From: Planctomycetota bacterium
Lineage (GTDB): Bacteria > Planctomycetota > Planctomycetia > Planctomycetales > Planctomycetaceae
Direction: 5' to 3'
NCBI GenBank assembly: GCA_030836185.1
Contig: JAURQH010000059.1
Location: forward strand, 62,001 to 126,000
Length of the DNA stretch: 64,000 nt
Shown: piece after piece, positions 1 through 64,000 of the stretch
How positions within the stretch are numbered: position 1 is the stretch's first letter
How the letters are laid out: each line of letters begins with the position of its first letter
The notes under the pieces: generated by a model
The model's database searches: none
Told to the model about the DNA's origin: nothing
What the model saw: the letters and a program-made list of their open reading frames with translations, nothing else
Program-made: the position numbers and the translations under genes

Positions 1-1
1 C

Positions 2-1258
2 GCGGTCACTTTAGGACTCTCTGCGTTCTACACGTTGCATGTCTGGTTCTGTCTGGCGAAGAAGGTTCTCGATCGCGAACTGATGATCAGTTTTCTCGGC
101 TTGGCGTCGTTGTTTTTGACCATCACGTTTCCGCTATTACTCTCTTCTGAATGGATCACAGTCAGTTGGGCGATTCAGGCATTGGTGTTGTTGTGGATGG
201 CTGACAAAATTGATAGCCGTTTTCTGCGACAGTCATCTTATGTGTTATACACGATTGTCATGTTCCGCTTTGCTATGCTCGATCTGCCATTTCATTTCGG
301 AAAGGGAACGATTGACGCCGATCTGTCTCTTAACGTCTATCTTTGGGGCATGCTGGAACGTCTCATCGCATTCGGCGTTCCCATCGCCTCGTTGGGAGGA
401 GCTTGGTACTTGTTGAAGTCATTCCCTGCTGGAGAGGACTCGGAGACTCCTGAAAATGATGTTCCCGAAGTTCTGCCCCGTAATGGCGTGATGCGAGTCT
501 TTCTCGCAGCGGTTTTGGGAACCTTGTTGATTTACCTCCATCTGGAGATCAATGCGACGGTCGGGTTCCTGTTCTCACCGTTCCGATTGCCATCACTGAC
601 CTGGTTATGGATCGCGGCTTGTGGCGCACTCTTGTGGGACTATCGTCGCACTTCAAGTCAAACATCACTCATGCTGCTAGGACTCGGCGTGACGTCCGTG
701 TTGTTCAAATTACTCGCTTGGGACATGCCTTCGTGGGAACTGCACCAGTTTCTATATGAAGGCGCGTATTCATTTTTTGATGCCAGTATGCGATTACTGG
801 ACTTCGGCGTAGTCTTTCTGTTCCTCTTCTTTGCTTATAGCATTTTGGGAGGAAACGATGATGAAGTGAAACTTGGTAAAGTTCTCGGTATCTCGGCGAT
901 CATTTCCGTGTTCCTTTCGACAAGCCTGGAGCTCAACACGTTCCTCAATCACTTCATTCCCGGCTTGCGAGCCGGTGGCATCACGATTCTCTGGACGGCC
1001 TATGCCTTGACGATGATTCTGGTGGGGATTCGCAAGAACTTGAAGATCACCCGTTATCTGGGGCTTAGTTTGTTTGCAGTGGTCGCGTGGAAAATCTTCT
1101 TCGACGATTTGGCGACTCTCGATCAAATCTATCGTATTGTTGCCTTCATCGTGCTTGGTATCATGGTGTTGGCGGGTTCGTTTGCGTATCTAAAGTTCCA
1201 GGATCGATTCGCCATCGAGGATGAATCACCAACACACACAGATGAGAAGGTGTCATGA
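2..1258 (+). CDS. DUF2339-type polytopic membrane protein (5' partial)
   Basis: The reading frame is open to the left edge, so the gene starts outside the window and about 418 C-terminal residues are visible. They consist of repeated hydrophobic segments separated by short charged loops, the pattern of DUF2339 multi-pass membrane proteins, which are usually much longer. The stop overlaps the next start as ATGA, so the downstream DUF3999-like gene is probably translationally coupled. DUF2339 and DUF3999 genes are commonly paired; the joint function is unknown to me, though an envelope role is likely. The family call rests on the membrane pattern plus this neighbour. Confidence 0.72.
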   Translation, partial: AVTLGLSAFYTLHVWFCLAKKVLDRELMISFLGLASLFLTITFPLLLSSEWITVSWAIQALVLLWMADKIDSRFLRQSSYVLYTIVMFRFAMLDLPFHFGKGTIDADLSLNVYLWGMLERLIAFGVPIASLGGAWYLLKSFPAGEDSETPENDVPEVLPRNGVMRVFLAAVLGTLLIYLHLEINATVGFLFSPFRLPSLTWLWIAACGALLWDYRRTSSQTSLMLLGLGVTSVLFKLLAWDMPSWELHQFLYEGAYSFFDASMRLLDFGVVFLFLFFAYSILGGNDDEVKLGKVLGISAIISVFLSTSLELNTFLNHFIPGLRAGGITILWTAYALTMILVGIRKNLKITRYLGLSLFAVVAWKIFFDDLATLDQIYRIVAFIVLGIMVLAGSFAYLKFQDRFAIEDESPTHTDEKVS

Positions 1259-2637
1259 AACATTCCATCCTGACTTCTTTAGTCGTTGTTGGTCTAGGTG
1301 TGCAAACAGCATTCTGTACATTGCCACCAATTTGGAAGAAACCCATTTCTCTGGAATTCGAAGACGGAGCGACCGATGTTCTTGTCGCCGTTGCGCTTGA
1401 TGCAGAGGTCTATCGTAATCTTTTCGGGAATATTGCCTCGCTCCGAGTTCTCAACTCGCGTGGACGTGATGTTTCTTTTCAACTGAGGTTAGAACCCGCT
1501 ACTCGAACGCAAACTCTTGAAAGAAGTTGGAGAGCCAGGAATGTGGATCTCGATGTTTCCGACGAGCAATTCGCTGTTGAGATCGCATTAAAAGAATATT
1601 CTGCCCCGCCGACAAAAATTGAAGTCCGCACACCTCTCAAGAATTTTGAGCAAAGAGTGCGCGTCATCGGTATTGGCAAAGACAATGAGAGACTGCTGGT
1701 CGATGATGTGATTTTCGACTATTCGCAATATATGGATGTTCGTCGAACGATTGTGACAATCCCCGAAACCAGTTTTCGAAAGTTTCGCTTGGTGATTGAA
1801 AACCCAACCAGCGAGCAGAAGTCTCAACTAATACAGTTGACGCGGGAATTACGAGGAGACGAAGAGAATTCGCGCTTGGAACATTTTGTGATCGAACGTC
1901 GACCCTTTCGCATTGACGAACTCTGGTTGATTGCGAACGAAGAAAAACAGGCCCCTACTCGACTGCTTGTAAGAGAGTGGTACATCGAAGTGACTCAGAC
2001 ATCAGAGGATGAAATGACCGGTCAAACACTGATCGAATTTGAATCGGATCGTCAACCCTTGTCAGAAGTGACATTGCGAACGAGCGACCGAAATTTCTCT
2101 CGCCAAATCAGGTTGGAGTTTCTTGCTGTGCGTTCGGGAAAGGTCGAATGGCGTCAGATCCAGGAAGGTCGCATCTTCGATTTTCAGTTTGGTGATTATG
2201 ATTCCACAAACTTGACACTCAAGTTCCCTGAAAGCCAACAGGGAGCTTATCGCCTCGTGATCGAAAATCGTGACTCCACTCCACTGCTGATCGAGGATCT
2301 GAAAGCCGCCGGTCCTTGTCACCAGATCGTTTTTCTGGCAGAGGAGAGTGAAAAATATGAGCTTCATTACGGCAGTCAGGGACAATCATCACCCGACTAT
2401 GATACTGCTGCCATCGAGATGATGCTGGCTGAAGGAGTTGTTCCCGAAGTGGCTGAGCTTGGCCCAGAGATCGAACTGTCGGTGGCTCCGTTAGATCGAT
2501 ATTGGAACACAAAACAGATTATCAATAATCCCTTATTGCTGTTTCCACTGATTGGGATTCTTGTGGTGTTTTTAGGATGGAGCTTGTATCGGGCAAGCAA
2601 AAAATTAAATGAAGTTAAAGAATCAAACCAGAGCTGA
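1255..2637 (+). CDS. DUF3999-type envelope protein
   Basis: A 460-residue protein with an N-terminal signal peptide (residues 1-22), a long beta-rich extracytoplasmic region, and one C-terminal membrane helix near residues 430-448 followed by a short basic tail. This is the architecture of DUF3999 proteins. The start overlaps the stop of the DUF2339 gene by four bases, indicating a two-gene operon. No catalytic motif is visible. The two proteins probably act together in the envelope, but the biochemical role is not known. Confidence 0.75.
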   Translation: MKHSILTSLVVVGLGVQTAFCTLPPIWKKPISLEFEDGATDVLVAVALDAEVYRNLFGNIASLRVLNSRGRDVSFQLRLEPATRTQTLERSWRARNVDLDVSDEQFAVEIALKEYSAPPTKIEVRTPLKNFEQRVRVIGIGKDNERLLVDDVIFDYSQYMDVRRTIVTIPETSFRKFRLVIENPTSEQKSQLIQLTRELRGDEENSRLEHFVIERRPFRIDELWLIANEEKQAPTRLLVREWYIEVTQTSEDEMTGQTLIEFESDRQPLSEVTLRTSDRNFSRQIRLEFLAVRSGKVEWRQIQEGRIFDFQFGDYDSTNLTLKFPESQQGAYRLVIENRDSTPLLIEDLKAAGPCHQIVFLAEESEKYELHYGSQGQSSPDYDTAAIEMMLAEGVVPEVAELGPEIELSVAPLDRYWNTKQIINNPLLLFPLIGILVVFLGWSLYRASKKLNEVKESNQS

Positions 2638-2640
2638 TAT

Positions 2641-3045
2641 TTATTGATGAGGCAACGAATCAATCCCGAACGCTTCCCGTTCAAAGGGATTATCACGGTA
2701 GGCATCTCTTCTTCGCAAGAGCAACCATACGCTACATAGCAGATATGCTGGCAGAAAAAACACTCCCCAGCGTTCCACTTGTTTCACATGGACTCGTTCG
2801 TGTGCGCGGGTTTGATCGAGACAACCAAGATCGCGTCCAATCACGACATGTCCCAAAGTCATCGCCGATGCACCACCCGGCAACGGAACCAGTCGAGTCA
2901 ATATCCAGTTGACCATTCCGCCGTGCAGTTCGAGAACACCATCGACCCATTGGCTGCGTCCACCAGTGAGTAAATTTGGTAGAACTAACAACAATCCCAA
3001 CGATGTTGTGGGGAAGGCCCAGAGATATTTGAGCGCTGTGAGCAT
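2641..3045 (-). CDS. Small membrane protein with HExxH motif
   Basis: A 134-residue protein with hydrophobic segments near residues 5-25 and 92-110 and the motif HERVH at residues 82-86, which has the zincin HExxH form. The AHERVHVKQ context recurs in small uncharacterised bacterial membrane proteins. No third zinc ligand is obvious, so protease activity is only a possibility. It is convergent with the DUF3999 gene, with three bases between the stop codons. The upstream Shine-Dalgarno is weak. Confidence 0.6.
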   Translation of the reverse strand: MLTALKYLWAFPTTSLGLLLVLPNLLTGGRSQWVDGVLELHGGMVNWILTRLVPLPGGASAMTLGHVVIGRDLGCLDQTRAHERVHVKQVERWGVFFLPAYLLCSVWLLLRRRDAYRDNPFEREAFGIDSLPHQ

Positions 3046-3071
3046 TCGTCATTTGATTTTGGTGAGGACAT

Positions 3072-3104
3072 AAAAAAAGCCGCGCCCGACATTCGAGCAC
3101 GGCC
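3072..3104 (-). terminator. Rho-independent terminator for the A-type Fe-S carrier gene
   Basis: On the minus strand a stem of about ten pairs (including two G-U pairs) with the loop AATGT is followed by seven T residues. It lies about 35 bases after the stop of the Fe-S carrier gene, in the correct orientation to end that transcript. Confidence 0.75.
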
Positions 3105-3137
3105 TTGTTTGCTGTGAATCCATTGATTAACCGACGA

Positions 3138-3470
3138 CTACGCAGAGAAGCTGCTTCCGCAGCCGCAGCTTTTGACAGCATTCGGGTTATCGAATGTAAA
3201 GCCTCGTTTTTCGAGACCTTCGTAGAAGTCGATAGTTGTTCCGTCGAGAAACAGGTCGCTCTTCTTATCAACGAGCACTTTGATGCCATGCTGTTCAGTG
3301 ACAAGGTCATTCACATCGTCGACTTTTTCATCGAAACCAAGGGCATACTGGAAGCCACTGCATCCCCCGCCGGCGACTCCGATGCGCAAACACGTGTTTT
3401 CACCCATGCTCTGTTCGGTGATGACGCGTTTGATCTCTCCAACGGCTTTTTCGGTGACGTTAATGGACAT
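3138..3470 (-). CDS. erpA: A-type iron-sulfur carrier (IscA/ErpA/HesB family)
   Basis: A 110-residue protein typical of the A-type carriers that deliver Fe-S clusters to apo-proteins in the cytoplasm. The three conserved cysteines are present: C37 within GGGCSGF, and C102 and C104 within CGCGSS near the C-terminus. The start at 3470 is chosen over an upstream in-frame codon because the sequence before it carries GGAGAGG and because the product then begins MSINVTEKA, the normal family N-terminus. Sequence alone does not separate ErpA from IscA or SufA, so the symbol is tentative. The gene is monocistronic with its own terminator. Confidence 0.9.
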
Positions 3471-3805
3471 TTTCAACCTCTCCTGTCGTCGCATAAAATG
3501 TGTAATACCCTGAGAAGGGTTGTTTCTATTGCCGATCATCGAGTAAAGATCGCTCTCGATGGCTTGTGATCATTATAGCACCCTCTTGATTGACTTATAA
3601 GGCACTTTTTGACATTGTTTCTACGATCAGAGTTTATGCTGCAAGTAATACCCAGAAAACAGTTTACGGCCATTGCGAAGAGGTTTTGAAATTCCGTGTC
3701 CCGTTTTTTTAGGGACACTTAGAATTCACATCACTTCAGGGATCACGATTTTCCTAGAATATACGACAAAGGGCAGCCCCGCCTATTCAAACCATTGAGG
3801 CCATT
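3471..3805. other. Intergenic region between divergent genes
   Basis: About 335 bases separate two divergent genes and must hold both promoters, but I see no convincing -35/-10 pair. A small hairpin, GTGTCCC/GGGACAC at 3696-3718, has a T-rich loop. No credible gene is visible. Confidence 0.5.
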
Positions 3806-4090
3806 ATGGACCACGATCAAGCTCAAAATCTCCTCGAATCAACACATGTATTTCCTGGGAAATACATGTTCAAAGTGGTTGGTTGGCAGCGAAACGACTT
3901 CGTCGAACGGGTTCTCAATTCCGCTCGGCTGGTGATTGGTCGAGCGATCGAGGTTCAGCACACCACGCGGGAAACTACCAGCGGTCGTCATATCTCGGTG
4001 ACCATGGAGCCGTTTGTCGATAATAGTGACCAGGTCTTAGAAATCTATGAGCACCTCAAAGCCCTCGACGATGTCATCATGCTTTGGTGA
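3806..4090 (+). CDS. DUF493 (YbeD-like) family protein
   Basis: A 94-residue cytoplasmic protein with the family pattern: FPGKYMFKVVG near residues 17-27, a central SGRHISVTM strand and a C-terminal YEHLKALDDVIMLW. The family has a ferredoxin-like, ACT-related fold and is often proposed to bind a small regulatory ligand; no reaction is established. The length matches the usual 85-100 residues. It stands alone between intergenic gaps. Confidence 0.85.
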   Translation: MDHDQAQNLLESTHVFPGKYMFKVVGWQRNDFVERVLNSARLVIGRAIEVQHTTRETTSGRHISVTMEPFVDNSDQVLEIYEHLKALDDVIMLW

Positions 4091-4251
4091 GAGTTCGTGA
4101 GCTTGGAAAGCGGGTAATCTGCGCTGAATCGTTAAAAACGATGTTGGTTTTTTGCACAAAATGCGTCAAACTCGGGTATTGAAATTTCTCTTTGGGTCAT
4201 CACGGCCAAAGATTTAGACGATATTGACCTTTCTCGACAGGCAGGTAACCA

Positions 4252-5556
4252 ATGATTCGCAACAGGTGTCTTCACGGATTGACGATTTTCGCGGTACTGA
4301 TTTCCACTTCCGTCTTACCCGCTCAAGAGGAAAAGAAAAAAGAGAGCGATACGGCTGCTGAAACCAAGGAAAATAAATCCGAGGAGAAAAAAGAAGAAGA
4401 GAAGAAGCCGGAAAAGAAAGAGCTCAAATTGGCGGGTGTCTTTGTCTCAGAAGATGTGACGGAAGTAATTCTTCGCCCTGAAGCATGGTCGTCTCTTAAA
4501 GTGAAAGAAGCGATTGCTCATGGGACTCAAGTTGGATCTGAAGATGTCATCCTGCAATTAGAGACGGAAGACATTGACCGCAAGATCGAAGATTTACGTC
4601 GGTCGCAATATGCAGCCAGTCTTTCCTTGAAACTCGCTCAGGAAGAATTGGAATTTGCGGACAAGACATTCCCGATGGATCGCAAAATTACCGAGCGCAC
4701 ACGTCAACATGCGCAAGAGGATCTTGATTACTACCTCAAAGTCACATTGCCTAACTCGAAAGAATCTGCCGCACGATCATTACAGAATTCCAAATATCGA
4801 TTGGAATATGTGACCGAAGAGCTGGATCAACTGACACAAATGTACAAGGAAGATGATCTGACCGAAGAGACGGAAGAGATTATTTTATTACGGGCCAAGC
4901 GCGATGTGGAAGAGATGAAGCAGTTTGTCGAACGATCAGAAGAACGCACCAAAAGAACATTGACCGTCGACATCCCGCGACAGAAAGTACAAACCGAAGA
5001 GAAGACACAGAAAACTCTGTTGGAAACTGAAAAAAGTCTCGCCTCGCAAGAAATCAATATGCGACGGAAGCAGCACGATCTCGATCAACAACAAATCACC
5101 TTTGATCGTGCTCAGGAAGAACTGGAAGAGTTGGTTCAAGATCGTAATTTGTTGACCGTGACTGCTCCCAAAGAGGGAATTGTGTATTACGGTCAAGCCA
5201 GTCGTGGTAAGTGGGCTCAAGTCGCCACGATGGACAAAGCCCTTCGCCCGGGAGGTAGCGTGAATGCCAACCAGGTCATTATGTCGATTGTTAATCCTGG
5301 CCCTGTTTCATTACTCATTGATGTCCCGGAAGACAAACTCAAAGATCTTGCAGTTGGCCTCGAAGGTCACGTGGTTCCCAAAGCGTTTCCTGATGTGAAA
5401 ATTCCCGCTAAAGTCGCCAGCATCTCGCTGGTCCCCATCAGCCCTGGAACGTTTGATGGTAAAGTCACGCTGACTTTAAAGCAGCGTCCTGAGCGTTTGA
5501 TGCCCGGCATGACTGCTGATTTTGTCGTCAAACTTAAAGACGAGAAGAAGGAATAA
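4252..5556 (+). CDS. HlyD/RND-type periplasmic adaptor with long coiled coil
   Basis: A 434-residue exported protein. A signal peptide (1-25) is followed by a highly charged Lys/Glu linker (about 26-60), a lipoyl-like half-motif, a long alpha-helical hairpin rich in Glu, Gln and Arg (about 100-295), and a beta-rich C-terminal adaptor part with PEDKLKDLAVG and LMPGMTADFVVKL. This is the order seen in HlyD/MFP adaptors. No transporter is adjacent; the next gene begins five bases downstream and encodes a secreted squalene-repeat protein, suggesting an operon. AGGTAA before the ATG may serve as ribosome site. Whether it serves an exporter or has another envelope role is open. Confidence 0.75.
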   Translation: MIRNRCLHGLTIFAVLISTSVLPAQEEKKKESDTAAETKENKSEEKKEEEKKPEKKELKLAGVFVSEDVTEVILRPEAWSSLKVKEAIAHGTQVGSEDVILQLETEDIDRKIEDLRRSQYAASLSLKLAQEELEFADKTFPMDRKITERTRQHAQEDLDYYLKVTLPNSKESAARSLQNSKYRLEYVTEELDQLTQMYKEDDLTEETEEIILLRAKRDVEEMKQFVERSEERTKRTLTVDIPRQKVQTEEKTQKTLLETEKSLASQEINMRRKQHDLDQQQITFDRAQEELEELVQDRNLLTVTAPKEGIVYYGQASRGKWAQVATMDKALRPGGSVNANQVIMSIVNPGPVSLLIDVPEDKLKDLAVGLEGHVVPKAFPDVKIPAKVASISLVPISPGTFDGKVTLTLKQRPERLMPGMTADFVVKLKDEKKE

Positions 5557-5561
5557 ACGCG

Positions 5562-6794
5562 ATGGAGCGAACACTTTTTTTCCGACTTGTTGGCTGCGCG
5601 GTCATATTGGGCTTCAGCCTTTCGGTCTCGGCAGAAGATGCTGAACCGAAAGCTTCGGAGACTTCCAAGAAACCTTCATGGATTGAGTCTGTTCCCAAAG
5701 CGGCGCCGATTGATCCCATTTCACGTAAGACCATTCAGGAATCGATTGATCAGGGGGTTGCCTTCCTGCTCGATTTTCAGAATAAGGATGGTTCGTGGGG
5801 TTCGGCGACGCGCACCAAAGGACTCAATATCTATGCCCCCATTCCCGGTGCGCATCATGGTTTTCGTGCTGCCGTAACATCGTTGTGCGTTTCGGCGCTG
5901 ATTGAAACGGGAGGCGATGCCCCGGGGGTGATCAAGGCCATTGATCAGGGAGAGGCATGGCTATTTGCCAATCTGCTGCGCGTCCGACGAGCATCGGGAG
6001 ATGCCATGTACAATGTCTGGGCACATTGTTATGCGTTAGAGGCGTTGGCCAAATTGCATCATCGAGCCAAAGGGAATGATGAAAAGTTGGCGACCATTGC
6101 CAAGCTCGTGGAAGATCAGTTTCTCAAACTAGGCAAATATGAATCAGTGGACGGGGGCTGGGGATACTATGATTTTCGTTATCAGACCAAACAGCCTTCC
6201 AGCAGTTCAATCAGTTTTGTGAATGCCGCTGTGCTCGTTGCGTTCGATGAAATCAAGCAGGCTGGATACACGCCTCCTGAAAGGCTGGTCACACGGGCGA
6301 TCAAATCGACCAGACGGCAACAGTTGGCGGGATACACCTACTTGTATGGCGAGTATTTGAAAGCACGACCCGTGTATGGAATTAACCGTCCCGGTGGTTC
6401 TTTGGGACGATCTCAAGCCTGTAATCTGGCGCTGAAGTTGTGGGGAGCCGAAGACATTACCGGCGAGGTGATCACCGCTTGGCAACATCGCTTGTATTCC
6501 CGCAACGGTTGGCTCGACATTGGTCGCAAACGGCCGATCCCGCACGAAGCCTGGTTTTCGGTGGCCGGTTATTTTTACTACTTCGGCCATTACTACGCGG
6601 CCAAGAGTTTCGATCTGGTCCCCGAGGAAGCCGACCGAACTTTGTTCCAGACTCATATGGCAAAGCTCATGCTCGACCGACAAGAAAAAGATGGCAGTTG
6701 GTGGGATTACCCATTCTACAACTACCACCAACCGTACGGGACTGCATACGCGATCATGATCATGCAACGGTGTCTACCAGCCGGAACGGAGTAA
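5562..6794 (+). CDS. Secreted prenyltransferase/squalene-cyclase repeat protein
   Basis: A 410-residue protein with a signal peptide (about 1-24) and alpha/alpha-barrel repeats marked by QNKDGSWG near residue 77, GGWGYYDF in the middle and RQEKDGSWWDYPF near the C-terminus. These QxxDGSW-like QW motifs occur in squalene-hopene cyclases and terpene-cyclase-like proteins, but the length is well below the roughly 630 residues of true cyclases and I see no DXDD motif, so cyclase activity is doubtful. Secreted proteins of this type are common in planctomycetes. The start lies just after the adaptor gene, with GAAGGA as ribosome site inside its end. Confidence 0.8.
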   Translation: MERTLFFRLVGCAVILGFSLSVSAEDAEPKASETSKKPSWIESVPKAAPIDPISRKTIQESIDQGVAFLLDFQNKDGSWGSATRTKGLNIYAPIPGAHHGFRAAVTSLCVSALIETGGDAPGVIKAIDQGEAWLFANLLRVRRASGDAMYNVWAHCYALEALAKLHHRAKGNDEKLATIAKLVEDQFLKLGKYESVDGGWGYYDFRYQTKQPSSSSISFVNAAVLVAFDEIKQAGYTPPERLVTRAIKSTRRQQLAGYTYLYGEYLKARPVYGINRPGGSLGRSQACNLALKLWGAEDITGEVITAWQHRLYSRNGWLDIGRKRPIPHEAWFSVAGYFYYFGHYYAAKSFDLVPEEADRTLFQTHMAKLMLDRQEKDGSWWDYPFYNYHQPYGTAYAIMIMQRCLPAGTE

Positions 6795-6797
6795 AGT

Positions 6798-7505
6798 ATG
6801 AACGTGCGATCCCTCCTTAAAAAAATAAAGCCATTGGGCAGTGATCGCTATTGCAACACATTGAAAAGACACGGCGTCGTCGGGCCACTGTACGGCGTAA
6901 AAATTGAAGATCTGAAGAAGATCCAAAAGGAGGTCGGCAACGATCACGAACTCGCGTTGGAGTTGTACGATTCGGGAGTTTACGACGCGATGTATCTGGC
7001 CGGCTTAATGGCCGACAGTCAGAAAATAACGAAGACTCTCTTAAGAAAATGGTTGAAGCAGGCGACCAGTCCGACGCTGCAAGAATACACGATTCCCGGT
7101 TTGGCCGCTGAGAGCAAACATGGTCACGATCTTGCCATCGAGTGGATGGCAAGCACCAAGGAAGAAGTCGCGGTGGCTGGCTGGGCCACATTCAGTGGTC
7201 TCGTTTCGATCACCGATGATGATGCTCTCGACCTCAAAGAAATCAAACAGCTTCTCAAGCGGGTTGAGAAAACAATTCATACATCGCCGAATCGAGTTCG
7301 TTATTGGATGAATAACTTTGTGATCTCGGTTGCCTGCTATATCGCTCCGTTAACAGAAACCGCTATTCAATCCGCAGAGAAAATCGGCAAAGTAACCATC
7401 GATATGGGTGAGACCGCCTGCAAAGTCCCCGATGCCGTCCCTTACATTGCGAAGGTCCAAAAACGGGGCACCATCGGCAAAAAACGGAAAACTGCTCGGT
7501 GTTAA
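6798..7505 (+). CDS. DNA alkylation repeat (AlkD-like) protein
   Basis: A 235-residue protein with the HEAT-like helical repeats and N-terminal pattern (GVKIEDLKKIQKEVG near residues 33-47) of AlkC/AlkD-like DNA alkylation repeat proteins. Characterised members excise cationic alkyl-purines. The C-terminus is Lys/Arg-rich. The gene follows the squalene-repeat gene after three bases, with a GGAG ribosome site in that gap's upstream sequence, so the two are probably co-transcribed although functionally unlike. Activity on DNA is inferred from the family only. Confidence 0.8.
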   Translation: MNVRSLLKKIKPLGSDRYCNTLKRHGVVGPLYGVKIEDLKKIQKEVGNDHELALELYDSGVYDAMYLAGLMADSQKITKTLLRKWLKQATSPTLQEYTIPGLAAESKHGHDLAIEWMASTKEEVAVAGWATFSGLVSITDDDALDLKEIKQLLKRVEKTIHTSPNRVRYWMNNFVISVACYIAPLTETAIQSAEKIGKVTIDMGETACKVPDAVPYIAKVQKRGTIGKKRKTARC

Positions 7506-7578
7506 CAAATGTGGAACGATTCGCACTCGAATTGAGTGTGTCCACAGTCTGTCAGGCTCAGTTGCCTAGGTGGTAAGA

Positions 7579-9081
7579 TTACTTCGGTTGATCCCATAAG
7601 CGATAGGGATCGTCGAGAGTTTGCATCTTCTCCAACAGCAATGCCTCCATTTCGGCCAGTTTCTTGGCATAACGAGGATCACCGGCCAAGTTTGTCTGGT
7701 GAGGTTGCGGCTTGATGCCCGTCATTTCCATGACCTTGGGATCGTGATGCTCAGGGAGAAACTCGTGCGGGTTTTCGACGAGATTAAACAATTGCGTCTC
7801 GCGGACTTTGCCGTCGAGCACATCGTACTTGATAAGCTTCCAGTCTCCTTTGCGAACACACCGCATCCCCGGCTTGGTTCCTCCACAATAGACGCCGAAC
7901 AACGTATCACGAACAGTTTTCTGAGTTCCTTCCAAGACGGAACGAAAGCTGTTTCCTTCATTGGTTTTGGGAGCAGTGATACCGGCGATATCACAGAGCG
8001 TCGCCAAAGTATCGAGAAGATAAATATTTCCCGTACCTCGCACGCCGGCGGGAACTCCCGGACCTTTCACGATGTAAGGAACTCGCCAAGTATGTTCATA
8101 AAGGTTTTGCTTGCCTTGCAATCCATGACGACCGATGGCCATACCATGATCGGCGGTGTAAATGATCCACGTGTTGTCGATCTCCCCCGTTTTTTCAAGC
8201 TGCTTCAGCACCCGACCGATCTGAATGTCGATATTTTCGCTGCACGCAAACTCGCGTCCCAGTTCGTTGCGAATGGTTCGTTCATCGCGGCGTTCCCAAA
8301 CTCCCGACACGGCCACTTCATCACGCAAACCGGGGTGCCCATGATGGAAAGGATGCTCGGGTAAGTAATTGACGGGCAACTTTGGTTGCAACGGATTTTC
8401 CGCAGGAGGAGAGTTTTTGTCGGTGTGGTTGACGGCTCCATATTTTTTGAGCAGTTCGGGAGTGCCATCGCGGGTGTCGTGAGGATGTGAGAAGCCGTAA
8501 TAAATCAGGAATGGATTTTCGTCGTGACCGGCTTCACGATGCTTGAGATAATCCATCACTTGGTCGCCGTGCCATTCGCTTCCGCTTTCGGCAGTCCCTC
8601 CACGTTTGGTGGCATCTTTGCGGATGGTGAAAAGTTTGTTGGCCGCTTCGTAACTGTTCCCGTTTTTGCAGGTCCGCATGGTGTCATAGCCAGCGTTGTT
8701 GAAGACGGCCGCCATGGTGAAGTCGGCCAGATCGGGGGGTACGAGTTCTTTGTTACCCTCATTGGGATGATTCTTACGATTTCGCTTGCCGGGAAGATGC
8801 CAAACGGTACGACCGGACATGATCATATGACGAGAAGGCGTGCAGACCGCACCGCTCCACGATCCCATTTGATAGGCCGTGTCGAGGACGACTCCTTCAC
8901 GGGCCAAGCGGTCAATGTTGGGCGTTTCCAGCTTCGACTCAGGGTTGTAGACCTTCAGATCAAACGGCGATTGATCATCGACCAGAATAAACAGAATGTT
9001 CGGGCGTTTGGCAGCATCCAACTTTTCAGTCAACAAACCCACGCAGCAAAAGATCAAGAGCGAAGTGAGCAGCTTATTCAT
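7579..9081 (-). CDS. Secreted sulfatase (alkaline-phosphatase superfamily)
   Basis: A 500-residue sulfatase. A signal peptide (about 1-23) is followed by the metal-binding segment ILFILVDDQS (D35, D36) and the sulfatase signature CTPSR at C80, where the cysteine is normally converted to formylglycine. A second metal-site segment, YTADHGMAIGRHG, lies further on. It probably removes sulfate esters from polysaccharides outside the cytoplasm; the substrate cannot be read from sequence. A formylglycine-generating enzyme must act in trans, and the FGE-fold protein at 29421-30272 lacks the catalytic cysteines. Planctomycetes typically carry many such sulfatases. Confidence 0.93.
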   Translation of the reverse strand: MNKLLTSLLIFCCVGLLTEKLDAAKRPNILFILVDDQSPFDLKVYNPESKLETPNIDRLAREGVVLDTAYQMGSWSGAVCTPSRHMIMSGRTVWHLPGKRNRKNHPNEGNKELVPPDLADFTMAAVFNNAGYDTMRTCKNGNSYEAANKLFTIRKDATKRGGTAESGSEWHGDQVMDYLKHREAGHDENPFLIYYGFSHPHDTRDGTPELLKKYGAVNHTDKNSPPAENPLQPKLPVNYLPEHPFHHGHPGLRDEVAVSGVWERRDERTIRNELGREFACSENIDIQIGRVLKQLEKTGEIDNTWIIYTADHGMAIGRHGLQGKQNLYEHTWRVPYIVKGPGVPAGVRGTGNIYLLDTLATLCDIAGITAPKTNEGNSFRSVLEGTQKTVRDTLFGVYCGGTKPGMRCVRKGDWKLIKYDVLDGKVRETQLFNLVENPHEFLPEHHDPKVMEMTGIKPQPHQTNLAGDPRYAKKLAEMEALLLEKMQTLDDPYRLWDQPK

Positions 9082-9122
9082 AGTGATTTCTCGGAGTCAA
9101 TTTGGAGTATTGGAAACGATTA

Positions 9123-10019
9123 TTAATTAGCATGCAGATGTTTCTCAAAAAACTCAAGGATCATTTTTTGCACCGCGGGTGTGCGGTACTCTTTTCCACC
9201 GTGACCTGCTCCTTTGACGATGTGCAATGTCGACTCGACGCCTGTCATCTTTAGCCGAGCGTGTAACATCTCACTTTGAACGATCGGCACTGCCGGATCC
9301 TTCTCGCCATGCATGATCAGGAAAGGAGCATCCTCTTTCGACACCTGATGAAACGCGGAGGCTTCCATCGCCTTTTCGGGAATCGTCCAGACGGGCGCGC
9401 CGAGCAACTTGGCACCATTTGACTGAGCGACCTGTTCTTTGGTTCGTTTTTCTGACACCACGTTTGGAGGCATTGTCAACAGGTCAGTCGGGCCGTACCA
9501 GTCACAAACGGCTTGCACACGACTCGTGGTCGTTTCAACGTCAGGAAGAGGCAATGTTCCCATCAGTGCAACAAGATGACCGCCAGCGGAACCACCCCAC
9601 GCGCCGATATGGTTGGGGTCGAGGTTGTGATTGTCGGCGTCGAATCGTAACCAGCGGACCGCCGCGCGACAATCTTCGATTTGTGCCGGCCATTGGGTGG
9701 GGATGAGTCGATAATTGATACTCGCGACGGCGAAGCCATGATTGGTGAGCCAGGTCGCCGGGCAATTCTTTTTGCTGCCGTTCTTCCAACCTCCACCATG
9801 CACCCACATGACGACCGGAAACGGGCCGTCTCCCTTTTTGGGAAGATACAAGTCGAGTAATTGCGGCTTGCCGTTCGGTTTCGAATACTCAATGTCCTTA
9901 ATGGTTTTTGTGTTGGGAGCAAGTTTTGGTGTCTGCTTTTTGTTTTGTGCGTTCGCGGGAACGACCATCAAAATAACGAGAGCAATCGTCAACAGAGTGG
10001 TGAATGAGATCGTTTTCAT
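9123..10019 (-). CDS. Secreted alpha/beta-hydrolase (esterase/lipase type)
   Basis: A 298-residue exported hydrolase. The signal peptide covers about residues 1-24. The HGGGW oxyanion motif is at 74-78, the nucleophile S144 lies in GGSAGG, and later segments HGEKDPAVPI and GAGHGG supply the likely acid and histidine. The pattern fits carboxylesterases of the BD-FAE/HSL type. I chose the start at 10019 rather than an upstream in-frame codon because it has a GGAG-containing leader and begins a clean signal peptide. It lies just upstream of the sulfatase on the same strand, so both may serve polysaccharide breakdown, possibly deacetylation; that is inference. Confidence 0.88.
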   Translation of the reverse strand: MKTISFTTLLTIALVILMVVPANAQNKKQTPKLAPNTKTIKDIEYSKPNGKPQLLDLYLPKKGDGPFPVVMWVHGGGWKNGSKKNCPATWLTNHGFAVASINYRLIPTQWPAQIEDCRAAVRWLRFDADNHNLDPNHIGAWGGSAGGHLVALMGTLPLPDVETTTSRVQAVCDWYGPTDLLTMPPNVVSEKRTKEQVAQSNGAKLLGAPVWTIPEKAMEASAFHQVSKEDAPFLIMHGEKDPAVPIVQSEMLHARLKMTGVESTLHIVKGAGHGGKEYRTPAVQKMILEFFEKHLHAN

Positions 10020-10272
10020 TCGGGTTTCTCCGAGCAGAAAGGAAGCATCAGCAAGACAAGCCGTAGCATAACGACAATCGCCGCCCGCAGCGAGGAATGA
10101 GATCGAAAGTCGAATTGATTCAATACCACTCAAATAGCAACGTCGTTGCGAATGGAAACCTCACGCGAACTTGAATGAACGGGCCGCAGAATCTTTCGTG
10201 TGGTGGTTATTGGATTCATTTTTGGAGTAGGATGGAAGACTTTATTCCTCGACACCTCAAAGAATCTCTCCT

Positions 10273-12507
10273 ATGCGATTTCTGCCTCGACTGCTTCTAC
10301 TCTACCTTCTTTTCGCACTCTCCTCGACGTTGTCGGCAGAGGGGACAAAACAGGATTATCAAAACGCTGCAACATTGCGTCAAAAAACCAATGGCAAGGT
10401 CCTCAATGAAAAAATCGACTTGCATTGGGTGCCCGATGCAGATCGATTTTGGTATCGCGTGAGAACCCCGGAAGAGACATGGCGATTTATCTTCGTCGAT
10501 GCTGAGAGGGGAAGCCGAAAGATTGCATTCGATCATGACCGGCTGGCGGGGGTACTCTCGAAAGAATTGCAGCAAAAAATCAATCCGGGCGACATTCCCA
10601 TCAAGACACTCGATGTGAATGCTGATGGCTCCGTGTTATTCACTGTTGATAACAAGTCATTCGCATATGATCCGAAGTCTGAGAAACTCTCCAAGCTCGA
10701 AAAGACGTTGCCCCCCGCTCTTAAAAGTCGCCGAGAATCGAGCCGCAATACCCGTCAACGCGATGCCCGTTCTGGCGCGACCTCTCCCGATGGGAATTGG
10801 ACCATTGAATTGAAGGAAGGCCAACTCGTCGCTTTCTCGAAAGACAAGAAGACCACACAAAACTTCCAAACAAACGATGCGTTGCAGAACATCCGCATTT
10901 TATGGGCTCCCGATTCCACTCGGTTTATTGTTATGGATACGAAACCTGAGCAGGATCATATCGTCTACATGATCGAATCCTCGCCAAAAAACCAAGTCCA
11001 ACCCCGACTCAAATCGCACCAGTATTTGAAGCCGGGAGACAAGATTGCCATGACCAAACCGAGACTGTTTGATTTGAACACTCAAGGCGAAACCCCGATT
11101 GACGACAAGCACTTTTCTAATCCTTGGCGGATTGATCGACTGCGTTGGTCTGCTGATTCTTCCCGCTTTACATTGATTTACAACCAACGCGGGCATCAGG
11201 TGCTGCGTGTGATCGGCGTGGATGCCACGACCGGAGAGGCCAAGTCTCTTATCGAAGACCGGAGCGAGACGTTCATCGATTATTCCCGCAAACAGTTTGC
11301 TTATTTTCTCGATGAACGATCAGAAATTATCTGGATGTCAGAGCGAGATGGCTGGAATCACCTTTACCGGTTTGATGCCAAATCCGGGGAGCTTAAAAAC
11401 CAGATCACTCAAGGGGAATGGGTAGTGAGAGGCGTTGATCGCGTTGATGTCGAGAATGCACAAATCTGGTTTCGAGCCAGCGGACGTGATAAAGATCAGG
11501 ATCCTTATCACGTTCATTACTGCCGCATTAACTTTGACGGCAGCGAACTGGTGCGACTCACGGAAGCCGATGGGACGCATGAGTTGGAGTATTCCCCGAA
11601 TGGAGAGTATTACATTGATCGCTATAGTCGCGTCGATTTGCCACCCGTGCATGAACTTCGTCGTTCGCAGGATGGTCAACTGATCTGCCAACTCGAAACC
11701 TCTGATATCAGTCCATTAGAAAATGTGAAGGGTTGGCGGATGCCAGAACGATTTGTGGCGAAAGGACGCGACGACAAAACCGATATCTGGGGAATCATTC
11801 ATCGTCCGACGAACTTCGACCCATCGAAAAAGTATCCGGTGATTGAGAAAATCTATGCGGGTCCGCACGATCATTTTGTCCCGAAATCGTTCAATGCTTA
11901 TTATTCGGCTCAACAGATCGCCGAGTTGGGCTTTATCGTCGTACAAATTGACGGTATGGGGACGAACTGGCGATCCAGAGCATTTCATGATGTCTGTTGG
12001 CAGAATCTGAAGGACGCTGGTTTCCCGGATCGTATTCGTTGGATTGAGGCGGCTGCGAAGAAGTATCCGTTTATGGATCTCTCACGCGTCGGGATTTATG
12101 GAGGTTCGGCCGGCGGACAGAACGCCTTGGCGGCGTTGCTCTTTCACCCTAAATTTTATCACGTCGCGGTCGCCGACTGTGGATGTCACGATAACCGCAT
12201 GGACAAAATCTGGTGGAATGAAGCCTGGATGGGTGAGATGGGCCCGCATTACGCCGACAATTCCAACGTCACCCATGCCGATAACCTCGAAGGAAAATTA
12301 TTCCTTACTGTCGGTGAGATCGATACCAACGTCGATCCCGCTTCGACGATGCAGGTTGTTGACGCGCTCATCAAAGCCGACAAAGACTTCGATTTATTAG
12401 TCGTTCCGGGAGCCGGTCATGGAGTGGGTGAGCGACCGTATGCGGCGAGGCGGCGACAGGACTTTTTTGTCAGGCATCTGCTGGGCGTCGAGCCTCGGTC
12501 GCGTTGA
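10273..12507 (+). CDS. S9-family dipeptidyl-peptidase IV-like serine peptidase
   Basis: A 744-residue exported peptidase with signal peptide (1-22), an N-terminal beta-propeller region (about 60-480) containing WxxDSxRF-type blades, and a C-terminal alpha/beta-hydrolase domain. The nucleophile is S612 in GIYGGSAGG, the acid is likely D688 in IDTNVDPAS, and the histidine is H716 in GAGHGVGE. Length and order match DPP-IV/prolyl oligopeptidase relatives, which cleave short peptides. It is divergent from the esterase, with a 253-base gap before the start that holds no other gene. Confidence 0.92.
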   Translation: MRFLPRLLLLYLLFALSSTLSAEGTKQDYQNAATLRQKTNGKVLNEKIDLHWVPDADRFWYRVRTPEETWRFIFVDAERGSRKIAFDHDRLAGVLSKELQQKINPGDIPIKTLDVNADGSVLFTVDNKSFAYDPKSEKLSKLEKTLPPALKSRRESSRNTRQRDARSGATSPDGNWTIELKEGQLVAFSKDKKTTQNFQTNDALQNIRILWAPDSTRFIVMDTKPEQDHIVYMIESSPKNQVQPRLKSHQYLKPGDKIAMTKPRLFDLNTQGETPIDDKHFSNPWRIDRLRWSADSSRFTLIYNQRGHQVLRVIGVDATTGEAKSLIEDRSETFIDYSRKQFAYFLDERSEIIWMSERDGWNHLYRFDAKSGELKNQITQGEWVVRGVDRVDVENAQIWFRASGRDKDQDPYHVHYCRINFDGSELVRLTEADGTHELEYSPNGEYYIDRYSRVDLPPVHELRRSQDGQLICQLETSDISPLENVKGWRMPERFVAKGRDDKTDIWGIIHRPTNFDPSKKYPVIEKIYAGPHDHFVPKSFNAYYSAQQIAELGFIVVQIDGMGTNWRSRAFHDVCWQNLKDAGFPDRIRWIEAAAKKYPFMDLSRVGIYGGSAGGQNALAALLFHPKFYHVAVADCGCHDNRMDKIWWNEAWMGEMGPHYADNSNVTHADNLEGKLFLTVGEIDTNVDPASTMQVVDALIKADKDFDLLVVPGAGHGVGERPYAARRRQDFFVRHLLGVEPRSR

Positions 12508-12533
12508 GATGAACCCACACAACCCAGCGAACT

Positions 12534-13901
12534 TCACACACTCTCGCCTGTAAATAGCGGTGTGATTGCGTTACCCGCGTTGAGGTGAACGGGGCGATTG
12601 AGGCGGTCGCGGACGACTGAATGCGGGTCGATGCCCAGTGATTCATAAATCGTCGCCCCCACATCATCAGGGGCAAATGCTTTTGTGATGGGATACGCGC
12701 CTTCTGAGTCGGAAGTCCCGATGACTTGTCCCCCTTGCACGCCGGCTCCTGCAAATAATCCGAAGAAGCACGGCCCCCAGTGATCTCTTCCTGCCTTGCC
12801 GTTGATTTTTGGCGTGCGCCCGAATTCTCCTGACATATAGACCAGCGTTTCGTCGAGCAGTCCTTCCTGCTCCAAGTCATCCAGTAAGGCGGATAGCCCT
12901 TGGTCCAATGGCGGTAACAAACGATCTTTCAGAGTCTTAAAAATATTGCCATGGTTGTCCCAGTTTTGTGCGCCACCCACATTCACCTGCACCACAGGGA
13001 TACCGGTTTTGATCAAGCGCTTGGCAAGTAATAAAGACTGTCCGGTCATATGTCGACCATATCGGTCGCGGACTTCGTCTGTTTCCCGGTGCATCTCGAA
13101 AGATGCTGCAAGCTTGCTCGACGTGAGTAGCGAAAATGCCAATTCCTGATCCTTGGCCAGTCCTCGCGTTTCGGCCAAAGTATTAAGAGCCGCTCGTTGT
13201 TTGTTGAGTTCGCCGAGGAGTGACTTGCGATTCTGCAAGCGGTTGACACTGATCCCCTCCGACAAGCTTAAGCTATCAACACGAAAATCTTCATTATTCG
13301 GATCTCCTTTAATCTGCCAGGGGTCATATTTTGGTCCCAGGAAGCCAGCGTGTTGACCGGGCCACAGTAATGGGCCTTGCATGAGATAAGTCGGTAAGTT
13401 GACTCCGGTCGGCAAGCCATCGTGTCGCGGCTTGAGAAAAGCAAGACCTGCTGAGTACGCGGGCCAGTCATCGCGCGAGGCGATTTTGTCGAAGAACCCT
13501 CCGGGCTGTCGTGTTCCCGTGAGAATATGATGAGTGGACATCAAATGATTGTTGTCTTTGTGAGACAAAGTTCGTACGACGGCATACTTATCCGAGCGTT
13601 TTGCAAGATTGGGCAAATGTTCGCAGATTTGGAAGCCGGGGGTCGCCGTGTCAATTGGTGCGAACTCACCCCGTATTTCTTTGGGGGCATCCAACTTCAT
13701 GTCGAAGGTATCGTGATGACTGCAAGCACCCGTCTGATGAATGATGATGACCGATTTTGCTTTGGCGGGAATAGGAGCGGCTGCCTCTGCCTGATGTGAC
13801 AAAACAGACGCCATTCCCAATCCGAGTGCCGACGAACTCCCGACCTGGAGGATCTCCCGTCGGCTGAACTGTCGATGATATTCGCAAGGTTGAGCGGCCA
13901 T
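12534..13901 (-). CDS. DUF1501 family protein, Tat-exported
   Basis: A 455-residue protein with an N-terminal twin-arginine motif (SRREILQVG near residue 13) and hydrophobic segment, then the DUF1501 body with IIIHQTGACSHHDTFDMK, HLPNLAKRSDKYAVVRTLSHKDNNH in two parts, and SGEFGRTPKING. DUF1501 proteins resemble the alkaline-phosphatase/sulfatase fold and are greatly expanded in planctomycetes, often beside secreted cytochrome-like proteins; no reaction is established. AGGAA precedes the start. It is convergent with the S9 peptidase gene. Confidence 0.9.
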   Translation of the reverse strand: MAAQPCEYHRQFSRREILQVGSSSALGLGMASVLSHQAEAAAPIPAKAKSVIIIHQTGACSHHDTFDMKLDAPKEIRGEFAPIDTATPGFQICEHLPNLAKRSDKYAVVRTLSHKDNNHLMSTHHILTGTRQPGGFFDKIASRDDWPAYSAGLAFLKPRHDGLPTGVNLPTYLMQGPLLWPGQHAGFLGPKYDPWQIKGDPNNEDFRVDSLSLSEGISVNRLQNRKSLLGELNKQRAALNTLAETRGLAKDQELAFSLLTSSKLAASFEMHRETDEVRDRYGRHMTGQSLLLAKRLIKTGIPVVQVNVGGAQNWDNHGNIFKTLKDRLLPPLDQGLSALLDDLEQEGLLDETLVYMSGEFGRTPKINGKAGRDHWGPCFFGLFAGAGVQGGQVIGTSDSEGAYPITKAFAPDDVGATIYESLGIDPHSVVRDRLNRPVHLNAGNAITPLFTGESV

Positions 13902-14023
13902 GAGGTTCCTCGGAGGGCTTTGGTGTAGAGCTTTCTATTGTATCGGCACTATCTCCGGCGCTCCAATCGAAAATTGAGAACAAACCTCATACTAGGCAGG
14001 GCTTCACTAGGGATAAGGCGATT

Positions 14024-15004
14024 TTAAGACCACAAAAAGTTGATCATCATCAGATACAGCGGAATACCCACCACCACGTTAAACGGGAACGTGATCCCCA
14101 AAGACATCGGCACATAGATGCCGGGGTTCGCTTGAGGTAAGGCCAGTTTCGCAGCCGCCGGCACGGCGATATAACTGGCACTTCCAAACAAAACCGCCAA
14201 CAACAAAGCGTCTCCCTTACTGACATCGAGAATGAATCCGGCACCGATTCCAAGGCCGGCGTGCACGAGAGCGGCACAAATCGCAAACAGGCACAGAAAC
14301 AAACTTGATTCTGGCAACTTGCTCAAATGTTTCGCAGCATTAATCCCCATGTCCAACAGGAAGAGTGCCAACACTCCCGTAAACGGATCACCAAGGACTG
14401 GCTTCACGCTCAGCCAACCTTTCTCCCCGGAAGCCAAACCGATCAACAAACTTCCTGCTAACAGAACGACAGGCCCACTGCCGACAGCTTCTTTAAACAG
14501 AGTTCGCCAATTCATGTTGGGTTTGACGGGTTGATCTCCTTGCGGGATCGCATAATAACGGGCCAGCAAAACTCCCACGATGATCGCTGGTGACTCCATC
14601 AAAGCCATCGCCGCCACCATATGTCCGCTATAAGCGATGTCGAGTGATTTCAAGACACTCACCGCGGTCACAAAAGTCACCGCGCTGATCGACCCGTAAG
14701 TCGCGGCAATGGCAGCCGAGTTATAAACATCGAGTTTCAGTCGCAAGATGAAGAATGACCACAACGGCACCAACGCCGCAGCGATCATTGTCATCAACAT
14801 CACCGTACCAACTTCGCTTGTCAGTCCGCTGTGAGAAAGTTCCATTCCACCATGAAAACCGATTGCCATCAGTAAGTAGACAGAGAGAAACTTCGAGATT
14901 TGATCGGGCAACTCCAACCCGGATTTGATCCAGGTGGCAATCATACCTAGAAACAAAAACAAAATGGCCGGACTGAGTAGACTGTCGAAGACAGAGGTTT
15001 CCAT
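14024..15004 (-). CDS. sbtA: SbtA-type sodium-dependent bicarbonate permease
   Basis: A 326-residue polytopic membrane protein with about ten hydrophobic segments in two halves, matching the SbtA/DUF897 family. Characteristic stretches are LMAIGFHGGMELSHSG near residue 45, AATYGSISAVTFVTA near 98 and the later LLDMGINAAKHL. Cyanobacterial members import bicarbonate with sodium and are gated by the PII-like SbtB; no SbtB gene is visible here. The gene is last in a minus-strand set after a carbonic-anhydrase-like gene and icd, with gaps of 51 and 65 bases. Substrate specificity in a heterotroph is unproven. Confidence 0.85.
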   Translation of the reverse strand: METSVFDSLLSPAILFLFLGMIATWIKSGLELPDQISKFLSVYLLMAIGFHGGMELSHSGLTSEVGTVMLMTMIAAALVPLWSFFILRLKLDVYNSAAIAATYGSISAVTFVTAVSVLKSLDIAYSGHMVAAMALMESPAIIVGVLLARYYAIPQGDQPVKPNMNWRTLFKEAVGSGPVVLLAGSLLIGLASGEKGWLSVKPVLGDPFTGVLALFLLDMGINAAKHLSKLPESSLFLCLFAICAALVHAGLGIGAGFILDVSKGDALLLAVLFGSASYIAVPAAAKLALPQANPGIYVPMSLGITFPFNVVVGIPLYLMMINFLWS

Positions 15005-15069
15005 TGGGTTCCTTTATGCGAGTGGTTACGGATGAACTAGAGAATCTTCAAAACTGCGTTTCTTTCGAT

Positions 15070-16566
15070 TTACTCTCCTTGCCCGAGGGAATAGCCCGGC
15101 TTGCCATCAAACAGGCAAAGATGCTCGGTTTTAATGAAATCGATTCCTGCGGCCGAAATCCGTGACAAGAGATCGATGATCTGTTGATGTGAAATCGGCT
15201 GATCGTCGGACGATTTGAATCGGCATCGCCAGTGATCGGTACAGAAAGTTTCCGGGAAACCATTCGGCCAGACCTTCACGCCCCTGTTCGTAATCATTTT
15301 GATTGAGAGATCATCATTGCTGATCGATTCCAGCGCGGCTCCCAAGTCATCCGGCTTCACTTCGTGCCAGTGGACAAAGACATCGACACCAACCATAGTC
15401 TTGACCGCAGGAACTGTCGGCTTGATGGTAACTTTCAATTCGCCGTGACTATCGGAGTTGTACTCGACCGCTTTCAACCCTTCTGGTTTTTGACCGAGTC
15501 GTTCGATCACAGCCGCCGCAAATTCTTGCGTCCCGACTGTCTGCTTCGTCTGCTTCTCGGAGACGATATCTTCTGTGTGAATGCCGTCTTCGATTGTCTT
15601 CAACCAAGCATTTTGAATTTTCTCGGCAATCGCAGGCTGCCCAATGTGGACCAACATCATCACGGCGGCATTGAGTAGCCCTGAAGGATTTGCAATGTTC
15701 TGACCGGCAATCGGAGGAGCCGAGCCGTGAATCGCTTCAAACATGGCGATCCCATCTCCGATGTTCGCTGAGCCACCCATTCCCACAGAACCCGTCAACT
15801 GAATGGCGATGTCGGAGAGAATATCGCCGTAAAGATTAGGAGTGACAATCACATCAAACTCTTCGGGGGCGGTCGCCAATTTCGCGGCTGCGATATCGAT
15901 GATCCAGTGTTCGCTTTCAATTTGGGGATATTCAGCAGCCACTTCTTCAAAGACTTTATGGAACAACCCATCGGTCAGTTTCATAATGTTGTCTTTGGTC
16001 ATGCAGGTGACTTTCTTCCGATTATTGGCCACTGCATACTCGAAGGCGTATCGACAAATCCGTTCGCTGCCTGGTCGGGTGATCAACTTCAGACATTGAG
16101 CCACTTCATCAGTTTGCTGGTGTTCGATGCCGCCATAGGTGTCCTCTTCATTCTCTCGCACGATCACAACGTCCATCGTAGGATGCAGATTTTCGACAAC
16201 CGGGTGATAAGAGACACACGGCCTGACGTTAGCAAACAAGCCGAGAGTTTTTCGGACCGTCACGTTCAGGCTTTTATACTCGCCACCTTGGGGAGTCGTA
16301 ATCGGAGACTTCAAAAACACTTTGGTTCGTCGCAGTGAATCCCAAGCTTCTGACGCAATCCCCGAGCTGTGACCTTGCTCATAGACTTGAGCACCGATGT
16401 CGATTTTTTCAATGTCGAGTTGTGCACCGGCTGCCTCGAGAATTTCGAGAGTCGCTTTCATGATTTCAGGACCGATTCCATCGCCGTAGGCCACACTGAT
16501 CGGTGTCGCTTCAGGAGATGAGAGAGGCTTGAATTCGTTTTCTAAAACTGGGCTGATCGACGACAT
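15070..16566 (-). CDS. icd: Isocitrate dehydrogenase (Thermus-type, long form)
   Basis: A 498-residue enzyme that oxidatively decarboxylates isocitrate to 2-oxoglutarate in the TCA cycle. It shows the isopropylmalate/isocitrate dehydrogenase motifs AYGDGIGPEI, VRENEEDTYGG, NLYGDILSDIAIQ and FEAIHGSAP, plus an extra C-terminal domain (about 390-498) as in Thermus-type enzymes. The coenzyme loop reads HGSAPPIAGQ: the Lys-Tyr pair that marks NADP use in the E. coli enzyme is Pro-Ile, so coenzyme preference should not be assumed. AAGGAAA precedes the start. It sits between the carbonic-anhydrase-like gene and sbtA. Confidence 0.92.
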   Translation of the reverse strand: MSSISPVLENEFKPLSSPEATPISVAYGDGIGPEIMKATLEILEAAGAQLDIEKIDIGAQVYEQGHSSGIASEAWDSLRRTKVFLKSPITTPQGGEYKSLNVTVRKTLGLFANVRPCVSYHPVVENLHPTMDVVIVRENEEDTYGGIEHQQTDEVAQCLKLITRPGSERICRYAFEYAVANNRKKVTCMTKDNIMKLTDGLFHKVFEEVAAEYPQIESEHWIIDIAAAKLATAPEEFDVIVTPNLYGDILSDIAIQLTGSVGMGGSANIGDGIAMFEAIHGSAPPIAGQNIANPSGLLNAAVMMLVHIGQPAIAEKIQNAWLKTIEDGIHTEDIVSEKQTKQTVGTQEFAAAVIERLGQKPEGLKAVEYNSDSHGELKVTIKPTVPAVKTMVGVDVFVHWHEVKPDDLGAALESISNDDLSIKMITNRGVKVWPNGFPETFCTDHWRCRFKSSDDQPISHQQIIDLLSRISAAGIDFIKTEHLCLFDGKPGYSLGQGE

Positions 16567-16617
16567 GGTATTTCCTTCACTGAATATTAAATTGCGAGTA
16601 GATAGCTCAGTCTTGAG

Positions 16618-17211
16618 TTACATTCGATTTTCGTCTGGAATGAGCGGTTGATAGTCTTGAGTGTTTGGGTTGTAAGACATGAAAGCTCCCGCTTGTGCTA
16701 AGAAAAATAAAGCATGCAACCGAATTTCCGCGTTGTGAATCGCCGTTTGAACGGGAGGAAGATCGATAAGCAGATCGATTTGATTTGCGAAATATGTTTT
16801 TGCACGTTGCAAACGATCCTGGTTATCGAGGAGTCGCCCAAGCATCCAGAGACGGTCACTATTTTCGTCGTGATCATACTCACCTTCGGAGAGAGTTGAT
16901 GAACGCTCCGTGGGATCGTCTGAAGTCGCGAATGAATGTCCGCAAACATAGAGACTGCGAATTCCGGATTCTTGAATCGCCCAGGAAATTGCAGTTGCGA
17001 GATGCGACTCTCCGAACTGCCATTCTCCCTGAGGGATCTGAAGAACGAGCGTATCCAGACATTGCATGACTGGTCCCATGCGATCCAATAGAACCTCGTC
17101 TTGGTGAATCAATAAAAGACACTCGGCTGACTCCAAATTCCGAGAAGCAAGCGATTCTTTTAAACTTTGAATGTAATGATTTTGAGTTCTCTCTTGAATG
17201 TTGGTAATCAT
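16618..17211 (-). CDS. Beta-carbonic-anhydrase-like protein with altered zinc site
   Basis: A 197-residue protein whose order of segments follows beta-carbonic anhydrase: a strand ending in HQDEV (36-40) where the family has CxDxR, the helix LATAISWAIQESGIRS (71-86), the strand YVCGHSFA (88-95) where the family has GHSxCG, and a C-terminal NQIDLLIDLPPVQTAIHN plus strand region. Of the usual Cys-His-Cys zinc ligands only H92 is kept; the others are H36 and A95, and the CxDxR arginine is V40. It is probably a non-catalytic or differently liganded relative, perhaps a regulator. GGAG precedes the start. It is first in the set with icd and sbtA. Confidence 0.6.
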   Translation of the reverse strand: MITNIQERTQNHYIQSLKESLASRNLESAECLLLIHQDEVLLDRMGPVMQCLDTLVLQIPQGEWQFGESHLATAISWAIQESGIRSLYVCGHSFATSDDPTERSSTLSEGEYDHDENSDRLWMLGRLLDNQDRLQRAKTYFANQIDLLIDLPPVQTAIHNAEIRLHALFFLAQAGAFMSYNPNTQDYQPLIPDENRM

Positions 17212-17242
17212 GACGTTCTCCGGTGGTTTTGAAATGATTAAT

Positions 17243-17284
17243 AAAAAAGGCCGACGAAGAATGCGAAGGGCATTCTTGTCGGCC
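17243..17284 (-). terminator. Strong hairpin with T-run on the minus strand
   Basis: Arms at 17249-17264 and 17270-17284 pair over 15 positions with a one-base bulge, loop GAAGG, and on the minus strand are followed by six T residues. It would end a minus-strand transcript arriving from the right, such as one containing the 39-residue reading frame at 17423-17542, before the carbonic-anhydrase-like gene begins. Confidence 0.7.
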
Positions 17285-17358
17285 TATCCGTTCCGGCGTG
17301 TCATCCGGTGCGGCATCGGTCTTCATTGAATCAGTATCTGCGATTTCGGTTAGGTTTT

Positions 17359-17387
17359 GAGTAGGATCGGTTGTATCGAACCTACTC
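17359..17387. other. Inverted repeat (hairpin)
   Basis: GAGTAGGATCG at 17359-17369 and CGAACCTACTC at 17377-17387 form an 11-position stem with one mismatch and a seven-base spacer. No T-run follows on either strand, so it is either an RNA structure or an operator-like site. Confidence 0.45.
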
Positions 17388-17422
17388 GCGTAAAAGTTTT
17401 GTTCTGCCAGGCTCTCAATCAG

Positions 17423-17542
17423 TTATGCAAGGTAAATGTCTGTCGGGTCCCCACCATAATCGATAGGTTCGCTGATCGAATTACCTTCGAGCCGTGCTTT
17501 GAATTTGTTCCACAGTGTTAGAAAAGCTTGCAAGAATAACAT
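17423..17542 (-). CDS. Possible 39-residue small protein
   Basis: A short frame beginning MLFLQAFLTLWNKFKARLEG, hydrophobic at the N-terminus and polar after residue 20, ending in a Gly-Asp-rich tail. AAAGG lies nine bases before the ATG. It sits between a bidirectional terminator-like hairpin (17613-17655) and a minus-strand terminator (17243-17284), so a discrete small transcript is plausible. I do not recognise the product, and the length is short enough for chance. Confidence 0.3.
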   Translation of the reverse strand: MLFLQAFLTLWNKFKARLEGNSISEPIDYGGDPTDIYLA

Positions 17543-17612
17543 CACTCTTGACCTTTCCCTGCGCGCATTTTCCACGCAGTATTCTTCGAAGGGTTTTGTT
17601 CTTTCCGAGCAC

Positions 17613-17655
17613 AAAAAAAGGCCGAAAGATTGCTTTTGCAATCTTCCGGCCTTTT
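17613..17655. terminator. Bidirectional terminator-like hairpin
   Basis: Arms GGCCGAAAGATTGC (17620-17633) and its complement (17638-17651) pair with one mismatch around the loop TTTT. Seven A residues precede it and four T residues follow, so it could terminate from either side. From the right it would end the DUF2294/haem-protein transcript on the minus strand. Confidence 0.7.
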
Positions 17656-17820
17656 CCCGTGTGCACTAAGTCTCACGAAACGAAAACTCGGTTTTCTTCT
17701 CAAATAAGTGACCGATTTGACCGCCATGGAAGGCTTTCCAATCAGCTACTACTTGTATCGGGATAAATGTAGGCAAGGTTTAGTGAAATTACAAGACAGT
17801 TTTTCAAAAAGAAATTTTCA

Positions 17821-18192
17821 TCAATCCGATTCTGAAAATTTTGGCTCTTCCTCCAACGTAAACACAATAATCCGCTCTCCTGTTCGAGAACTGATATCGG
17901 TGTGCAGGCTGGTCACCGGGATGCCACAAATATCGAGGATCACACTGTCCAGCAAAGGACGCGCTTTCTCAATCAATTCCTGGCGAACTTCTTTAATCAG
18001 ATGGCGGCCACGCTCGCTGTTTTCCGAATCGGAAAGCTTCAACTCTGCCGGTGTCAACACGCCTTTCAGTCGGACCAACACCATGTCTTCGATAATGAAG
18101 ACTTTGGCTTCCAGCGGCCCACGCCCCATTTATTCTTTTTCGAAGCGAATCATCGCCTGGCTAATTTCGCGTTCGGTCTCTCGCTTGGTCAT
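17821..18192 (-). pseudogene. DUF2294 family gene with in-frame stop
   Basis: Read from 18192 the frame gives MTKRETEREISQAMIRFEKE, then TAA at 18130-18132, then MGRGPLEAKVFIIEDMVLV and on to a stop at 17821. Together the parts make a normal-length DUF2294 protein (about 120 residues), where this junction normally reads FEKExMGRGP. A single-base change of a TAT or TAC tyrosine codon would give the stop. GGAGG precedes the first ATG. The stop is followed directly by ATG, so reinitiation giving a 102-residue product is possible; otherwise the gene is dead or the base is a sequencing error. The downstream part shows no further damage. DUF2294 function is unknown. Confidence 0.75.
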
Positions 18193-18280
18193 TCTCTCAT
18201 TATCCTCCAGGAAGATCTGTTCGATCAACATCATAGACAATCAAACGGATTTCCCAAGAGAACAGAAAGAATTAACCTCC

Positions 18281-20950
18281 CTAACGGAACATCGCATGAT
18301 CGGGGTCGCCGCCGCTGATCACATAGGCGACAAGATCGAGAATCTCATTTTTGGTCATACGATCAAACAATCCCTTCGGCATGGGGGAGTCTTTGGAGAC
18401 CGTCAGTTCTTCAACCTTCTTTCGGTCAATACTGACTCGTTTATTGGGGTCGGTCAGGTCGGTATTAAGCGTCATGGTATCTCCGTTCAAGTTGACCACC
18501 ACGCCGGTGTGAACCATTCCCTCATCGGTGACGACAATGATCGACGAAAATTGCTCGTTGATGACCTTGCTGGGATTGACCACTTGGTCGAGCAAATCGT
18601 GCGGCGAGTATCGACGCCCGGCTGAAGTCAAGTCGGGGCCAGTCATGCCCCCTTGATTATCAAAGCGATGACAGGCAAAACAGCCAGTCGCGGCAAACAT
18701 CTTCTGGCCGTTCTTGTAGTCGCGTCGCTTCAAACCGGTACTGGCGGCTTGCGAGAGTTCGTCGAGTGTCCATTGATGAACCTCACGCCCCTCGAACACT
18801 TGACCAAGGTTCTCTAACGCGGTCTTCTTCACCGGTTTCTTCGCCAGTACATCAACCAGCGACTTTTTGTCAGCCTCACTGAGCGACGCGACTGCATCAT
18901 TGCGAATAAATTCGATGAACTTTGCAAAGCTGGCTCCGCCGCGATAGTTGGCCGCCTTCAAAAACCAGTCAAAATAGGCTGTCTGCAGTTCGGCAGTCCA
19001 GCCGGTTGTCAACATACGAATCGAACGTGCATACTGCATTTGTTCGTCTTGTGTGGGAGCCGCTTTGATCAAGGCGATCGTTTTTGCAGCCACGGTCGGT
19101 GATTGCAACCAGGCCAATGTTTCGCACAGCAACCAGTTCTCTTCCGGTGACTTGGACGGAAAGAGCGGATCGAACTTGGCGATTAATTGATCGACAAGGG
19201 CCTTCTCTGGTCGTCCGAAGCGATTGAGGATAATCTGTGTGGCACGATGTAAAGTCAGTCGCTGCGATTCCTTCAGTCCATCCAGATCAATGGATGCCAC
19301 TGCATTGAGTAGTTTTCCGCGCAAGTCGGTGTCGACTTGATGAGTCTTTTCATCGCGATGTTGAGGACAAACGCCGCCCACGCGGGCCAATGCCAACAAC
19401 GCAGTCACCTGTTTTGCAGGATCCGCTTCGCTCAATGCTTTGTCTGACCAGGTCTCCATCGGTTGATGCTCGATGGCGGTTCTCGCGGCAAAGCGAATGA
19501 ATCGATCCTCATGGTCGAGGTAAGGCCAAGCAACTTTCACAGCCTGCGAATCCTGCTTGCCGTGGAAGGCTTCCAGTTTGTGTCTCAGGTCGCGGGCTTT
19601 GCTCTTTGTTGGTTCGGCTTTGACCGGCTCTGTCGATTCGTCGCCAACATAGGTCACTCGATACAAACCCGATTGCACCCGGCGTCCACCGATCGTGAAA
19701 TACATCGCTCCATCACCGGGATGAATAATGGCATCGGTGATCGGCAGCGGTGCTCCCGTCACGAACTCTTCTTTGGTCGCCGTGTAAGAGGCACCCTCCG
19801 GTTTCAAGTGGACCGCATAAAGTTTTCCCCAACTCCAATCTAGTGCGTATAACGCATTCTGATATTTGGCGGGGAATTTGGCTCCATAGCCGAAGGTGGT
19901 CCCTGTTGGTGAACCGGGGCCGATATCCAGAATGCCGGGCAAGTTATCAGCATAGAATGGGGGGCGTTTGCCGGCTCCATTCCGCCAACCGAATTCCGCA
20001 CCGTTCGTCACCAGACAGATACGTGTTGGTCGATACCAGGGAGTATTGAAGTCGTATTCCATGTCGGCATCGTAAGTAAACAACTCTCCGTCGCGATTGA
20101 CGGCGGCATCAAAGATATTCCGAAAGCCTGAGGCAACCGCTTCAAATTTCTTCCCGTCGAGCGAGAGACGATAAATGATTCCTCCCGGCGCTAAGACACC
20201 CCGGTTATGCCCACGACCATCCGGCATACTGGGCAAAAGGTGATCTTCTCCCCAGATTTGAGCAACGGGTGAGCTGTCTTCAATTTCAGGAGGGATTGTG
20301 TTGTTTCCGGTGATCAGATAGAGCGACTCACCATCGGGAGTCGGCACTAACGCGTGAACGCCGTGATCACTTTTTGAATGAACTTTGCGGATCGTCTCGA
20401 CCTTATCGAGCATGTCGTCGCCGTCACTGTCGGTGATGCGATAGACTCCCGAATCCATCTTCTGTTCGTAGTCATTCACGCCGACGTACAACGCGCCGTG
20501 AGTCCAAACCATGCCGTTGACGGCGCGAATATCGGCAGGCACTACTTCGACATCGGCCTGTCTGATTTTCTCTCCCGCGGGAGGAGGGGTGATGCGGTAG
20601 AGTCCCCCGAACTGATCGCTGACCAAAAGGCGTCCTTTGTCATCAGTACACAGATTGACCCACGACCCCTGATCTTCACCGGGAACCGAATACAACAACT
20701 CGGCCTTGAAGCCCTTGGCCACCGAGATGCGATCAATGGGTGTCGCTGTGTTGGCTTTGATCGCCGGGCCGACTGTCTTGGAGCGACCTTTTTTGGGTGC
20801 CGGTTTTTTAGGAGCGGCTTTCTTGGTCGCCGGTTTCTTCGGAGTTGGTTTCTTATCTTTAGGAGCTTGCGTGAAAGCGTCTCCGCTCACAACAAACAGA
20901 GCAAATAACAAAGTCAAACCCAAACAGGTCCAGCGAGCGGTCGGTTTCAT
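18281..20950 (-). CDS. PVC-type haem-binding CxxCH protein with propeller N-terminus
   Basis: An 889-residue exported protein. A signal peptide is followed by a Lys/Pro/Ala-rich linker (about 30-65), a sugar-dehydrogenase-like beta-propeller (about 70-430), a helical repeat region (about 450-720), and a C-terminal c-type cytochrome-like domain with C757, C760 and H761 in CFACH, then GGMTGPDLTSAGRRYSPHDLL. This layout is typical of the planctomycete putative haem-binding family. It likely binds one covalent haem outside the cytoplasm; a dehydrogenase role is inferred only. The start is followed by a clean signal peptide although no clear Shine-Dalgarno is visible. Confidence 0.9.
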   Translation of the reverse strand: MKPTARWTCLGLTLLFALFVVSGDAFTQAPKDKKPTPKKPATKKAAPKKPAPKKGRSKTVGPAIKANTATPIDRISVAKGFKAELLYSVPGEDQGSWVNLCTDDKGRLLVSDQFGGLYRITPPPAGEKIRQADVEVVPADIRAVNGMVWTHGALYVGVNDYEQKMDSGVYRITDSDGDDMLDKVETIRKVHSKSDHGVHALVPTPDGESLYLITGNNTIPPEIEDSSPVAQIWGEDHLLPSMPDGRGHNRGVLAPGGIIYRLSLDGKKFEAVASGFRNIFDAAVNRDGELFTYDADMEYDFNTPWYRPTRICLVTNGAEFGWRNGAGKRPPFYADNLPGILDIGPGSPTGTTFGYGAKFPAKYQNALYALDWSWGKLYAVHLKPEGASYTATKEEFVTGAPLPITDAIIHPGDGAMYFTIGGRRVQSGLYRVTYVGDESTEPVKAEPTKSKARDLRHKLEAFHGKQDSQAVKVAWPYLDHEDRFIRFAARTAIEHQPMETWSDKALSEADPAKQVTALLALARVGGVCPQHRDEKTHQVDTDLRGKLLNAVASIDLDGLKESQRLTLHRATQIILNRFGRPEKALVDQLIAKFDPLFPSKSPEENWLLCETLAWLQSPTVAAKTIALIKAAPTQDEQMQYARSIRMLTTGWTAELQTAYFDWFLKAANYRGGASFAKFIEFIRNDAVASLSEADKKSLVDVLAKKPVKKTALENLGQVFEGREVHQWTLDELSQAASTGLKRRDYKNGQKMFAATGCFACHRFDNQGGMTGPDLTSAGRRYSPHDLLDQVVNPSKVINEQFSSIIVVTDEGMVHTGVVVNLNGDTMTLNTDLTDPNKRVSIDRKKVEELTVSKDSPMPKGLFDRMTKNEILDLVAYVISGGDPDHAMFR

Positions 20951-21004
20951 AAGGAGTCAATTCATCTGAAAATAAAGACATAAAGTTAGAAGTTGTAATC
21001 AATT

Positions 21005-21046
21005 TGTAGGTCGGGTTAGTCGAGCAACGCGAGTCGTCACCCGACA
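21005..21046 (+). repeat. REP-like palindromic repeat, copy 1
   Basis: A 42-base element beginning TGTAGGTCGGGTTAG and ending ACCCGACA; the ends are inverted, so the unit folds. A second 42-base copy lies at 21212-21253 and a shorter inverted relative at 21581-21612. Confidence 0.7.
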
Positions 21047-21211
21047 CTTGTTATCAACGCACCGAACGACATATTGTTGTCCATTGTCTACCTGATGACA
21101 ACCGTTTGCCTTGATAACCGCGTACAAATCTGATTTTTTGGGGATCAAACCAGTTCAACCGATTCAACGTGACATTGATGACGGCGATTGGTCCAATGAG
21201 GTTCTTATTTT

Positions 21212-21253
21212 TGTAGGTCGGGTTAGATAAGCAAAGCGAATCGTAACCCAACA
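21212..21253 (+). repeat. REP-like palindromic repeat, copy 2
   Basis: Same length and orientation as the copy at 21005-21046, identical over the first 15 bases and differing at a few inner positions and in the terminal arm. Confidence 0.7.
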
Positions 21254-21295
21254 AACCAGAGTTGTTTGAGAATTACTCGCGACGAAGAGTGTAGT

Positions 21296-21565
21296 ATGAA
21301 CGAAGCAAATGAAAATCATATTTCAGCGCACAATCACTCAATCCGTCACTGTCTTGAAATCGAGCAAAGCGAAATATGTGGCTGTTTTTACTGCTGCGAA
21401 ATATTCCCGGCATCAATAATCGAGGAATGGATTGTCGATGGTGAAAGCGAGGCTGAGCAAACAGCACTTTGTCCGCATTGCAGTATTGATGCTGTGATTG
21501 GATCTGCATCAGGCTATCCGATCAATCCTGAGCTGTTAAAACTCATGAACCAAGAGTGGTTTTGA
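21296..21565 (+). CDS. Small cysteine-rich (zinc-motif) cytoplasmic protein
   Basis: An 89-residue protein with CGCFYCCEIF and CPHCSIDAVIG, two Cys-x2-Cys knuckles likely to bind one zinc, around an EEWIVDGESEAEQTALCP core. The layout CFYC...IxEWxD...TALCPxCxIDxVIG recurs in small uncharacterised bacterial proteins. The ATG at 21296 is preferred to an upstream TTG because the latter adds residues outside this pattern, though neither has a strong ribosome site. It lies directly after a REP-like repeat in the accessory zone. Confidence 0.6.
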   Translation: MNEANENHISAHNHSIRHCLEIEQSEICGCFYCCEIFPASIIEEWIVDGESEAEQTALCPHCSIDAVIGSASGYPINPELLKLMNQEWF

Positions 21566-21580
21566 TCATATGCGAATGTC

Positions 21581-21612
21581 TGTTGTGTTATGCTTCGCTA
21601 ACCGAACCTACT
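21581..21612 (-). repeat. Inverted, shortened REP-like repeat
   Basis: Read on the minus strand it gives GTAGGTTCGGTTAGCGAAGC and ends in ACACAACA, a shortened relative of the 42-base element at 21005 and 21212. A further decayed relative may lie near 22384-22412. Confidence 0.5.
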
Positions 21613-21659
21613 GACCTTTTGACTAACTCCTAATTTCTACTCCCTAATTCCTAACTCCC

Positions 21660-22094
21660 ATGAAATCACACACCGAAGAACTCTGGCTCAACGTCCCCGA
21701 GCGGCGGGCCATCGTCTCCCTTCATCGCGACATCGAACGACTTGTCGCGGAGAGCGGCATCAAAGACGGCCTGTGTCTCGTGAACGCGATGCAAATCACG
21801 GCGTCAGTCTTCATCAATGATGACGAATCGGGGCTGCATGCCGACTACGACCGCTGGCTCGAAGAGTTAGTGCCGTTCGATGCGGGAACCGACCCGGCCT
21901 CCGGCGGCTATCTGCATAACCGGACGGGAGAAGACAACGCCGACGCGCATCACAAACGACAGATCATGGGCCGGGAAGTGGTCGTGGCGATTACGGACGG
22001 CAAGTTGCATCTCGGGCCGTGGGAACACATCTTCTACTACGAGTTCGACGGCCGCCGCAAGAAGCGGGTGCTGGTCAAGATGATTGGGGAGTGA
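21660..22094 (+). CDS. yjbQ: YjbQ/UPF0047 family protein (intact copy)
   Basis: A 144-residue protein matching the YjbQ/UPF0047 family over its full length, with [19 protein letters not shown] (residues 43-61) and [19 protein letters not shown], then [19 protein letters not shown]. Members have been reported to show weak thiamine-phosphate-synthase activity; the physiological role is not settled. The last 184 bases recur at 24589-24772. The 3' end contains GGGGAG, which can serve as ribosome site for the next gene. No Shine-Dalgarno precedes its own ATG. Confidence 0.9.
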
Positions 22095-22101
22095 AATAAC
22101 G

Positions 22102-22380
22102 ATGAAACTCGACAAATTGCTTGAAACTGTTGATGGGCCAGAATCGTTTCTTGAGTTTGTGCGAAAGTTAAGAGAAGACAAAATGTCCGAAGCCAATCAC
22201 CCAGTTGATGAGTTTGGGCGTGGGGCAAGTGGCTGGGAAAATCATACCATCGAGGATTTCCTTGAAGCTGCAATCGCTTGGGCTGATGATTCGAGTTTTG
22301 GTATCGAGCAAGGTTTGCGTGACGGTTTATCTTGGAAGTTGTTCGCAACATTTTTGTACTGTGGTAAAATTTACGAGTAA
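22102..22380 (+). CDS. Small acidic protein (DUF7660-like)
   Basis: A 92-residue acidic protein with FLEFVRKLRED, WENHTIEDFLEAAIAWADD and a C-terminal LFATFLYCGKIYE, resembling the DUF7660 family of small uncharacterised proteins, some of which occur near toxin or immunity genes. The ATG is seven bases after the yjbQ stop and uses GGGGAG inside the yjbQ tail as ribosome site, so expression is probably coupled to yjbQ. The function is unknown; an immunity-like role is only a guess from size and acidity. Confidence 0.6.
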   Translation: MKLDKLLETVDGPESFLEFVRKLREDKMSEANHPVDEFGRGASGWENHTIEDFLEAAIAWADDSSFGIEQGLRDGLSWKLFATFLYCGKIYE

Positions 22381-22608
22381 AGATAGATTGGGTTAGAAGA
22401 GCAGAGCCGATTGCCATGTTGAATCATTGCAAAGCTCTCGCTTGGTGACTTCGCGTGATTCAGAAATTCATGGACGTGTATCATTATGCGATTTAAGCTA
22501 TCCGCGATATCAGCGTGATCCGCGGTAAGAAGAAGCTCTAACGCCCGGCTTGCTCGCGCAAGCGGCTCAAAATTACTACACGATCTTTGAGAGTTTGAAT
22601 TGTCGATC

Positions 22609-23406
22609 ATGTCGCGAATGAAAACCAGCAAAATCTCTCAGTGGTGGATCGCCAGACGTCGAAGTATTCGTCACCGACTACAGCGATTGATCTTCAACAA
22701 GTTCACAGGGTTGGGGAGATATTGTAACTGTTGTCAGAAGACATCAAGGAAATTCAAGCCCTTCGGTCCCTTGCCCCGAGAGAATGCACAATGTCCGAAT
22801 TGCGATGCCCTCGAACGACATCGCCTGAGCTGGTTGTACCTCACTCAAAAAACGGACTTTCTCGACAACCGCCCGAAAAAAATGTTGCATATCGCTCCCA
22901 TGACTCAGCTCACTCGGCTCTTTCAATCGCAGCCGCACATCGACTACCTGAGTGCGGATCTCGAACATCCCAACGCAATGGTGAAGATGGACATCACAAA
23001 AATTGAATACTCAGACAACGTCTTTGACGTGATATATTGTAGCCATGTTCTGGAGCATGTTGACGATGATCGAAAAGCCATGCGAGAGTTGTATCGAGTC
23101 TTGAAGCCCGGCGGCTGGGCGATTCTCCAGGTTCCGTTCCCAGAAACGACTCTCCATATTGAAGAACCCATCGAAGATGAACTGACGTTTGAAGATCCGA
23201 CGATCATCAGCGATGAAGAACGACTGCGACATTATGGACAAGTCGATCACGTTCGCCGCTACGGCTCTGATTATCAAGACCGACTGAAAGACGCCGGCTT
23301 CATCGTGAAGGCTGACGAATTTGTGCGTGAACTCAACTCCAGAACAGTCCAGCGGTTGGGGCTGATGCTCACAGAGGATATCTATCTCTGTCGAAAGCAG
23401 AATTGA
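22609..23406 (+). CDS. SAM-dependent methyltransferase with N-terminal Cys knuckles
   Basis: A 265-residue protein. An Arg/Lys-rich N-terminus is followed by CNCC and CPNCDALERHR (a likely zinc-binding pair) and a class I methyltransferase domain with acidic SADLEHP, DVIYCSHVLEHVDDD and the LKPGGWAILQVPF strand. The same Cys-knuckle plus methyltransferase layout is common in bacterial enzymes near glycan loci, but no glycan genes are adjacent. The ATG at 22609 is preferred to an upstream TTG; Shine-Dalgarno support is weak. The substrate is unknown. Confidence 0.82.
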   Translation: MSRMKTSKISQWWIARRRSIRHRLQRLIFNKFTGLGRYCNCCQKTSRKFKPFGPLPRENAQCPNCDALERHRLSWLYLTQKTDFLDNRPKKMLHIAPMTQLTRLFQSQPHIDYLSADLEHPNAMVKMDITKIEYSDNVFDVIYCSHVLEHVDDDRKAMRELYRVLKPGGWAILQVPFPETTLHIEEPIEDELTFEDPTIISDEERLRHYGQVDHVRRYGSDYQDRLKDAGFIVKADEFVRELNSRTVQRLGLMLTEDIYLCRKQN

Positions 23407-23620
23407 ACTGCCTATCGAGTCAGTCTCTGCGTTTCGCTCGTCCCCAAGGTCCTCCTTGGGAGCATGATGAATACTCATCGGAATACATTCACTCAAATCA
23501 TGTTTCCTGAATTCCTGCCTTCCTAATCATTAAACTCGAGAACAGTTCCGCGAATCAATCCTCAAGATTCTGAATCAGGAAAGGAGGAATCCGGGAAGGA
23601 TATTCTGTAGACTGGGACTC

Positions 23621-23854
23621 ATGAATAGTCGGCCCCAAGAAGCCCATAATTTCCACGAAGAAAATTGTCTCAGTGATGAGATGGCGGATGTGTTACGCCA
23701 GAAAACTGAACAAGAACGTTTGGAAATAGGCTTCGAAATGTGGAGAGCCGCTGACCGCATGATTCGCGCTGCTGTGAAACAACAATATCCCCATTGGTCG
23801 GATGAAGAGGTTCAGCACGAAGTGGCCCGGAGACTGTCGCATGGATCCGTCTGA
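23621..23854 (+). CDS. Small helical protein, first gene of a nucleotidyltransferase bicistron
   Basis: A 77-residue acidic, mostly helical protein with ERLEIGFEMWRAADRMIRAAV and a C-terminal [15 protein letters not shown]. Proteins of this pattern occur just before nucleotidyltransferase-like genes. Its 3' end overlaps the next start by 14 bases, so the two are translationally coupled. It may be the partner or antitoxin-like component of the pair, but neither role is shown. Confidence 0.6.
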   Translation: MNSRPQEAHNFHEENCLSDEMADVLRQKTEQERLEIGFEMWRAADRMIRAAVKQQYPHWSDEEVQHEVARRLSHGSV

Positions 23855-24395
23855 CCTGCTGAGCGAGGCGGCCAAGATCTTCGAGTCACTGGAGATCGAC
23901 TATTTTGTCACCGGTTCCATGGCCACAATCAGTTACGGGGAACCTCGATTTACAAATGATGTCGATATCGTTGCCAGGATTGAAAAGAAACACGTAGACC
24001 AACTCTTTAAGGCATTTCCTCCTCCCGAATATTACTGTTCCAAAGAGGCGGTTCTGGAGGCGATTGAATCAAAGAGGATGTTTAACATCATTCATCCGAG
24101 TTCGGGGCTCAAGCTGGATATCATGATTCCTAGTGACGTACCGTTTGATCAATCTCGCTTTGAAAGATGCCGACAGATTATGATTGGCGATCACTCAACC
24201 GTCGCGTTCGCATCTCCCGAAGACGTGATTCTCAAAAAATTGACGTATTACCAACAGGGCGGCTCTGAAAAACATCTCCGTGACATTCGGGGAGTTTTGA
24301 AACTTCAGAAAGGGAAAATTGATTTTGAGTATCTGAAAAGTTGGGCGACTGAACTTGATGTTCTGCACGAGTACGAGCAGGTATTAGAATCGTAA
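23841..24395 (+). CDS. Nucleotidyltransferase-fold protein (AbiEii/DUF6036-like)
   Basis: A 184-residue protein with the Pol-beta-type nucleotidyltransferase signature: G25-S26 in [11 protein letters not shown] followed by D40 and D42 in [10 protein letters not shown], and later KLDIMIP, which may supply the third acidic residue. This fits AbiEii/AbiGii and related minimal nucleotidyltransferases, some of which are toxins that modify tRNA. The start overlaps the upstream small gene. It is a candidate two-gene toxin-antitoxin or defence module; activity is not shown. Confidence 0.72.
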
Positions 24396-24562
24396 TTATG
24401 CCTTTACGTGTTGGAAGACGCTTCGCTAACTCAATCGACAGGTCTACCATTTTCCAGAATGTCGAACGCATGGTTGGATTAAATGATCAAAGCCGGGTGC
24501 CATGCTCTCGCTGGTGTGAGCATGCATCACGGAAGACTCTCACGACGCTCGCCACCCATTTT

Positions 24563-24591
24563 CTGTCTTCCTGCATTCCTAATTTAACTCT
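24563..24591 (+). repeat. 29-nt direct repeat, left copy
   Basis: This 29-base sequence beginning CTGTCTTCCTGCATTCC recurs at 25242-25270 with one difference. Together they bracket the yjbQ tail and the HEAT-like gene. Shorter relatives of the same TTCCTGxATTCCTxxTT motif occur near 23508 and, inverted, near 44700. Confidence 0.75.
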
Positions 24592-24772
24592 GCATAACCG
24601 GACGGGAGAAGACAACGCCGACGCGCATCACAAACGACAGATCATGGGCCGGGAGGTGATCGTGGCGATCACCGACGGCAAATTACATTTGGGGCCGTGG
24701 GAACACATTTTCTATTACGAATTCGACGGCCGCCGCAAGAAGCGGGTGCTGGTCAAGATGATTGGGGAGTGA
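24589..24772 (+). pseudogene. Duplicated 3' fragment of yjbQ
   Basis: These 184 bases align without gaps to 21911-22094, the last 61 codons of yjbQ including the stop. The differences I see are almost all at third codon positions, with one conservative Val-to-Ile change, so the copy diverged under protein constraint before or apart from truncation. The 5' two-thirds of the gene is missing; the in-frame upstream codons show no family resemblance. The fragment keeps the GGGGAG that serves the next gene. Confidence 0.85.
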
Positions 24773-24776
24773 GATT

Positions 24777-25178
24777 TTGAAAGAGAAATTCCCCGGATTC
24801 AAGAAATGCATGGAGATGATGCGTCGTCGGCGTGATGGCCAAACGAATGAGGATGGATTCCATTGGCTACAGGCGAATGCGGCTGAGTATGTTGAAGAAC
24901 TGATCAACGAGTTTGAGCAGACATCCGACCTTCGTGTCTGGCTCCTCGAATTGATAGGAGAAGCCCGATCGTCTAACGCATTTCCGTTCTTCGCCAAATA
25001 TCTACAGTCCAATGACTGGGGCATTAGAAAATGGGTGATCATCGGACTCAAGAAACTCAACACAAAAGAAGCACGCACGCTTCTTTGGAAAGCCAGATCA
25101 TTTGAATTGGCAACGCAAGAGGACACTGAGCGATTGCGAATGCAATTGGATCGGCCCGATTCCTGGTGGTTGGATTGA
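24777..25178 (+). CDS. Small HEAT-like helical protein
   Basis: A 133-residue protein of paired helices with LLELIGEARSSNAFPFFAKYL and DWGIRKWVIIGLKKLNT, resembling one or two HEAT repeats like those in some immunity or adaptor proteins. I choose the TTG at 24777 because GGGGAG lies six bases upstream, inside the duplicated yjbQ tail; an upstream TTG would overlap that tail. The gene lies between 29-base direct repeats. The function is unknown. Confidence 0.62.
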   Translation: MKEKFPGFKKCMEMMRRRRDGQTNEDGFHWLQANAAEYVEELINEFEQTSDLRVWLLELIGEARSSNAFPFFAKYLQSNDWGIRKWVIIGLKKLNTKEARTLLWKARSFELATQEDTERLRMQLDRPDSWWLD

Positions 25179-25241
25179 GCGTTCAAAAGTCATCCCGTTC
25201 TGTCGTTCCCGAAGCCCTGACCGACAAAGTTAATACTTCTG

Positions 25242-25270
25242 CTGTCTTCCTGCATTCCGAATTTAACTCT
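25242..25270 (+). repeat. 29-nt direct repeat, right copy
   Basis: Second copy of the element at 24563-24591, with 28 of 29 bases identical and in the same orientation. It marks the right edge of the unit containing the yjbQ tail and the HEAT-like gene. Confidence 0.75.
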
Positions 25271-25334
25271 CATCAGGGAGGCCCCTGACCTACAGTGCTG
25301 AATGAACAACTCGAATCACAACTCAACAAAACAA

Positions 25335-25372
25335 AGAAACCCTGAAAACGATTGCTCGTTAACAGGGTTTCT
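25335..25372 (-). terminator. Terminator-like hairpin after the PQQ-propeller gene
   Basis: AGAAACCCTG and CAGGGTTTCT form a ten-pair stem with a further inner AACGA/TCGTT pair. On the minus strand the stem is followed by TTTGTTTTGTT. It lies 25 bases after the stop of the minus-strand gene at 25397. Confidence 0.75.
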
Positions 25373-25396
25373 GAAGCTGTCAGATGTAACCAAGAC

Positions 25397-26674
25397 TCAC
25401 TTGGCACTCACGTCGTAGCAGAAAATGTATTCCTGATCGCGGAGATACAGCTTGCCGTTAATCACGACAGGGTGCGTCCAGACTTTGCCCTTCGGGCTGC
25501 GAATGTCGCTTTTTTCCGGTAACTCGAAACGACCTTTTTCGATATAGTCGTCGCGAGTCGCAGAGACCAAGGCAACGGTTCCCGTTCGCTCATCCACGCA
25601 GTAGAGATTTCCTTCCGCGAAGGTGACGCAGCCTTTTCCTAACTTTTTGCGTTCACGCCAGACTTCTTCCCCCGTCATGAAATCCTGCGCGAGCCAACCT
25701 GCATCGGAGTGACCGTAAATCGTGTCGCCCAGCAGAATCACTCCGCCGTGGTGGTTTTTCATTTCGGTGTTGAAGTAAACTTCTTCCACCGAGTAGTCCT
25801 TGTTGATTTTGACCAGCTTACAGCCAGCTCCATAGCCTGATGTGATGTAGACATAATTGTCTTTGATCAAAGGAGTCGGGATGACGGCAACACGCCCGGG
25901 AGGCCAAGTCGTTTGCCAGAGAACTTCTCCCGTGCCGGCTTGTAATCCAAATAGAGTGTTTTGCGTGAGTTGAATGTATTGATGATCGCCGTTGATGATG
26001 GCGGGCATGATCGATGAGTAATGAGCGTTGGCAGGTTGTTCTTGTGTTTCACCATCTTTCTCATTCTTGGCCGTGACGGCAGATTTCCAGATCACTTCGC
26101 CATTTGTTTTATTGAATGCCACGACAGTTGCATCGTCGGCACCGGGAGTACACAGGATTTTCTCTCCATCGATCAAGACCGATTCGGAGTAACCCCATTT
26201 GGGGATTTTGCCGCCTAATGTTTTGACATCAACATTCCATTTTGTTTTTCCATTCGTTTTTTCGAGACAGGCAAGATGACCTTGCCCGCTGAACGTATAA
26301 ACGTAATCGCCATCAACGGCGGGAGTGCTACGAGGGCCGCCTCCCCAGCCATTTTCGAGAAAGGGTCCGATCTCGGTGGCCCACAACTCTTTGCCCGTGT
26401 TGGCATCGAGGCAAAACAGATGTTCTGTTTCATCGCGTGTTCCCATTGTGTACATTTTGTGATCAACAATGGCGAAGCTCGAATACCCGAGCCCGGCGTC
26501 TTTGTAAGTCCAAGCGAGTTGAGGACCGCCTTCTGGCCACTCTTTGAGCAATCCTTCTGCGGGCGAAATATCAGTTCTGAATGGGCCTCTCCATTGCGGC
26601 CAGTCTTCTGCGGTCGCCAGTAAAGTTGAGAGCAAAACCGCCGACAAGGTGAGCATGGTGATTCGGAATTTCAT
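25397..26674 (-). CDS. Exported PQQ-like beta-propeller protein
   Basis: A 425-residue exported protein with a signal peptide (about 1-22), the planctomycete N-terminal motif DWPQWRGP, and repeated blades marked by LDANTGKELWATEIG, KTNGKTKWNVDV, KTNGEVIWKSAV and AGTGEVLWQTTW. These are PQQ-binding-like (BamB-type) propeller repeats; it lacks the cues of a true quinoprotein dehydrogenase. The ATG at 26674 has AAAGGATT upstream. It is monocistronic with a terminator and a likely periplasmic or secreted location. The role is unknown. Confidence 0.88.
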   Translation of the reverse strand: MKFRITMLTLSAVLLSTLLATAEDWPQWRGPFRTDISPAEGLLKEWPEGGPQLAWTYKDAGLGYSSFAIVDHKMYTMGTRDETEHLFCLDANTGKELWATEIGPFLENGWGGGPRSTPAVDGDYVYTFSGQGHLACLEKTNGKTKWNVDVKTLGGKIPKWGYSESVLIDGEKILCTPGADDATVVAFNKTNGEVIWKSAVTAKNEKDGETQEQPANAHYSSIMPAIINGDHQYIQLTQNTLFGLQAGTGEVLWQTTWPPGRVAVIPTPLIKDNYVYITSGYGAGCKLVKINKDYSVEEVYFNTEMKNHHGGVILLGDTIYGHSDAGWLAQDFMTGEEVWRERKKLGKGCVTFAEGNLYCVDERTGTVALVSATRDDYIEKGRFELPEKSDIRSPKGKVWTHPVVINGKLYLRDQEYIFCYDVSAK

Positions 26675-26816
26675 CAATCAATCCTTTGTTGAAAATCTGA
26701 CTGGGGAGGAACTTTATTCGACGGAAGGGCCGGTTATTGACCGGTAGCGGGATGGTTGTGCGGTCCTTTAATAGAACCCAAAAACAGCGAAAACGCAAGA
26801 AAGAGTCGAGGCCGAT

Positions 26817-27707
26817 TTACTCTTTCTCACGAGTCGCGTAGAAGCCGAACGTCTGCCCGGCTAGTGAACTCACCCCGGCCATCGCCGATTTGTCTTTGGT
26901 CCACATATAGGTTTCCAGATCCTGCTCGGCATTATCAAGTTGAATTGTCAACTTCGCATGTTGAGGTGGTGAAGCGACACGTCCCGTAACCTCATAGGTG
27001 CTTTTCGTTTCTTCTGACGTGAAGGTGCCGGTCATAATCCGCCCATTTTGAATTTTCAATCGCATTCGTCCGGCCCATCGACCGTCGATGGAAATATTCC
27101 AGACGCCGGCAAAGTCGGTCGGCAAGACCCCGGCATGATCGGTGGGTGAAGGCGGTTCGTCATCCTCTGTTTGAGGAATTTGCGAACCATCCACACCCCA
27201 CAATTTCGCGCTGCCGAGTAGTTGGATGTTTTTTTGTTTATTATCTGCGGTGAAGACCAGATCTCCCCCATTCTTTGCCGGTACGACTTGGCCGATATCA
27301 AAGTCATAAGCAAAACCTGAGAAGAGCATGATGTTCTCATCCGAGGCCGCAGTGACATCACTGAGGTCGTCGCGGTAGGTGACAAATCGTTCGATGGTAA
27401 GGATCGGGGTGAGGCCTGATTCTGATTTGCGAAAGGCCCAGGTCATTGAGGCTTTGGTCCACTGCCCTTCACTGGTCTTAATGACCACCATCGGAGTTGT
27501 TTCGGTATTTGAGAGTGGTTGAAGCTGGTGCAGATCAGAGAGCGTGATTTCTGAGACTCCCTCCGTACTCTCAGAAACCTGACGGAGGTACTTGCTGGTG
27601 TGTTGCTCAAACACATCAGCGCTGAGTGTTGCTGTTGTGCCAATAGTCGGCCACCCCACCAGTAACAAACGGAATATTTTCATGACAGGTCTTTGGTAGA
27701 TGGTCAT
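26817..27707 (-). CDS. Exported protein of unknown function
   Basis: A 296-residue protein with an N-terminal hydrophobic signal, a beta-rich body, an acidic DDEPPSPTDH linker and a C-terminal strand-rich region beginning FAGVWNISIDGRWAGRMRLK, which resembles a lipocalin-like or calycin fold found at the end of other planctomycete secreted proteins. The start at 27707 overlaps the upstream stop by one base (TAATG) and has GGGGGA before it; 27683 is an alternative start that gives a shorter signal peptide. Co-transcribed with the zinc-ribbon gene. Confidence 0.6.
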   Translation of the reverse strand: MTIYQRPVMKIFRLLLVGWPTIGTTATLSADVFEQHTSKYLRQVSESTEGVSEITLSDLHQLQPLSNTETTPMVVIKTSEGQWTKASMTWAFRKSESGLTPILTIERFVTYRDDLSDVTAASDENIMLFSGFAYDFDIGQVVPAKNGGDLVFTADNKQKNIQLLGSAKLWGVDGSQIPQTEDDEPPSPTDHAGVLPTDFAGVWNISIDGRWAGRMRLKIQNGRIMTGTFTSEETKSTYEVTGRVASPPQHAKLTIQLDNAEQDLETYMWTKDKSAMAGVSSLAGQTFGFYATREKE

Positions 27708-28297
27708 TATGTTTCCCCCAAATTGCGAAGAAAATCTTCGGGTGTTGGGGCGGTTTCGAGTTGTTGTAGATAGTCAGAATGAGAATTGTTATCGCGGGCC
27801 TGTGTGTAACGGTCAGTGATCTCTTGTCGTCTTTCTTTATGGCGTCGATGGGCTTTTTCGAATTCTTGTTGTTTGATCGAGGATACGATGAATGCGAAGA
27901 TGCCAACGAAAATAAACAGGAATGCTAACCCTCCGACTGCATTACTCGCCACAAGGGATATTATGATGCTGGCAATCAGTACAAAGAAACCGGCGAGTCC
28001 ACTTGGTTTGCTTTTGTTGCCATGTTTGTCGGTCACCATCAGAGTTTCGCGTTGCCGTTCCCAACGGCGTGTTTCTCCCGCGAGTTCGTTACGGTAAACC
28101 ATTTCTGCCAAACGTCGTTCTGTTTGATCGAGTCGTTCGTTTGTCTGTTCTAATTTTTCAGTCAGCGTGACCGATTCCATGCGTTTGACGGCAAGAGAAG
28201 TTGAGCAGTGATTACAGGTGACAAATTGAGCCGTCTCGGGGATCTGTAAGGGAGCCCCGCAGTTACCGCAATTAATAGTTTCGAGTTTAACGGTCAT
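27707..28297 (-). CDS. Zinc-ribbon/coiled-coil membrane protein
   Basis: A 196-residue protein with an N-terminal CGNC/CNHC zinc ribbon (residues 10-31), a coiled coil (about 42-80), two adjacent membrane helices (about 98-142) and a charged helical C-terminus. The ribbon resembles those in planctomycete membrane proteins that sense or scaffold, but I do not recognise a named family. It is upstream of the unknown exported protein and about 36 bases downstream of the MoxR-like gene on the same strand. Confidence 0.65.
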   Translation of the reverse strand: MTVKLETINCGNCGAPLQIPETAQFVTCNHCSTSLAVKRMESVTLTEKLEQTNERLDQTERRLAEMVYRNELAGETRRWERQRETLMVTDKHGNKSKPSGLAGFFVLIASIIISLVASNAVGGLAFLFIFVGIFAFIVSSIKQQEFEKAHRRHKERRQEITDRYTQARDNNSHSDYLQQLETAPTPEDFLRNLGET

Positions 28298-28333
28298 GGA
28301 TGCACAGACTGTTTCTGTTCGTCAGTGAGTTTA

Positions 28334-29296
28334 TCAGTATTCCTCGTCCTCTTCATCATCGTCCTCTTGGTAGTCGGGATGCAATGGGTTATCGGGAGAG
28401 AAGAAGAAGTCTGCAAGACCCATCGGGACAGAACCACCACCCAGCGATTGTTGCCGACTGTCAGAAAGATTTTTCAGATCGAGAGCTTCGTCTCCCAAAC
28501 AGGCAACGAGAGATTTTTGCCAAACGCCGTCCTTCCCGAGTGGGTGTTCGGGGTTCTGCATCAACTGTTTGAGGGCATATCGGAGAACATTGATACCGTC
28601 GCGAGTTGAGTAGTCGAGCTTGAGTTCGTGTGATTGTTGCAAAAATTCGACAGTGAGATTGAGCATCTCTTCGTCGGCGAAGGGGAGGTGATATTTGAGG
28701 ATTGTCAATTCTTCTTCACGGTTGGGATGACCGAGTTCGAGAGTCGGTTGTAATCGCGACAGAATATAATCAGGGATCTCGAAGGTGGATTCGTCAACAT
28801 TCATCGTGACGGCACAACGGAAATCGGGATGTGCAGGAATTGTGATGCCGGCAACGATTGATTCCACGTATCGACGATGATCGAGGAGAGGGGCAAGAGA
28901 CGCCCACGACTTCTCGTTCATACGGTTTCCCTCATCGAGAATGCAAACTCCCCCACGCAGCATCGCCGTCACAAGTTGCGAGGCGTGATAAATGATGTGT
29001 CCGTTTTCGCCGAGAACCGGTGTGACGAGAAGATCTTCCGGTCGAGTGTCGGCAGTACACTGATAGATGTAGAGTTCTTGATCTCGTTGTTTCGCACAGG
29101 CCATTGCGAGAGTCGTTTTTCCGATTCCCGGTGTCCCGACAAGTCGTGGCGCAAGGGGCAGGTCTTTTTCGTCAACCACCAGCCAGCAGGCCAGCATCTG
29201 TTTCAGAATTTCCTGTTGACCAATCCATTCGGCCTCCGAATGATCGGGTTCCGAGAGATGGAGCGTAATGCCGTCAATTTCGTGTGTCTGACTCAT
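28334..29296 (-). CDS. MoxR/CbbQ-type AAA+ ATPase
   Basis: A 320-residue AAA+ ATPase with Walker A GTPGIGKT at 54-61, Walker [12 protein letters not shown] near 114-124, and the MoxR-like pattern of an exposed loop [22 protein letters not shown]. The C-terminus is strongly acidic. MoxR ATPases act as remodelling chaperones, usually with a VWA-domain partner; no VWA gene is adjacent, the nearest being at 60313-61449. Target unknown. Confidence 0.85.
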
Positions 29297-29420
29297 GGTG
29301 TTTTGGGTTCGTGATTTTCTTGTCGATCAGGCTGTACCTGACAGTTCATGGTGATGTTTTATGAGTGATGTCGTCTGGACTCGTTCAAGACGACAGAATG
29401 AGAGCGATTTTCGCACAGCA

Positions 29421-30272
29421 TCATTTTTCTTTCACCGATTTCACGCAGCGAAAGCCTAACGCCGGCGACTTCGTCTCCAAAGGGACTCCCATGCGTGCCG
29501 CAGATCGTAAGTTGGGCCATTCATCGATCCAGCCACCGCCTCGAATGACGATCTTCTGAGAGTCCTTGATGTTCGCGGAACTGCCGTCTGTTTTTGCGTC
29601 TTGGTAATTTTCAGTCCAGTCATCCGCACAGAATTCCCAAAGATAGCCGTGCATGTCGTACAGTCCCCACGGGTTCGGCTTGAGTGCTCCGACAGGAGGA
29701 TCGTTCCCGGCTGCGTTTCCGGTATGCCAACCGTAGTCATCCAGGAGACTAGCAATTTTCCCCTCATCATCTGGCTTGCGAGCTTCCTCGCCGAAACTGT
29801 AAGCGGTCTTTGTTCCCGCTCGGCAGCAATATTCCCATTCTGCCTCCGACGGAAGACGAATCAGTTCGTTCTCTTTCAATAGTTTGGCCTGCTGTAAAAG
29901 TGCAGTCAGCTTTATGCAGAACTGCTTGGCGTCTGCATGTGTCATCATTTCGGACGAATTGCGTGGGCCTTTCCAGCGACTCGGATCTGAACCCATGACG
30001 GCTTCAAACAAGTTTTGAGGAACTTCATACTTTGCGATCGCAAAGGAATGCTCGAAAGTCACTTTGTGGACAGGTTGTTCCGATTCGGGTCCGTCCTTGC
30101 TCCCCATCATGAATGACTGCGGAAACTTGCCTTTGCCCGGTGTGATCTCCACCAATTCTTGCGTAAAGGTCTTCAGGAGTTTCATAGTCGGCTCGGGAAT
30201 CGGGTCGGCGGCGTGTGCGAACAGTGTCACGAACGATATGATACAAACAACCAAAGAGATCGATAATCGCAT
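29421..30272 (-). CDS. Exported FGE-fold (sulfatase-modifying-factor-like) protein
   Basis: A 283-residue exported protein. A signal peptide is followed by the FGE-sulfatase fold markers FMMGSKDGPESEQPVHKV, AKYEVPQNLF, RLPSEAEWEYCCRAGT, NPWGLYDMHGYLWEFCAD and GFRCV. In true formylglycine-generating enzymes a pair of catalytic cysteines precedes the RxAAR segment; here that stretch reads GGGWIDEWPNLRSAAR with no cysteine, so it probably does not mature sulfatases. The ATG at 30272 begins a clean signal peptide, 23 bases from the divergent truD start. Confidence 0.82.
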   Translation of the reverse strand: MRLSISLVVCIISFVTLFAHAADPIPEPTMKLLKTFTQELVEITPGKGKFPQSFMMGSKDGPESEQPVHKVTFEHSFAIAKYEVPQNLFEAVMGSDPSRWKGPRNSSEMMTHADAKQFCIKLTALLQQAKLLKENELIRLPSEAEWEYCCRAGTKTAYSFGEEARKPDDEGKIASLLDDYGWHTGNAAGNDPPVGALKPNPWGLYDMHGYLWEFCADDWTENYQDAKTDGSSANIKDSQKIVIRGGGWIDEWPNLRSAARMGVPLETKSPALGFRCVKSVKEK

Positions 30273-30295
30273 TTTTTGACCTTCTGTGATCCATA

Positions 30296-31360
30296 ATGAA
30301 TATTTCTCGACGCACTCTACCATACCTCACCCACCCTCTCCGGGGAATCGGTGGTCTATTAAAATCGACCCCCGAAGACTTTCGTGTCGAAGAAATTCCT
30401 GCATATGAGCCTTGCGGCGAGGGTGAGTTTCTCTTCGTGAAAATTGAAAAACGGAACCTGAACACGAATGACGCGCTCCGTAAACTCTCCAAGTATTGCG
30501 GAGTCAATCAGAAAGAGGCTTCCGCGGCGGGACTTAAAGACCGTAATGCCATTACCATTCAAACCATCTGCTTGCCCGCCTCAACGCAAGAGAAGCTGGA
30601 GACATTTGAGGATCCCAACATCACGATTCTCTCATCGGCCTTACATCGCAATAAATTGAAAACTGGTCATCTGGCGGGCAACCGGTTTGAAATTGTACTG
30701 CGTGATATTGACAAATCACTCGATAGCCGAGCGCACGAACTTCGTGATTTGATTCTCGAAAAAGGCTTTCCCAATTACTACGGCCAACAGCGATTTGGCC
30801 ACGAGGGTAGCACACTTTCTCAAGGTATCGAATTACTGCAAGGCAAAAACCCACTCACGAAAGTCCCCTTTTCTGAACGACGATACCTGCAGCGCCTCTG
30901 CCTGTCATCAGTGCAATCCGAGTTATTCAACCGCTGTTTAACCCGACGTCTGAAAGCCGGCAAACTCTACGAAGTTCAACGTGGTGACGTGATGCAGGTT
31001 GTTAAATCGGGCGGAGTTTTCGTCGTTGAAGAAGATTTGGCGGAAGAGCAGGAACGGTTTGATCGCGGAGCGACCGCAATCACCGGCCCGATGTTCGGTC
31101 CTAAAATGAAAACGCCGATCGATCAACCATTCTGGGAGGAAGAAACCGTCTTGGGCGAATCGGGGCTGGAGATGAACGACTTTCGACGATTCAAAAAGTT
31201 GACTTCGGGAACACGCCGACCATATTTGATCCGCGTACCGGAACTCGAAATTGTTAGAGAAGAAGAAGGCTTGAAATTCTCTTTCGAGCTTCCCAAGGGA
31301 ACCTACGCCACTTCTTTAATGCGAGAATTCCAGCGTGAGACTTCGGAACCCGACGAATAA
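30296..31360 (+). CDS. truD: tRNA pseudouridine(13) synthase TruD
   Basis: A 354-residue pseudouridine synthase. The catalytic aspartate is D82 in AAGLKDRNA, the TruD signature, and the later NYYGQQRFGHEG and GTYATSLMREF motifs are also characteristic. It converts U13 to pseudouridine in tRNA-Glu and related tRNAs. The length is normal. It is divergent from the FGE-like gene with 23 bases between starts, so the promoters must overlap or lie within the coding ends. It is convergent with tadC. Confidence 0.93.
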   Translation: MNISRRTLPYLTHPLRGIGGLLKSTPEDFRVEEIPAYEPCGEGEFLFVKIEKRNLNTNDALRKLSKYCGVNQKEASAAGLKDRNAITIQTICLPASTQEKLETFEDPNITILSSALHRNKLKTGHLAGNRFEIVLRDIDKSLDSRAHELRDLILEKGFPNYYGQQRFGHEGSTLSQGIELLQGKNPLTKVPFSERRYLQRLCLSSVQSELFNRCLTRRLKAGKLYEVQRGDVMQVVKSGGVFVVEEDLAEEQERFDRGATAITGPMFGPKMKTPIDQPFWEEETVLGESGLEMNDFRRFKKLTSGTRRPYLIRVPELEIVREEEGLKFSFELPKGTYATSLMREFQRETSEPDE

Positions 31361-31371
31361 TCGACTCACTT

Positions 31372-32292
31372 CTAATCGATGAGGTTCTCCATAATTTGAA
31401 TGGCGGCGGGCCCAACCAAGACCACGAAAATCCCCGGAAAGATGAACAGAACCAACGGGAAGATTAACTTCACGGCGGTTTGCTGAGCTTTCTCTTCAGC
31501 CATCTGACGGCGTTTGACTCGCATGGAATCTGATTGCACTCTCAAGGCTTTTGCGATGGACGAACCAAATTTGTCGGCTTGGATCAGAATTGCCGCCAAT
31601 GACCGCATATCGTCAACACCAGTTCGAATCCCCAAATCGTGCAACACCTCACGACGCGGACGCCCCATCTGTAGTTGCATATTTGCAGTGTGAAGTTCCT
31701 GACAAACTTCAGGGGATGTATCTTCCATTTCTTCAGCCACTCGTCTCATCGCCGCATCCAAACCGAGTCCCGCTTCCACACAAACCACCAATAAGTCGAG
31801 AGCATCTGGCAAAGCGCGAAAAATTGCCGTCTGACGAGCGCTCTTGATCAATGCCAACATGATTTCTGGAAGGAACATTCCTGCTGCTGTTGAAAAACCG
31901 ATTGTGACCCAGAAGTCTTGCCCGATTCCCCAACGAACATACGCAAACATCGATGAAACAATCAGAAATCCGATCAACGAGGCAAACTTCATCGCGAGAA
32001 ATATCTGCGCGGCATTCGGCGATGAAAACCCGGCATTGGCCATACGAATCTTGAGACGGTCCTGTTCGAGTTCGGTCTTGGGCTGCAGCGCTTTGGAGAG
32101 TGCCGGAGCCGCTTTCTCCAAAACTCCCCCTGCTCCCTCTTTGTCTTTGTTACGTCGTGACGGATCGCGAAGTTGATCGAGACGTTCGTCGGCCCGATTG
32201 GGCTTATTCGTGAAAGCCGAAAACGCGGCATACACGAAAATCGTGATTGAACCGGCAATCGCCCACGGCCAAAACTGTTGCATGTCTTCCAT
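31372..32292 (-). CDS. tadC: TadC-like type II secretion F-domain protein
   Basis: A 306-residue inner-membrane protein with an N-terminal helix, a charged linker, then type II secretion F-domain helices including LPDALDLLVVCVEAGLGLDAAMRRV and a C-terminal hydrophobic pair. This is the pattern of TadC, a platform protein of the tight-adherence pilus system. The ATG at 32292 has GGGGAG nine bases upstream and is preferred to longer in-frame starts. It follows tadB and tadA on the same strand. Confidence 0.85.
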   Translation of the reverse strand: MEDMQQFWPWAIAGSITIFVYAAFSAFTNKPNRADERLDQLRDPSRRNKDKEGAGGVLEKAAPALSKALQPKTELEQDRLKIRMANAGFSSPNAAQIFLAMKFASLIGFLIVSSMFAYVRWGIGQDFWVTIGFSTAAGMFLPEIMLALIKSARQTAIFRALPDALDLLVVCVEAGLGLDAAMRRVAEEMEDTSPEVCQELHTANMQLQMGRPRREVLHDLGIRTGVDDMRSLAAILIQADKFGSSIAKALRVQSDSMRVKRRQMAEEKAQQTAVKLIFPLVLFIFPGIFVVLVGPAAIQIMENLID

Positions 32293-32342
32293 AATTTCGA
32301 ACTCCCCGAAAACTCGACCCAGGCAATCGCCCACATCATCGT

Positions 32343-33314
32343 TCAGATTTTAATATCAATGATTTTCTTTATCGAATAGGCTCCAAGGATTTGCAGCACA
32401 ATTGCACCAGCGGCCATTTTGCGTCCTGTCGGATGAGTGAAGAGCAACATGATGTAGTCAGGACTCAAGTAGTAAACCGTTAAAAACAGACCCACAGGTA
32501 ATGCCATCAGCACAATTCCGCTGATTCGGCCTTCACCCGTTAATGCCTGAACTTGACCCATAATTTTGAATCTTTCACGAACCACGTATCCAATTTTGTC
32601 GAGTACTTCTGCCAAGTCCCCCCCCGATTGACGCTGAATGGCAACGGCCGTCACAAAGAACTTCAGGTCGAGGTTTGGCATACGCAACAACATCGACTTC
32701 AATGCTTTTTCCAGAGGAACTCCGAGTTTTTGCTGTTCATATGCCATCGTAAATTCAGTACAGATGGGCTCGGGCATTTCTTCGACCACGACGTGCAACC
32801 CAGACGCCAGTGAGTGACCAGAGCGAAGGGCACGCCCAATGAGTTCCATAGCATCGGGCATTTGTCGAGCGAAAGATTTGAATCGACGCTTCCGACGAAA
32901 TGAAAGCCAGAAATAGGGCATCGCTGCAAAAAACAAAGCACAGATCGGCCACAACGCAAACGGTGCATTTGCCGCCAAAGCAATCGCAAATCCCAGCACC
33001 CCCGCCCCAACTGAAACCAATAGAAAGATATCGAAGCCGAACGGCGCATTCGCCTGCTCAAAGAAGAGATTCACGTTTCCTAAACGTCCGGCATATTTGC
33101 CCAACGTGTTAGTCACTCCCGTCATACCTTCCTGCAAGACTTCCTTCTTGACAACACCACCAACCCCCGATTTCCTCGCCGACTTCTGACCGGTCAAAAC
33201 CGCAAGACGATCTTCCGTTGTGGAAGGTGAAAGTTCGCGAAGGAACATTCCAACAGCGACCACGAAACCGAACGCGCCGATGCCAACGGCGATTAACATA
33301 GTTGGATTGTCCAT
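32343..33314 (-). CDS. tadB: TadB-like type II secretion F-domain protein
   Basis: A 323-residue inner-membrane protein with an N-terminal helix, two middle membrane segments (about 95-135), the F-domain cytoplasmic helix region with QMPDAMELIGRALRSGHSL, and two C-terminal membrane segments. It matches TadB, partner of TadC in the Flp pilus platform. GAGGG precedes the start. It lies 33 bases downstream of tadA. Confidence 0.86.
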   Translation of the reverse strand: MDNPTMLIAVGIGAFGFVVAVGMFLRELSPSTTEDRLAVLTGQKSARKSGVGGVVKKEVLQEGMTGVTNTLGKYAGRLGNVNLFFEQANAPFGFDIFLLVSVGAGVLGFAIALAANAPFALWPICALFFAAMPYFWLSFRRKRRFKSFARQMPDAMELIGRALRSGHSLASGLHVVVEEMPEPICTEFTMAYEQQKLGVPLEKALKSMLLRMPNLDLKFFVTAVAIQRQSGGDLAEVLDKIGYVVRERFKIMGQVQALTGEGRISGIVLMALPVGLFLTVYYLSPDYIMLLFTHPTGRKMAAGAIVLQILGAYSIKKIIDIKI

Positions 33315-33347
33315 AACTTTTCCCTCGCGATGTTCGCGACCCTACTT

Positions 33348-34661
33348 TTATTGCAAAACTCTTTCCGCAAACAAATTTTGAGGAAGTCGAATCCCCGATT
33401 GTTCCAGTCGGCTGATAAAGCTTGGACGCACACCAGTGCTCTCAAAATGCCCAAAAGATTTTCCATCTTCTGATACGCCATCCTGCACAAACTTGAAGAT
33501 GTCCTGCATAATGATGGTGTCCTGCTCCATATTCATCACCTCCGTCACGTGAGTCACTTTCCTCGGCCCTCCTTGGAGACGATTCACTTGGATGATGAGA
33601 TCGACCGCCGCAGAAAATTGTTGACGAACCGCTTTCATAGGAATGTCGAGGCCGCCCATTTGAATCAATGTTTCGACACGGGCAATGGCATCTCGCGGAC
33701 TGTTGGAGTGAATTGTGGTGAGCGACCCTTCGTGACCTGTATTCATCGCCTGCAACATGTCGAGCGTTTCAGGACCACGACATTCACCAATAATGATTCG
33801 ATCAGGGCGCATACGCAAAGCATTGCGCACCAAGTCTCGGGCACTGACTTCCCCTTTTCCTTCGATATTGGAAGGGCGGGTTTCTAATCGTAAGACATGT
33901 TCCTGCTGAAGTTGAAGTTCTGCCGAGTCTTCAATGGTAACAATTCGTTGATCGTTGGCAATAAAACTCGAAAGCATATTGAGCAATGTCGTTTTACCGG
34001 AACCAGTACCACCACTGATCAACACATTTAAACGCGCTCGCATAGCCCCCTCGAGTAGCATCGCCATCTCAGGAGTGAACGCACCGTATCTCAGCAGGTC
34101 TTCCAGACCGAGTGGGTTCGATCCGAATTTACGAATCGTCAATGACGTTCCATCGAGAGCCAAAGGAGGAATGATGGCATTCAATCGCGAACCATCTGGC
34201 AGACGTGCATCGACCATCGGAGTGGTCTCGTCAACTCGACGACCAACTCGTGAAACGATTCGGTCCAGCACCGCGCGGAGATGTTCTTCGTCGTTGAAGT
34301 TCACCGCCGACTTCTCAATCCGCCCATTGCGCTCCACGAAAATATTCTTGGGACCGTTAATCATGATGTCGGCAATGTCATCTTCTTTAAGTAATAACTC
34401 CAACGGTCCAAAGCCAAACACTTCGTCCAGAACTTCATTGACGAGCCGCTCGCGATCGGAACGATTGAGCAGCGGATTCTCTGAGTCGCACAGATGCTCA
34501 ACGACCGTACGGACCTCTTTTTGGAGAACAGAAGCCTCCATGTCGCCCAGGCGAGAGAGGTCGAGTTTATCGACGAGCTTGTTGTGAATCAGCTTCTTGA
34601 GCTGTTCAAACGAGATCTGGCTATTGTCGCCGCGCATTCGGGGCTGATTGACAGACGCCAT
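33348..34661 (-). CDS. tadA: TadA/CpaF secretion ATPase
   Basis: A 437-residue ATPase of the CpaF type. The Walker A motif GGTGSGKT is at 217-224; the aspartate-box segment [28 protein letters not shown] and the HSN motif that follow are typical of secretion ATPases. It should energise Flp pilus assembly or secretion. The ATG at 34661 has AGGTG upstream. Only TadA-B-C are here; no flp, tadV, rcpA, tadG or TadZ gene is visible, so the rest of the machine is elsewhere. Confidence 0.92.
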
Positions 34662-35153
34662 GTGAAACACCTGATTGAGTCAACGATCCGATCTCGAAAT
34701 CCCCTCCGAGATCGCACCAAATAAAGGGGAACTTGATCTGTAACTGGTGAAACCTAGGTCACAAAACTTGGCGGGGCGCAGTTTTGTCGAAAAAAGACCA
34801 CGATCGATCTCAAAAAAGAGGCGAACAGGCAACTTGCTTCTTCAAAGACGCAAACAATAGAGAGAAAGATAAGGCAAAATCAGCATTGGAGAACTCAGAG
34901 AATCCGAAAATTGAGTTCGTGTGAAAAGTGGCTCATCAGAGCAACAGAGAGAAACTTTGAGTTCAGATCAGCCAGATCCTGCAAAAACCTCGAATCATAT
35001 CGACCATTCGCATCATTTTTCTGTCCAGACTGGATATACTGGACATCCCCATCTCTCGTGCATGGCGGCACAATCCAAACCAGTTCGAACAGTCTGATTC
35101 CAGCTCAACAGATTTTTTCTGCTTGAGTGAAACATTTCGCAGGAGCCACTGCT
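34662..35153. other. Intergenic region between tadA and the RND adaptor gene
   Basis: About 490 bases between divergent genes must hold both promoters. I see an inverted repeat GTCCAG/CTGGAC at 35023-35044 around GATATACT, whose TATACT could be a -10 element, but no good -35 partner. No credible gene is visible. Confidence 0.4.
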
Positions 35154-36428
35154 GTGATTCGTAAGCTTTCGATTCCCATTATTCTCTTTGCTTTCTTGTC
35201 TGGTTGCGCAAAACCTGAACCGATGGTTCGTCCGCCGGTCACTGTTTCGGTTTCTCCACCTGTCATTCGAAACGTCGATAGCTATGTCGAAATCAGTGGT
35301 CGCTCAGAGGCTTCCGAGATCTTCGAAGCCCGCGCTCGCGTTCCTGGAACGCTGATGCCGACCGAAGATGGGAAATCACGATTCACGGAAGGAAAGAAAG
35401 TTTCCCAAGGAGACGTCTTATTCATTATTGAACCGGAACCATATCAGGCAGCCGTTCAAGCTGCGAATGCTCGCCTGCAATCAGCAGAGGCTCAAAAAAC
35501 GTTGGCGGATACGACCTATCAACGATCAAAAAATCTTTACGAAAAAAGTGCTATTACACGGGCAGAACTCGATGAACGAGAAGCTGAGTTTAATGTGGCT
35601 CAAGCCGCCATCTTACAAGAGAAAGCCGCGATCAAACAGGCTGAAATCGAGCTTGGCTATACCACGATCAATGCCGAGGTCGAGGGCCTGATTGGAGAAA
35701 GTCTTGTCGATGAGGGCAACATTGTAGGAGTGGGAGAATTTACGTTGCTTGCCACCGTGCGTAAAACGGACCCTCTCCATATCTACTTCGATGCCGCCGA
35801 GCGTGTCGTCTTGAATTTCCTGCGCAAGCTTGCCGAAGGAGATGCGAGAGAGATTCAAGAGATCAAACTTGAAATCGGTTACGAAGGTGAGACCGGTTAT
35901 CTCCATCAGGGACAACTGCAATTAATCGACAATCAGATCGATCCCAACACGGGGACAGCGCTTTTGCGAGGTACAATGCCGAACCCCGACCAAAACGTCC
36001 TTCCCGGCTCTTATGCTCGCATTCGCATCAAAACGCAACCAATTCCCGATGCCGTCCTGGTGAGTGAAATCGCCATCAATACAGATCTGTCCGGCAAATA
36101 CATTCTCATCGTAAATGGAGAAGGAAAAGTCGAACAACGACGCGTTCGTCTGGGACAACTTTACGACGGCTTTCGACATGTCACCGCCCTCTGGAAACCA
36201 GAAGAAGCGGAACCGGAAGGAGAATCGGAAATCCCGACCGACTTCCAATACATTCATGCGGGACTCCTGCAGGCTCGTCCGGGAATCACTGTCAAATCAG
36301 AAGTGGTCCCTTTGGAATATGCAGAAACAGACGACGAAACTGAACTCGATGAGACCACCGTCAAAGAGACCGGAAAAACAAACACGGAACCAGAGTCCCC
36401 TGATTCAGGGCCACCAGAAGATCAGTAG
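35154..36428 (+). CDS. RND efflux periplasmic adaptor lipoprotein
   Basis: A 424-residue AcrA/MexA-type adaptor. A lipoprotein signal ends in the lipobox LSGC near residue 18. A split lipoyl domain, an alpha-hairpin (about 100-175), a beta-barrel part and an RND-typical NPDQNVLPGSYARIRI segment follow, and the tail is acidic. I choose the GTG at 35154 because AGGAG lies eight bases upstream and the lipoprotein signal then starts directly; an upstream GTG at 35127 is possible. It is followed 51 bases later by its RND permease. Confidence 0.9.
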   Translation: MIRKLSIPIILFAFLSGCAKPEPMVRPPVTVSVSPPVIRNVDSYVEISGRSEASEIFEARARVPGTLMPTEDGKSRFTEGKKVSQGDVLFIIEPEPYQAAVQAANARLQSAEAQKTLADTTYQRSKNLYEKSAITRAELDEREAEFNVAQAAILQEKAAIKQAEIELGYTTINAEVEGLIGESLVDEGNIVGVGEFTLLATVRKTDPLHIYFDAAERVVLNFLRKLAEGDAREIQEIKLEIGYEGETGYLHQGQLQLIDNQIDPNTGTALLRGTMPNPDQNVLPGSYARIRIKTQPIPDAVLVSEIAINTDLSGKYILIVNGEGKVEQRRVRLGQLYDGFRHVTALWKPEEAEPEGESEIPTDFQYIHAGLLQARPGITVKSEVVPLEYAETDDETELDETTVKETGKTNTEPESPDSGPPEDQ

Positions 36429-36479
36429 TTGATGTGCTGAGGTATTGTTTCTTCATCCGTGTCTTGAGAGCCGACTACT

Positions 36480-39400
36480 ATGTTCAGTCATTTCTTTATC
36501 GATAGACCCATTTTCTCTGCCGTGATCTCAATTGTGATTGTGCTGGCAGGTGCCATCACAATTCCGTTGCTACCGATTGAACAAACTCCCGACATCACTC
36601 CCCCCACAGTGACCGTCACCACCAGCTATCCCGGTGCATCAGCCAATGTTGTCGCCGAAACAGTGGCATTGCCCATCGAAGCCGAAGTCAACGGTGTGCA
36701 AGACATGATTTATATGTCGTCCAAATCATCTGACGACGGCACCTATGAGTTGGTGGTTACGTTCGAAGTGGGAACCGACATCGACATGGCAACCGTGTTG
36801 GTCCAAAACCGAGTGGCCATTGCCATGCCGAAGCTTCCCGAGGAAGTCACGCGACAAGGCGTCAAAACGGAGAAGCGATCAACGGCTATTGTTTTGATGG
36901 TCAACCTGATTTCTCCCAGCGGTCAGTACACACAACTGGATTTAAGTAACTTCACGGCGACCAACATCAAAGATGAACTGGCACGTCTTCCCGGTGTGGG
37001 CAATGTGAATGTGATGGGAGCGAAAGATCTCGGCATGAGAATCTGGCTCGATCCGGGAAAACTGAAAACTCGTAATCTGACCACCAATGAAGTTCTGCAA
37101 GCGGTCCGAGAACAAAACGTGCAGGTCGCTGCCGGACAATTAGGAGCTGAACCTGCTCCCCCCGGTCAAAATTTCCAATATTCGATCAGCACCAAAGGCC
37201 GCCTTTCCGAACCCGAAGAGTTTGAAGAGTTAATTCTCCGTGTCGGCGCACAAGGACAATTACTCCGACTGGGCGATGTGGCTCGCGTCGAGGAAGGTGC
37301 CCAATCCTACCGGTGGGATGTGGAACTGAATAATCAACCATCGATTGCCGTGGCGATTTATCAATTACCGGGTGCGAACTCTCTCTCTGTGGCCGATGCT
37401 GTTCGTGCCAAGATGGAAGAAATCAAACCTCAATTTCCGATAGGAATGGATTACAAAATTGCGTACGACACGACGACGTTTGTGAAAACATCGATCGAGG
37501 AAGTGTTTGTCACACTGCTGGTCGCAATCTTCCTTGTGGTGCTGACAGTTTATGTCTTCCTGCAAGACTTCCGCACGACACTCGTCCCCTCTTTGACCAT
37601 TCCGGTCTCATTGATCGGGACATTTGCCGTGATGATGGTTCTCGGTTTTTCCATCAACACACTGACTCTGTTTGGGTTGGTCCTCGCCATCGGTATTGTT
37701 GTTGACGACTCCATTGTCGTGGTCGAAAACACGGTCCGTTTGATTGACCAAGAAAAACTCTCCTCGAAAGAAGCCGCCAAAAAAGCGATGACGGAAGTCT
37801 CTGGACCGGTCGTCGCTACGACAATGGTATTACTGGCGGTCTTTGTGCCGACCGCCTTTATGGCGGGTATCACCGGTAAGTTATACAGTCAATTCTCATT
37901 AACGATTTCGGTGGCGACGGTCTTTTCTTCGATCAATGCGCTCACGTTGGCCCCGGCATTATGTGGAATGCTGTTGCGGCCCTCTCCCGAAGCGCGAGGC
38001 GGTTTCTTCCGACTGTTTAACAACGGTTACGAAAAAACGAGCCAAGGTTATATGGCTGTTTCGAGGCGATTGATTCGCCACAGCAGTATTGCAGTGCTGA
38101 TGCTGATTATTGCCAGCGGCTTGATGGTCTTCGGGTTTATGAAAATTCCTGGCGGGTTTATTCCCGATGAAGACCAGGGCTACTTCATCATCGCCGCCAA
38201 GCTTCCCGATGGAGCCAGTAGTCAAAGAACGTCAAAAACACTTGACAAAATCGACACCATTCTCAAAGACGCACCGGGCGTCGCAGATGTGATCAAAGTT
38301 AACGGGTACTCGGCTCTCGACTCTCTCGTCACCCCCAACGCGGGAACCTATTTTGTCGTCATGAAACCTTGGGACGAACGCGAGCACATCAATAAGACTG
38401 TCGGGATGGTCCAACAAAAACTGTTTGCGATTCGGGAAGGATTTTGCCTGGCATTCTTACCTCCCGCCATTCAAGGGCTTGGGGCGGCAGGTGGTTTTGA
38501 AATGCAAATTCGAGATATCGGCAACGCTGGGGGAGAGCAGCTGCAACGGGTGGCCGACGAATTGGCTGTCGCTGGCACTCAAAATCCTCAACTCACCCGC
38601 ATGAGCAACAACTTTTCAGCCAGTGTGCCACAGTTGTTTCTTGACGTTGATCGGGAAAAAGCGAAGAAACTCGGCATCACATTGAGCGAAGTTTTCGGAA
38701 CACTGCAAACGAATCTGGGATCGAGTTATGTGAATGATTACAACAAATACTCGCGTACCTGGCGTGTCATGGCTCAAGCCGACAACCAATTTCGTACGAA
38801 ACAGGAAGATATCGAGCAACTGCAAGTCCGTGATCGCGACGGAAAAATGATTCCGCTTGCGACGTTACTCTCGATTGAGGAAGTCGCCGGCCCACAGGTG
38901 ATCTACCGATTCAATTCAGTTCCTTCAGCCACCATTACCGGACAAGGAATTCCAGGAGTCAGCTCGGGCAATGCGATCAAAACAATCGGTCGTATCGCCG
39001 ACGACACACTCCCTGAAACGATGAACTATCAATGGTCGGGAACCGCCTATCAAGAAGTCGCCACAGGAAACACAGCCGCGTTCATCTTTGGGCTTTCGGT
39101 CGTTCTCGTTTATCTCTTCTTGTGTGCGTTGTATGAGGCTTGGTTCGCACCTTGGGCGGTCATTTTTACCGTACCATTCGCGATTTTAGGGGGCATCGCG
39201 CTCACGGGAGTTCGCGGTTACGACATCAATGTCTACACACAAATCGGAATCGTTTTGCTGATTGGTCTCTCGACAAAAACGGCCATCCTAATTGTCGAAT
39301 TCGCCAAACAACTTCACGAAGAAGGAAAATCGATTCAGGAAGCCGCCGAAATTGCCGCCGACCTGCGATTCCGGGCCATTTTGATGACGGCCTTTTCTTT

Positions 39401-39599
39401 TATTCTGGGTGTGATCCCATTGGTGATTGCCTCGGGTGCGGGAGCCGGTTCTCGACGGGCCTTGGGAACGGCTGTGTTCGGCGGAATGTGTGCAGCGACA
39501 TTCTTTGGCGTGTTTGTCATCCCTGCATTCTATGTGGCTGTACAATCGGTGGCGGAGTGGGGCAAGATAGAGACACCTCAGAGCACTGAGCAGACATAA
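36480..39599 (+). CDS. RND efflux permease (AcrB/HAE1 family)
   Basis: A 1039-residue inner-membrane RND pump, the normal length. The proton-relay aspartates appear in GIVVDDSIVVVENTVR in transmembrane segment 4, and the lysine in GLSTKTAILIVEF in segment 10. Two large periplasmic loops are present. It should export drugs or lipophilic compounds by proton motive force together with the upstream adaptor; no outer-membrane TolC-type gene is adjacent. Substrate unknown. Confidence 0.94.
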   Translation: MFSHFFIDRPIFSAVISIVIVLAGAITIPLLPIEQTPDITPPTVTVTTSYPGASANVVAETVALPIEAEVNGVQDMIYMSSKSSDDGTYELVVTFEVGTDIDMATVLVQNRVAIAMPKLPEEVTRQGVKTEKRSTAIVLMVNLISPSGQYTQLDLSNFTATNIKDELARLPGVGNVNVMGAKDLGMRIWLDPGKLKTRNLTTNEVLQAVREQNVQVAAGQLGAEPAPPGQNFQYSISTKGRLSEPEEFEELILRVGAQGQLLRLGDVARVEEGAQSYRWDVELNNQPSIAVAIYQLPGANSLSVADAVRAKMEEIKPQFPIGMDYKIAYDTTTFVKTSIEEVFVTLLVAIFLVVLTVYVFLQDFRTTLVPSLTIPVSLIGTFAVMMVLGFSINTLTLFGLVLAIGIVVDDSIVVVENTVRLIDQEKLSSKEAAKKAMTEVSGPVVATTMVLLAVFVPTAFMAGITGKLYSQFSLTISVATVFSSINALTLAPALCGMLLRPSPEARGGFFRLFNNGYEKTSQGYMAVSRRLIRHSSIAVLMLIIASGLMVFGFMKIPGGFIPDEDQGYFIIAAKLPDGASSQRTSKTLDKIDTILKDAPGVADVIKVNGYSALDSLVTPNAGTYFVVMKPWDEREHINKTVGMVQQKLFAIREGFCLAFLPPAIQGLGAAGGFEMQIRDIGNAGGEQLQRVADELAVAGTQNPQLTRMSNNFSASVPQLFLDVDREKAKKLGITLSEVFGTLQTNLGSSYVNDYNKYSRTWRVMAQADNQFRTKQEDIEQLQVRDRDGKMIPLATLLSIEEVAGPQVIYRFNSVPSATITGQGIPGVSSGNAIKTIGRIADDTLPETMNYQWSGTAYQEVATGNTAAFIFGLSVVLVYLFLCALYEAWFAPWAVIFTVPFAILGGIALTGVRGYDINVYTQIGIVLLIGLSTKTAILIVEFAKQLHEEGKSIQEAAEIAADLRFRAILMTAFSFILGVIPLVIASGAGAGSRRALGTAVFGGMCAATFFGVFVIPAFYVAVQSVAEWGKIETPQSTEQT

Positions 39600-39636
39600 C
39601 CGCCGAGTCATCATCGCTTTGAAGGTTTTAACCGGT

Positions 39637-40069
39637 TTAATGATTCAGGAACAAATTGAGTTCCTGTTGCAGTTGGCTCATATCCTGATAACGCGTTGAA
39701 GAATCGCGAGCCATTGCCGTCATGCAAATGCGTTCCATTTCGGCTAACAGATCGAGACGGTATTCTCGGGGCGATGCGTATTCGCCATCCATAACTTGGT
39801 CGATGACTTCCATCATATTGCCATCAAACAACGATTGATTGCACAACAGCGACCACAACACCAACACAAGACTGAAGAGATCGCTTGGGGCGTCAGCTCT
39901 TGTTTGCGGACTTATCGTAAGCTAGCAATACGGTCGCCATGCCCTCACGACCAAGCGTTCATTTAATTTCATACCGACTGATGGAATAGGAGGGAATGTC
40001 ATGATCCCCACCCCCAAGCTCAAAATCGCCTTTGCTTTCTAAATCGCCTTGTTCTGAACACACAGTCTC
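39637..40069 (-). pseudogene. Collapsed Hanks-type Ser/Thr kinase remnant
   Basis: Near 39900-40069, minus-strand codons give HDIPSYSISRYEIK, a TGA, then TLGREGMATVLLAYDKSANK: the glycine-rich loop of a kinase N-lobe. In a shifted frame from about 39921 down, codons give SPQTRADAPSDLFSLVLVL and then the kinase C-lobe end MARDSSTRYQDMSQLQQEL. The VAIK lysine, HRD and DFG regions are absent. So an internal deletion of most of the kinase joined the two ends, with a frame change and at least one stop. The frame change, internal deletion and stop show it cannot make an active kinase. Confidence 0.82.
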
Positions 40070-40137
40070 TCATCCCCATTCAAATGATGGATACCTCTCG
40101 CCCTCAAAACTACCACACTCCTCTGGGCATGGCTGAA

Positions 40138-42378
40138 CTATTGCTTCGTTTTTTCCTGTAATAACAAGGTTCGTAGCTGTCGAATGGGTTCGCGTTCGAC
40201 CGATAGCATCGGTCGTTCCAACAATATATCAATATCCTGAAGCGCGTCCACACGGCGATCCGTCTGATAATTGAGCACTGCCCTGAACCATAAATAATGA
40301 TCGACTTCGGGAGCCACCACCACCATTGCTTCGATGTATCTTCGCATCGCCTTCGGATCTTCACTGTTGCGGGCAAGTCCAAACAAATTATTGAGCATCC
40401 TCTCGATGATTTCACGATTCCCGGAAGTGGCTACGTCTTCCCCATCGAATGGCCGCCCCGTATTTTCCAGAACTAACTGCTCGGCGTCATCGAGAGACAT
40501 CCGCTTTCCCTTATGGAACGGGTCAATCAACTGCGATTCTCCTGCGGAGGGTTCATACCGGACAACAAAATGTGTCGGTAAGCCGACTCCCACCACGGGC
40601 AACTTCAATCGCTTTGCCAATTCCATGTACAACACAGAAAGCGTAATCGGTAAGCCTTCACGGTCATCCATCACCTCGTTCAGATAGCTGTTTGAGCGAT
40701 TGTAATAGTCGTGGCGGCTTCCGTGATATCCCAACTCCTCGAACAAATAGGCATCCAAAGACTTCAGTTTCTGTTCATCGGTCGCCTTCTCGGGCAAGTT
40801 TTTTTTGATTTCGGCCACCATTCGACCTGCCTCCTGCAGGTAGTGATCAACCTGAATTTCAGAGTTATCTAGCTGAGCGATTAGCAAACCTGCATGTAGC
40901 AGGTCAATCTTTTCCTCGGGGCCTTCAAGAACTTCCCTTAACTGCGCGACCACTTTTTGGACGTGAATATCTTTGGCCAAGTTTCGCAGCCGTTCCGCTT
41001 CCGCTTCTAGTTCCTGCGCACGTTGATTAATCACTTCGCCAGCGTGTTGCTCTTCCAGAAATTTTTGCGCCACCGAGCGTGAAGGAGCCAATGAGAGATC
41101 GAGTTTGACCAGTTCCCCTTTCAATCGCGTCACAACGTCTACTGCGGGACGCAAACTGGGTAACTCATTCCCCAGCCGAAAACTTTTGAACTCGGCAATC
41201 GTATCCCGAAATTTGACGAGACCTACTTGACCAGCACGAAGCGTTTCCCCGGGTTGTTCAATCACTTTTTGGTCGTTGACAAAACAGAGAATCTTGTCCT
41301 GCTCGACACGAACTTTGAGAGTGTTTAGCTCACCCCGTTGATAATACTCGCTGCGAACTTCCTCAAGAACTGTCCAAGAAAAGACATCTGTGCCATCAAA
41401 GCGGGTCAGTCGCAAGCCGCCGTTAGAAGGATAAAAACCAAAATGTCGTGTGTCTCCATCCGATTCAAACACAAGACCAGCCGCCCCCCCTTCATCATCC
41501 ATACGAACGGCGACTTCCAGTTCATAAGGAGGTTGAGGAACTTCTTGTTTTGACAAAGCAATAGACCGTCCCCCAAAGCCGGCACCGCGCCCTTTCACAA
41601 GGATTCGACCCGCACGTTGGTTCCAAGTCGAACCGAAAAGAGTCGTCCATTCATTGTCATCAATCACCCCAATCGTTAGCCAACGTGACATGGGAATCGG
41701 ATTCGGATTTTCTAACAGAGGTTTGAGTTGATTGATGGGAACTGCGAATGCCACATTTTTTTCTGCTAACGATTTAAGGGCTACAATTCCTTGAATATTT
41801 CCTGCATAGTCAATAACGGGACCACCGCTGTTACCTTGTTCGATGAGCATGCCTAATTGCATCAACGGCTTTTCGTCAATCTCTCGAATGCCCGAGATCA
41901 CCCCACCCACCACACTAAACCGAAAGCCGCGCGGGTTCCCCAGCGCAATCGCCGGGGTTCCTTGTTTGACGGCATCGGAATCTCCCAGCGGAAGTGCAGG
42001 AAGTTTCGTCGCATCAATTTTTAAGACGGCGAGATCAAGATGTCGATCCGAAGCCAAAATCGTTTGCACAGGGAATGTTTGGCCGTCCTGCAAACGTACC
42101 TGAATTGGTCGTGCTTCACCGATGACGTGCATGTTGGTGGCGATCAAACCGTCAGAGTCGATGATAAACCCGCTTCCCAGACCTTCCTGCTTTCCGTCTC
42201 GCCCGGTGAACGTGACAACGACGAGTGATTCTTTCACCCGCTCGGTCAGCTCAGAAACATCCTGTTGAGCTGCGGGGATAGATGGAGAATCTCTAGTCTC
42301 TTGAGCGGAAAGACTCCAGCCTGAAGTGATGAACAAAAGGAACGCCATCAGCATGATTCGAAGAATTTTGGACGACAT
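40138..42378 (-). CDS. HtrA-like protease fused to a LamG-like and a SirB1 domain
   Basis: A 746-residue exported protein. After a signal peptide, an S1C trypsin-like domain shows the full triad H84 (NMHVIG), D115 (HLDLAVLK) and S184 (EQGNSGGP). A middle region (about 235-400) looks like a LamG or 3-keto-disaccharide-hydrolase-like beta-sandwich. The C-terminal part (about 480-740) carries SirB1/transglutaminase-like motifs: RSNSYLNEVMDDREGLPIT, VVGVGLPTHFVVRYE and LIDPFHKG. PDZ domains, usual in HtrA proteins, are missing. It is divergent from ilvN and upstream of the kinase remnant. The partnership of domains is unusual; substrate unknown. Confidence 0.85.
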   Translation of the reverse strand: MSSKILRIMLMAFLLFITSGWSLSAQETRDSPSIPAAQQDVSELTERVKESLVVVTFTGRDGKQEGLGSGFIIDSDGLIATNMHVIGEARPIQVRLQDGQTFPVQTILASDRHLDLAVLKIDATKLPALPLGDSDAVKQGTPAIALGNPRGFRFSVVGGVISGIREIDEKPLMQLGMLIEQGNSGGPVIDYAGNIQGIVALKSLAEKNVAFAVPINQLKPLLENPNPIPMSRWLTIGVIDDNEWTTLFGSTWNQRAGRILVKGRGAGFGGRSIALSKQEVPQPPYELEVAVRMDDEGGAAGLVFESDGDTRHFGFYPSNGGLRLTRFDGTDVFSWTVLEEVRSEYYQRGELNTLKVRVEQDKILCFVNDQKVIEQPGETLRAGQVGLVKFRDTIAEFKSFRLGNELPSLRPAVDVVTRLKGELVKLDLSLAPSRSVAQKFLEEQHAGEVINQRAQELEAEAERLRNLAKDIHVQKVVAQLREVLEGPEEKIDLLHAGLLIAQLDNSEIQVDHYLQEAGRMVAEIKKNLPEKATDEQKLKSLDAYLFEELGYHGSRHDYYNRSNSYLNEVMDDREGLPITLSVLYMELAKRLKLPVVGVGLPTHFVVRYEPSAGESQLIDPFHKGKRMSLDDAEQLVLENTGRPFDGEDVATSGNREIIERMLNNLFGLARNSEDPKAMRRYIEAMVVVAPEVDHYLWFRAVLNYQTDRRVDALQDIDILLERPMLSVEREPIRQLRTLLLQEKTKQ

Positions 42379-42744
42379 ACGGTGATGATTCCTGATTAAG
42401 ACAAGAAATTCGGGACTTCCAGATTACCGCCTCGACAGGCCACCGGGAAAGTCGATAATCGGCCTCCGAACGGGAATCTGACGATCACTCACTTAGCGTA
42501 TTGTGATTCAGAGGAGCGTCGGTACAGCGAACTGGACAGCCCTAAGTGGTGTCCAGAGTGTGTTTTGAGCTGTTTATTCTCCCTAAAAAGCTCCCAATCG
42601 TCATAGAGTGACCGAGATCTGACCTCTCCATGTGGGATTGGTTGTAGACCGATTCCTCGTGAGATACACTATTTCTTCCTTCTTTCAGGTCTCGCAGATG
42701 GTCTGCGTCGCCGAGAAGGAGTCTTCGCAGAAAGAACTTGAGTC
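42379..42744. other. Intergenic region upstream of ilvN
   Basis: About 366 bases between divergent genes. TCTGCG and CGCAGA, 22 bases apart just before ilvN, could form a weak leader stem. I do not see a leader peptide rich in branched-chain codons or a clear attenuator, so regulation by attenuation is not supported. No gene is visible. Confidence 0.4.
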
Positions 42745-43278
42745 ATGCGACACGTCTTGTCAGCTTTAGTTGTGAACCAGCCAGGTGTGCTGGCTCATAT
42801 TTCCGGGATGTTGGCGTCCCGCGCCTTCAACATTGATTCTCTGGCCGTGGGTGCCACCGAGAATCCCGAACTCTCACGTCTGACATTTGTCGTCAATGGC
42901 GGCGTTAAGGTCCTGAATCAGGTCCGCAAACAACTGGAAAAAATCATTACTGTCGTCAAAGTGCTCGATTTCTCGAACGAAGAATTCGTCGAACGTGATC
43001 TGATGTTGATGAAAGTCAGCACCAAAGACGGCACTCGCAGCGAGATTCTCGAACTGGTGAGCATTTTCCGAGGACAGGTTGTCGGCGTGTCGCTCGATCA
43101 TGTGATGATTGAAATTTCCGGCAAGGAAAGTAAAGTCGAAGCGTTTATCGATACCATGCGACCTTTCGGAATCATTGAAATGGTTCGGACCGGACGGATT
43201 GCCATGCTGCGTGGCAATGCGTTTACTTACGATCCCAAATCTGAATCCAATGTCGCAGAAGAAACTGTCAACGCCTGA
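42745..43278 (+). CDS. ilvN: Acetolactate synthase small (regulatory) subunit
   Basis: A 177-residue regulatory subunit with an N-terminal ACT domain (LSALVVNQPGVLAHISG at about 5-21, FNIDSLAVGATE) and the C-terminal ALS-SS domain. It binds the catalytic subunit and confers valine feedback in branched-chain amino acid synthesis. No ilvB/ilvG gene is adjacent, so the catalytic subunit lies outside the window. It is followed by ilvC on the same strand after a 184-base gap. Confidence 0.93.
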   Translation: MRHVLSALVVNQPGVLAHISGMLASRAFNIDSLAVGATENPELSRLTFVVNGGVKVLNQVRKQLEKIITVVKVLDFSNEEFVERDLMLMKVSTKDGTRSEILELVSIFRGQVVGVSLDHVMIEISGKESKVEAFIDTMRPFGIIEMVRTGRIAMLRGNAFTYDPKSESNVAEETVNA

Positions 43279-43462
43279 GAGGATCATCGGGCGATTTCAT
43301 TCAAACGATGGCGAACTTGATTTCGCAATCGCTCTGAAAATACACAGGGAACGCAGGAGTGTTCGTTCCCGCCGGTCGTCTTTCTGACGTCCCGGTTTGA
43401 TGAGAACAATTTTTATCGGCCTTCCGGAATTCACTCCGGGCAACTTACAAGAGAGAACAACA

Positions 43463-44467
<1,005 letters not shown>

Positions 44468-44492
44468 TCGTAGACTTCAAAAATTAGATGTA

Positions 44493-44510
44493 GGGCCGGT
44501 TCCACCGGCC
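44493..44510 (+). repeat. GGCCGGT palindrome (copy A core)
   Basis: A short perfect palindrome with GGGCCGGT and ACCGGCC arms and a four-base centre, the core of a repeat family seen three more times downstream (44538, 44738, 45364). Confidence 0.55.
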
Positions 44511-44537
44511 AACACATCTGCGAGAGTGAAGATTTTT

Positions 44538-44566
44538 CAGGCCGGTAAAACCGGCCCTACTCTCTC
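44538..44566 (+). repeat. GGCCGGT-type 29-nt repeat, copy B
   Basis: Starts CAGGCCGGTAAAACCGGCC and ends CTACTCTCTC. The palindromic core is intact. It is preceded by a T-run, as are copies at 44738 and 45364. Confidence 0.6.
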
Positions 44567-44587
44567 AGCAATCACAGCGACATTCCA

Positions 44588-44621
44588 ACATCCGGCTTCA
44601 TTTGAGGTCGGGTGTTTTTTT
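44588..44621 (+). terminator. Rho-independent terminator of ilvN-ilvC
   Basis: ACATCCGGC (44588-44596) and GTCGGGTGT (44607-44615) form a nine-pair stem including G-U pairs, followed by a run of seven or more T residues on the plus strand. It lies 120 bases after the ilvC stop, in the right orientation. Confidence 0.7.
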
Positions 44622-44737
44622 GTGGTGATCATTGATTCTGGCGATTACATTTACCGCAGGGTCCACTGTGCGAATTATGTTGTTGATTATGAATGAGGAG
44701 AGCAGGAATTCAGGAAGGGTCAACGACTGTTTTGTCT

Positions 44738-44766
44738 CAGGCCGGTGAAACAGGTCTGACTCTCTC
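44738..44766 (+). repeat. GGCCGGT-type 29-nt repeat, copy C
   Basis: Starts CAGGCCGGTGAAACAGG and ends CTGACTCTCTC; same length as copy B with a decayed right arm. Confidence 0.55.
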
Positions 44767-44852
44767 TTCGTATCATGCCAGAAAGAAGATTTCTTGACGG
44801 AACCAAATCGCTGGCCGCCGGGCGGTTGGCTCAAACGTGGAATCGCATTTTC

Positions 44853-45320
44853 ATGACCTCCATTCGAATTGTCACCTGCATCGCGGCTTCAACTGAAGAA
44901 TGCTTTGACTTGGCACGCGACATCAATTTTCATGTACAGTCGCTTGAACACACGGGAGAACGAGCCATCGCAGGTTGTACCACGGGACTGATAGAATTCG
45001 GAGAGTCGGTGACCTGGGAGGCGCGACATCTCGGAGTGCGGCAACAACTTACCAGTCAAATTACAACATTCGATCGCCCAAACCATTTTCGAGACGAGAT
45101 GACGTCAGGAGCGTTCCGGTCGTTTGTGCACGATCATTGGTTTGAAACTCATGATGGTGAAACAACGATGGTGGACGAAATCGTATTTCACTCACCATTG
45201 GGGCCCTTCGGATGGCTCGTCGATAAGCTGTTTATGACTGGTTATTTGAAACGGCTGATCGTGGAACGTTGCCAGGCGATTAAAGAAGAAGCAGAGTCTC
45301 GCTCTCAATCGTTCGAATAA
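44853..45320 (+). CDS. SRPBCC-family protein
   Basis: A 155-residue protein with the SRPBCC helix-grip ligand-binding pattern: RIVTCIAASTEECFDLARDINFH at the start, then GLIEFGESVTWEARHLGVRQ, FRDEMTSGAFRSFVHDHWFE and a C-terminal long helix. A hydrophobic cavity that binds a lipid or small molecule is likely; no substrate can be named. The ATG at 44853 matches the family N-terminus; an upstream in-frame ATG would add residues unlike the family. Confidence 0.82.
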   Translation: MTSIRIVTCIAASTEECFDLARDINFHVQSLEHTGERAIAGCTTGLIEFGESVTWEARHLGVRQQLTSQITTFDRPNHFRDEMTSGAFRSFVHDHWFETHDGETTMVDEIVFHSPLGPFGWLVDKLFMTGYLKRLIVERCQAIKEEAESRSQSFE

Positions 45321-45363
45321 TATTCACTTAAACGTCGGGTGGTACGGTGACCGACTGTTTTTT

Positions 45364-45392
45364 CAGACTGGTAAAACTGACTTGACTCCTGC
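45364..45392 (+). repeat. GGCCGGT-type 29-nt repeat, copy D (degenerate)
   Basis: Aligned by CAGACTGGTAAAACTGAC with copies B and C, and preceded by a related GACTGTTTTTT stretch. The palindrome has decayed but the frame of matches is clear. Confidence 0.45.
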
Positions 45393-45424
45393 GATTTGGA
45401 GAGGCCGGTAAGTAGGTACCCGAG

Positions 45425-45769
45425 ATGGTGAAGAGCAAACAACATTTTTTCTCGATGTCTCGGAGCGATATTATTTGTATTCCGATCCTCATTGGCACGC
45501 CGCTTTTCGCGTACTGTTATCCGAATCTTGTTTTCCTGGTCATCATCCTCTACCTCATTGCTGGATGTTTAACTGGCTACTACTGGCCTTGTGTCTTAAC
45601 GCCCCTCGGGGCGTTCTTAGCAGCCATGTTTCAATCCCCAATGAATGACGCAATTGAATCTATAACCTGTTTCAGTTCCTGCGCGGTCTTGGGTTTAATG
45701 TTTGGTATCGTTCTGCAGGAATACTTTCAAAGAGAGCCTCAAAATAATGCTATCAAAGAAAATGTTTGA
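45425..45769 (+). CDS. Small membrane protein of unknown function
   Basis: A 114-residue protein with three or four closely spaced hydrophobic segments (about 20-35, 36-52, 54-70, 80-98) and a short hydrophilic tail. No family is recognised. It lies between a repeat and a convergent glycosyltransferase gene. Confidence 0.5.
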   Translation: MVKSKQHFFSMSRSDIICIPILIGTPLFAYCYPNLVFLVIILYLIAGCLTGYYWPCVLTPLGAFLAAMFQSPMNDAIESITCFSSCAVLGLMFGIVLQEYFQREPQNNAIKENV

Positions 45770-45809
45770 GTACCGAACGCAAGTTCCTCCTCTTGCACCT
45801 CATTAGATT

Positions 45810-46709
45810 CTATTCCGCCGCTTCTTGTTTCCGTAGTGCGCGGAATTTGCGCACTGCTTTGACACTCACGGGGGATCGAAGGCGTCGATAACTCCAGCAA
45901 GCAGGCAAGATCGAGCAGAGGCCGGACAAGATGCCACGAAAACGTCGATGTCTCACACTAAAAACCAATCGGTTCATGAGCTGCAAAAACGCATATGGGA
46001 AAAACCAGATCGGATAGCGCAACCATGCCAACAAGGCCACATTCCGAATCTCACCAGCATTGATGGACGGAGTGGCATGATGAGAAATTCGATCGCAGGC
46101 GTGAAAGACTTGCAGATGATAGGCGGATCGAATCTCCCAGCCCAAATCGATCAACTGCAAAGTCATGTCCGTTTCTTCTAACCCGTGGAACAATCGGGTA
46201 CGAACGTAGCCGTGCGTTTGCATCAAAGCCGATCTCCTTAAGATCGCCGCACAGCCCACAAAGTTCGATGCCGGCTTCAGCGTTTCTTCTTGGTCGGGTT
46301 GTGATGTCGGTGGCGGGAACTCTTTGATTTTTCCGTCCGATTCTTGAATATCACAACCAAACACCGCCACCTTGGGATTGGATTCCACCAACTCGTGAGC
46401 CTGCTGGAAAAATGTCTGATCCAAGGGCCAGGAATCGTCATCCAGACTCACCAGGCATTCATGAGTGGCGGCGTGATAGAGCTTATTTCGTCCTCCACCC
46501 GCTCCTTGCCGTTCCAAACTCTGTAAGACGACAACTTCCGGGAACTCTGACTTCAACATGTCTTCGGTGGAATTGTCTCCAAAATCAATGTGGACCAGAG
46601 TCTCAGCGGGGGCAGGTTTGCAAAGAGAGAGATAGCCGAGAGTTTGCTTGAGCTGATCTGCTCGCTCGTAGGTCGGAATAATGACACTGGTTTTTGGGGA
46701 TGACGACAT
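45810..46709 (-). CDS. Family 2 glycosyltransferase
   Basis: A 299-residue GT-A fold enzyme: nucleotide-sugar-binding start SVIIPTYERADQL, the metal-binding DDD at 90-92 in VSLDDDSW, and a later DxD-like LEETDMTLQLIDLGWEI in the acceptor part. A C-terminal hydrophobic and basic stretch suggests membrane association. It probably adds a sugar to a polysaccharide or lipid; donor and acceptor are unknown. No other glycan genes are adjacent. Confidence 0.85.
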   Translation of the reverse strand: MSSSPKTSVIIPTYERADQLKQTLGYLSLCKPAPAETLVHIDFGDNSTEDMLKSEFPEVVVLQSLERQGAGGGRNKLYHAATHECLVSLDDDSWPLDQTFFQQAHELVESNPKVAVFGCDIQESDGKIKEFPPPTSQPDQEETLKPASNFVGCAAILRRSALMQTHGYVRTRLFHGLEETDMTLQLIDLGWEIRSAYHLQVFHACDRISHHATPSINAGEIRNVALLAWLRYPIWFFPYAFLQLMNRLVFSVRHRRFRGILSGLCSILPACWSYRRLRSPVSVKAVRKFRALRKQEAAE

Positions 46710-46825
46710 GATCGGAGTTTGGGGGTGAAGAGGCTCTTAATGACTCGATCAGAGCAGAGTCGGATTGAATCTTTTTCAGTTCACAGTGTAGTTTGTGACC
46801 GAATCAAACGTAACCTCAGATTTCT

Positions 46826-48139
46826 CTACTGATCGGCAACCAGCAGTCTCACCCGTGGTTCGCGCAGAGCGTCCAGCTTGGAAAGTGCTTCATCGGCGGC
46901 AAGAAGTTTGCCCAATTGCGTGCGATGTGTCATCACCACCAGTGGTACGACCGGATATCCACCCTCACCTGTGGCATCGAGTTCGGGCGCTTCGTGCTGA
47001 ATGATCGATGCCAGACTGATTTCGTGTTGCCCCAGAATGTCGGCAATGTCGGCAAAAACATGGGGGCGGTCTTCCACTTGAAAACGAAGATAGAAGCGAC
47101 TAGTGATCTCGTTTTTCGGAACAACGTCAGCTCCGCTCTCGCTCCAGATTTCCAGTTTCGGAAACGTAATTTGGGTGCGTCCCAAAGCCATGTCGATAAT
47201 ATCGGACACCACGGCGGAGGCTGTTGGCATTTGACCGGCTCCCGGTCCGCAATACCAAGTTCTTCCGACAGCGTCTCCCAACAACGAAACCGCGTTGAAC
47301 GCACCATCAATATTGGCAAGTGGGCGGTCGGCTTTGATCAATGTCGGTTGGACGTGCATTTCCAATTGGCCATCGACCATTCGTGAAGTTGCCAACAGTT
47401 TGACTTTGTAACCCAACTCACGTGCATACTTCAGGTCGGCCAATTCAAGAGTATCAATCCCTTGTCGCGGGAAGTCGTCGAGAGAGACAGTCGTTCCCCA
47501 AGCCAGTTGGGTCAACAGGACCAATTTTTGAGCCGCGTCAGTCCCATCGATATCAAAGGTCGGGTCAGCCTCGGCATAACCGAGTTGCTGCGCTTCTTGC
47601 AGAATTTCATCGTAGGAGGCATCCCGATTGAACATTTCCGTCAGAATAAAATTACTCGTTCCGTTCAAAATTGCTTCAATCGAAAGCAACTGATTCGAGG
47701 CGAGAGATTCTCCCACGACATCGATGATCGGAATTCCGCCTGCAACGGCCGCTTCATAGGCGACACAACAATTGTTGGCTTTTGCGGTCGCAAAAATTTC
47801 TTCGCTATGTTCACACAGCAATGCCTTGTTAGCGGTGACGACATTCTTTCCCGCTTTGAGGCATCGCAGCATAATATCGCGAGCTAGCTCAATTCCGCCA
47901 ATTAACTGGACGACCAGCGCAATCTCGGGATCATTGACCACCTCATCAATACTGACGGTCAACACGCCGTCCGGCAGTGTCACACCACGATCTCTGCCCA
48001 GATCGCGAACAGTCGCCTTGCGAATGTGGATGGGGCGTCCCGCACGGCGTTCCAGCATTTCCGATTGATTCGTGAGGATTTTGGCAACCCCCGAACCAAC
48101 GTTTCCCATGCCGATGATGCCGATTTCCAGCGGAGACAT
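46826..48139 (-). CDS. hom: Homoserine dehydrogenase
   Basis: A 437-residue enzyme that reduces aspartate semialdehyde to homoserine in threonine/methionine synthesis. The Rossmann motif GIIGMGNVGSG is at 7-17; the catalytic region shows GTSNFILTEM and EADPTFDIDGTDAAQKL. A C-terminal ACT domain (about 345-435) would give feedback control. AAGGG precedes the start. Length and order are normal. Confidence 0.94.
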   Translation of the reverse strand: MSPLEIGIIGMGNVGSGVAKILTNQSEMLERRAGRPIHIRKATVRDLGRDRGVTLPDGVLTVSIDEVVNDPEIALVVQLIGGIELARDIMLRCLKAGKNVVTANKALLCEHSEEIFATAKANNCCVAYEAAVAGGIPIIDVVGESLASNQLLSIEAILNGTSNFILTEMFNRDASYDEILQEAQQLGYAEADPTFDIDGTDAAQKLVLLTQLAWGTTVSLDDFPRQGIDTLELADLKYARELGYKVKLLATSRMVDGQLEMHVQPTLIKADRPLANIDGAFNAVSLLGDAVGRTWYCGPGAGQMPTASAVVSDIIDMALGRTQITFPKLEIWSESGADVVPKNEITSRFYLRFQVEDRPHVFADIADILGQHEISLASIIQHEAPELDATGEGGYPVVPLVVMTHRTQLGKLLAADEALSKLDALREPRVRLLVADQ

Positions 48140-48269
48140 AATACAGCCCTTGTGGACAGTGAAGAATCTGTGATTTCTGCGGATATTCTAATAGATGAGG
48201 CATCCTAGCCACCAGAGACACATCCCCGCAACTCTACCGATTGCGTCACGATTGAGAGAGCCTATAATC

Positions 48270-49098
48270 ATGAACGATACAATTATGGCAATCGCACCCC
48301 GGCAACAACCCGATTCGTTATCTCCCTCGCAACTTCTGCGGGTTGGGGCGGTGAGTTATTTGAACTCTAAACCGCTCATCGCAGGGCTCGAAAATTCACC
48401 GCTTTGCGAACTCTCTCTGGATTACCCCAGCCGACTCGCTGACGACCTTTCAGACGGATCACTCGATGTTGCGTTGATTCCCTCTATTGAGTGTTTGAGA
48501 AACCCAGAATACGGAGTCATCTCGGATGCCTGTGTGGCGACTCGCGGAAATGTGATGAGTGTGAAACTTTACTCGCGCGTCAAACCCGGATCGATCAAGA
48601 CACTCGCACTTGACGAAGGTTCCCGCACGAGCGCGGCTCTCGTCCAAACCTATCTGTCACACAAATATGGTGTTGAGCCCGATGTCTGTCCGCTCCCTCT
48701 CGAAGCCGACAATCTTGATGCCGACGCGGACGCCATTTTGATTATCGGTGATCGCGCAATGCATGCTCCGGCAGAACAATTCCACACCGTGTGGGACATG
48801 GGACATCAGTGGCGGGAATGGACGGGGTTGCCGTTCGTGTTTGCGGTTTGGGCGGCAAGACCGAATGTGAACATGAGCGAACTTGAAAAAGAACTTTCAT
48901 CGGCTCGTGATCGTGGTATTCAGCAGATTGATCAAATTGCGAAAGAAGAAGCCGCCCCGTTACGACTCTCAGTCGAGACGGCTTCCAATTACTTAAAACA
49001 TAATCTCCATTTTCATCTGGGTGCCGCCGAGCGTCACGGGTTCCAACTTTTTCAGGAACTCGCGACCGAAGCCGGACTCATAGCGGGAGGGACTGAAA

Positions 49099-49118
<20 letters not shown>
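48270..49118 (+). CDS. mqnA: Chorismate dehydratase MqnA
   Basis: A 282-residue periplasmic-binding-fold enzyme that dehydrates chorismate to 3-enolpyruvylbenzoate, the first step of the futalosine route to menaquinone. Family markers are VGAVSYLNSKPLI, DVALIPSIECL and ALDEGSRTSAALVQTYL. I choose the ATG at 48270; a second in-frame ATG at 48285 is possible. Its last 20 bases overlap the mqnC start, so the two are translationally coupled. Confidence 0.92.
49085..49090 (+). promoter_or_regulatory. Shine-Dalgarno that fixes the mqnC TTG start
   Basis: GGGAGG inside the end of mqnA, eight bases before the TTG at 49099. Confidence 0.7.
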
Positions 49119-50241
<1,123 letters not shown>

Positions 50242-50373
50242 ATGATTACTCCCATTTTCGAGGGAATGAGAGAAGTCGTTGAAAGTCGGCGTCTCGCGCT
50301 CGCGAGTTGCCCGCGAAATGCGTAGTATGATGATCCCTTCTTTTGATTTTCTCGAAACTTGGACACTTCCACG

Positions 50374-51150
50374 ATGATCGACGTAGCTGGATTAACCAAA
50401 ACATTCAGCGATGTCCGACGCGGAGAGGTTGAAGCTCTCAAGAATGTTTCATTCAGTGCTAAAGCGGGAGAAATCTTTGGCCTGCTAGGGCCGAACGGAG
50501 CCGGCAAAACAACCTGCCTGCGATTACTGTCAACAGTGTTACGACCCACCGCAGGGCGAGCCGAAGTTGCCGGATTCGATGTGGTCAAACATCCCGAACA
50601 AGTCCGCGCTCATATTGGTTTCATGTCAGGCAATACGGGCGTTTATGATCGCATGTCGGCTTGGGAGATGGTCGAATATTTTGGGCGGCTTTATGGTGTC
50701 GAAGAGTCTGTGCGAGTCACTCGACAGGAAGAAATTTTCGCCACTCTGCAAATGGACGACTTCCGAGATATTCTTGGATCAAAAATGTCGACCGGAATGA
50801 AACAGAAAGTCTCCATCGCCCGAACACTCATTCACGATCCACCCGTCCTCATTTTTGATGAACCAACCTCCGGTCTTGATGTTCTCGTGGCCCGTAGCGT
50901 GATTGACGCCATCGAGCATTTGCGTGAACAAGGGAAATGCGTGATCTTTTCAACGCATATCATGCGTGAAGTGGAGCGTTTATGCGACGAAGTGGCCGTC
51001 ATCGATCAAGGAGAAATTCTGGCGGCGGGAACGCTCGACGAACTTCGTGAGCAATATCGGCAACCCGATGTCGAAGAACTCTTCTATCAATTGATTGCCG
51101 ACAACCGTGCCAACACCGCGTCTGCAAAAAGTGGGGAGGATTCTCCATGA
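50374..51150 (+). CDS. ABC transporter ATPase (NatA-like)
   Basis: A 258-residue ABC ATPase. Walker [10 protein letters not shown] is at 39-47, the signature-like [14 protein letters not shown] and Walker [12 protein letters not shown] follow, and a D-loop and His-switch segment (FSTHIMRE) are present. It matches NatA-type sodium or drug export ATPases. Its stop overlaps the next start by four bases (ATGA), and the next gene encodes the permease. The ATG at 50374 is chosen over an upstream TTG. Confidence 0.9.
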
Positions 51151-53546
51151 TGCAACGACGCAATGTCGGGCTCATTTTTACCCGCGAAATTCGCGATCAA
51201 TTTCGTGACCGACGAACCCTGTTCATGATGTTAGTTCTGCCAATTTTGCTCTACCCCGGCATGGGAGTGGGCATGTTGCAGATGACAGTTCTATTCAGCA
51301 ATCAGGAACGCGAAGCGGTAATCCTCGGCAACGACAATCTGCCTGAGACTCCTTCACTGATTGAAGAAGAACGGTTTGCAGAACGGTTCTTCACAAAAGA
51401 CCCGGAAGCCGCCAATAGCCTGCGTCTTATCCTCGAAACGCCCCCCCAAAAAGAGGATCAGGAGGAAACTGATCTTGATCAACATGACTTGATTCTCAAA
51501 GCACATCAATTGATCGAACTTGTTCGCAAAAAACACAAAATCGATCAGTGGGAGAAACTGGAAGACGACGTCGAACAGACACCGGAACTGATCCAACTGG
51601 AAAACGAACTCGCGGCGGCATTCGCTACGTTCCCCGCCGAAATTGTCATTTATTTCCCGCCGGAGTTTGACCAATTCATCAACGAATATCTCTCTCAGGA
51701 CCGCCCCGCAGACAACGACACCATCACCGATGACCTGCGACCGGTGGTCGTTTATAGCGGTGCTGATGAAAGTTCACAAATCGCGTATCGGCAACTCGCA
51801 TCAGTGCTCGGGCAATACGAACGTGAGTTGCTGCAGAAACGTGGTGAGAATCTCAACATCCCCGGCCCTTTTTTGCGACCGTTATTTGAAAGTCGCGATT
51901 ATGATGGCGACCGCCATAACGTCGAAGATGCTGCGATGGAGGCCCAGCATTCTGCCAATATCTGGAGTCGTTTTTTTCCCACACTGTTAATCCTGATGAC
52001 ACTCACCGGGGCATTTTATCCCTCGATCGATCTGGGAGCAGGCGAAAAAGAACGCGGCACCATGGAGACGTTGCTTATCAGTCCTGCAGCACGCAGTGAA
52101 ATTGTTCTTGGGAAATTTTTTACGATCTTGCTCTTTAGCATTATGACGGCGATGTTCAACATCATCAGCATGGGACTAACAGCATTTTATATGGTCTCTA
52201 TGGCGGGCGAATCGCAAAGCATGCGAATGATCAATTTAACCCTCCCGCCAACAAGTTCGTTTGTCGCAATGGGTATTATGATGATTCCCCTGGCGGCTAT
52301 GTTTAGTGCCATGTCGCTAGCATTGGCAACCTTTGCCAAAAGCACCAAAGAGGGACAGTATTATCTGACTCCCCTGATGATTGTCGTTATGGGTCTGACG
52401 ATTTTTTGCATGTCTCCCGGCGTCGATCTCACCCCGTTCAACAGTGTCATACCTGTTGTCGGGCTCGGTTTATTATTGAAAAACCTGATCCTCTCGCCCA
52501 TCTCAGATGTCGACATCTATGTTTATGTGCTACCGGTGTTGTTGACCAGTATTGGTTACAGCATGATTGCACTCTGGTGGGCCATCGAACAATTTCATCG
52601 AGAAGAAGTTCTGTTCCGTGAATCGGAACGGCTCGACCTCAAACTGTGGATTCAGCATCTGCTCAGAGATAAAGAACCACTCCCGACAACGGGTGAAGCG
52701 ATTGCTTGTTTCCTGACAATCATGCTTCTGCAGTTTCTGTCATTTGGACTCTTCCAGGGATTATTCAGTGATCCCAACATTTCTGCCGCAGATGCGATTC
52801 TACAAGCTCTTTCCATGCAGCAGATCGTCATCATTGCCTCGCCGGGACTCTTCATGGGTCTCCTGATCACCTCGAACTTTCGCCGTACGTTTCGCTTGCG
52901 AATGGCACGTCCCAAATGGATCGGCTTGGGAATTGTTCTTCCCATTCTGTTACTGCCTTTAGCCATGACGCTGCAATCGTACTTACATTGGTTCTTTCCC
53001 GAATTACCAGATCGCATCAAAGAGACACTCGCCCCGATGAGCGATCCTGACCTCAGCGTGTTCAAACTGCTGGCGGTGTTCGCGTTGCTTCCGGCGATTT
53101 GCGAAGAACTCGCTTTCCGGGGTTTTATTCTCAGCGGATTCAGCCGAAATGGGCGCACAGGAGTAGCCATCGTATTTTCTGCACTGTTGTTCGGCGTGAT
53201 GCACATGATCCCGCAGCAAGTGTTCAATGCCTTCCTGCTAGGACTGGTCTTGGGACTCCTTGCCTTACGCAGTGGGAGTATTATTCCCAGCGTCGCCTTC
53301 CACTTTGTCAATAATGCCATGGGTGTTCTCGCAGAACGAATTCCTCCTGAAGCATTCCAATCAGGGCCAGTCAGTTGGATTGCCACCGTCGATCAGCAGG
53401 GCCTCCACTTCTCAATACTGACTCTGGTCGTTTGTCTCGTGGGAGGAGGAGCATGTATCTGGCATTTGATTCAGTCTCCGAATGACATTTCACCGGTTCT
53501 GGAAGAAGAGATCCCACACGCGCCGCTGGCTGTTGCGGAGGGATAA
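51147..53546 (+). CDS. ABC-2 type permease fused to a CPBP intramembrane protease
   Basis: A 799-residue membrane protein. The N-terminal half is an ABC-2 permease with a large extracytoplasmic loop between the first helix and the rest and the [18 protein letters not shown] segment typical of NatB-like permeases. The C-terminal part has CPBP/Abi protease motifs: EE(x3)R at E653-E654...R658 (EELAFRG), H686 (GVMHMIPQQ) and H719 (FHFVNNAMG). Such fusions occur in planctomycetes. It is coupled to the ATPase gene by a four-base overlap. Cargo and protease substrate are unknown. Confidence 0.87.
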
Positions 53547-53549
53547 TCA

Positions 53550-54710
53550 ATGCCGATTGAACAGGCTTATCGCGCTCGCTGGGTGTTCCCCCCTGAGAGT
53601 GAACCAATCTCCGACGCAACGATGATTGTCGTCGATGGCATTCTCACTGACATCACCACACAACATGTCCCCACCGCAAAGGATCTCGGATCCGCGGCGA
53701 TTCTTCCCGGTCTCGTGAATGCTCACGTACACTTGGAATTCAGCAGTCTTTCCGCTCCTATCGCCCCTCCCTTGCCTTTCACAGACTGGATTCGGTCCGT
53801 CATCCGCAGCCGACAAACTGAGGATTCACGAGAAAGTTCACTATTAGCAGGCATTCAGGAATGTTTGCAAACAGAAACGACCGCTGTGGGGGAAATCGCA
53901 ACGTCTCCTCTTTCCACGAAGCAACTTGATGATTGCTCTTTGGCAGGAGTCGTCTTTCATGAAGTCATTGGTATCTCGGAACAAGCCGCTCGCGAGAAAG
54001 GCAATCAGCTTACCGATCTGCTGACAGAATATCGACCACAACGCGACCAGATGAACCTCGGCCTCAGCCCCCATGCCCCCTATTCGGTTCATCCTGACCT
54101 GTTGCAGAAAATCGTCCAACTCAGCCGCTCCGAACATTGTCCTCTCGCCATGCACTTAGCAGAAAACCGGGCTGAGCGAGAACTCATCGGATCCTGCGAG
54201 GGTGAATTTCGCTCATTCCTTGAAGAAATAGAACTTTGGCCCGGCGATGTCTGGCAAGAGTTCCGAACGATCAACGATTATTTACGCCTGTTGGCACAAG
54301 CCGACTCTGCTCTCATCGTTCATGGAAATGATTTCCAATCAAACGAGATCGAGTTTCTCGCAACACAATCGCAAATGTCGGTCGTCTATTGCCCACGGAC
54401 ACATGCTTATTTTCAGCATTCACAACATCCGTTGCCTCACCTGTTGAACCATGATATTAACGTCGCCTTGGGAACCGACGGTCGTAGCTCGAATCCCGAC
54501 CTTGATCTTTGGCAAGACGCGCGACACGTCCGGCAGACTTTCCCTGACCTCTCACCGCGCGAAGTTATCAATCTGGCGACCACCAATGGTGTACGCGCAT
54601 TGAAGCTGCCTTCGGATGGACTCACTCTCGGCGAACAAGCTCGCTGGAGTGTCATCTCTGTTGACCGTCAGTCCTCAGAGAGTGATCCTTGGCATTTGCT
54701 GTTTGCGTAG
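53550..54710 (+). CDS. Amidohydrolase, candidate aminodeoxyfutalosine deaminase
   Basis: A 386-residue amidohydrolase with metal-binding H59 and H61 (HVHLEF), later [25 protein letters not shown] and GTDGRSSNP, the pattern of cytosine/adenosine-type deaminases. Because it is three bases from the preceding gene and within 4 kb of mqnA-mqnC, a role in deaminating aminodeoxyfutalosine to futalosine is plausible; other amidohydrolase substrates (guanine, methylthioadenosine, creatinine-like) are also possible. The last base is followed by an IS4 remnant. Confidence 0.75.
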
Positions 54711-55053
54711 TTGTTAAAGAAAGTGGCCAAAACCAGCATGCCGATCAACTGGCAGGCAACCACGCTCATGGACTTGCCTGGGGAACAGATTGTGAGCCTG
54801 TACGAAAATCGTTGGCAGGTGGAGTTATTCTTCCGCTTCTTAAAACAGGTTATGAAGTGCGAGCAACTTCTCACGGTTCAGACAGCCGGTGTGGAAATTC
54901 AGATTTATTGTGCGATCATTGCGAGTCTCCTGTTGGCGTATAGCGACGGGCGGAACAATGACAAAGAGAAATTTTGAAATGATTTGTTTGTACTTCTCGG
55001 GTTGGGCCGATGAAGATGAACTGTTGGAATCACTCGGTCAACGACCGCCATAA
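54711..55053 (+). pseudogene. IS4-family transposase 3' remnant (frameshifted)
   Basis: Codons from about 54711 give the C-terminal DDE part of an IS4-type transposase, including [20 protein letters not shown] and the terminal helix with [11 protein letters not shown]. Near 54973-54976 the frame is lost, and a shifted frame then continues [20 protein letters not shown] to a stop at 55053, as such transposases usually end. The N-terminal DDE residues are missing. Inverted repeats of an IS are not evident. It is a dead remnant. Confidence 0.7.
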
Positions 55054-55472
55054 ACGGCGCAAACCAAGTGCCGAACATCATTGGGCTGTGCCTGACAGAA
55101 ATAGAGTGACTCTCGCAGAGCCGCAAAGAAAAAATTAACAGTTGTGCGATCAAGCTATGTCGTCGAGCTGTTTGGTAGAAGTAGAACACGGATGACGCGG
55201 AGAAAACGGTTTTTCACGGATGAAAAAGCAAGGGGAGACGCGTTGTTGTAGCGACAATCCGCCGTCGGCATGAGCAATGTGAAATTGATTTTGAGGTGTT
55301 GATATGCAAGAGAATGTTCACGCGAAAAAATATCGAAATGAAATGTTCAACACACGGGGCTTCTGCGGCGCAGAGCGCACGACGCTATCGATACAGACCG
55401 GGGCGCGGTTCAAGCAGTCGAACGAGATATTGGCGTTTCGCTTTCTCGAACTTTCAGCAAATCGAAAGGGAC
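55054..55472. other. Intergenic region, no gene seen
   Basis: About 420 bases with no convincing gene. It contains stretches such as CACGGATGACGCGGAG and CACGGATGAAAA that look like dispersed spacer sequence, and a CTCTCGCAGAGCCGCAAAG tract. Some of it may belong to the decayed insertion sequence to the left. Confidence 0.4.
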
Positions 55473-55712
55473 TCAGGCTCCCAAATCTTCAATGAACCGT
55501 TGTTCGGATACCATTCGCCGAACTCCCAAAGCAATGTCCCTCGGCATATCAGCATCAAAACGCTCAAGAAATTCTTCGTCTGTCATGGGTGGCCATTGTT
55601 CGTCAAAGGACGAGCCAAGCGAAGATGTCATTGATGTACCGGACAATAAAGAAATCCCGTACAGTAAAATCGGCAAACCAAAAGCAGCGACAACAATAAT
55701 TGTGAGGGTCAT
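55473..55712 (-). CDS. Small single-helix membrane protein
   Basis: A 79-residue protein with an N-terminal membrane helix (about 2-24), a short linker, and an acidic helical C-terminus with MTDEEFLERFDADMP and ALGVRRMVSEQ. The C-terminal pattern recurs in small planctomycete proteins. No function is known. It is convergent with nothing close; codon pattern is orderly. Confidence 0.6.
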   Translation of the reverse strand: MTLTIIVVAAFGLPILLYGISLLSGTSMTSSLGSSFDEQWPPMTDEEFLERFDADMPRDIALGVRRMVSEQRFIEDLGA

Positions 55713-55937
55713 TAGACTGATCCATATGACATCAGATTAAGTAGAGGCAGACTCTTGCCTGATGTTCTCGTCATGTTGATATTTGGGTTGTGCGGTCGAC
55801 GCCACAAATTTGGCATCTGAGAACCACAATAACATCAATCTTTTATTATCGAAATATCATTTTGGAATGAGGCCGGCATGACACCCAATGCATCTTATGA
55901 TAACTGGTCCGTGTCTGATACTTAGTAGCGATCATTA

Positions 55938-57590
55938 TCAATAGCGGTGCATGCGGCGGACGACGCCGACTTTCAAATCGCGGATGATGTTTCCTCCGCG
56001 ATCAAGTTCTCGCAAACCCGATTGATAGCCGATCAATAAATGCCCGTTGTCTAATTGAATGGCGTCGTAAGCCATCGGTAATTTGTTAGCTTTCCAGACA
56101 ACATCTCCTCGCGGGTTGTATTCTTTCACACAACCATCTCGTCCACAGGCGACTAGCGTGTTGCCATTTTCCAGTCGACGAGCAGATTCGGGGCAGCGTA
56201 CCTGATCGCCGGTCAGCTCCCAGACCGTTTCTCCGGCTGTGTTGATCTCCAGGACATGATGCCGATTGTTGACGGCAATCAATGTGTTGCCATTACTGAG
56301 TCGCCTCGCGTCGGAAGGTTGGCCTTCCACATTGGCTTCCCAAATGAGTGTGCCGTCGGTCGAGATTTCACACACGCAATTGCGATTGTACAAACTGGTC
56401 AGCATGTGACCGTTGTCCAGTAGGTGTAAGGAGTTAGGGATTCCCGGTAGCTTGTGTTCTTGAACAAGTTGGCCGTAAGCGTCGAGTTCGATGAGCGACT
56501 TGCGTTCCCAGTCGGCAAAGACGCGATGTCCATTGGTCAAGCAGGCTTCACCGCCACATGCGGCGCGCGTGAGATCCGATTGAAATACGAAATTGCCCGA
56601 CTCGTCGATCTCGGCAACCGTAAACGGACGAAACAGGCACAACAATATTCGCCCGGTTCGTTGCTTGCGTTGCTGCAAAGGGATCAGTTGATGGTGAGTT
56701 TCAGAATCGGCCGTCAACCATTTTTTCCAAAGCCGACGTGCCTTATGACGTTGGTCGGCCTTTGCGTAGGGCGCATAGCCGAACTGTTGTGAGGTGATGG
56801 TTTGTAGCAAGGTGGCGGATTGATGACGTATTGAGAACGATGGAGAGTTGAGGAGCCGAATTAAAGTCGGCAGCGATTTTCCCGGATCAGACCAGGCAAG
56901 TCCTTCAGCGGCCGCCAGCGCGAGTCGGTCATCGGCAAGACGCAGGCAGTTTTCGAGCAATGGTTCCGATGCGGGAGAGTCGATTCTTCCCAATGCGACC
57001 AGAACGACCTCGCGGATGGAAACATCCTGTGAATCGGAAGCCGTGAGGAGTTCATGTTCGACAGTCGAGTCGATACTGGCCAGTAAGGCTTCCCGCGCTT
57101 CTTGTCTTAAATAGTCGTCATTGAGTTGAGGAATTAAAGGCATCAACATCGGGACCGAACGGGGCGACGCATGCAGGCGTAATGTGCGGAGCGTCGCAAA
57201 GAGCACAAAATCTCCTTCGGCACGTTGTTTCTTTCGAAGTGATCGCGCACGTCGGCGAATTTCCTGGTCCGTATGAACCTCGGCAATCGCCAGTTTGACT
57301 TGTGTGAGTTCGGGGGCTTCGCTGAGTGCGAACATCGCTTCGCGTCGATCATGAAATTTCTCCGCTCCCAATTGATCGATGAGCTGTTGCACATGTTGCT
57401 GATCTTGATGGTTGGGGTGAAGCCTGCCGATGTATTGCAGCAGGTCATCCAAATCGGTGGAAAGACCATGATCGTGCAGGGCTTCAATGTAAAGTGGCCC
57501 CGGAGAGGTGGGAGGTTCTTGAGCCTGGAGGGTGAGCGAAACGGCTAGCAGTGCCGTGCTCATGAGAGTCAATTGCGAACAACGTGCCAT
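55938..57590 (-). CDS. Exported HEAT-repeat plus beta-propeller protein
   Basis: A 550-residue protein with a signal peptide, an N-terminal alpha-helical repeat region (about 60-260) of HEAT type, and a C-terminal propeller (about 300-545) made of blades with the LDNGHxL, LSNGNTLIA and LENGNTLVA motif typical of arylsulfotransferase-like propellers. The ATG at 57590 begins the signal peptide and has GAGG six bases upstream; a longer in-frame start is unlikely. A scaffold or binding role is inferred; no catalytic residue is seen. Confidence 0.78.
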   Translation of the reverse strand: MARCSQLTLMSTALLAVSLTLQAQEPPTSPGPLYIEALHDHGLSTDLDDLLQYIGRLHPNHQDQQHVQQLIDQLGAEKFHDRREAMFALSEAPELTQVKLAIAEVHTDQEIRRRARSLRKKQRAEGDFVLFATLRTLRLHASPRSVPMLMPLIPQLNDDYLRQEAREALLASIDSTVEHELLTASDSQDVSIREVVLVALGRIDSPASEPLLENCLRLADDRLALAAAEGLAWSDPGKSLPTLIRLLNSPSFSIRHQSATLLQTITSQQFGYAPYAKADQRHKARRLWKKWLTADSETHHQLIPLQQRKQRTGRILLCLFRPFTVAEIDESGNFVFQSDLTRAACGGEACLTNGHRVFADWERKSLIELDAYGQLVQEHKLPGIPNSLHLLDNGHMLTSLYNRNCVCEISTDGTLIWEANVEGQPSDARRLSNGNTLIAVNNRHHVLEINTAGETVWELTGDQVRCPESARRLENGNTLVACGRDGCVKEYNPRGDVVWKANKLPMAYDAIQLDNGHLLIGYQSGLRELDRGGNIIRDLKVGVVRRMHRY

Positions 57591-57781
57591 AACGCACCTC
57601 GCCTTCCTTGCAAGGTCATCGTGACATCCTGCAACCATTCATCATGAACGGTGTTTATGCAGGATGACGCTTGATCTCTCAGAAGTCCGTCAATGGTGCG
57701 AAGCGAATGTTAAGTCAATTACAACATCCGCATCTAGTGCAATCGGCGCGCCCGATGTCAAAAATTGAATGATTCTTTCAA

Positions 57782-59185
57782 TCAGTCGTCAGTCAGGCGT
57801 TGTTCAAGAGGGATATCCCGGCCATGTGGATCGGCGTCGGGTGTTTCCAACTCGTCCTCAAGTTGTGACCGAAGTTCGGGGTTCAGGTAATGTTCGACCC
57901 GTGCTGCCGTGGCATGGAGGTGCGTATCGGGAAGCTGGAAATGTTTCGCCATGTAGGCTTCCCAAAGACGGTGAGATCGCACTAGTTTGCGAGCGGTGAT
58001 ACGCCCGATATCCGTTAAATGATAACCACTTGGGTCAGAGACAATCTGACGATCACGGCTCAATTTGATCACTGCCAGCCGCGACATCAGCCATCCCAAC
58101 CCCAGATGTCGACGAACAAGTTCGGTGGCACCGATTTGGCGTTCTTCCAAATGCGATTCTTCGATCCGATAGAGCAGGCCCAAAAGGTCATCTCCGGCAA
58201 TTTTTACCGAAAGTCGTGCTCTTTCAAAAAACTGGCTGACAATTCCGTATCGTGGGCTGAAGAAGACAGCAATCAGGAACAACATGCCACAAGTCCCCGC
58301 CATCATGCCCGCGGTCGAGGCATCTCGCACATTCTCAAACCCCAGACGAGGAAAGACCATTGCGGGAAGTGTAATGGCAAAAAGATGCCCCAAAAATGCA
58401 GACATCGCTGCGACACCTAACGAAATTGCGATTAAGCGAGCATACCGATCTGTCAATAAATGAGCGGTCGCTGCTGGAACAATCAATAAGGCAATGACGA
58501 GAATGTTTCCCACACTCTCGAATGCTGCGACCAGCGTGGCTGCTGTTGCCGCCATTAAGCCGTAATGCATAACGCGGGAATTGATGCCCATGGTTGTGGA
58601 TAGCTCGGGATCGAACGTGCTGATCTTGAGTTCTTTAGCAAACATGACCACCAAGAAGAGATTGATCAGCAGCATAATTCCATTGGTGATCGCGGGAGTT
58701 GGCGGTTCACCATTGACGGAAATGGCGGTCGTTTCGATGGTTCCGTAAAACACACAATCGGGATCAATATGTAACCCGCTAGGAGCCAAGCGAATCAACA
58801 ACAGCCCAAGTGCAAAGAGTGAAGTGAAGACCACTCCCAACGCAGCGCTGGCTTCCACTCGCCCAAGTTTTTGAATCCACTCAGTCAGAACGGCTGAAAA
58901 CACTCCAATAATCATCGCGCCGCCAAACATCACCGCATGGCGTGTCGCGTGATAAGTTTCAGTATCGATCCAGCCGCTCACCCGTAACGCATTGGCAAAT
59001 AAAATGGCACCGATGATTCCCAACAGCGACGTATGACTGAGTGCATCACCCATTAAGCTTTGTCGGCGGAGGACCAGAAATGTTCCCGGAATCGCACACG
59101 CCATCGCGGCGAGAGCAGCCGTTGTCGCCATCCAGGTGTCACGAAAATTCCAATCAGATGCGAGGTCCATAAATTCAGAGAACAT
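57782..59185 (-). CDS. Metal ABC permease fused to a DtxR-like repressor
   Basis: A 467-residue protein. Residues 1 to about 315 form an ABC-3 (zinc/manganese/iron) permease with about eight to nine membrane segments. The C-terminal part (about 332-435) is DtxR/MntR-like: a winged-helix region followed by the dimer/metal domain with H405 and E409 (SHRLWEAYM) and H424, E431, H432 (HLHATAARVEHYL). These positions match DtxR metal ligands H79, E83, H98, E105 and H106; DtxR C102 is replaced by Ala. The closest parallel I know is the chlamydial permease-repressor fusion YtgCR. It overlaps no gene but starts two bases after the TlpA-like gene ends. No ATPase or binding protein gene is adjacent. Confidence 0.85.
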   Translation of the reverse strand: MFSEFMDLASDWNFRDTWMATTAALAAMACAIPGTFLVLRRQSLMGDALSHTSLLGIIGAILFANALRVSGWIDTETYHATRHAVMFGGAMIIGVFSAVLTEWIQKLGRVEASAALGVVFTSLFALGLLLIRLAPSGLHIDPDCVFYGTIETTAISVNGEPPTPAITNGIMLLINLFLVVMFAKELKISTFDPELSTTMGINSRVMHYGLMAATAATLVAAFESVGNILVIALLIVPAATAHLLTDRYARLIAISLGVAAMSAFLGHLFAITLPAMVFPRLGFENVRDASTAGMMAGTCGMLFLIAVFFSPRYGIVSQFFERARLSVKIAGDDLLGLLYRIEESHLEERQIGATELVRRHLGLGWLMSRLAVIKLSRDRQIVSDPSGYHLTDIGRITARKLVRSHRLWEAYMAKHFQLPDTHLHATAARVEHYLNPELRSQLEDELETPDADPHGRDIPLEQRLTDD

Positions 59186-59187
59186 AT

Positions 59188-59796
59188 TCAGACTCCGCTC
59201 TCTTCCACGGGACTGGACACGGTTGCCTTCGATTCTGTCAGAGTCCGAGTCAACGCCTCTTCGAGTGATTCGTCATCGATCATGCTGCGATTCCACCAGA
59301 CTTTACCATCACGCCCGATGACCCATAACCCTGGAAGATAGTCACCTTCAAAGGCAATCAAGGTTTGCACCGCATTCATGCCAAACCCGTTGGGCCAGGT
59401 GATTTTTCGATCATCCAGCCACTCGATAATTTTCTGTTCATCCTGCGGGCCGGCAGCCGTCAGTCCGAAAAAACGGACTCCGTCGGATGCAAACTTCTCG
59501 TGTGCTTCGACCAACTCGGGAGCAGACTCGTAACAGGGCAGACACCAGGTCGCCCAAGCGACCACGACATAAACTTCACCCGCCAATTCGGTCTGATCGG
59601 GGCCTTCTCCCTTGACCCAAACGTCAGCATAAAGTTCGGGGGCTGCTTTTCCAATCGCCAGCCCACCTCCAACTGCGACCGAGTTTTGAGGGGACTTGAA
59701 CCATTGAACGAAGGCGAAACTCAACAGCACGGCTGCAATCAAAATCAGCGTAAACTCTTTGCCGGAGGATTGGATTTTGGGACGAGATTCGTTCAT
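59188..59796 (-). CDS. TlpA/ResA-like thioredoxin-fold membrane-anchored protein
   Basis: A 202-residue protein with an N-terminal membrane anchor (about 15-32) and a thioredoxin fold with active-site C85 and C88 in ATWCLPCYES. It probably reduces or isomerises extracytoplasmic thiols. The ATG at 59796 gives the anchor; a longer in-frame start is less likely. The stop is two bases before the metal-permease fusion start, so the two are co-transcribed. Confidence 0.85.
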   Translation of the reverse strand: MNESRPKIQSSGKEFTLILIAAVLLSFAFVQWFKSPQNSVAVGGGLAIGKAAPELYADVWVKGEGPDQTELAGEVYVVVAWATWCLPCYESAPELVEAHEKFASDGVRFFGLTAAGPQDEQKIIEWLDDRKITWPNGFGMNAVQTLIAFEGDYLPGLWVIGRDGKVWWNRSMIDDESLEEALTRTLTESKATVSSPVEESGV

Positions 59797-60014
59797 GGAG
59801 ACATTCAGTTGGAAAAACGGCAATTCGTCATATCAGTATAAGTCAGAGTCGACTTGGCGACAAACCGGTCGGCTCTACCTATTTTGAGTAGAAACGAAGG
59901 TGTTGTCTTAAGAAAACCGGGAAGAAATCCCGCTTTGCGTCTGGTCAGCTTATCTGATGGCCTTAGAATCGAATGATAACATATTCACAAATACCTTTCG
60001 ATTTTGAGTGTTTC

Positions 60015-60305
60015 ATGAATACCGGCAGCTCAGGTACAACTTCTGACTATGATCAATTCTCACGAGCGAATTGCATTAAAAAGGGGGCGATGTTCGGTTT
60101 TGCGCTGGGGATGCTGACAGGTCTCATTTGGATAGGAATCGCACCTCCCGAAGAAGCGGTCGAAATGGGACCAGCGTCTATTCAACGCTGGGGGAAGATC
60201 ATTCTTGTCGGCATCGGCATAGGTATTGTTGTCGGAGCCGCTTGGCCGAAACCCAAAGAGTCCTCCCCAGTCACCACTGATTCGCAAACCTCCATAGACC
60301 ATTGA
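60015..60305 (+). CDS. Small two-helix membrane protein
   Basis: A 96-residue protein with two hydrophobic segments (about 28-42 and 59-76), glycine-rich in the second, and a short polar tail. No family is recognised. It lies seven bases before a VWA-domain gene on the same strand, so the two are probably co-transcribed. Confidence 0.55.
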   Translation: MNTGSSGTTSDYDQFSRANCIKKGAMFGFALGMLTGLIWIGIAPPEEAVEMGPASIQRWGKIILVGIGIGIVVGAAWPKPKESSPVTTDSQTSIDH

Positions 60306-60312
60306 ATCAATC

Positions 60313-61449
60313 ATGCCCGAATATCGCTTCTCGAAGTTTGATGGATCCGAGCAGTTCTCGCCTCAATCGGCTGACGAACTGTTCGATCAATTGACCGAAT
60401 ACATGATGCAGTATGGCGATGAAGTTCTCGATCAACTGGATGACTGGGAAGTGACAAACCCTGAAGTCCTCGAAATGTTGATGAAGCAGGGTTTGATCGA
60501 CAAGGACTCGGAAGGCAAATATGTCGTCACACCCAAAGGGATCAAACGTGTCGAGATGAAGTCTCTCGAAGAGTTGTTCAACGTCGGTCGCAAAGGGCAA
60601 ATCGGAAAACATGACACCGAATTTCGTGGTGCGGGTGAAACACGACACGAAGAATCGAAGCCTTACGAATATGGCGACCCAATTTCCGATCTTAATATGC
60701 ACGAGACGTTGAAGAACGCCATCATGCGACAAGGCGGTGGGTCACCTGTGCAAATTGCCGAAGACGATCTGGTTGTCCACGAATCAGAATACCAGTCAAA
60801 TTGTGCGACTGTTTTGCTGGTGGATATGTCGGGATCGATGGGACGTTGGGGTAAGTTTGCTCAAGCCAAAAAAGTGGCGTTCGCTTTGCAATCGCTCGTG
60901 CGTGGACGGTATCAAGGTGACTTCTTGCAGATTGTCGGCTTCTACACATACGCGGCAGCTCTCTCGGAAAAACAGTTGATGAACTCGGCTCCCAAGCAAG
61001 TGAGCTTGTTCGATCCTCGTGTCCGTTTGCGAATCAATATCGATAACCCTCCCGCGTTCGTTCCCGAACACTTCACCAACATTCATGCGGGTCTGCAATT
61101 TGCTCGACGAACTCTCAAACGCCAGCCGGCACAAAATAAACAAATCATCGTCATCACCGATGGTGAGCCGACGGCTCACATCGAAGGTCGCGATATCATG
61201 CTGATCTATCCCCCTTCGCAACAGACCGAAGCGATCACTCTCGCTGAAGCCAAGCGTTGCGCCCAGGAAGGGATTAACGTCTCCAGTTTTGCTTTGATTG
61301 AGGATTACTTCTATCTCGAATTGATGAACTTCGTTGAGAAGATGGCGATGGTGACGGGTGGTATCTCTGCACATTGCAAAGCCGACAATTTGGGTTCGGT
61401 CGTGATTGACAGTTTCGTGAATGGTCGTAAGAAACGGCAGACACGATAG
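60313..61449 (+). CDS. VWA-domain protein (Mg-chelatase/MoxR-partner type)
   Basis: A 378-residue cytoplasmic protein. A charged N-terminal part with an acidic helical region is followed by a von Willebrand A domain with the MIDAS motif DMSGSM at 171-176, and a later TDGEPTAHIEG segment. This matches VWA proteins that pair with MoxR or ChlI-type AAA+ ATPases; the MoxR-like ATPase in this window (28334) is far away. Partner and target unknown. Upstream is a small membrane protein. Confidence 0.85.
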   Translation: MPEYRFSKFDGSEQFSPQSADELFDQLTEYMMQYGDEVLDQLDDWEVTNPEVLEMLMKQGLIDKDSEGKYVVTPKGIKRVEMKSLEELFNVGRKGQIGKHDTEFRGAGETRHEESKPYEYGDPISDLNMHETLKNAIMRQGGGSPVQIAEDDLVVHESEYQSNCATVLLVDMSGSMGRWGKFAQAKKVAFALQSLVRGRYQGDFLQIVGFYTYAAALSEKQLMNSAPKQVSLFDPRVRLRINIDNPPAFVPEHFTNIHAGLQFARRTLKRQPAQNKQIIVITDGEPTAHIEGRDIMLIYPPSQQTEAITLAEAKRCAQEGINVSSFALIEDYFYLELMNFVEKMAMVTGGISAHCKADNLGSVVIDSFVNGRKKRQTR

Positions 61450-61471
61450 GTTGAGAGACACTCGAACAACT

Positions 61472-62239
61472 TTATTCCACGGCCCGATCAAACCTTTGCG
61501 AGACGTTCTCCAGCATCTCTTTTAATGCCATGAATTCGCCACCCTGAGCCAGTATCTGAGCTCCTTCCTCGGCAAATTGTTTCAAGTGAGCTTCATCAGC
61601 GGCCGGCAATCCCCACGCTTTGCCATGTTTTTCACACGCGGCGGCCAACTTTGCACGGGCTTCATCCAAGGTGAATCCGGGATTCAGTTTTTTGATGCGT
61701 AATCCAAGATCTCCGGGCCCCATAAATAATCCATCAACTCCCTCAACGGCGGCAATCGCTTCGACGTTCTCGATCGCTTCGGGGGTTTCAATTTGAACGA
61801 CCAGAAATGTTTCGCGGTTGGCGTCGTCAGTGTAACTCTCTCCTCCAGAGAGATAAAATCCACTATCGAGTCCCGAGCCATCGAGACCACGGTCTCCAAT
61901 CGGTGGAAACTTGACTGCTTGAACCAATTCGCGGGCCCGTTCGGGAGTCGAAACGTGGGGAATCATCAAGCCGGTCGCACCATCTTCGAGGTATCGATAT
62001 AGCTTCGCTTTTTCGAGGGTCGGCGTGCGTAACATGCAATCGATGTCGTATTGATGAAAGTACGCCAACATCGACTGGATCTCACGGTCGGTCCAGGCAC
62101 GATGTTCGCAATCAAGCCAGATGGCATCGAAACCATAATGGGCCGCATGGCACACATAGGACGGAATAAAATGTCCCAGCGCGCAAACCTTTGCGACCTT
62201 GCCGGAACGTATTTTGGACAGCAGTTTGCTGGTTCTCAT
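61472..62239 (-). CDS. HpcH/HpaI-type aldolase
   Basis: A 255-residue class II aldolase of the HpcH/HpaI type. Signature segments are IWLDCEHRAW (metal and catalytic residues), MIPHVSTPERAREL, VVQIETPEAIENV (metal-binding E) and GLFMGPGDLGLRI. Members cleave 4-hydroxy-2-oxo acids or 2-dehydro-3-deoxyglucarate to pyruvate plus an aldehyde. It lies beside a sodium symporter and an SDR, suggesting catabolism of a sugar acid or hydroxy acid. Confidence 0.88.
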   Translation of the reverse strand: MRTSKLLSKIRSGKVAKVCALGHFIPSYVCHAAHYGFDAIWLDCEHRAWTDREIQSMLAYFHQYDIDCMLRTPTLEKAKLYRYLEDGATGLMIPHVSTPERARELVQAVKFPPIGDRGLDGSGLDSGFYLSGGESYTDDANRETFLVVQIETPEAIENVEAIAAVEGVDGLFMGPGDLGLRIKKLNPGFTLDEARAKLAAACEKHGKAWGLPAADEAHLKQFAEEGAQILAQGGEFMALKEMLENVSQRFDRAVE

Positions 62240-62268
62240 CAGGATGTCATTCTATAAGTGAGATATTA

Positions 62269-63840
62269 TTAATGATTAGTTTTGTCGGCCCGGTCCAGTT
62301 GAGTTTCGATGTAACTGACGAGGCTGCCGATAATCAGTGTGACAAACATGGTACTGGGAGCAATCCATTGAAAGCTAACGGGAGCAATCGTCTTTTCGAT
62401 GGGATCCAGGAATCCAAAGATTTCTCCTGAAAACGCAATGAGAATTGCCGTTGTCACGCCGCAAACAGAACCAATCCAGACTCCCAATGGTTTTGAAAAC
62501 GGAATAAACAACGCGAACACGAACAGGCAGAAGATCGGCGTCGTGAGCAAGTTGGTTGTCTTGGCCGTGACCGTCGTGATATTCCCCTCGATGGCTCCCA
62601 TGAAAGAACTGAAGAAGACCACAATCAATCCGATCGCAATCGCCAGACACCGGGCAAACATCATATGCGACTTATCCGATTGAGGTGCTCGGTCGAAACG
62701 GTCGAGGAAATCAGTCAGGACCACGGCGGTGATCGAATTGACGCCAGAGTCAATACTCGACATCGCCGCTGCAAACATGGCCGAGACCACCAGTCCTGAT
62801 ATCCCGACCGGCAGATGATATGAAATCATGTGTGGAAAGATATCATCGGCGGTCTTCTTCAAATCCATCTCTGCTGGTAAGGCTCCCGGAAATGCCTGGA
62901 AGTACCCCAACAAAGAGAAACCAACAAATGCCAGCGTGACACCGACAGTCACCGAGACACAAAGTTGGACAGCAAACGAACGGCGTGCGGCTTTCACATC
63001 GGTGGTCGACATAAAGCGTTGCACGGAGACCTGATCTCCTCCCGAAGTGGCGATGTACCACAAAGACATCGAAAGCAACGATCCAATGAACGTGATACGG
63101 GTACTGGGGTCGAAGCTGAAGATGGGTTGAGTGTCCCAGTTGGGATCCCATTCTGTGGGAAACCAGCCGAAGCCTCCCATCTGCCAACTGACCGTCCCAA
63201 TCACCAGCAATGCACCACCGAACAACAAAATGGTCTGCATCAAGTCGGTAATAACAACCGCTCGCAACCCCCCCAGTGAGGTGTATGTGATGGCGACCAC
63301 TCCCGTCACTGCGACGACGATGGGAATGTATTGTGGATCAAGTCCCAACATCAAAGTGAGTGCTTTGGCGGTGAGGAACAACAGCAGCGACATCCAGAAA
63401 AGCCGCAGGACGAGGAACATTGAGGCTCCCAGCAAACGAACTCCCAAGCCAAGTTTCACTTCTAATAGCTCGTAGGCACTCGTGACCTTATGCTTCATAT
63501 AAACTGGCAAGAGAACATAAGCGACCACGATATAAACGATGGGTAAACCGAGATAATTGGCCAGATAGCCGGGGCCTTTACCAATCACTTCGCCCGGTAA
63601 CGAGAGGTAAGTGATGGTGCTGAGCAACGTCGCAAAGAGGGAAACACCGATCAGCACCGGGTTCATGTTGCCGCTGCCGGTAAAGTATTCGGACGTCGTT
63701 TTCTGCGTGCGTCCGTAATACCATCCGAGAGTGATCGTGCCGAGGGCATAAAGTACAATGATGCCGATATCGATGGGCGTTAGCCCGGAAGATTCAGTCA
63801 CCGTCTTGATCGAATTGGCGAGTATCAAGGGAGTGTTCAT
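62269..63840 (-). CDS. Sodium:solute symporter (SSS family)
   Basis: A 523-residue polytopic membrane protein with about 13-14 hydrophobic segments and SSS markers: TGSGNMNPVLIGVSLFATLLS near residues 55-75 in two parts, and the GGLRAVVITDLMQTIL segment in the middle. The family co-transports sugars, amino acids or organic acids with sodium. It probably imports the substrate of the neighbouring aldolase and SDR. It follows the SDR gene after six bases. Confidence 0.9.
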   Translation of the reverse strand: MNTPLILANSIKTVTESSGLTPIDIGIIVLYALGTITLGWYYGRTQKTTSEYFTGSGNMNPVLIGVSLFATLLSTITYLSLPGEVIGKGPGYLANYLGLPIVYIVVAYVLLPVYMKHKVTSAYELLEVKLGLGVRLLGASMFLVLRLFWMSLLLFLTAKALTLMLGLDPQYIPIVVAVTGVVAITYTSLGGLRAVVITDLMQTILLFGGALLVIGTVSWQMGGFGWFPTEWDPNWDTQPIFSFDPSTRITFIGSLLSMSLWYIATSGGDQVSVQRFMSTTDVKAARRSFAVQLCVSVTVGVTLAFVGFSLLGYFQAFPGALPAEMDLKKTADDIFPHMISYHLPVGISGLVVSAMFAAAMSSIDSGVNSITAVVLTDFLDRFDRAPQSDKSHMMFARCLAIAIGLIVVFFSSFMGAIEGNITTVTAKTTNLLTTPIFCLFVFALFIPFSKPLGVWIGSVCGVTTAILIAFSGEIFGFLDPIEKTIAPVSFQWIAPSTMFVTLIIGSLVSYIETQLDRADKTNH

Positions 63841-63846
63841 GATGAT

Positions 63847-64000
63847 TTACCAGGCGGTCCAGCCTCCATCAACAATAAGATTTTGTCCCGTGAGATAACT
63901 GCCCGCGTCACTCGTCAAGAGGAGCAAGGCTCCTTTCAACTCGTGAGGTGCACCCATTCTCTGCATCGGACTTTTGTCTTTGAGACGAGTCACCATCTCG
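63847..64000 (-). CDS. SDR oxidoreductase (3' end only)
   Basis: The last 50 or so codons of a short-chain dehydrogenase/reductase run off the right edge. The end shows [19 protein letters not shown] and [17 protein letters not shown], the typical SDR C-terminus. The stop is six bases before the symporter start, so it belongs to the aldolase-symporter catabolic set. Confidence 0.8.

Follow-up and report, generated by a model that had tools for sequence, protein, structure and literature searches.

In a 64,000-nucleotide stretch of planctomycete DNA, here called the window, one gene encodes an ABC-3 metal permease that continues into a DtxR-type domain. On a reading to which we assign about half of our confidence, the protein serves as permease D, the second of the pair, in a heterodimeric divalent-metal importer of the TroABCD/PsaBC class, and the tails of the two permeases work as a metal sensor that is built into the transporter and acts on it. 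The domain's role is probably to sense metal on behalf of the pump and not to switch genes. More tentatively, and with a confidence somewhat short of even, we propose that the DtxR-type domains on both importer halves were once transcription factors and have become an allosteric brake that responds to metal, losing DNA reading while keeping metal sensing and dimerisation, with gene control left to separate repressors that can be exchanged while the fusion stays as it is. What the sequence itself shows is the fusion, the predicted fold, ligand conservation, lost DNA-contact residues, the presence of separate repressors, and operator-like sites that match those repressors. So far, a single chlamydial example has led such fusions to be seen as cleaved repressors, but many relatives in Planctomycetota, Verrucomicrobiota and other phyla have a conservation pattern at odds with DNA binding. 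Should the tails turn out to gate the pump, a repressor domain would have been made into feedback on Mn/Fe import at the level of the protein, and free-living planctomycetes offer a place where this idea is testable.

A sequence-only reading of the region had described one 467-residue frame with a permease followed by a DtxR-like domain, and both the Pfam matches and the AlphaFold2 fold bear this out. Pfam places the ABC-3 permease at residues 21-273 (E 6e-42, 144 bits) and Fe_dep_repr_C (PF02742) at residues 391-459 (E 9e-19), but PF01325, the family of the DtxR N-terminal HTH, has no match in the window protein. The nearest solved proteins by sequence are PsaC for the front part and ScaR/SloR/DtxR-type regulators for the back. 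The AlphaFold2 model, built from 52 sequences (mean pLDDT 92.6), contains a complete two-domain DtxR fold at about residues 325-465, a winged helix together with a metal-binding and dimerisation domain. The winged helix anticipated earlier is thus found in the model, and the tail compares with DtxR, IdeR and MntR at Z 17-18 and an rmsd of mostly 2.1-2.9 over 130-138 residues, while residues 5-318 match PsaC with Z 32 over 268 residues. Membrane helices extend up to residue 309 and are followed by the loop and the single continuous helix of the junction (Table 1); the rest of the tail is made of helices 353-361 and 365-377, two wing strands and the dimerisation helices. The junction between permease and tail is predicted to be short, helical and rigid.

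Table 1. Features of the fused permease gene and its upstream neighbour in the window.
Feature	Position	Strand	Basis
D-type ABC-3 metal permease fused to DtxR-type domain, 467 aa	57782..59185	-	ORF, Pfam, relatives, model
Permease part, residues about 18-310, ABC-3, PsaC-like	58256..59134	-	Pfam, structure match
Junction: 5-residue loop 310-314, continuous helix 315-343; D333 and R340 conserved	58154..58243	-	Model, column counts
Winged helix, residues 353-391; fold predicted, recognition-helix residues unconserved	58013..58129	-	Alignment columns, model
Metal-binding and dimerisation domain, residues 391-460; H405, E409, H424, E431, H432, D452, H454; A428	57806..58015	-	Pfam, columns
ResA/TlpA-like thioredoxin-fold gene, ends just before permease start	59188..59823	-	Pfam

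The gene had seemed strange for lacking an ATPase and a binding protein. Both are indeed absent beside it, but they are present elsewhere in the same genome, on contig C92, where an operon holds the genome's only ZnuA-type binding protein, an ATPase and a second permease of 484 aa that carries a DtxR-like tail as well. The window gene is the D permease, the partner of this C92 permease, displaced from the operon, and its lone position is thereby explained by the rest of the transporter and the second fused permease residing on the other contig. The importer resembles PsaBC/TroABCD in its permease fold and operon parts, and the ATPase and binding protein that belong to it are encoded in the same genome; solved PsaC, however, has no DtxR tail. 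The sequence-only reading had suggested looking for the fusion across planctomycetes and other PVC bacteria. Within the order, all but one of 120 genomes (119) encode a protein related to the window protein, so that the fusion is not a chance event, and Verrucomicrobiota have relatives too. A lone gene or a pseudogene was rejected, given the conservation of relatives and ligands and the existence of a partner operon.

The usual layout in the order is binding protein, ATPase, permease C with a tail and permease D with a tail. All three genomes of the genus instead have the D permease outside the operon and behind a ResA/TlpA-like gene, with a gap of 3 bases in the window's genome and in G071; no such gene was found at the 13 other loci with a displaced D permease. 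On the D-permease tree the outside-operon state needs at least nine changes, a rough figure because some loci end near contig edges, and the unfused state at least five. The operon occurs in named genomes of Planctomycetota, Verrucomicrobiota, Kiritimatiellae, Spirochaetaceae, Latescibacterota and Gemmatimonadota, which are mostly MAGs with taxon titles taken as given. Sampling the whole phylum gave matches in 32 of 99 genomes. In one genome (L068 5279-6746 / L179 4974-6441) the D permease consists of two overlapping frames with a break around residue 270, which is either genuine or caused by a frameshift error.

The metal half of the tails is strongly conserved. All five metal positions named earlier (H405, E409, H424, E431 and H432) are present in the window protein, and among 90 non-redundant D tails H405, E409, E431, H432 and D452 occur in 90 of 90 and H424 in 89. 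In C tails the corresponding positions read H-E-D-D-E-H, each kept in 77-83 of 86 sequences. With ligand positions assigned according to the DtxR/MntR literature (PMC4805248), D333 corresponds to MntR Asp8 and is kept, as are D452 and H454, which are further ligand positions of the family. The primary site (Asp8/Met10, Cys102/Glu99, Glu, His) is nevertheless incomplete in the window protein: D333, E431 and H432 remain, but position 428, on which the sequence-only reading was silent and which aligns with DtxR Cys102 and MntR Glu99, is Ala. With Ala there, the window tail may have low metal affinity or use the secondary site. This residue varies across the 90 D tails (E in 49, H in 16, D in 7, M in 7, A in 6). 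In a tally of 97 operons both tails are intact in 64, one is intact and the other degenerate or absent in 29, and none is intact in 4, hence pairing of C and D tails is not essential everywhere, and a single sensing tail per transporter may be enough.

The deep planctomycete families L199-L203 have a D tail that is only a winged helix without the metal-binding half, whereas their C tail comprises the full DtxR domain, DPHG included. Four of these five (L199, L201-L203) also have a separate DtxR gene next to the operon. Retention of the D winged helix alone in some deep families suggests a structural role for it. Single-permease relatives in L205, L206 and L207 have a permease tail made of DtxR plus a FeoA-like part.

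Two readings without pump gating or gene control draw on these same tails. The tails could accept metal from the pore exit or store it, which would agree with the near-invariant ligands, and D tails without a metal half imply that C and D tails need not be a matched pair; a whole DtxR fold with dimerisation helices exceeds what an acceptor site needs, and we regard a metal acceptor or buffer as rather unlikely. Alternatively, the tails might stabilise the heterodimer or dock the ATPase, with the metal as a structural ion. The D tails reduced to a winged helix in some deep families would fit such a structural or assembly function, as would the conserved R-x-W-S pattern that C tails have in their own HTH, but some lineages lose the tails yet keep the transporter and all sensor ligands are kept, so that we find this reading improbable.

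The DNA-reading half behaves differently from the metal half. The HTH is the least conserved part of both fused permeases, with column identities of 0.17 and 0.21, while the metal half reaches 0.49/0.55 and the permease 0.47/0.49, whereas 37 stand-alone DtxR proteins show 0.52 in the HTH and 0.71 in the metal half. Because the fused and stand-alone sets are unequal in breadth, pairs were matched by metal-half identity. At a metal-half identity of 0.6-0.7 the HTH identity is 0.22 for D, 0.26 for C and 0.44 for stand-alone proteins, and at 0.7-0.8 it is 0.26, 0.29 and 0.63, values that misalignment of this short and gappy stretch could depress somewhat. The near-invariant recognition-helix residues of stand-alone DtxR are absent from both C and D tails, and PF01325 matches none of 34 D members and none of 26 C members. 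The C-tail winged helix has a conserved pattern of its own, R-x-W-S-x-x-R-L, unlike DtxR (for example in L008 4782-6236), which is possibly a docking surface. Since the fold is kept in C and D tails, it is the surface that has changed rather than the whole domain that has decayed. Fused and stand-alone domains cannot be told apart by the net charge of their HTH. In a tree of DtxR domains, too short to date the fusion, C, D and stand-alone sequences form mostly separate groups. Like stand-alone family members (DtxR, IdeR, ScaR, SloR, MntR), the window tail has the two-domain fold and most metal-ligand positions, but it is fused to a permease, its HTH family goes undetected, its DNA-contact residues are unconserved and it has Ala at the Cys102/Glu99 position. 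The window tail is a DtxR-type domain that falls outside the DNA-binding members on two features, the recognition helix and the full primary site.

Separate repressors are available for gene control. The window's genome encodes a stand-alone DtxR of 222 aa on contig C53, and 82 of the 120 genomes of the order have one scoring above 100 bits. A DtxR or a short MntR adjoins many operons, the short MntR beside the operon being found elsewhere than in the order. Upstream of the binding-protein gene the palindrome TTTTGA-N4-TCAAAA occurs in 15 of 18 genomes with a stand-alone DtxR and in 1 of 6 without (p 0.007), and the MntR-like TAGCA-NN-TGCTA in none of 18 with and 5 of 6 without (p 0.0001); shuffling gives an expectation of about 1% for each, and the p-values overstate the case since the genomes are related and the patterns were picked after some of these sequences had been viewed. 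Grouping loci by neighbouring repressor yields the same contrast (8 of 17 versus 0 of 10, and 0 of 17 versus 6 of 10). Palindrome type tracks the stand-alone repressor, not the fusion, and we infer that the stand-alone repressors bind these palindromes. In the window's genome the palindrome precedes the C92 operon as one of three perfect copies in 5.16 Mb; of the two others, one is close to a pilin-like gene and one separates an ABC-F gene from a short frame downstream of it, sites with no clear metal regulon. Neither palindrome lies within 300 bases of the 16 displaced D genes, the window gene included, at the thresholds used, and the regions ahead of the window gene and its ResA-like neighbour gave no operator within 2 mismatches. 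The whole window has 11 operator matches against 6.4 expected.

These observations bear on the closest known relative. In chlamydial YtgCR (CT069) the tail is released from the permease and represses transcription (PMC5599777, PMC7755916), and the likeness claimed for the window protein holds at the level of architecture: an ABC-3 metal permease and a C-terminal DtxR-type domain with metal ligands in one frame, encoded with a binding protein and an ATPase. The systems differ in that the planctomycete importer has a tail on each of its two permeases, DtxR/MntR repressors are encoded separately, the recognition helix lacks conservation and the window gene has left its operon; of the two, cleavage is known for YtgCR alone. 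A tail that is likewise cut from the permease and represses in its metal-bound form, as the sequence-only reading had inferred, would be compatible with the complete winged-helix fold that is predicted. We do not favour it and hold it to be unlikely, given a DNA-contact helix that is unconserved even across operons sharing the same palindrome, separate repressors matched to that palindrome and the short junction predicted to be rigid. That the window gene has no palindrome ahead of it speaks against release as well. The unconserved helix, the matched repressors and the short junction also count against an uncut tail that binds DNA from the membrane at targets varying by lineage. For full-length YtgC a review considers that repression might come from the tethered protein, and the winged-helix fold is retained in C and D, but the fused tails are without lineage-wide conserved contact residues while stand-alone proteins of the same genomes conserve theirs; we consider such a membrane-tethered regulator very improbable.

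Kept ligands and dimerisation helices, a recognition helix free to vary, a rigid attachment and separate gene control together argue for a sensor that no longer reads DNA. Under the metal-sensor reading, both permeases would carry their C-terminal DtxR-type domains, with D moved out of the operon here, at the cytoplasmic side beside the ATPases. In a replete cytosol the tails would bind Mn2+ or Fe2+, the C tail perhaps pairing with the D tail through the DtxR dimerisation helices, and the metal-loaded tails would hold the transporter in a resting state, a protein-level feedback or trans-inhibition. Stand-alone DtxR/MntR would meanwhile repress the operon, and the winged helix would survive for its structure or for docking and would not read DNA. 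Precedent exists in the substrate-binding regulatory domains of the ABC importers MetNI and ModABC, and it is most likely, by analogy, that cytosolic metal controls the pump as these domains do. The likeness is one of proposed logic only, a cytoplasmic regulatory domain binding imported substrate and blocking transport: in MetNI/ModABC the domain sits on the ATPase, has another fold and its inhibition is shown (PMC10710835), whereas in the window protein it is permease-borne and DtxR-derived, and inhibition is inferred. Against the sensor reading stand the action of YtgCR, a known relative, as a released repressor, as well as A428 and the operons with one or both tails degenerate or missing.

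Permease-DtxR fusions are already known, and orthologous ones in 11 bacterial phyla are credited to Thompson et al. 2012 in the review PMC5599777. In the open-access literature, which our search covered, we found neither the double fusion nor the present conservation pattern, and no permease-fused DtxR described as a transport regulator; the novelty of the double fusion is not certain. Elsewhere in the window, positions 51147-53546 hold a 799-residue frame that by eye seems to combine an ABC-2 type permease with a following CPBP-type membrane protease domain.
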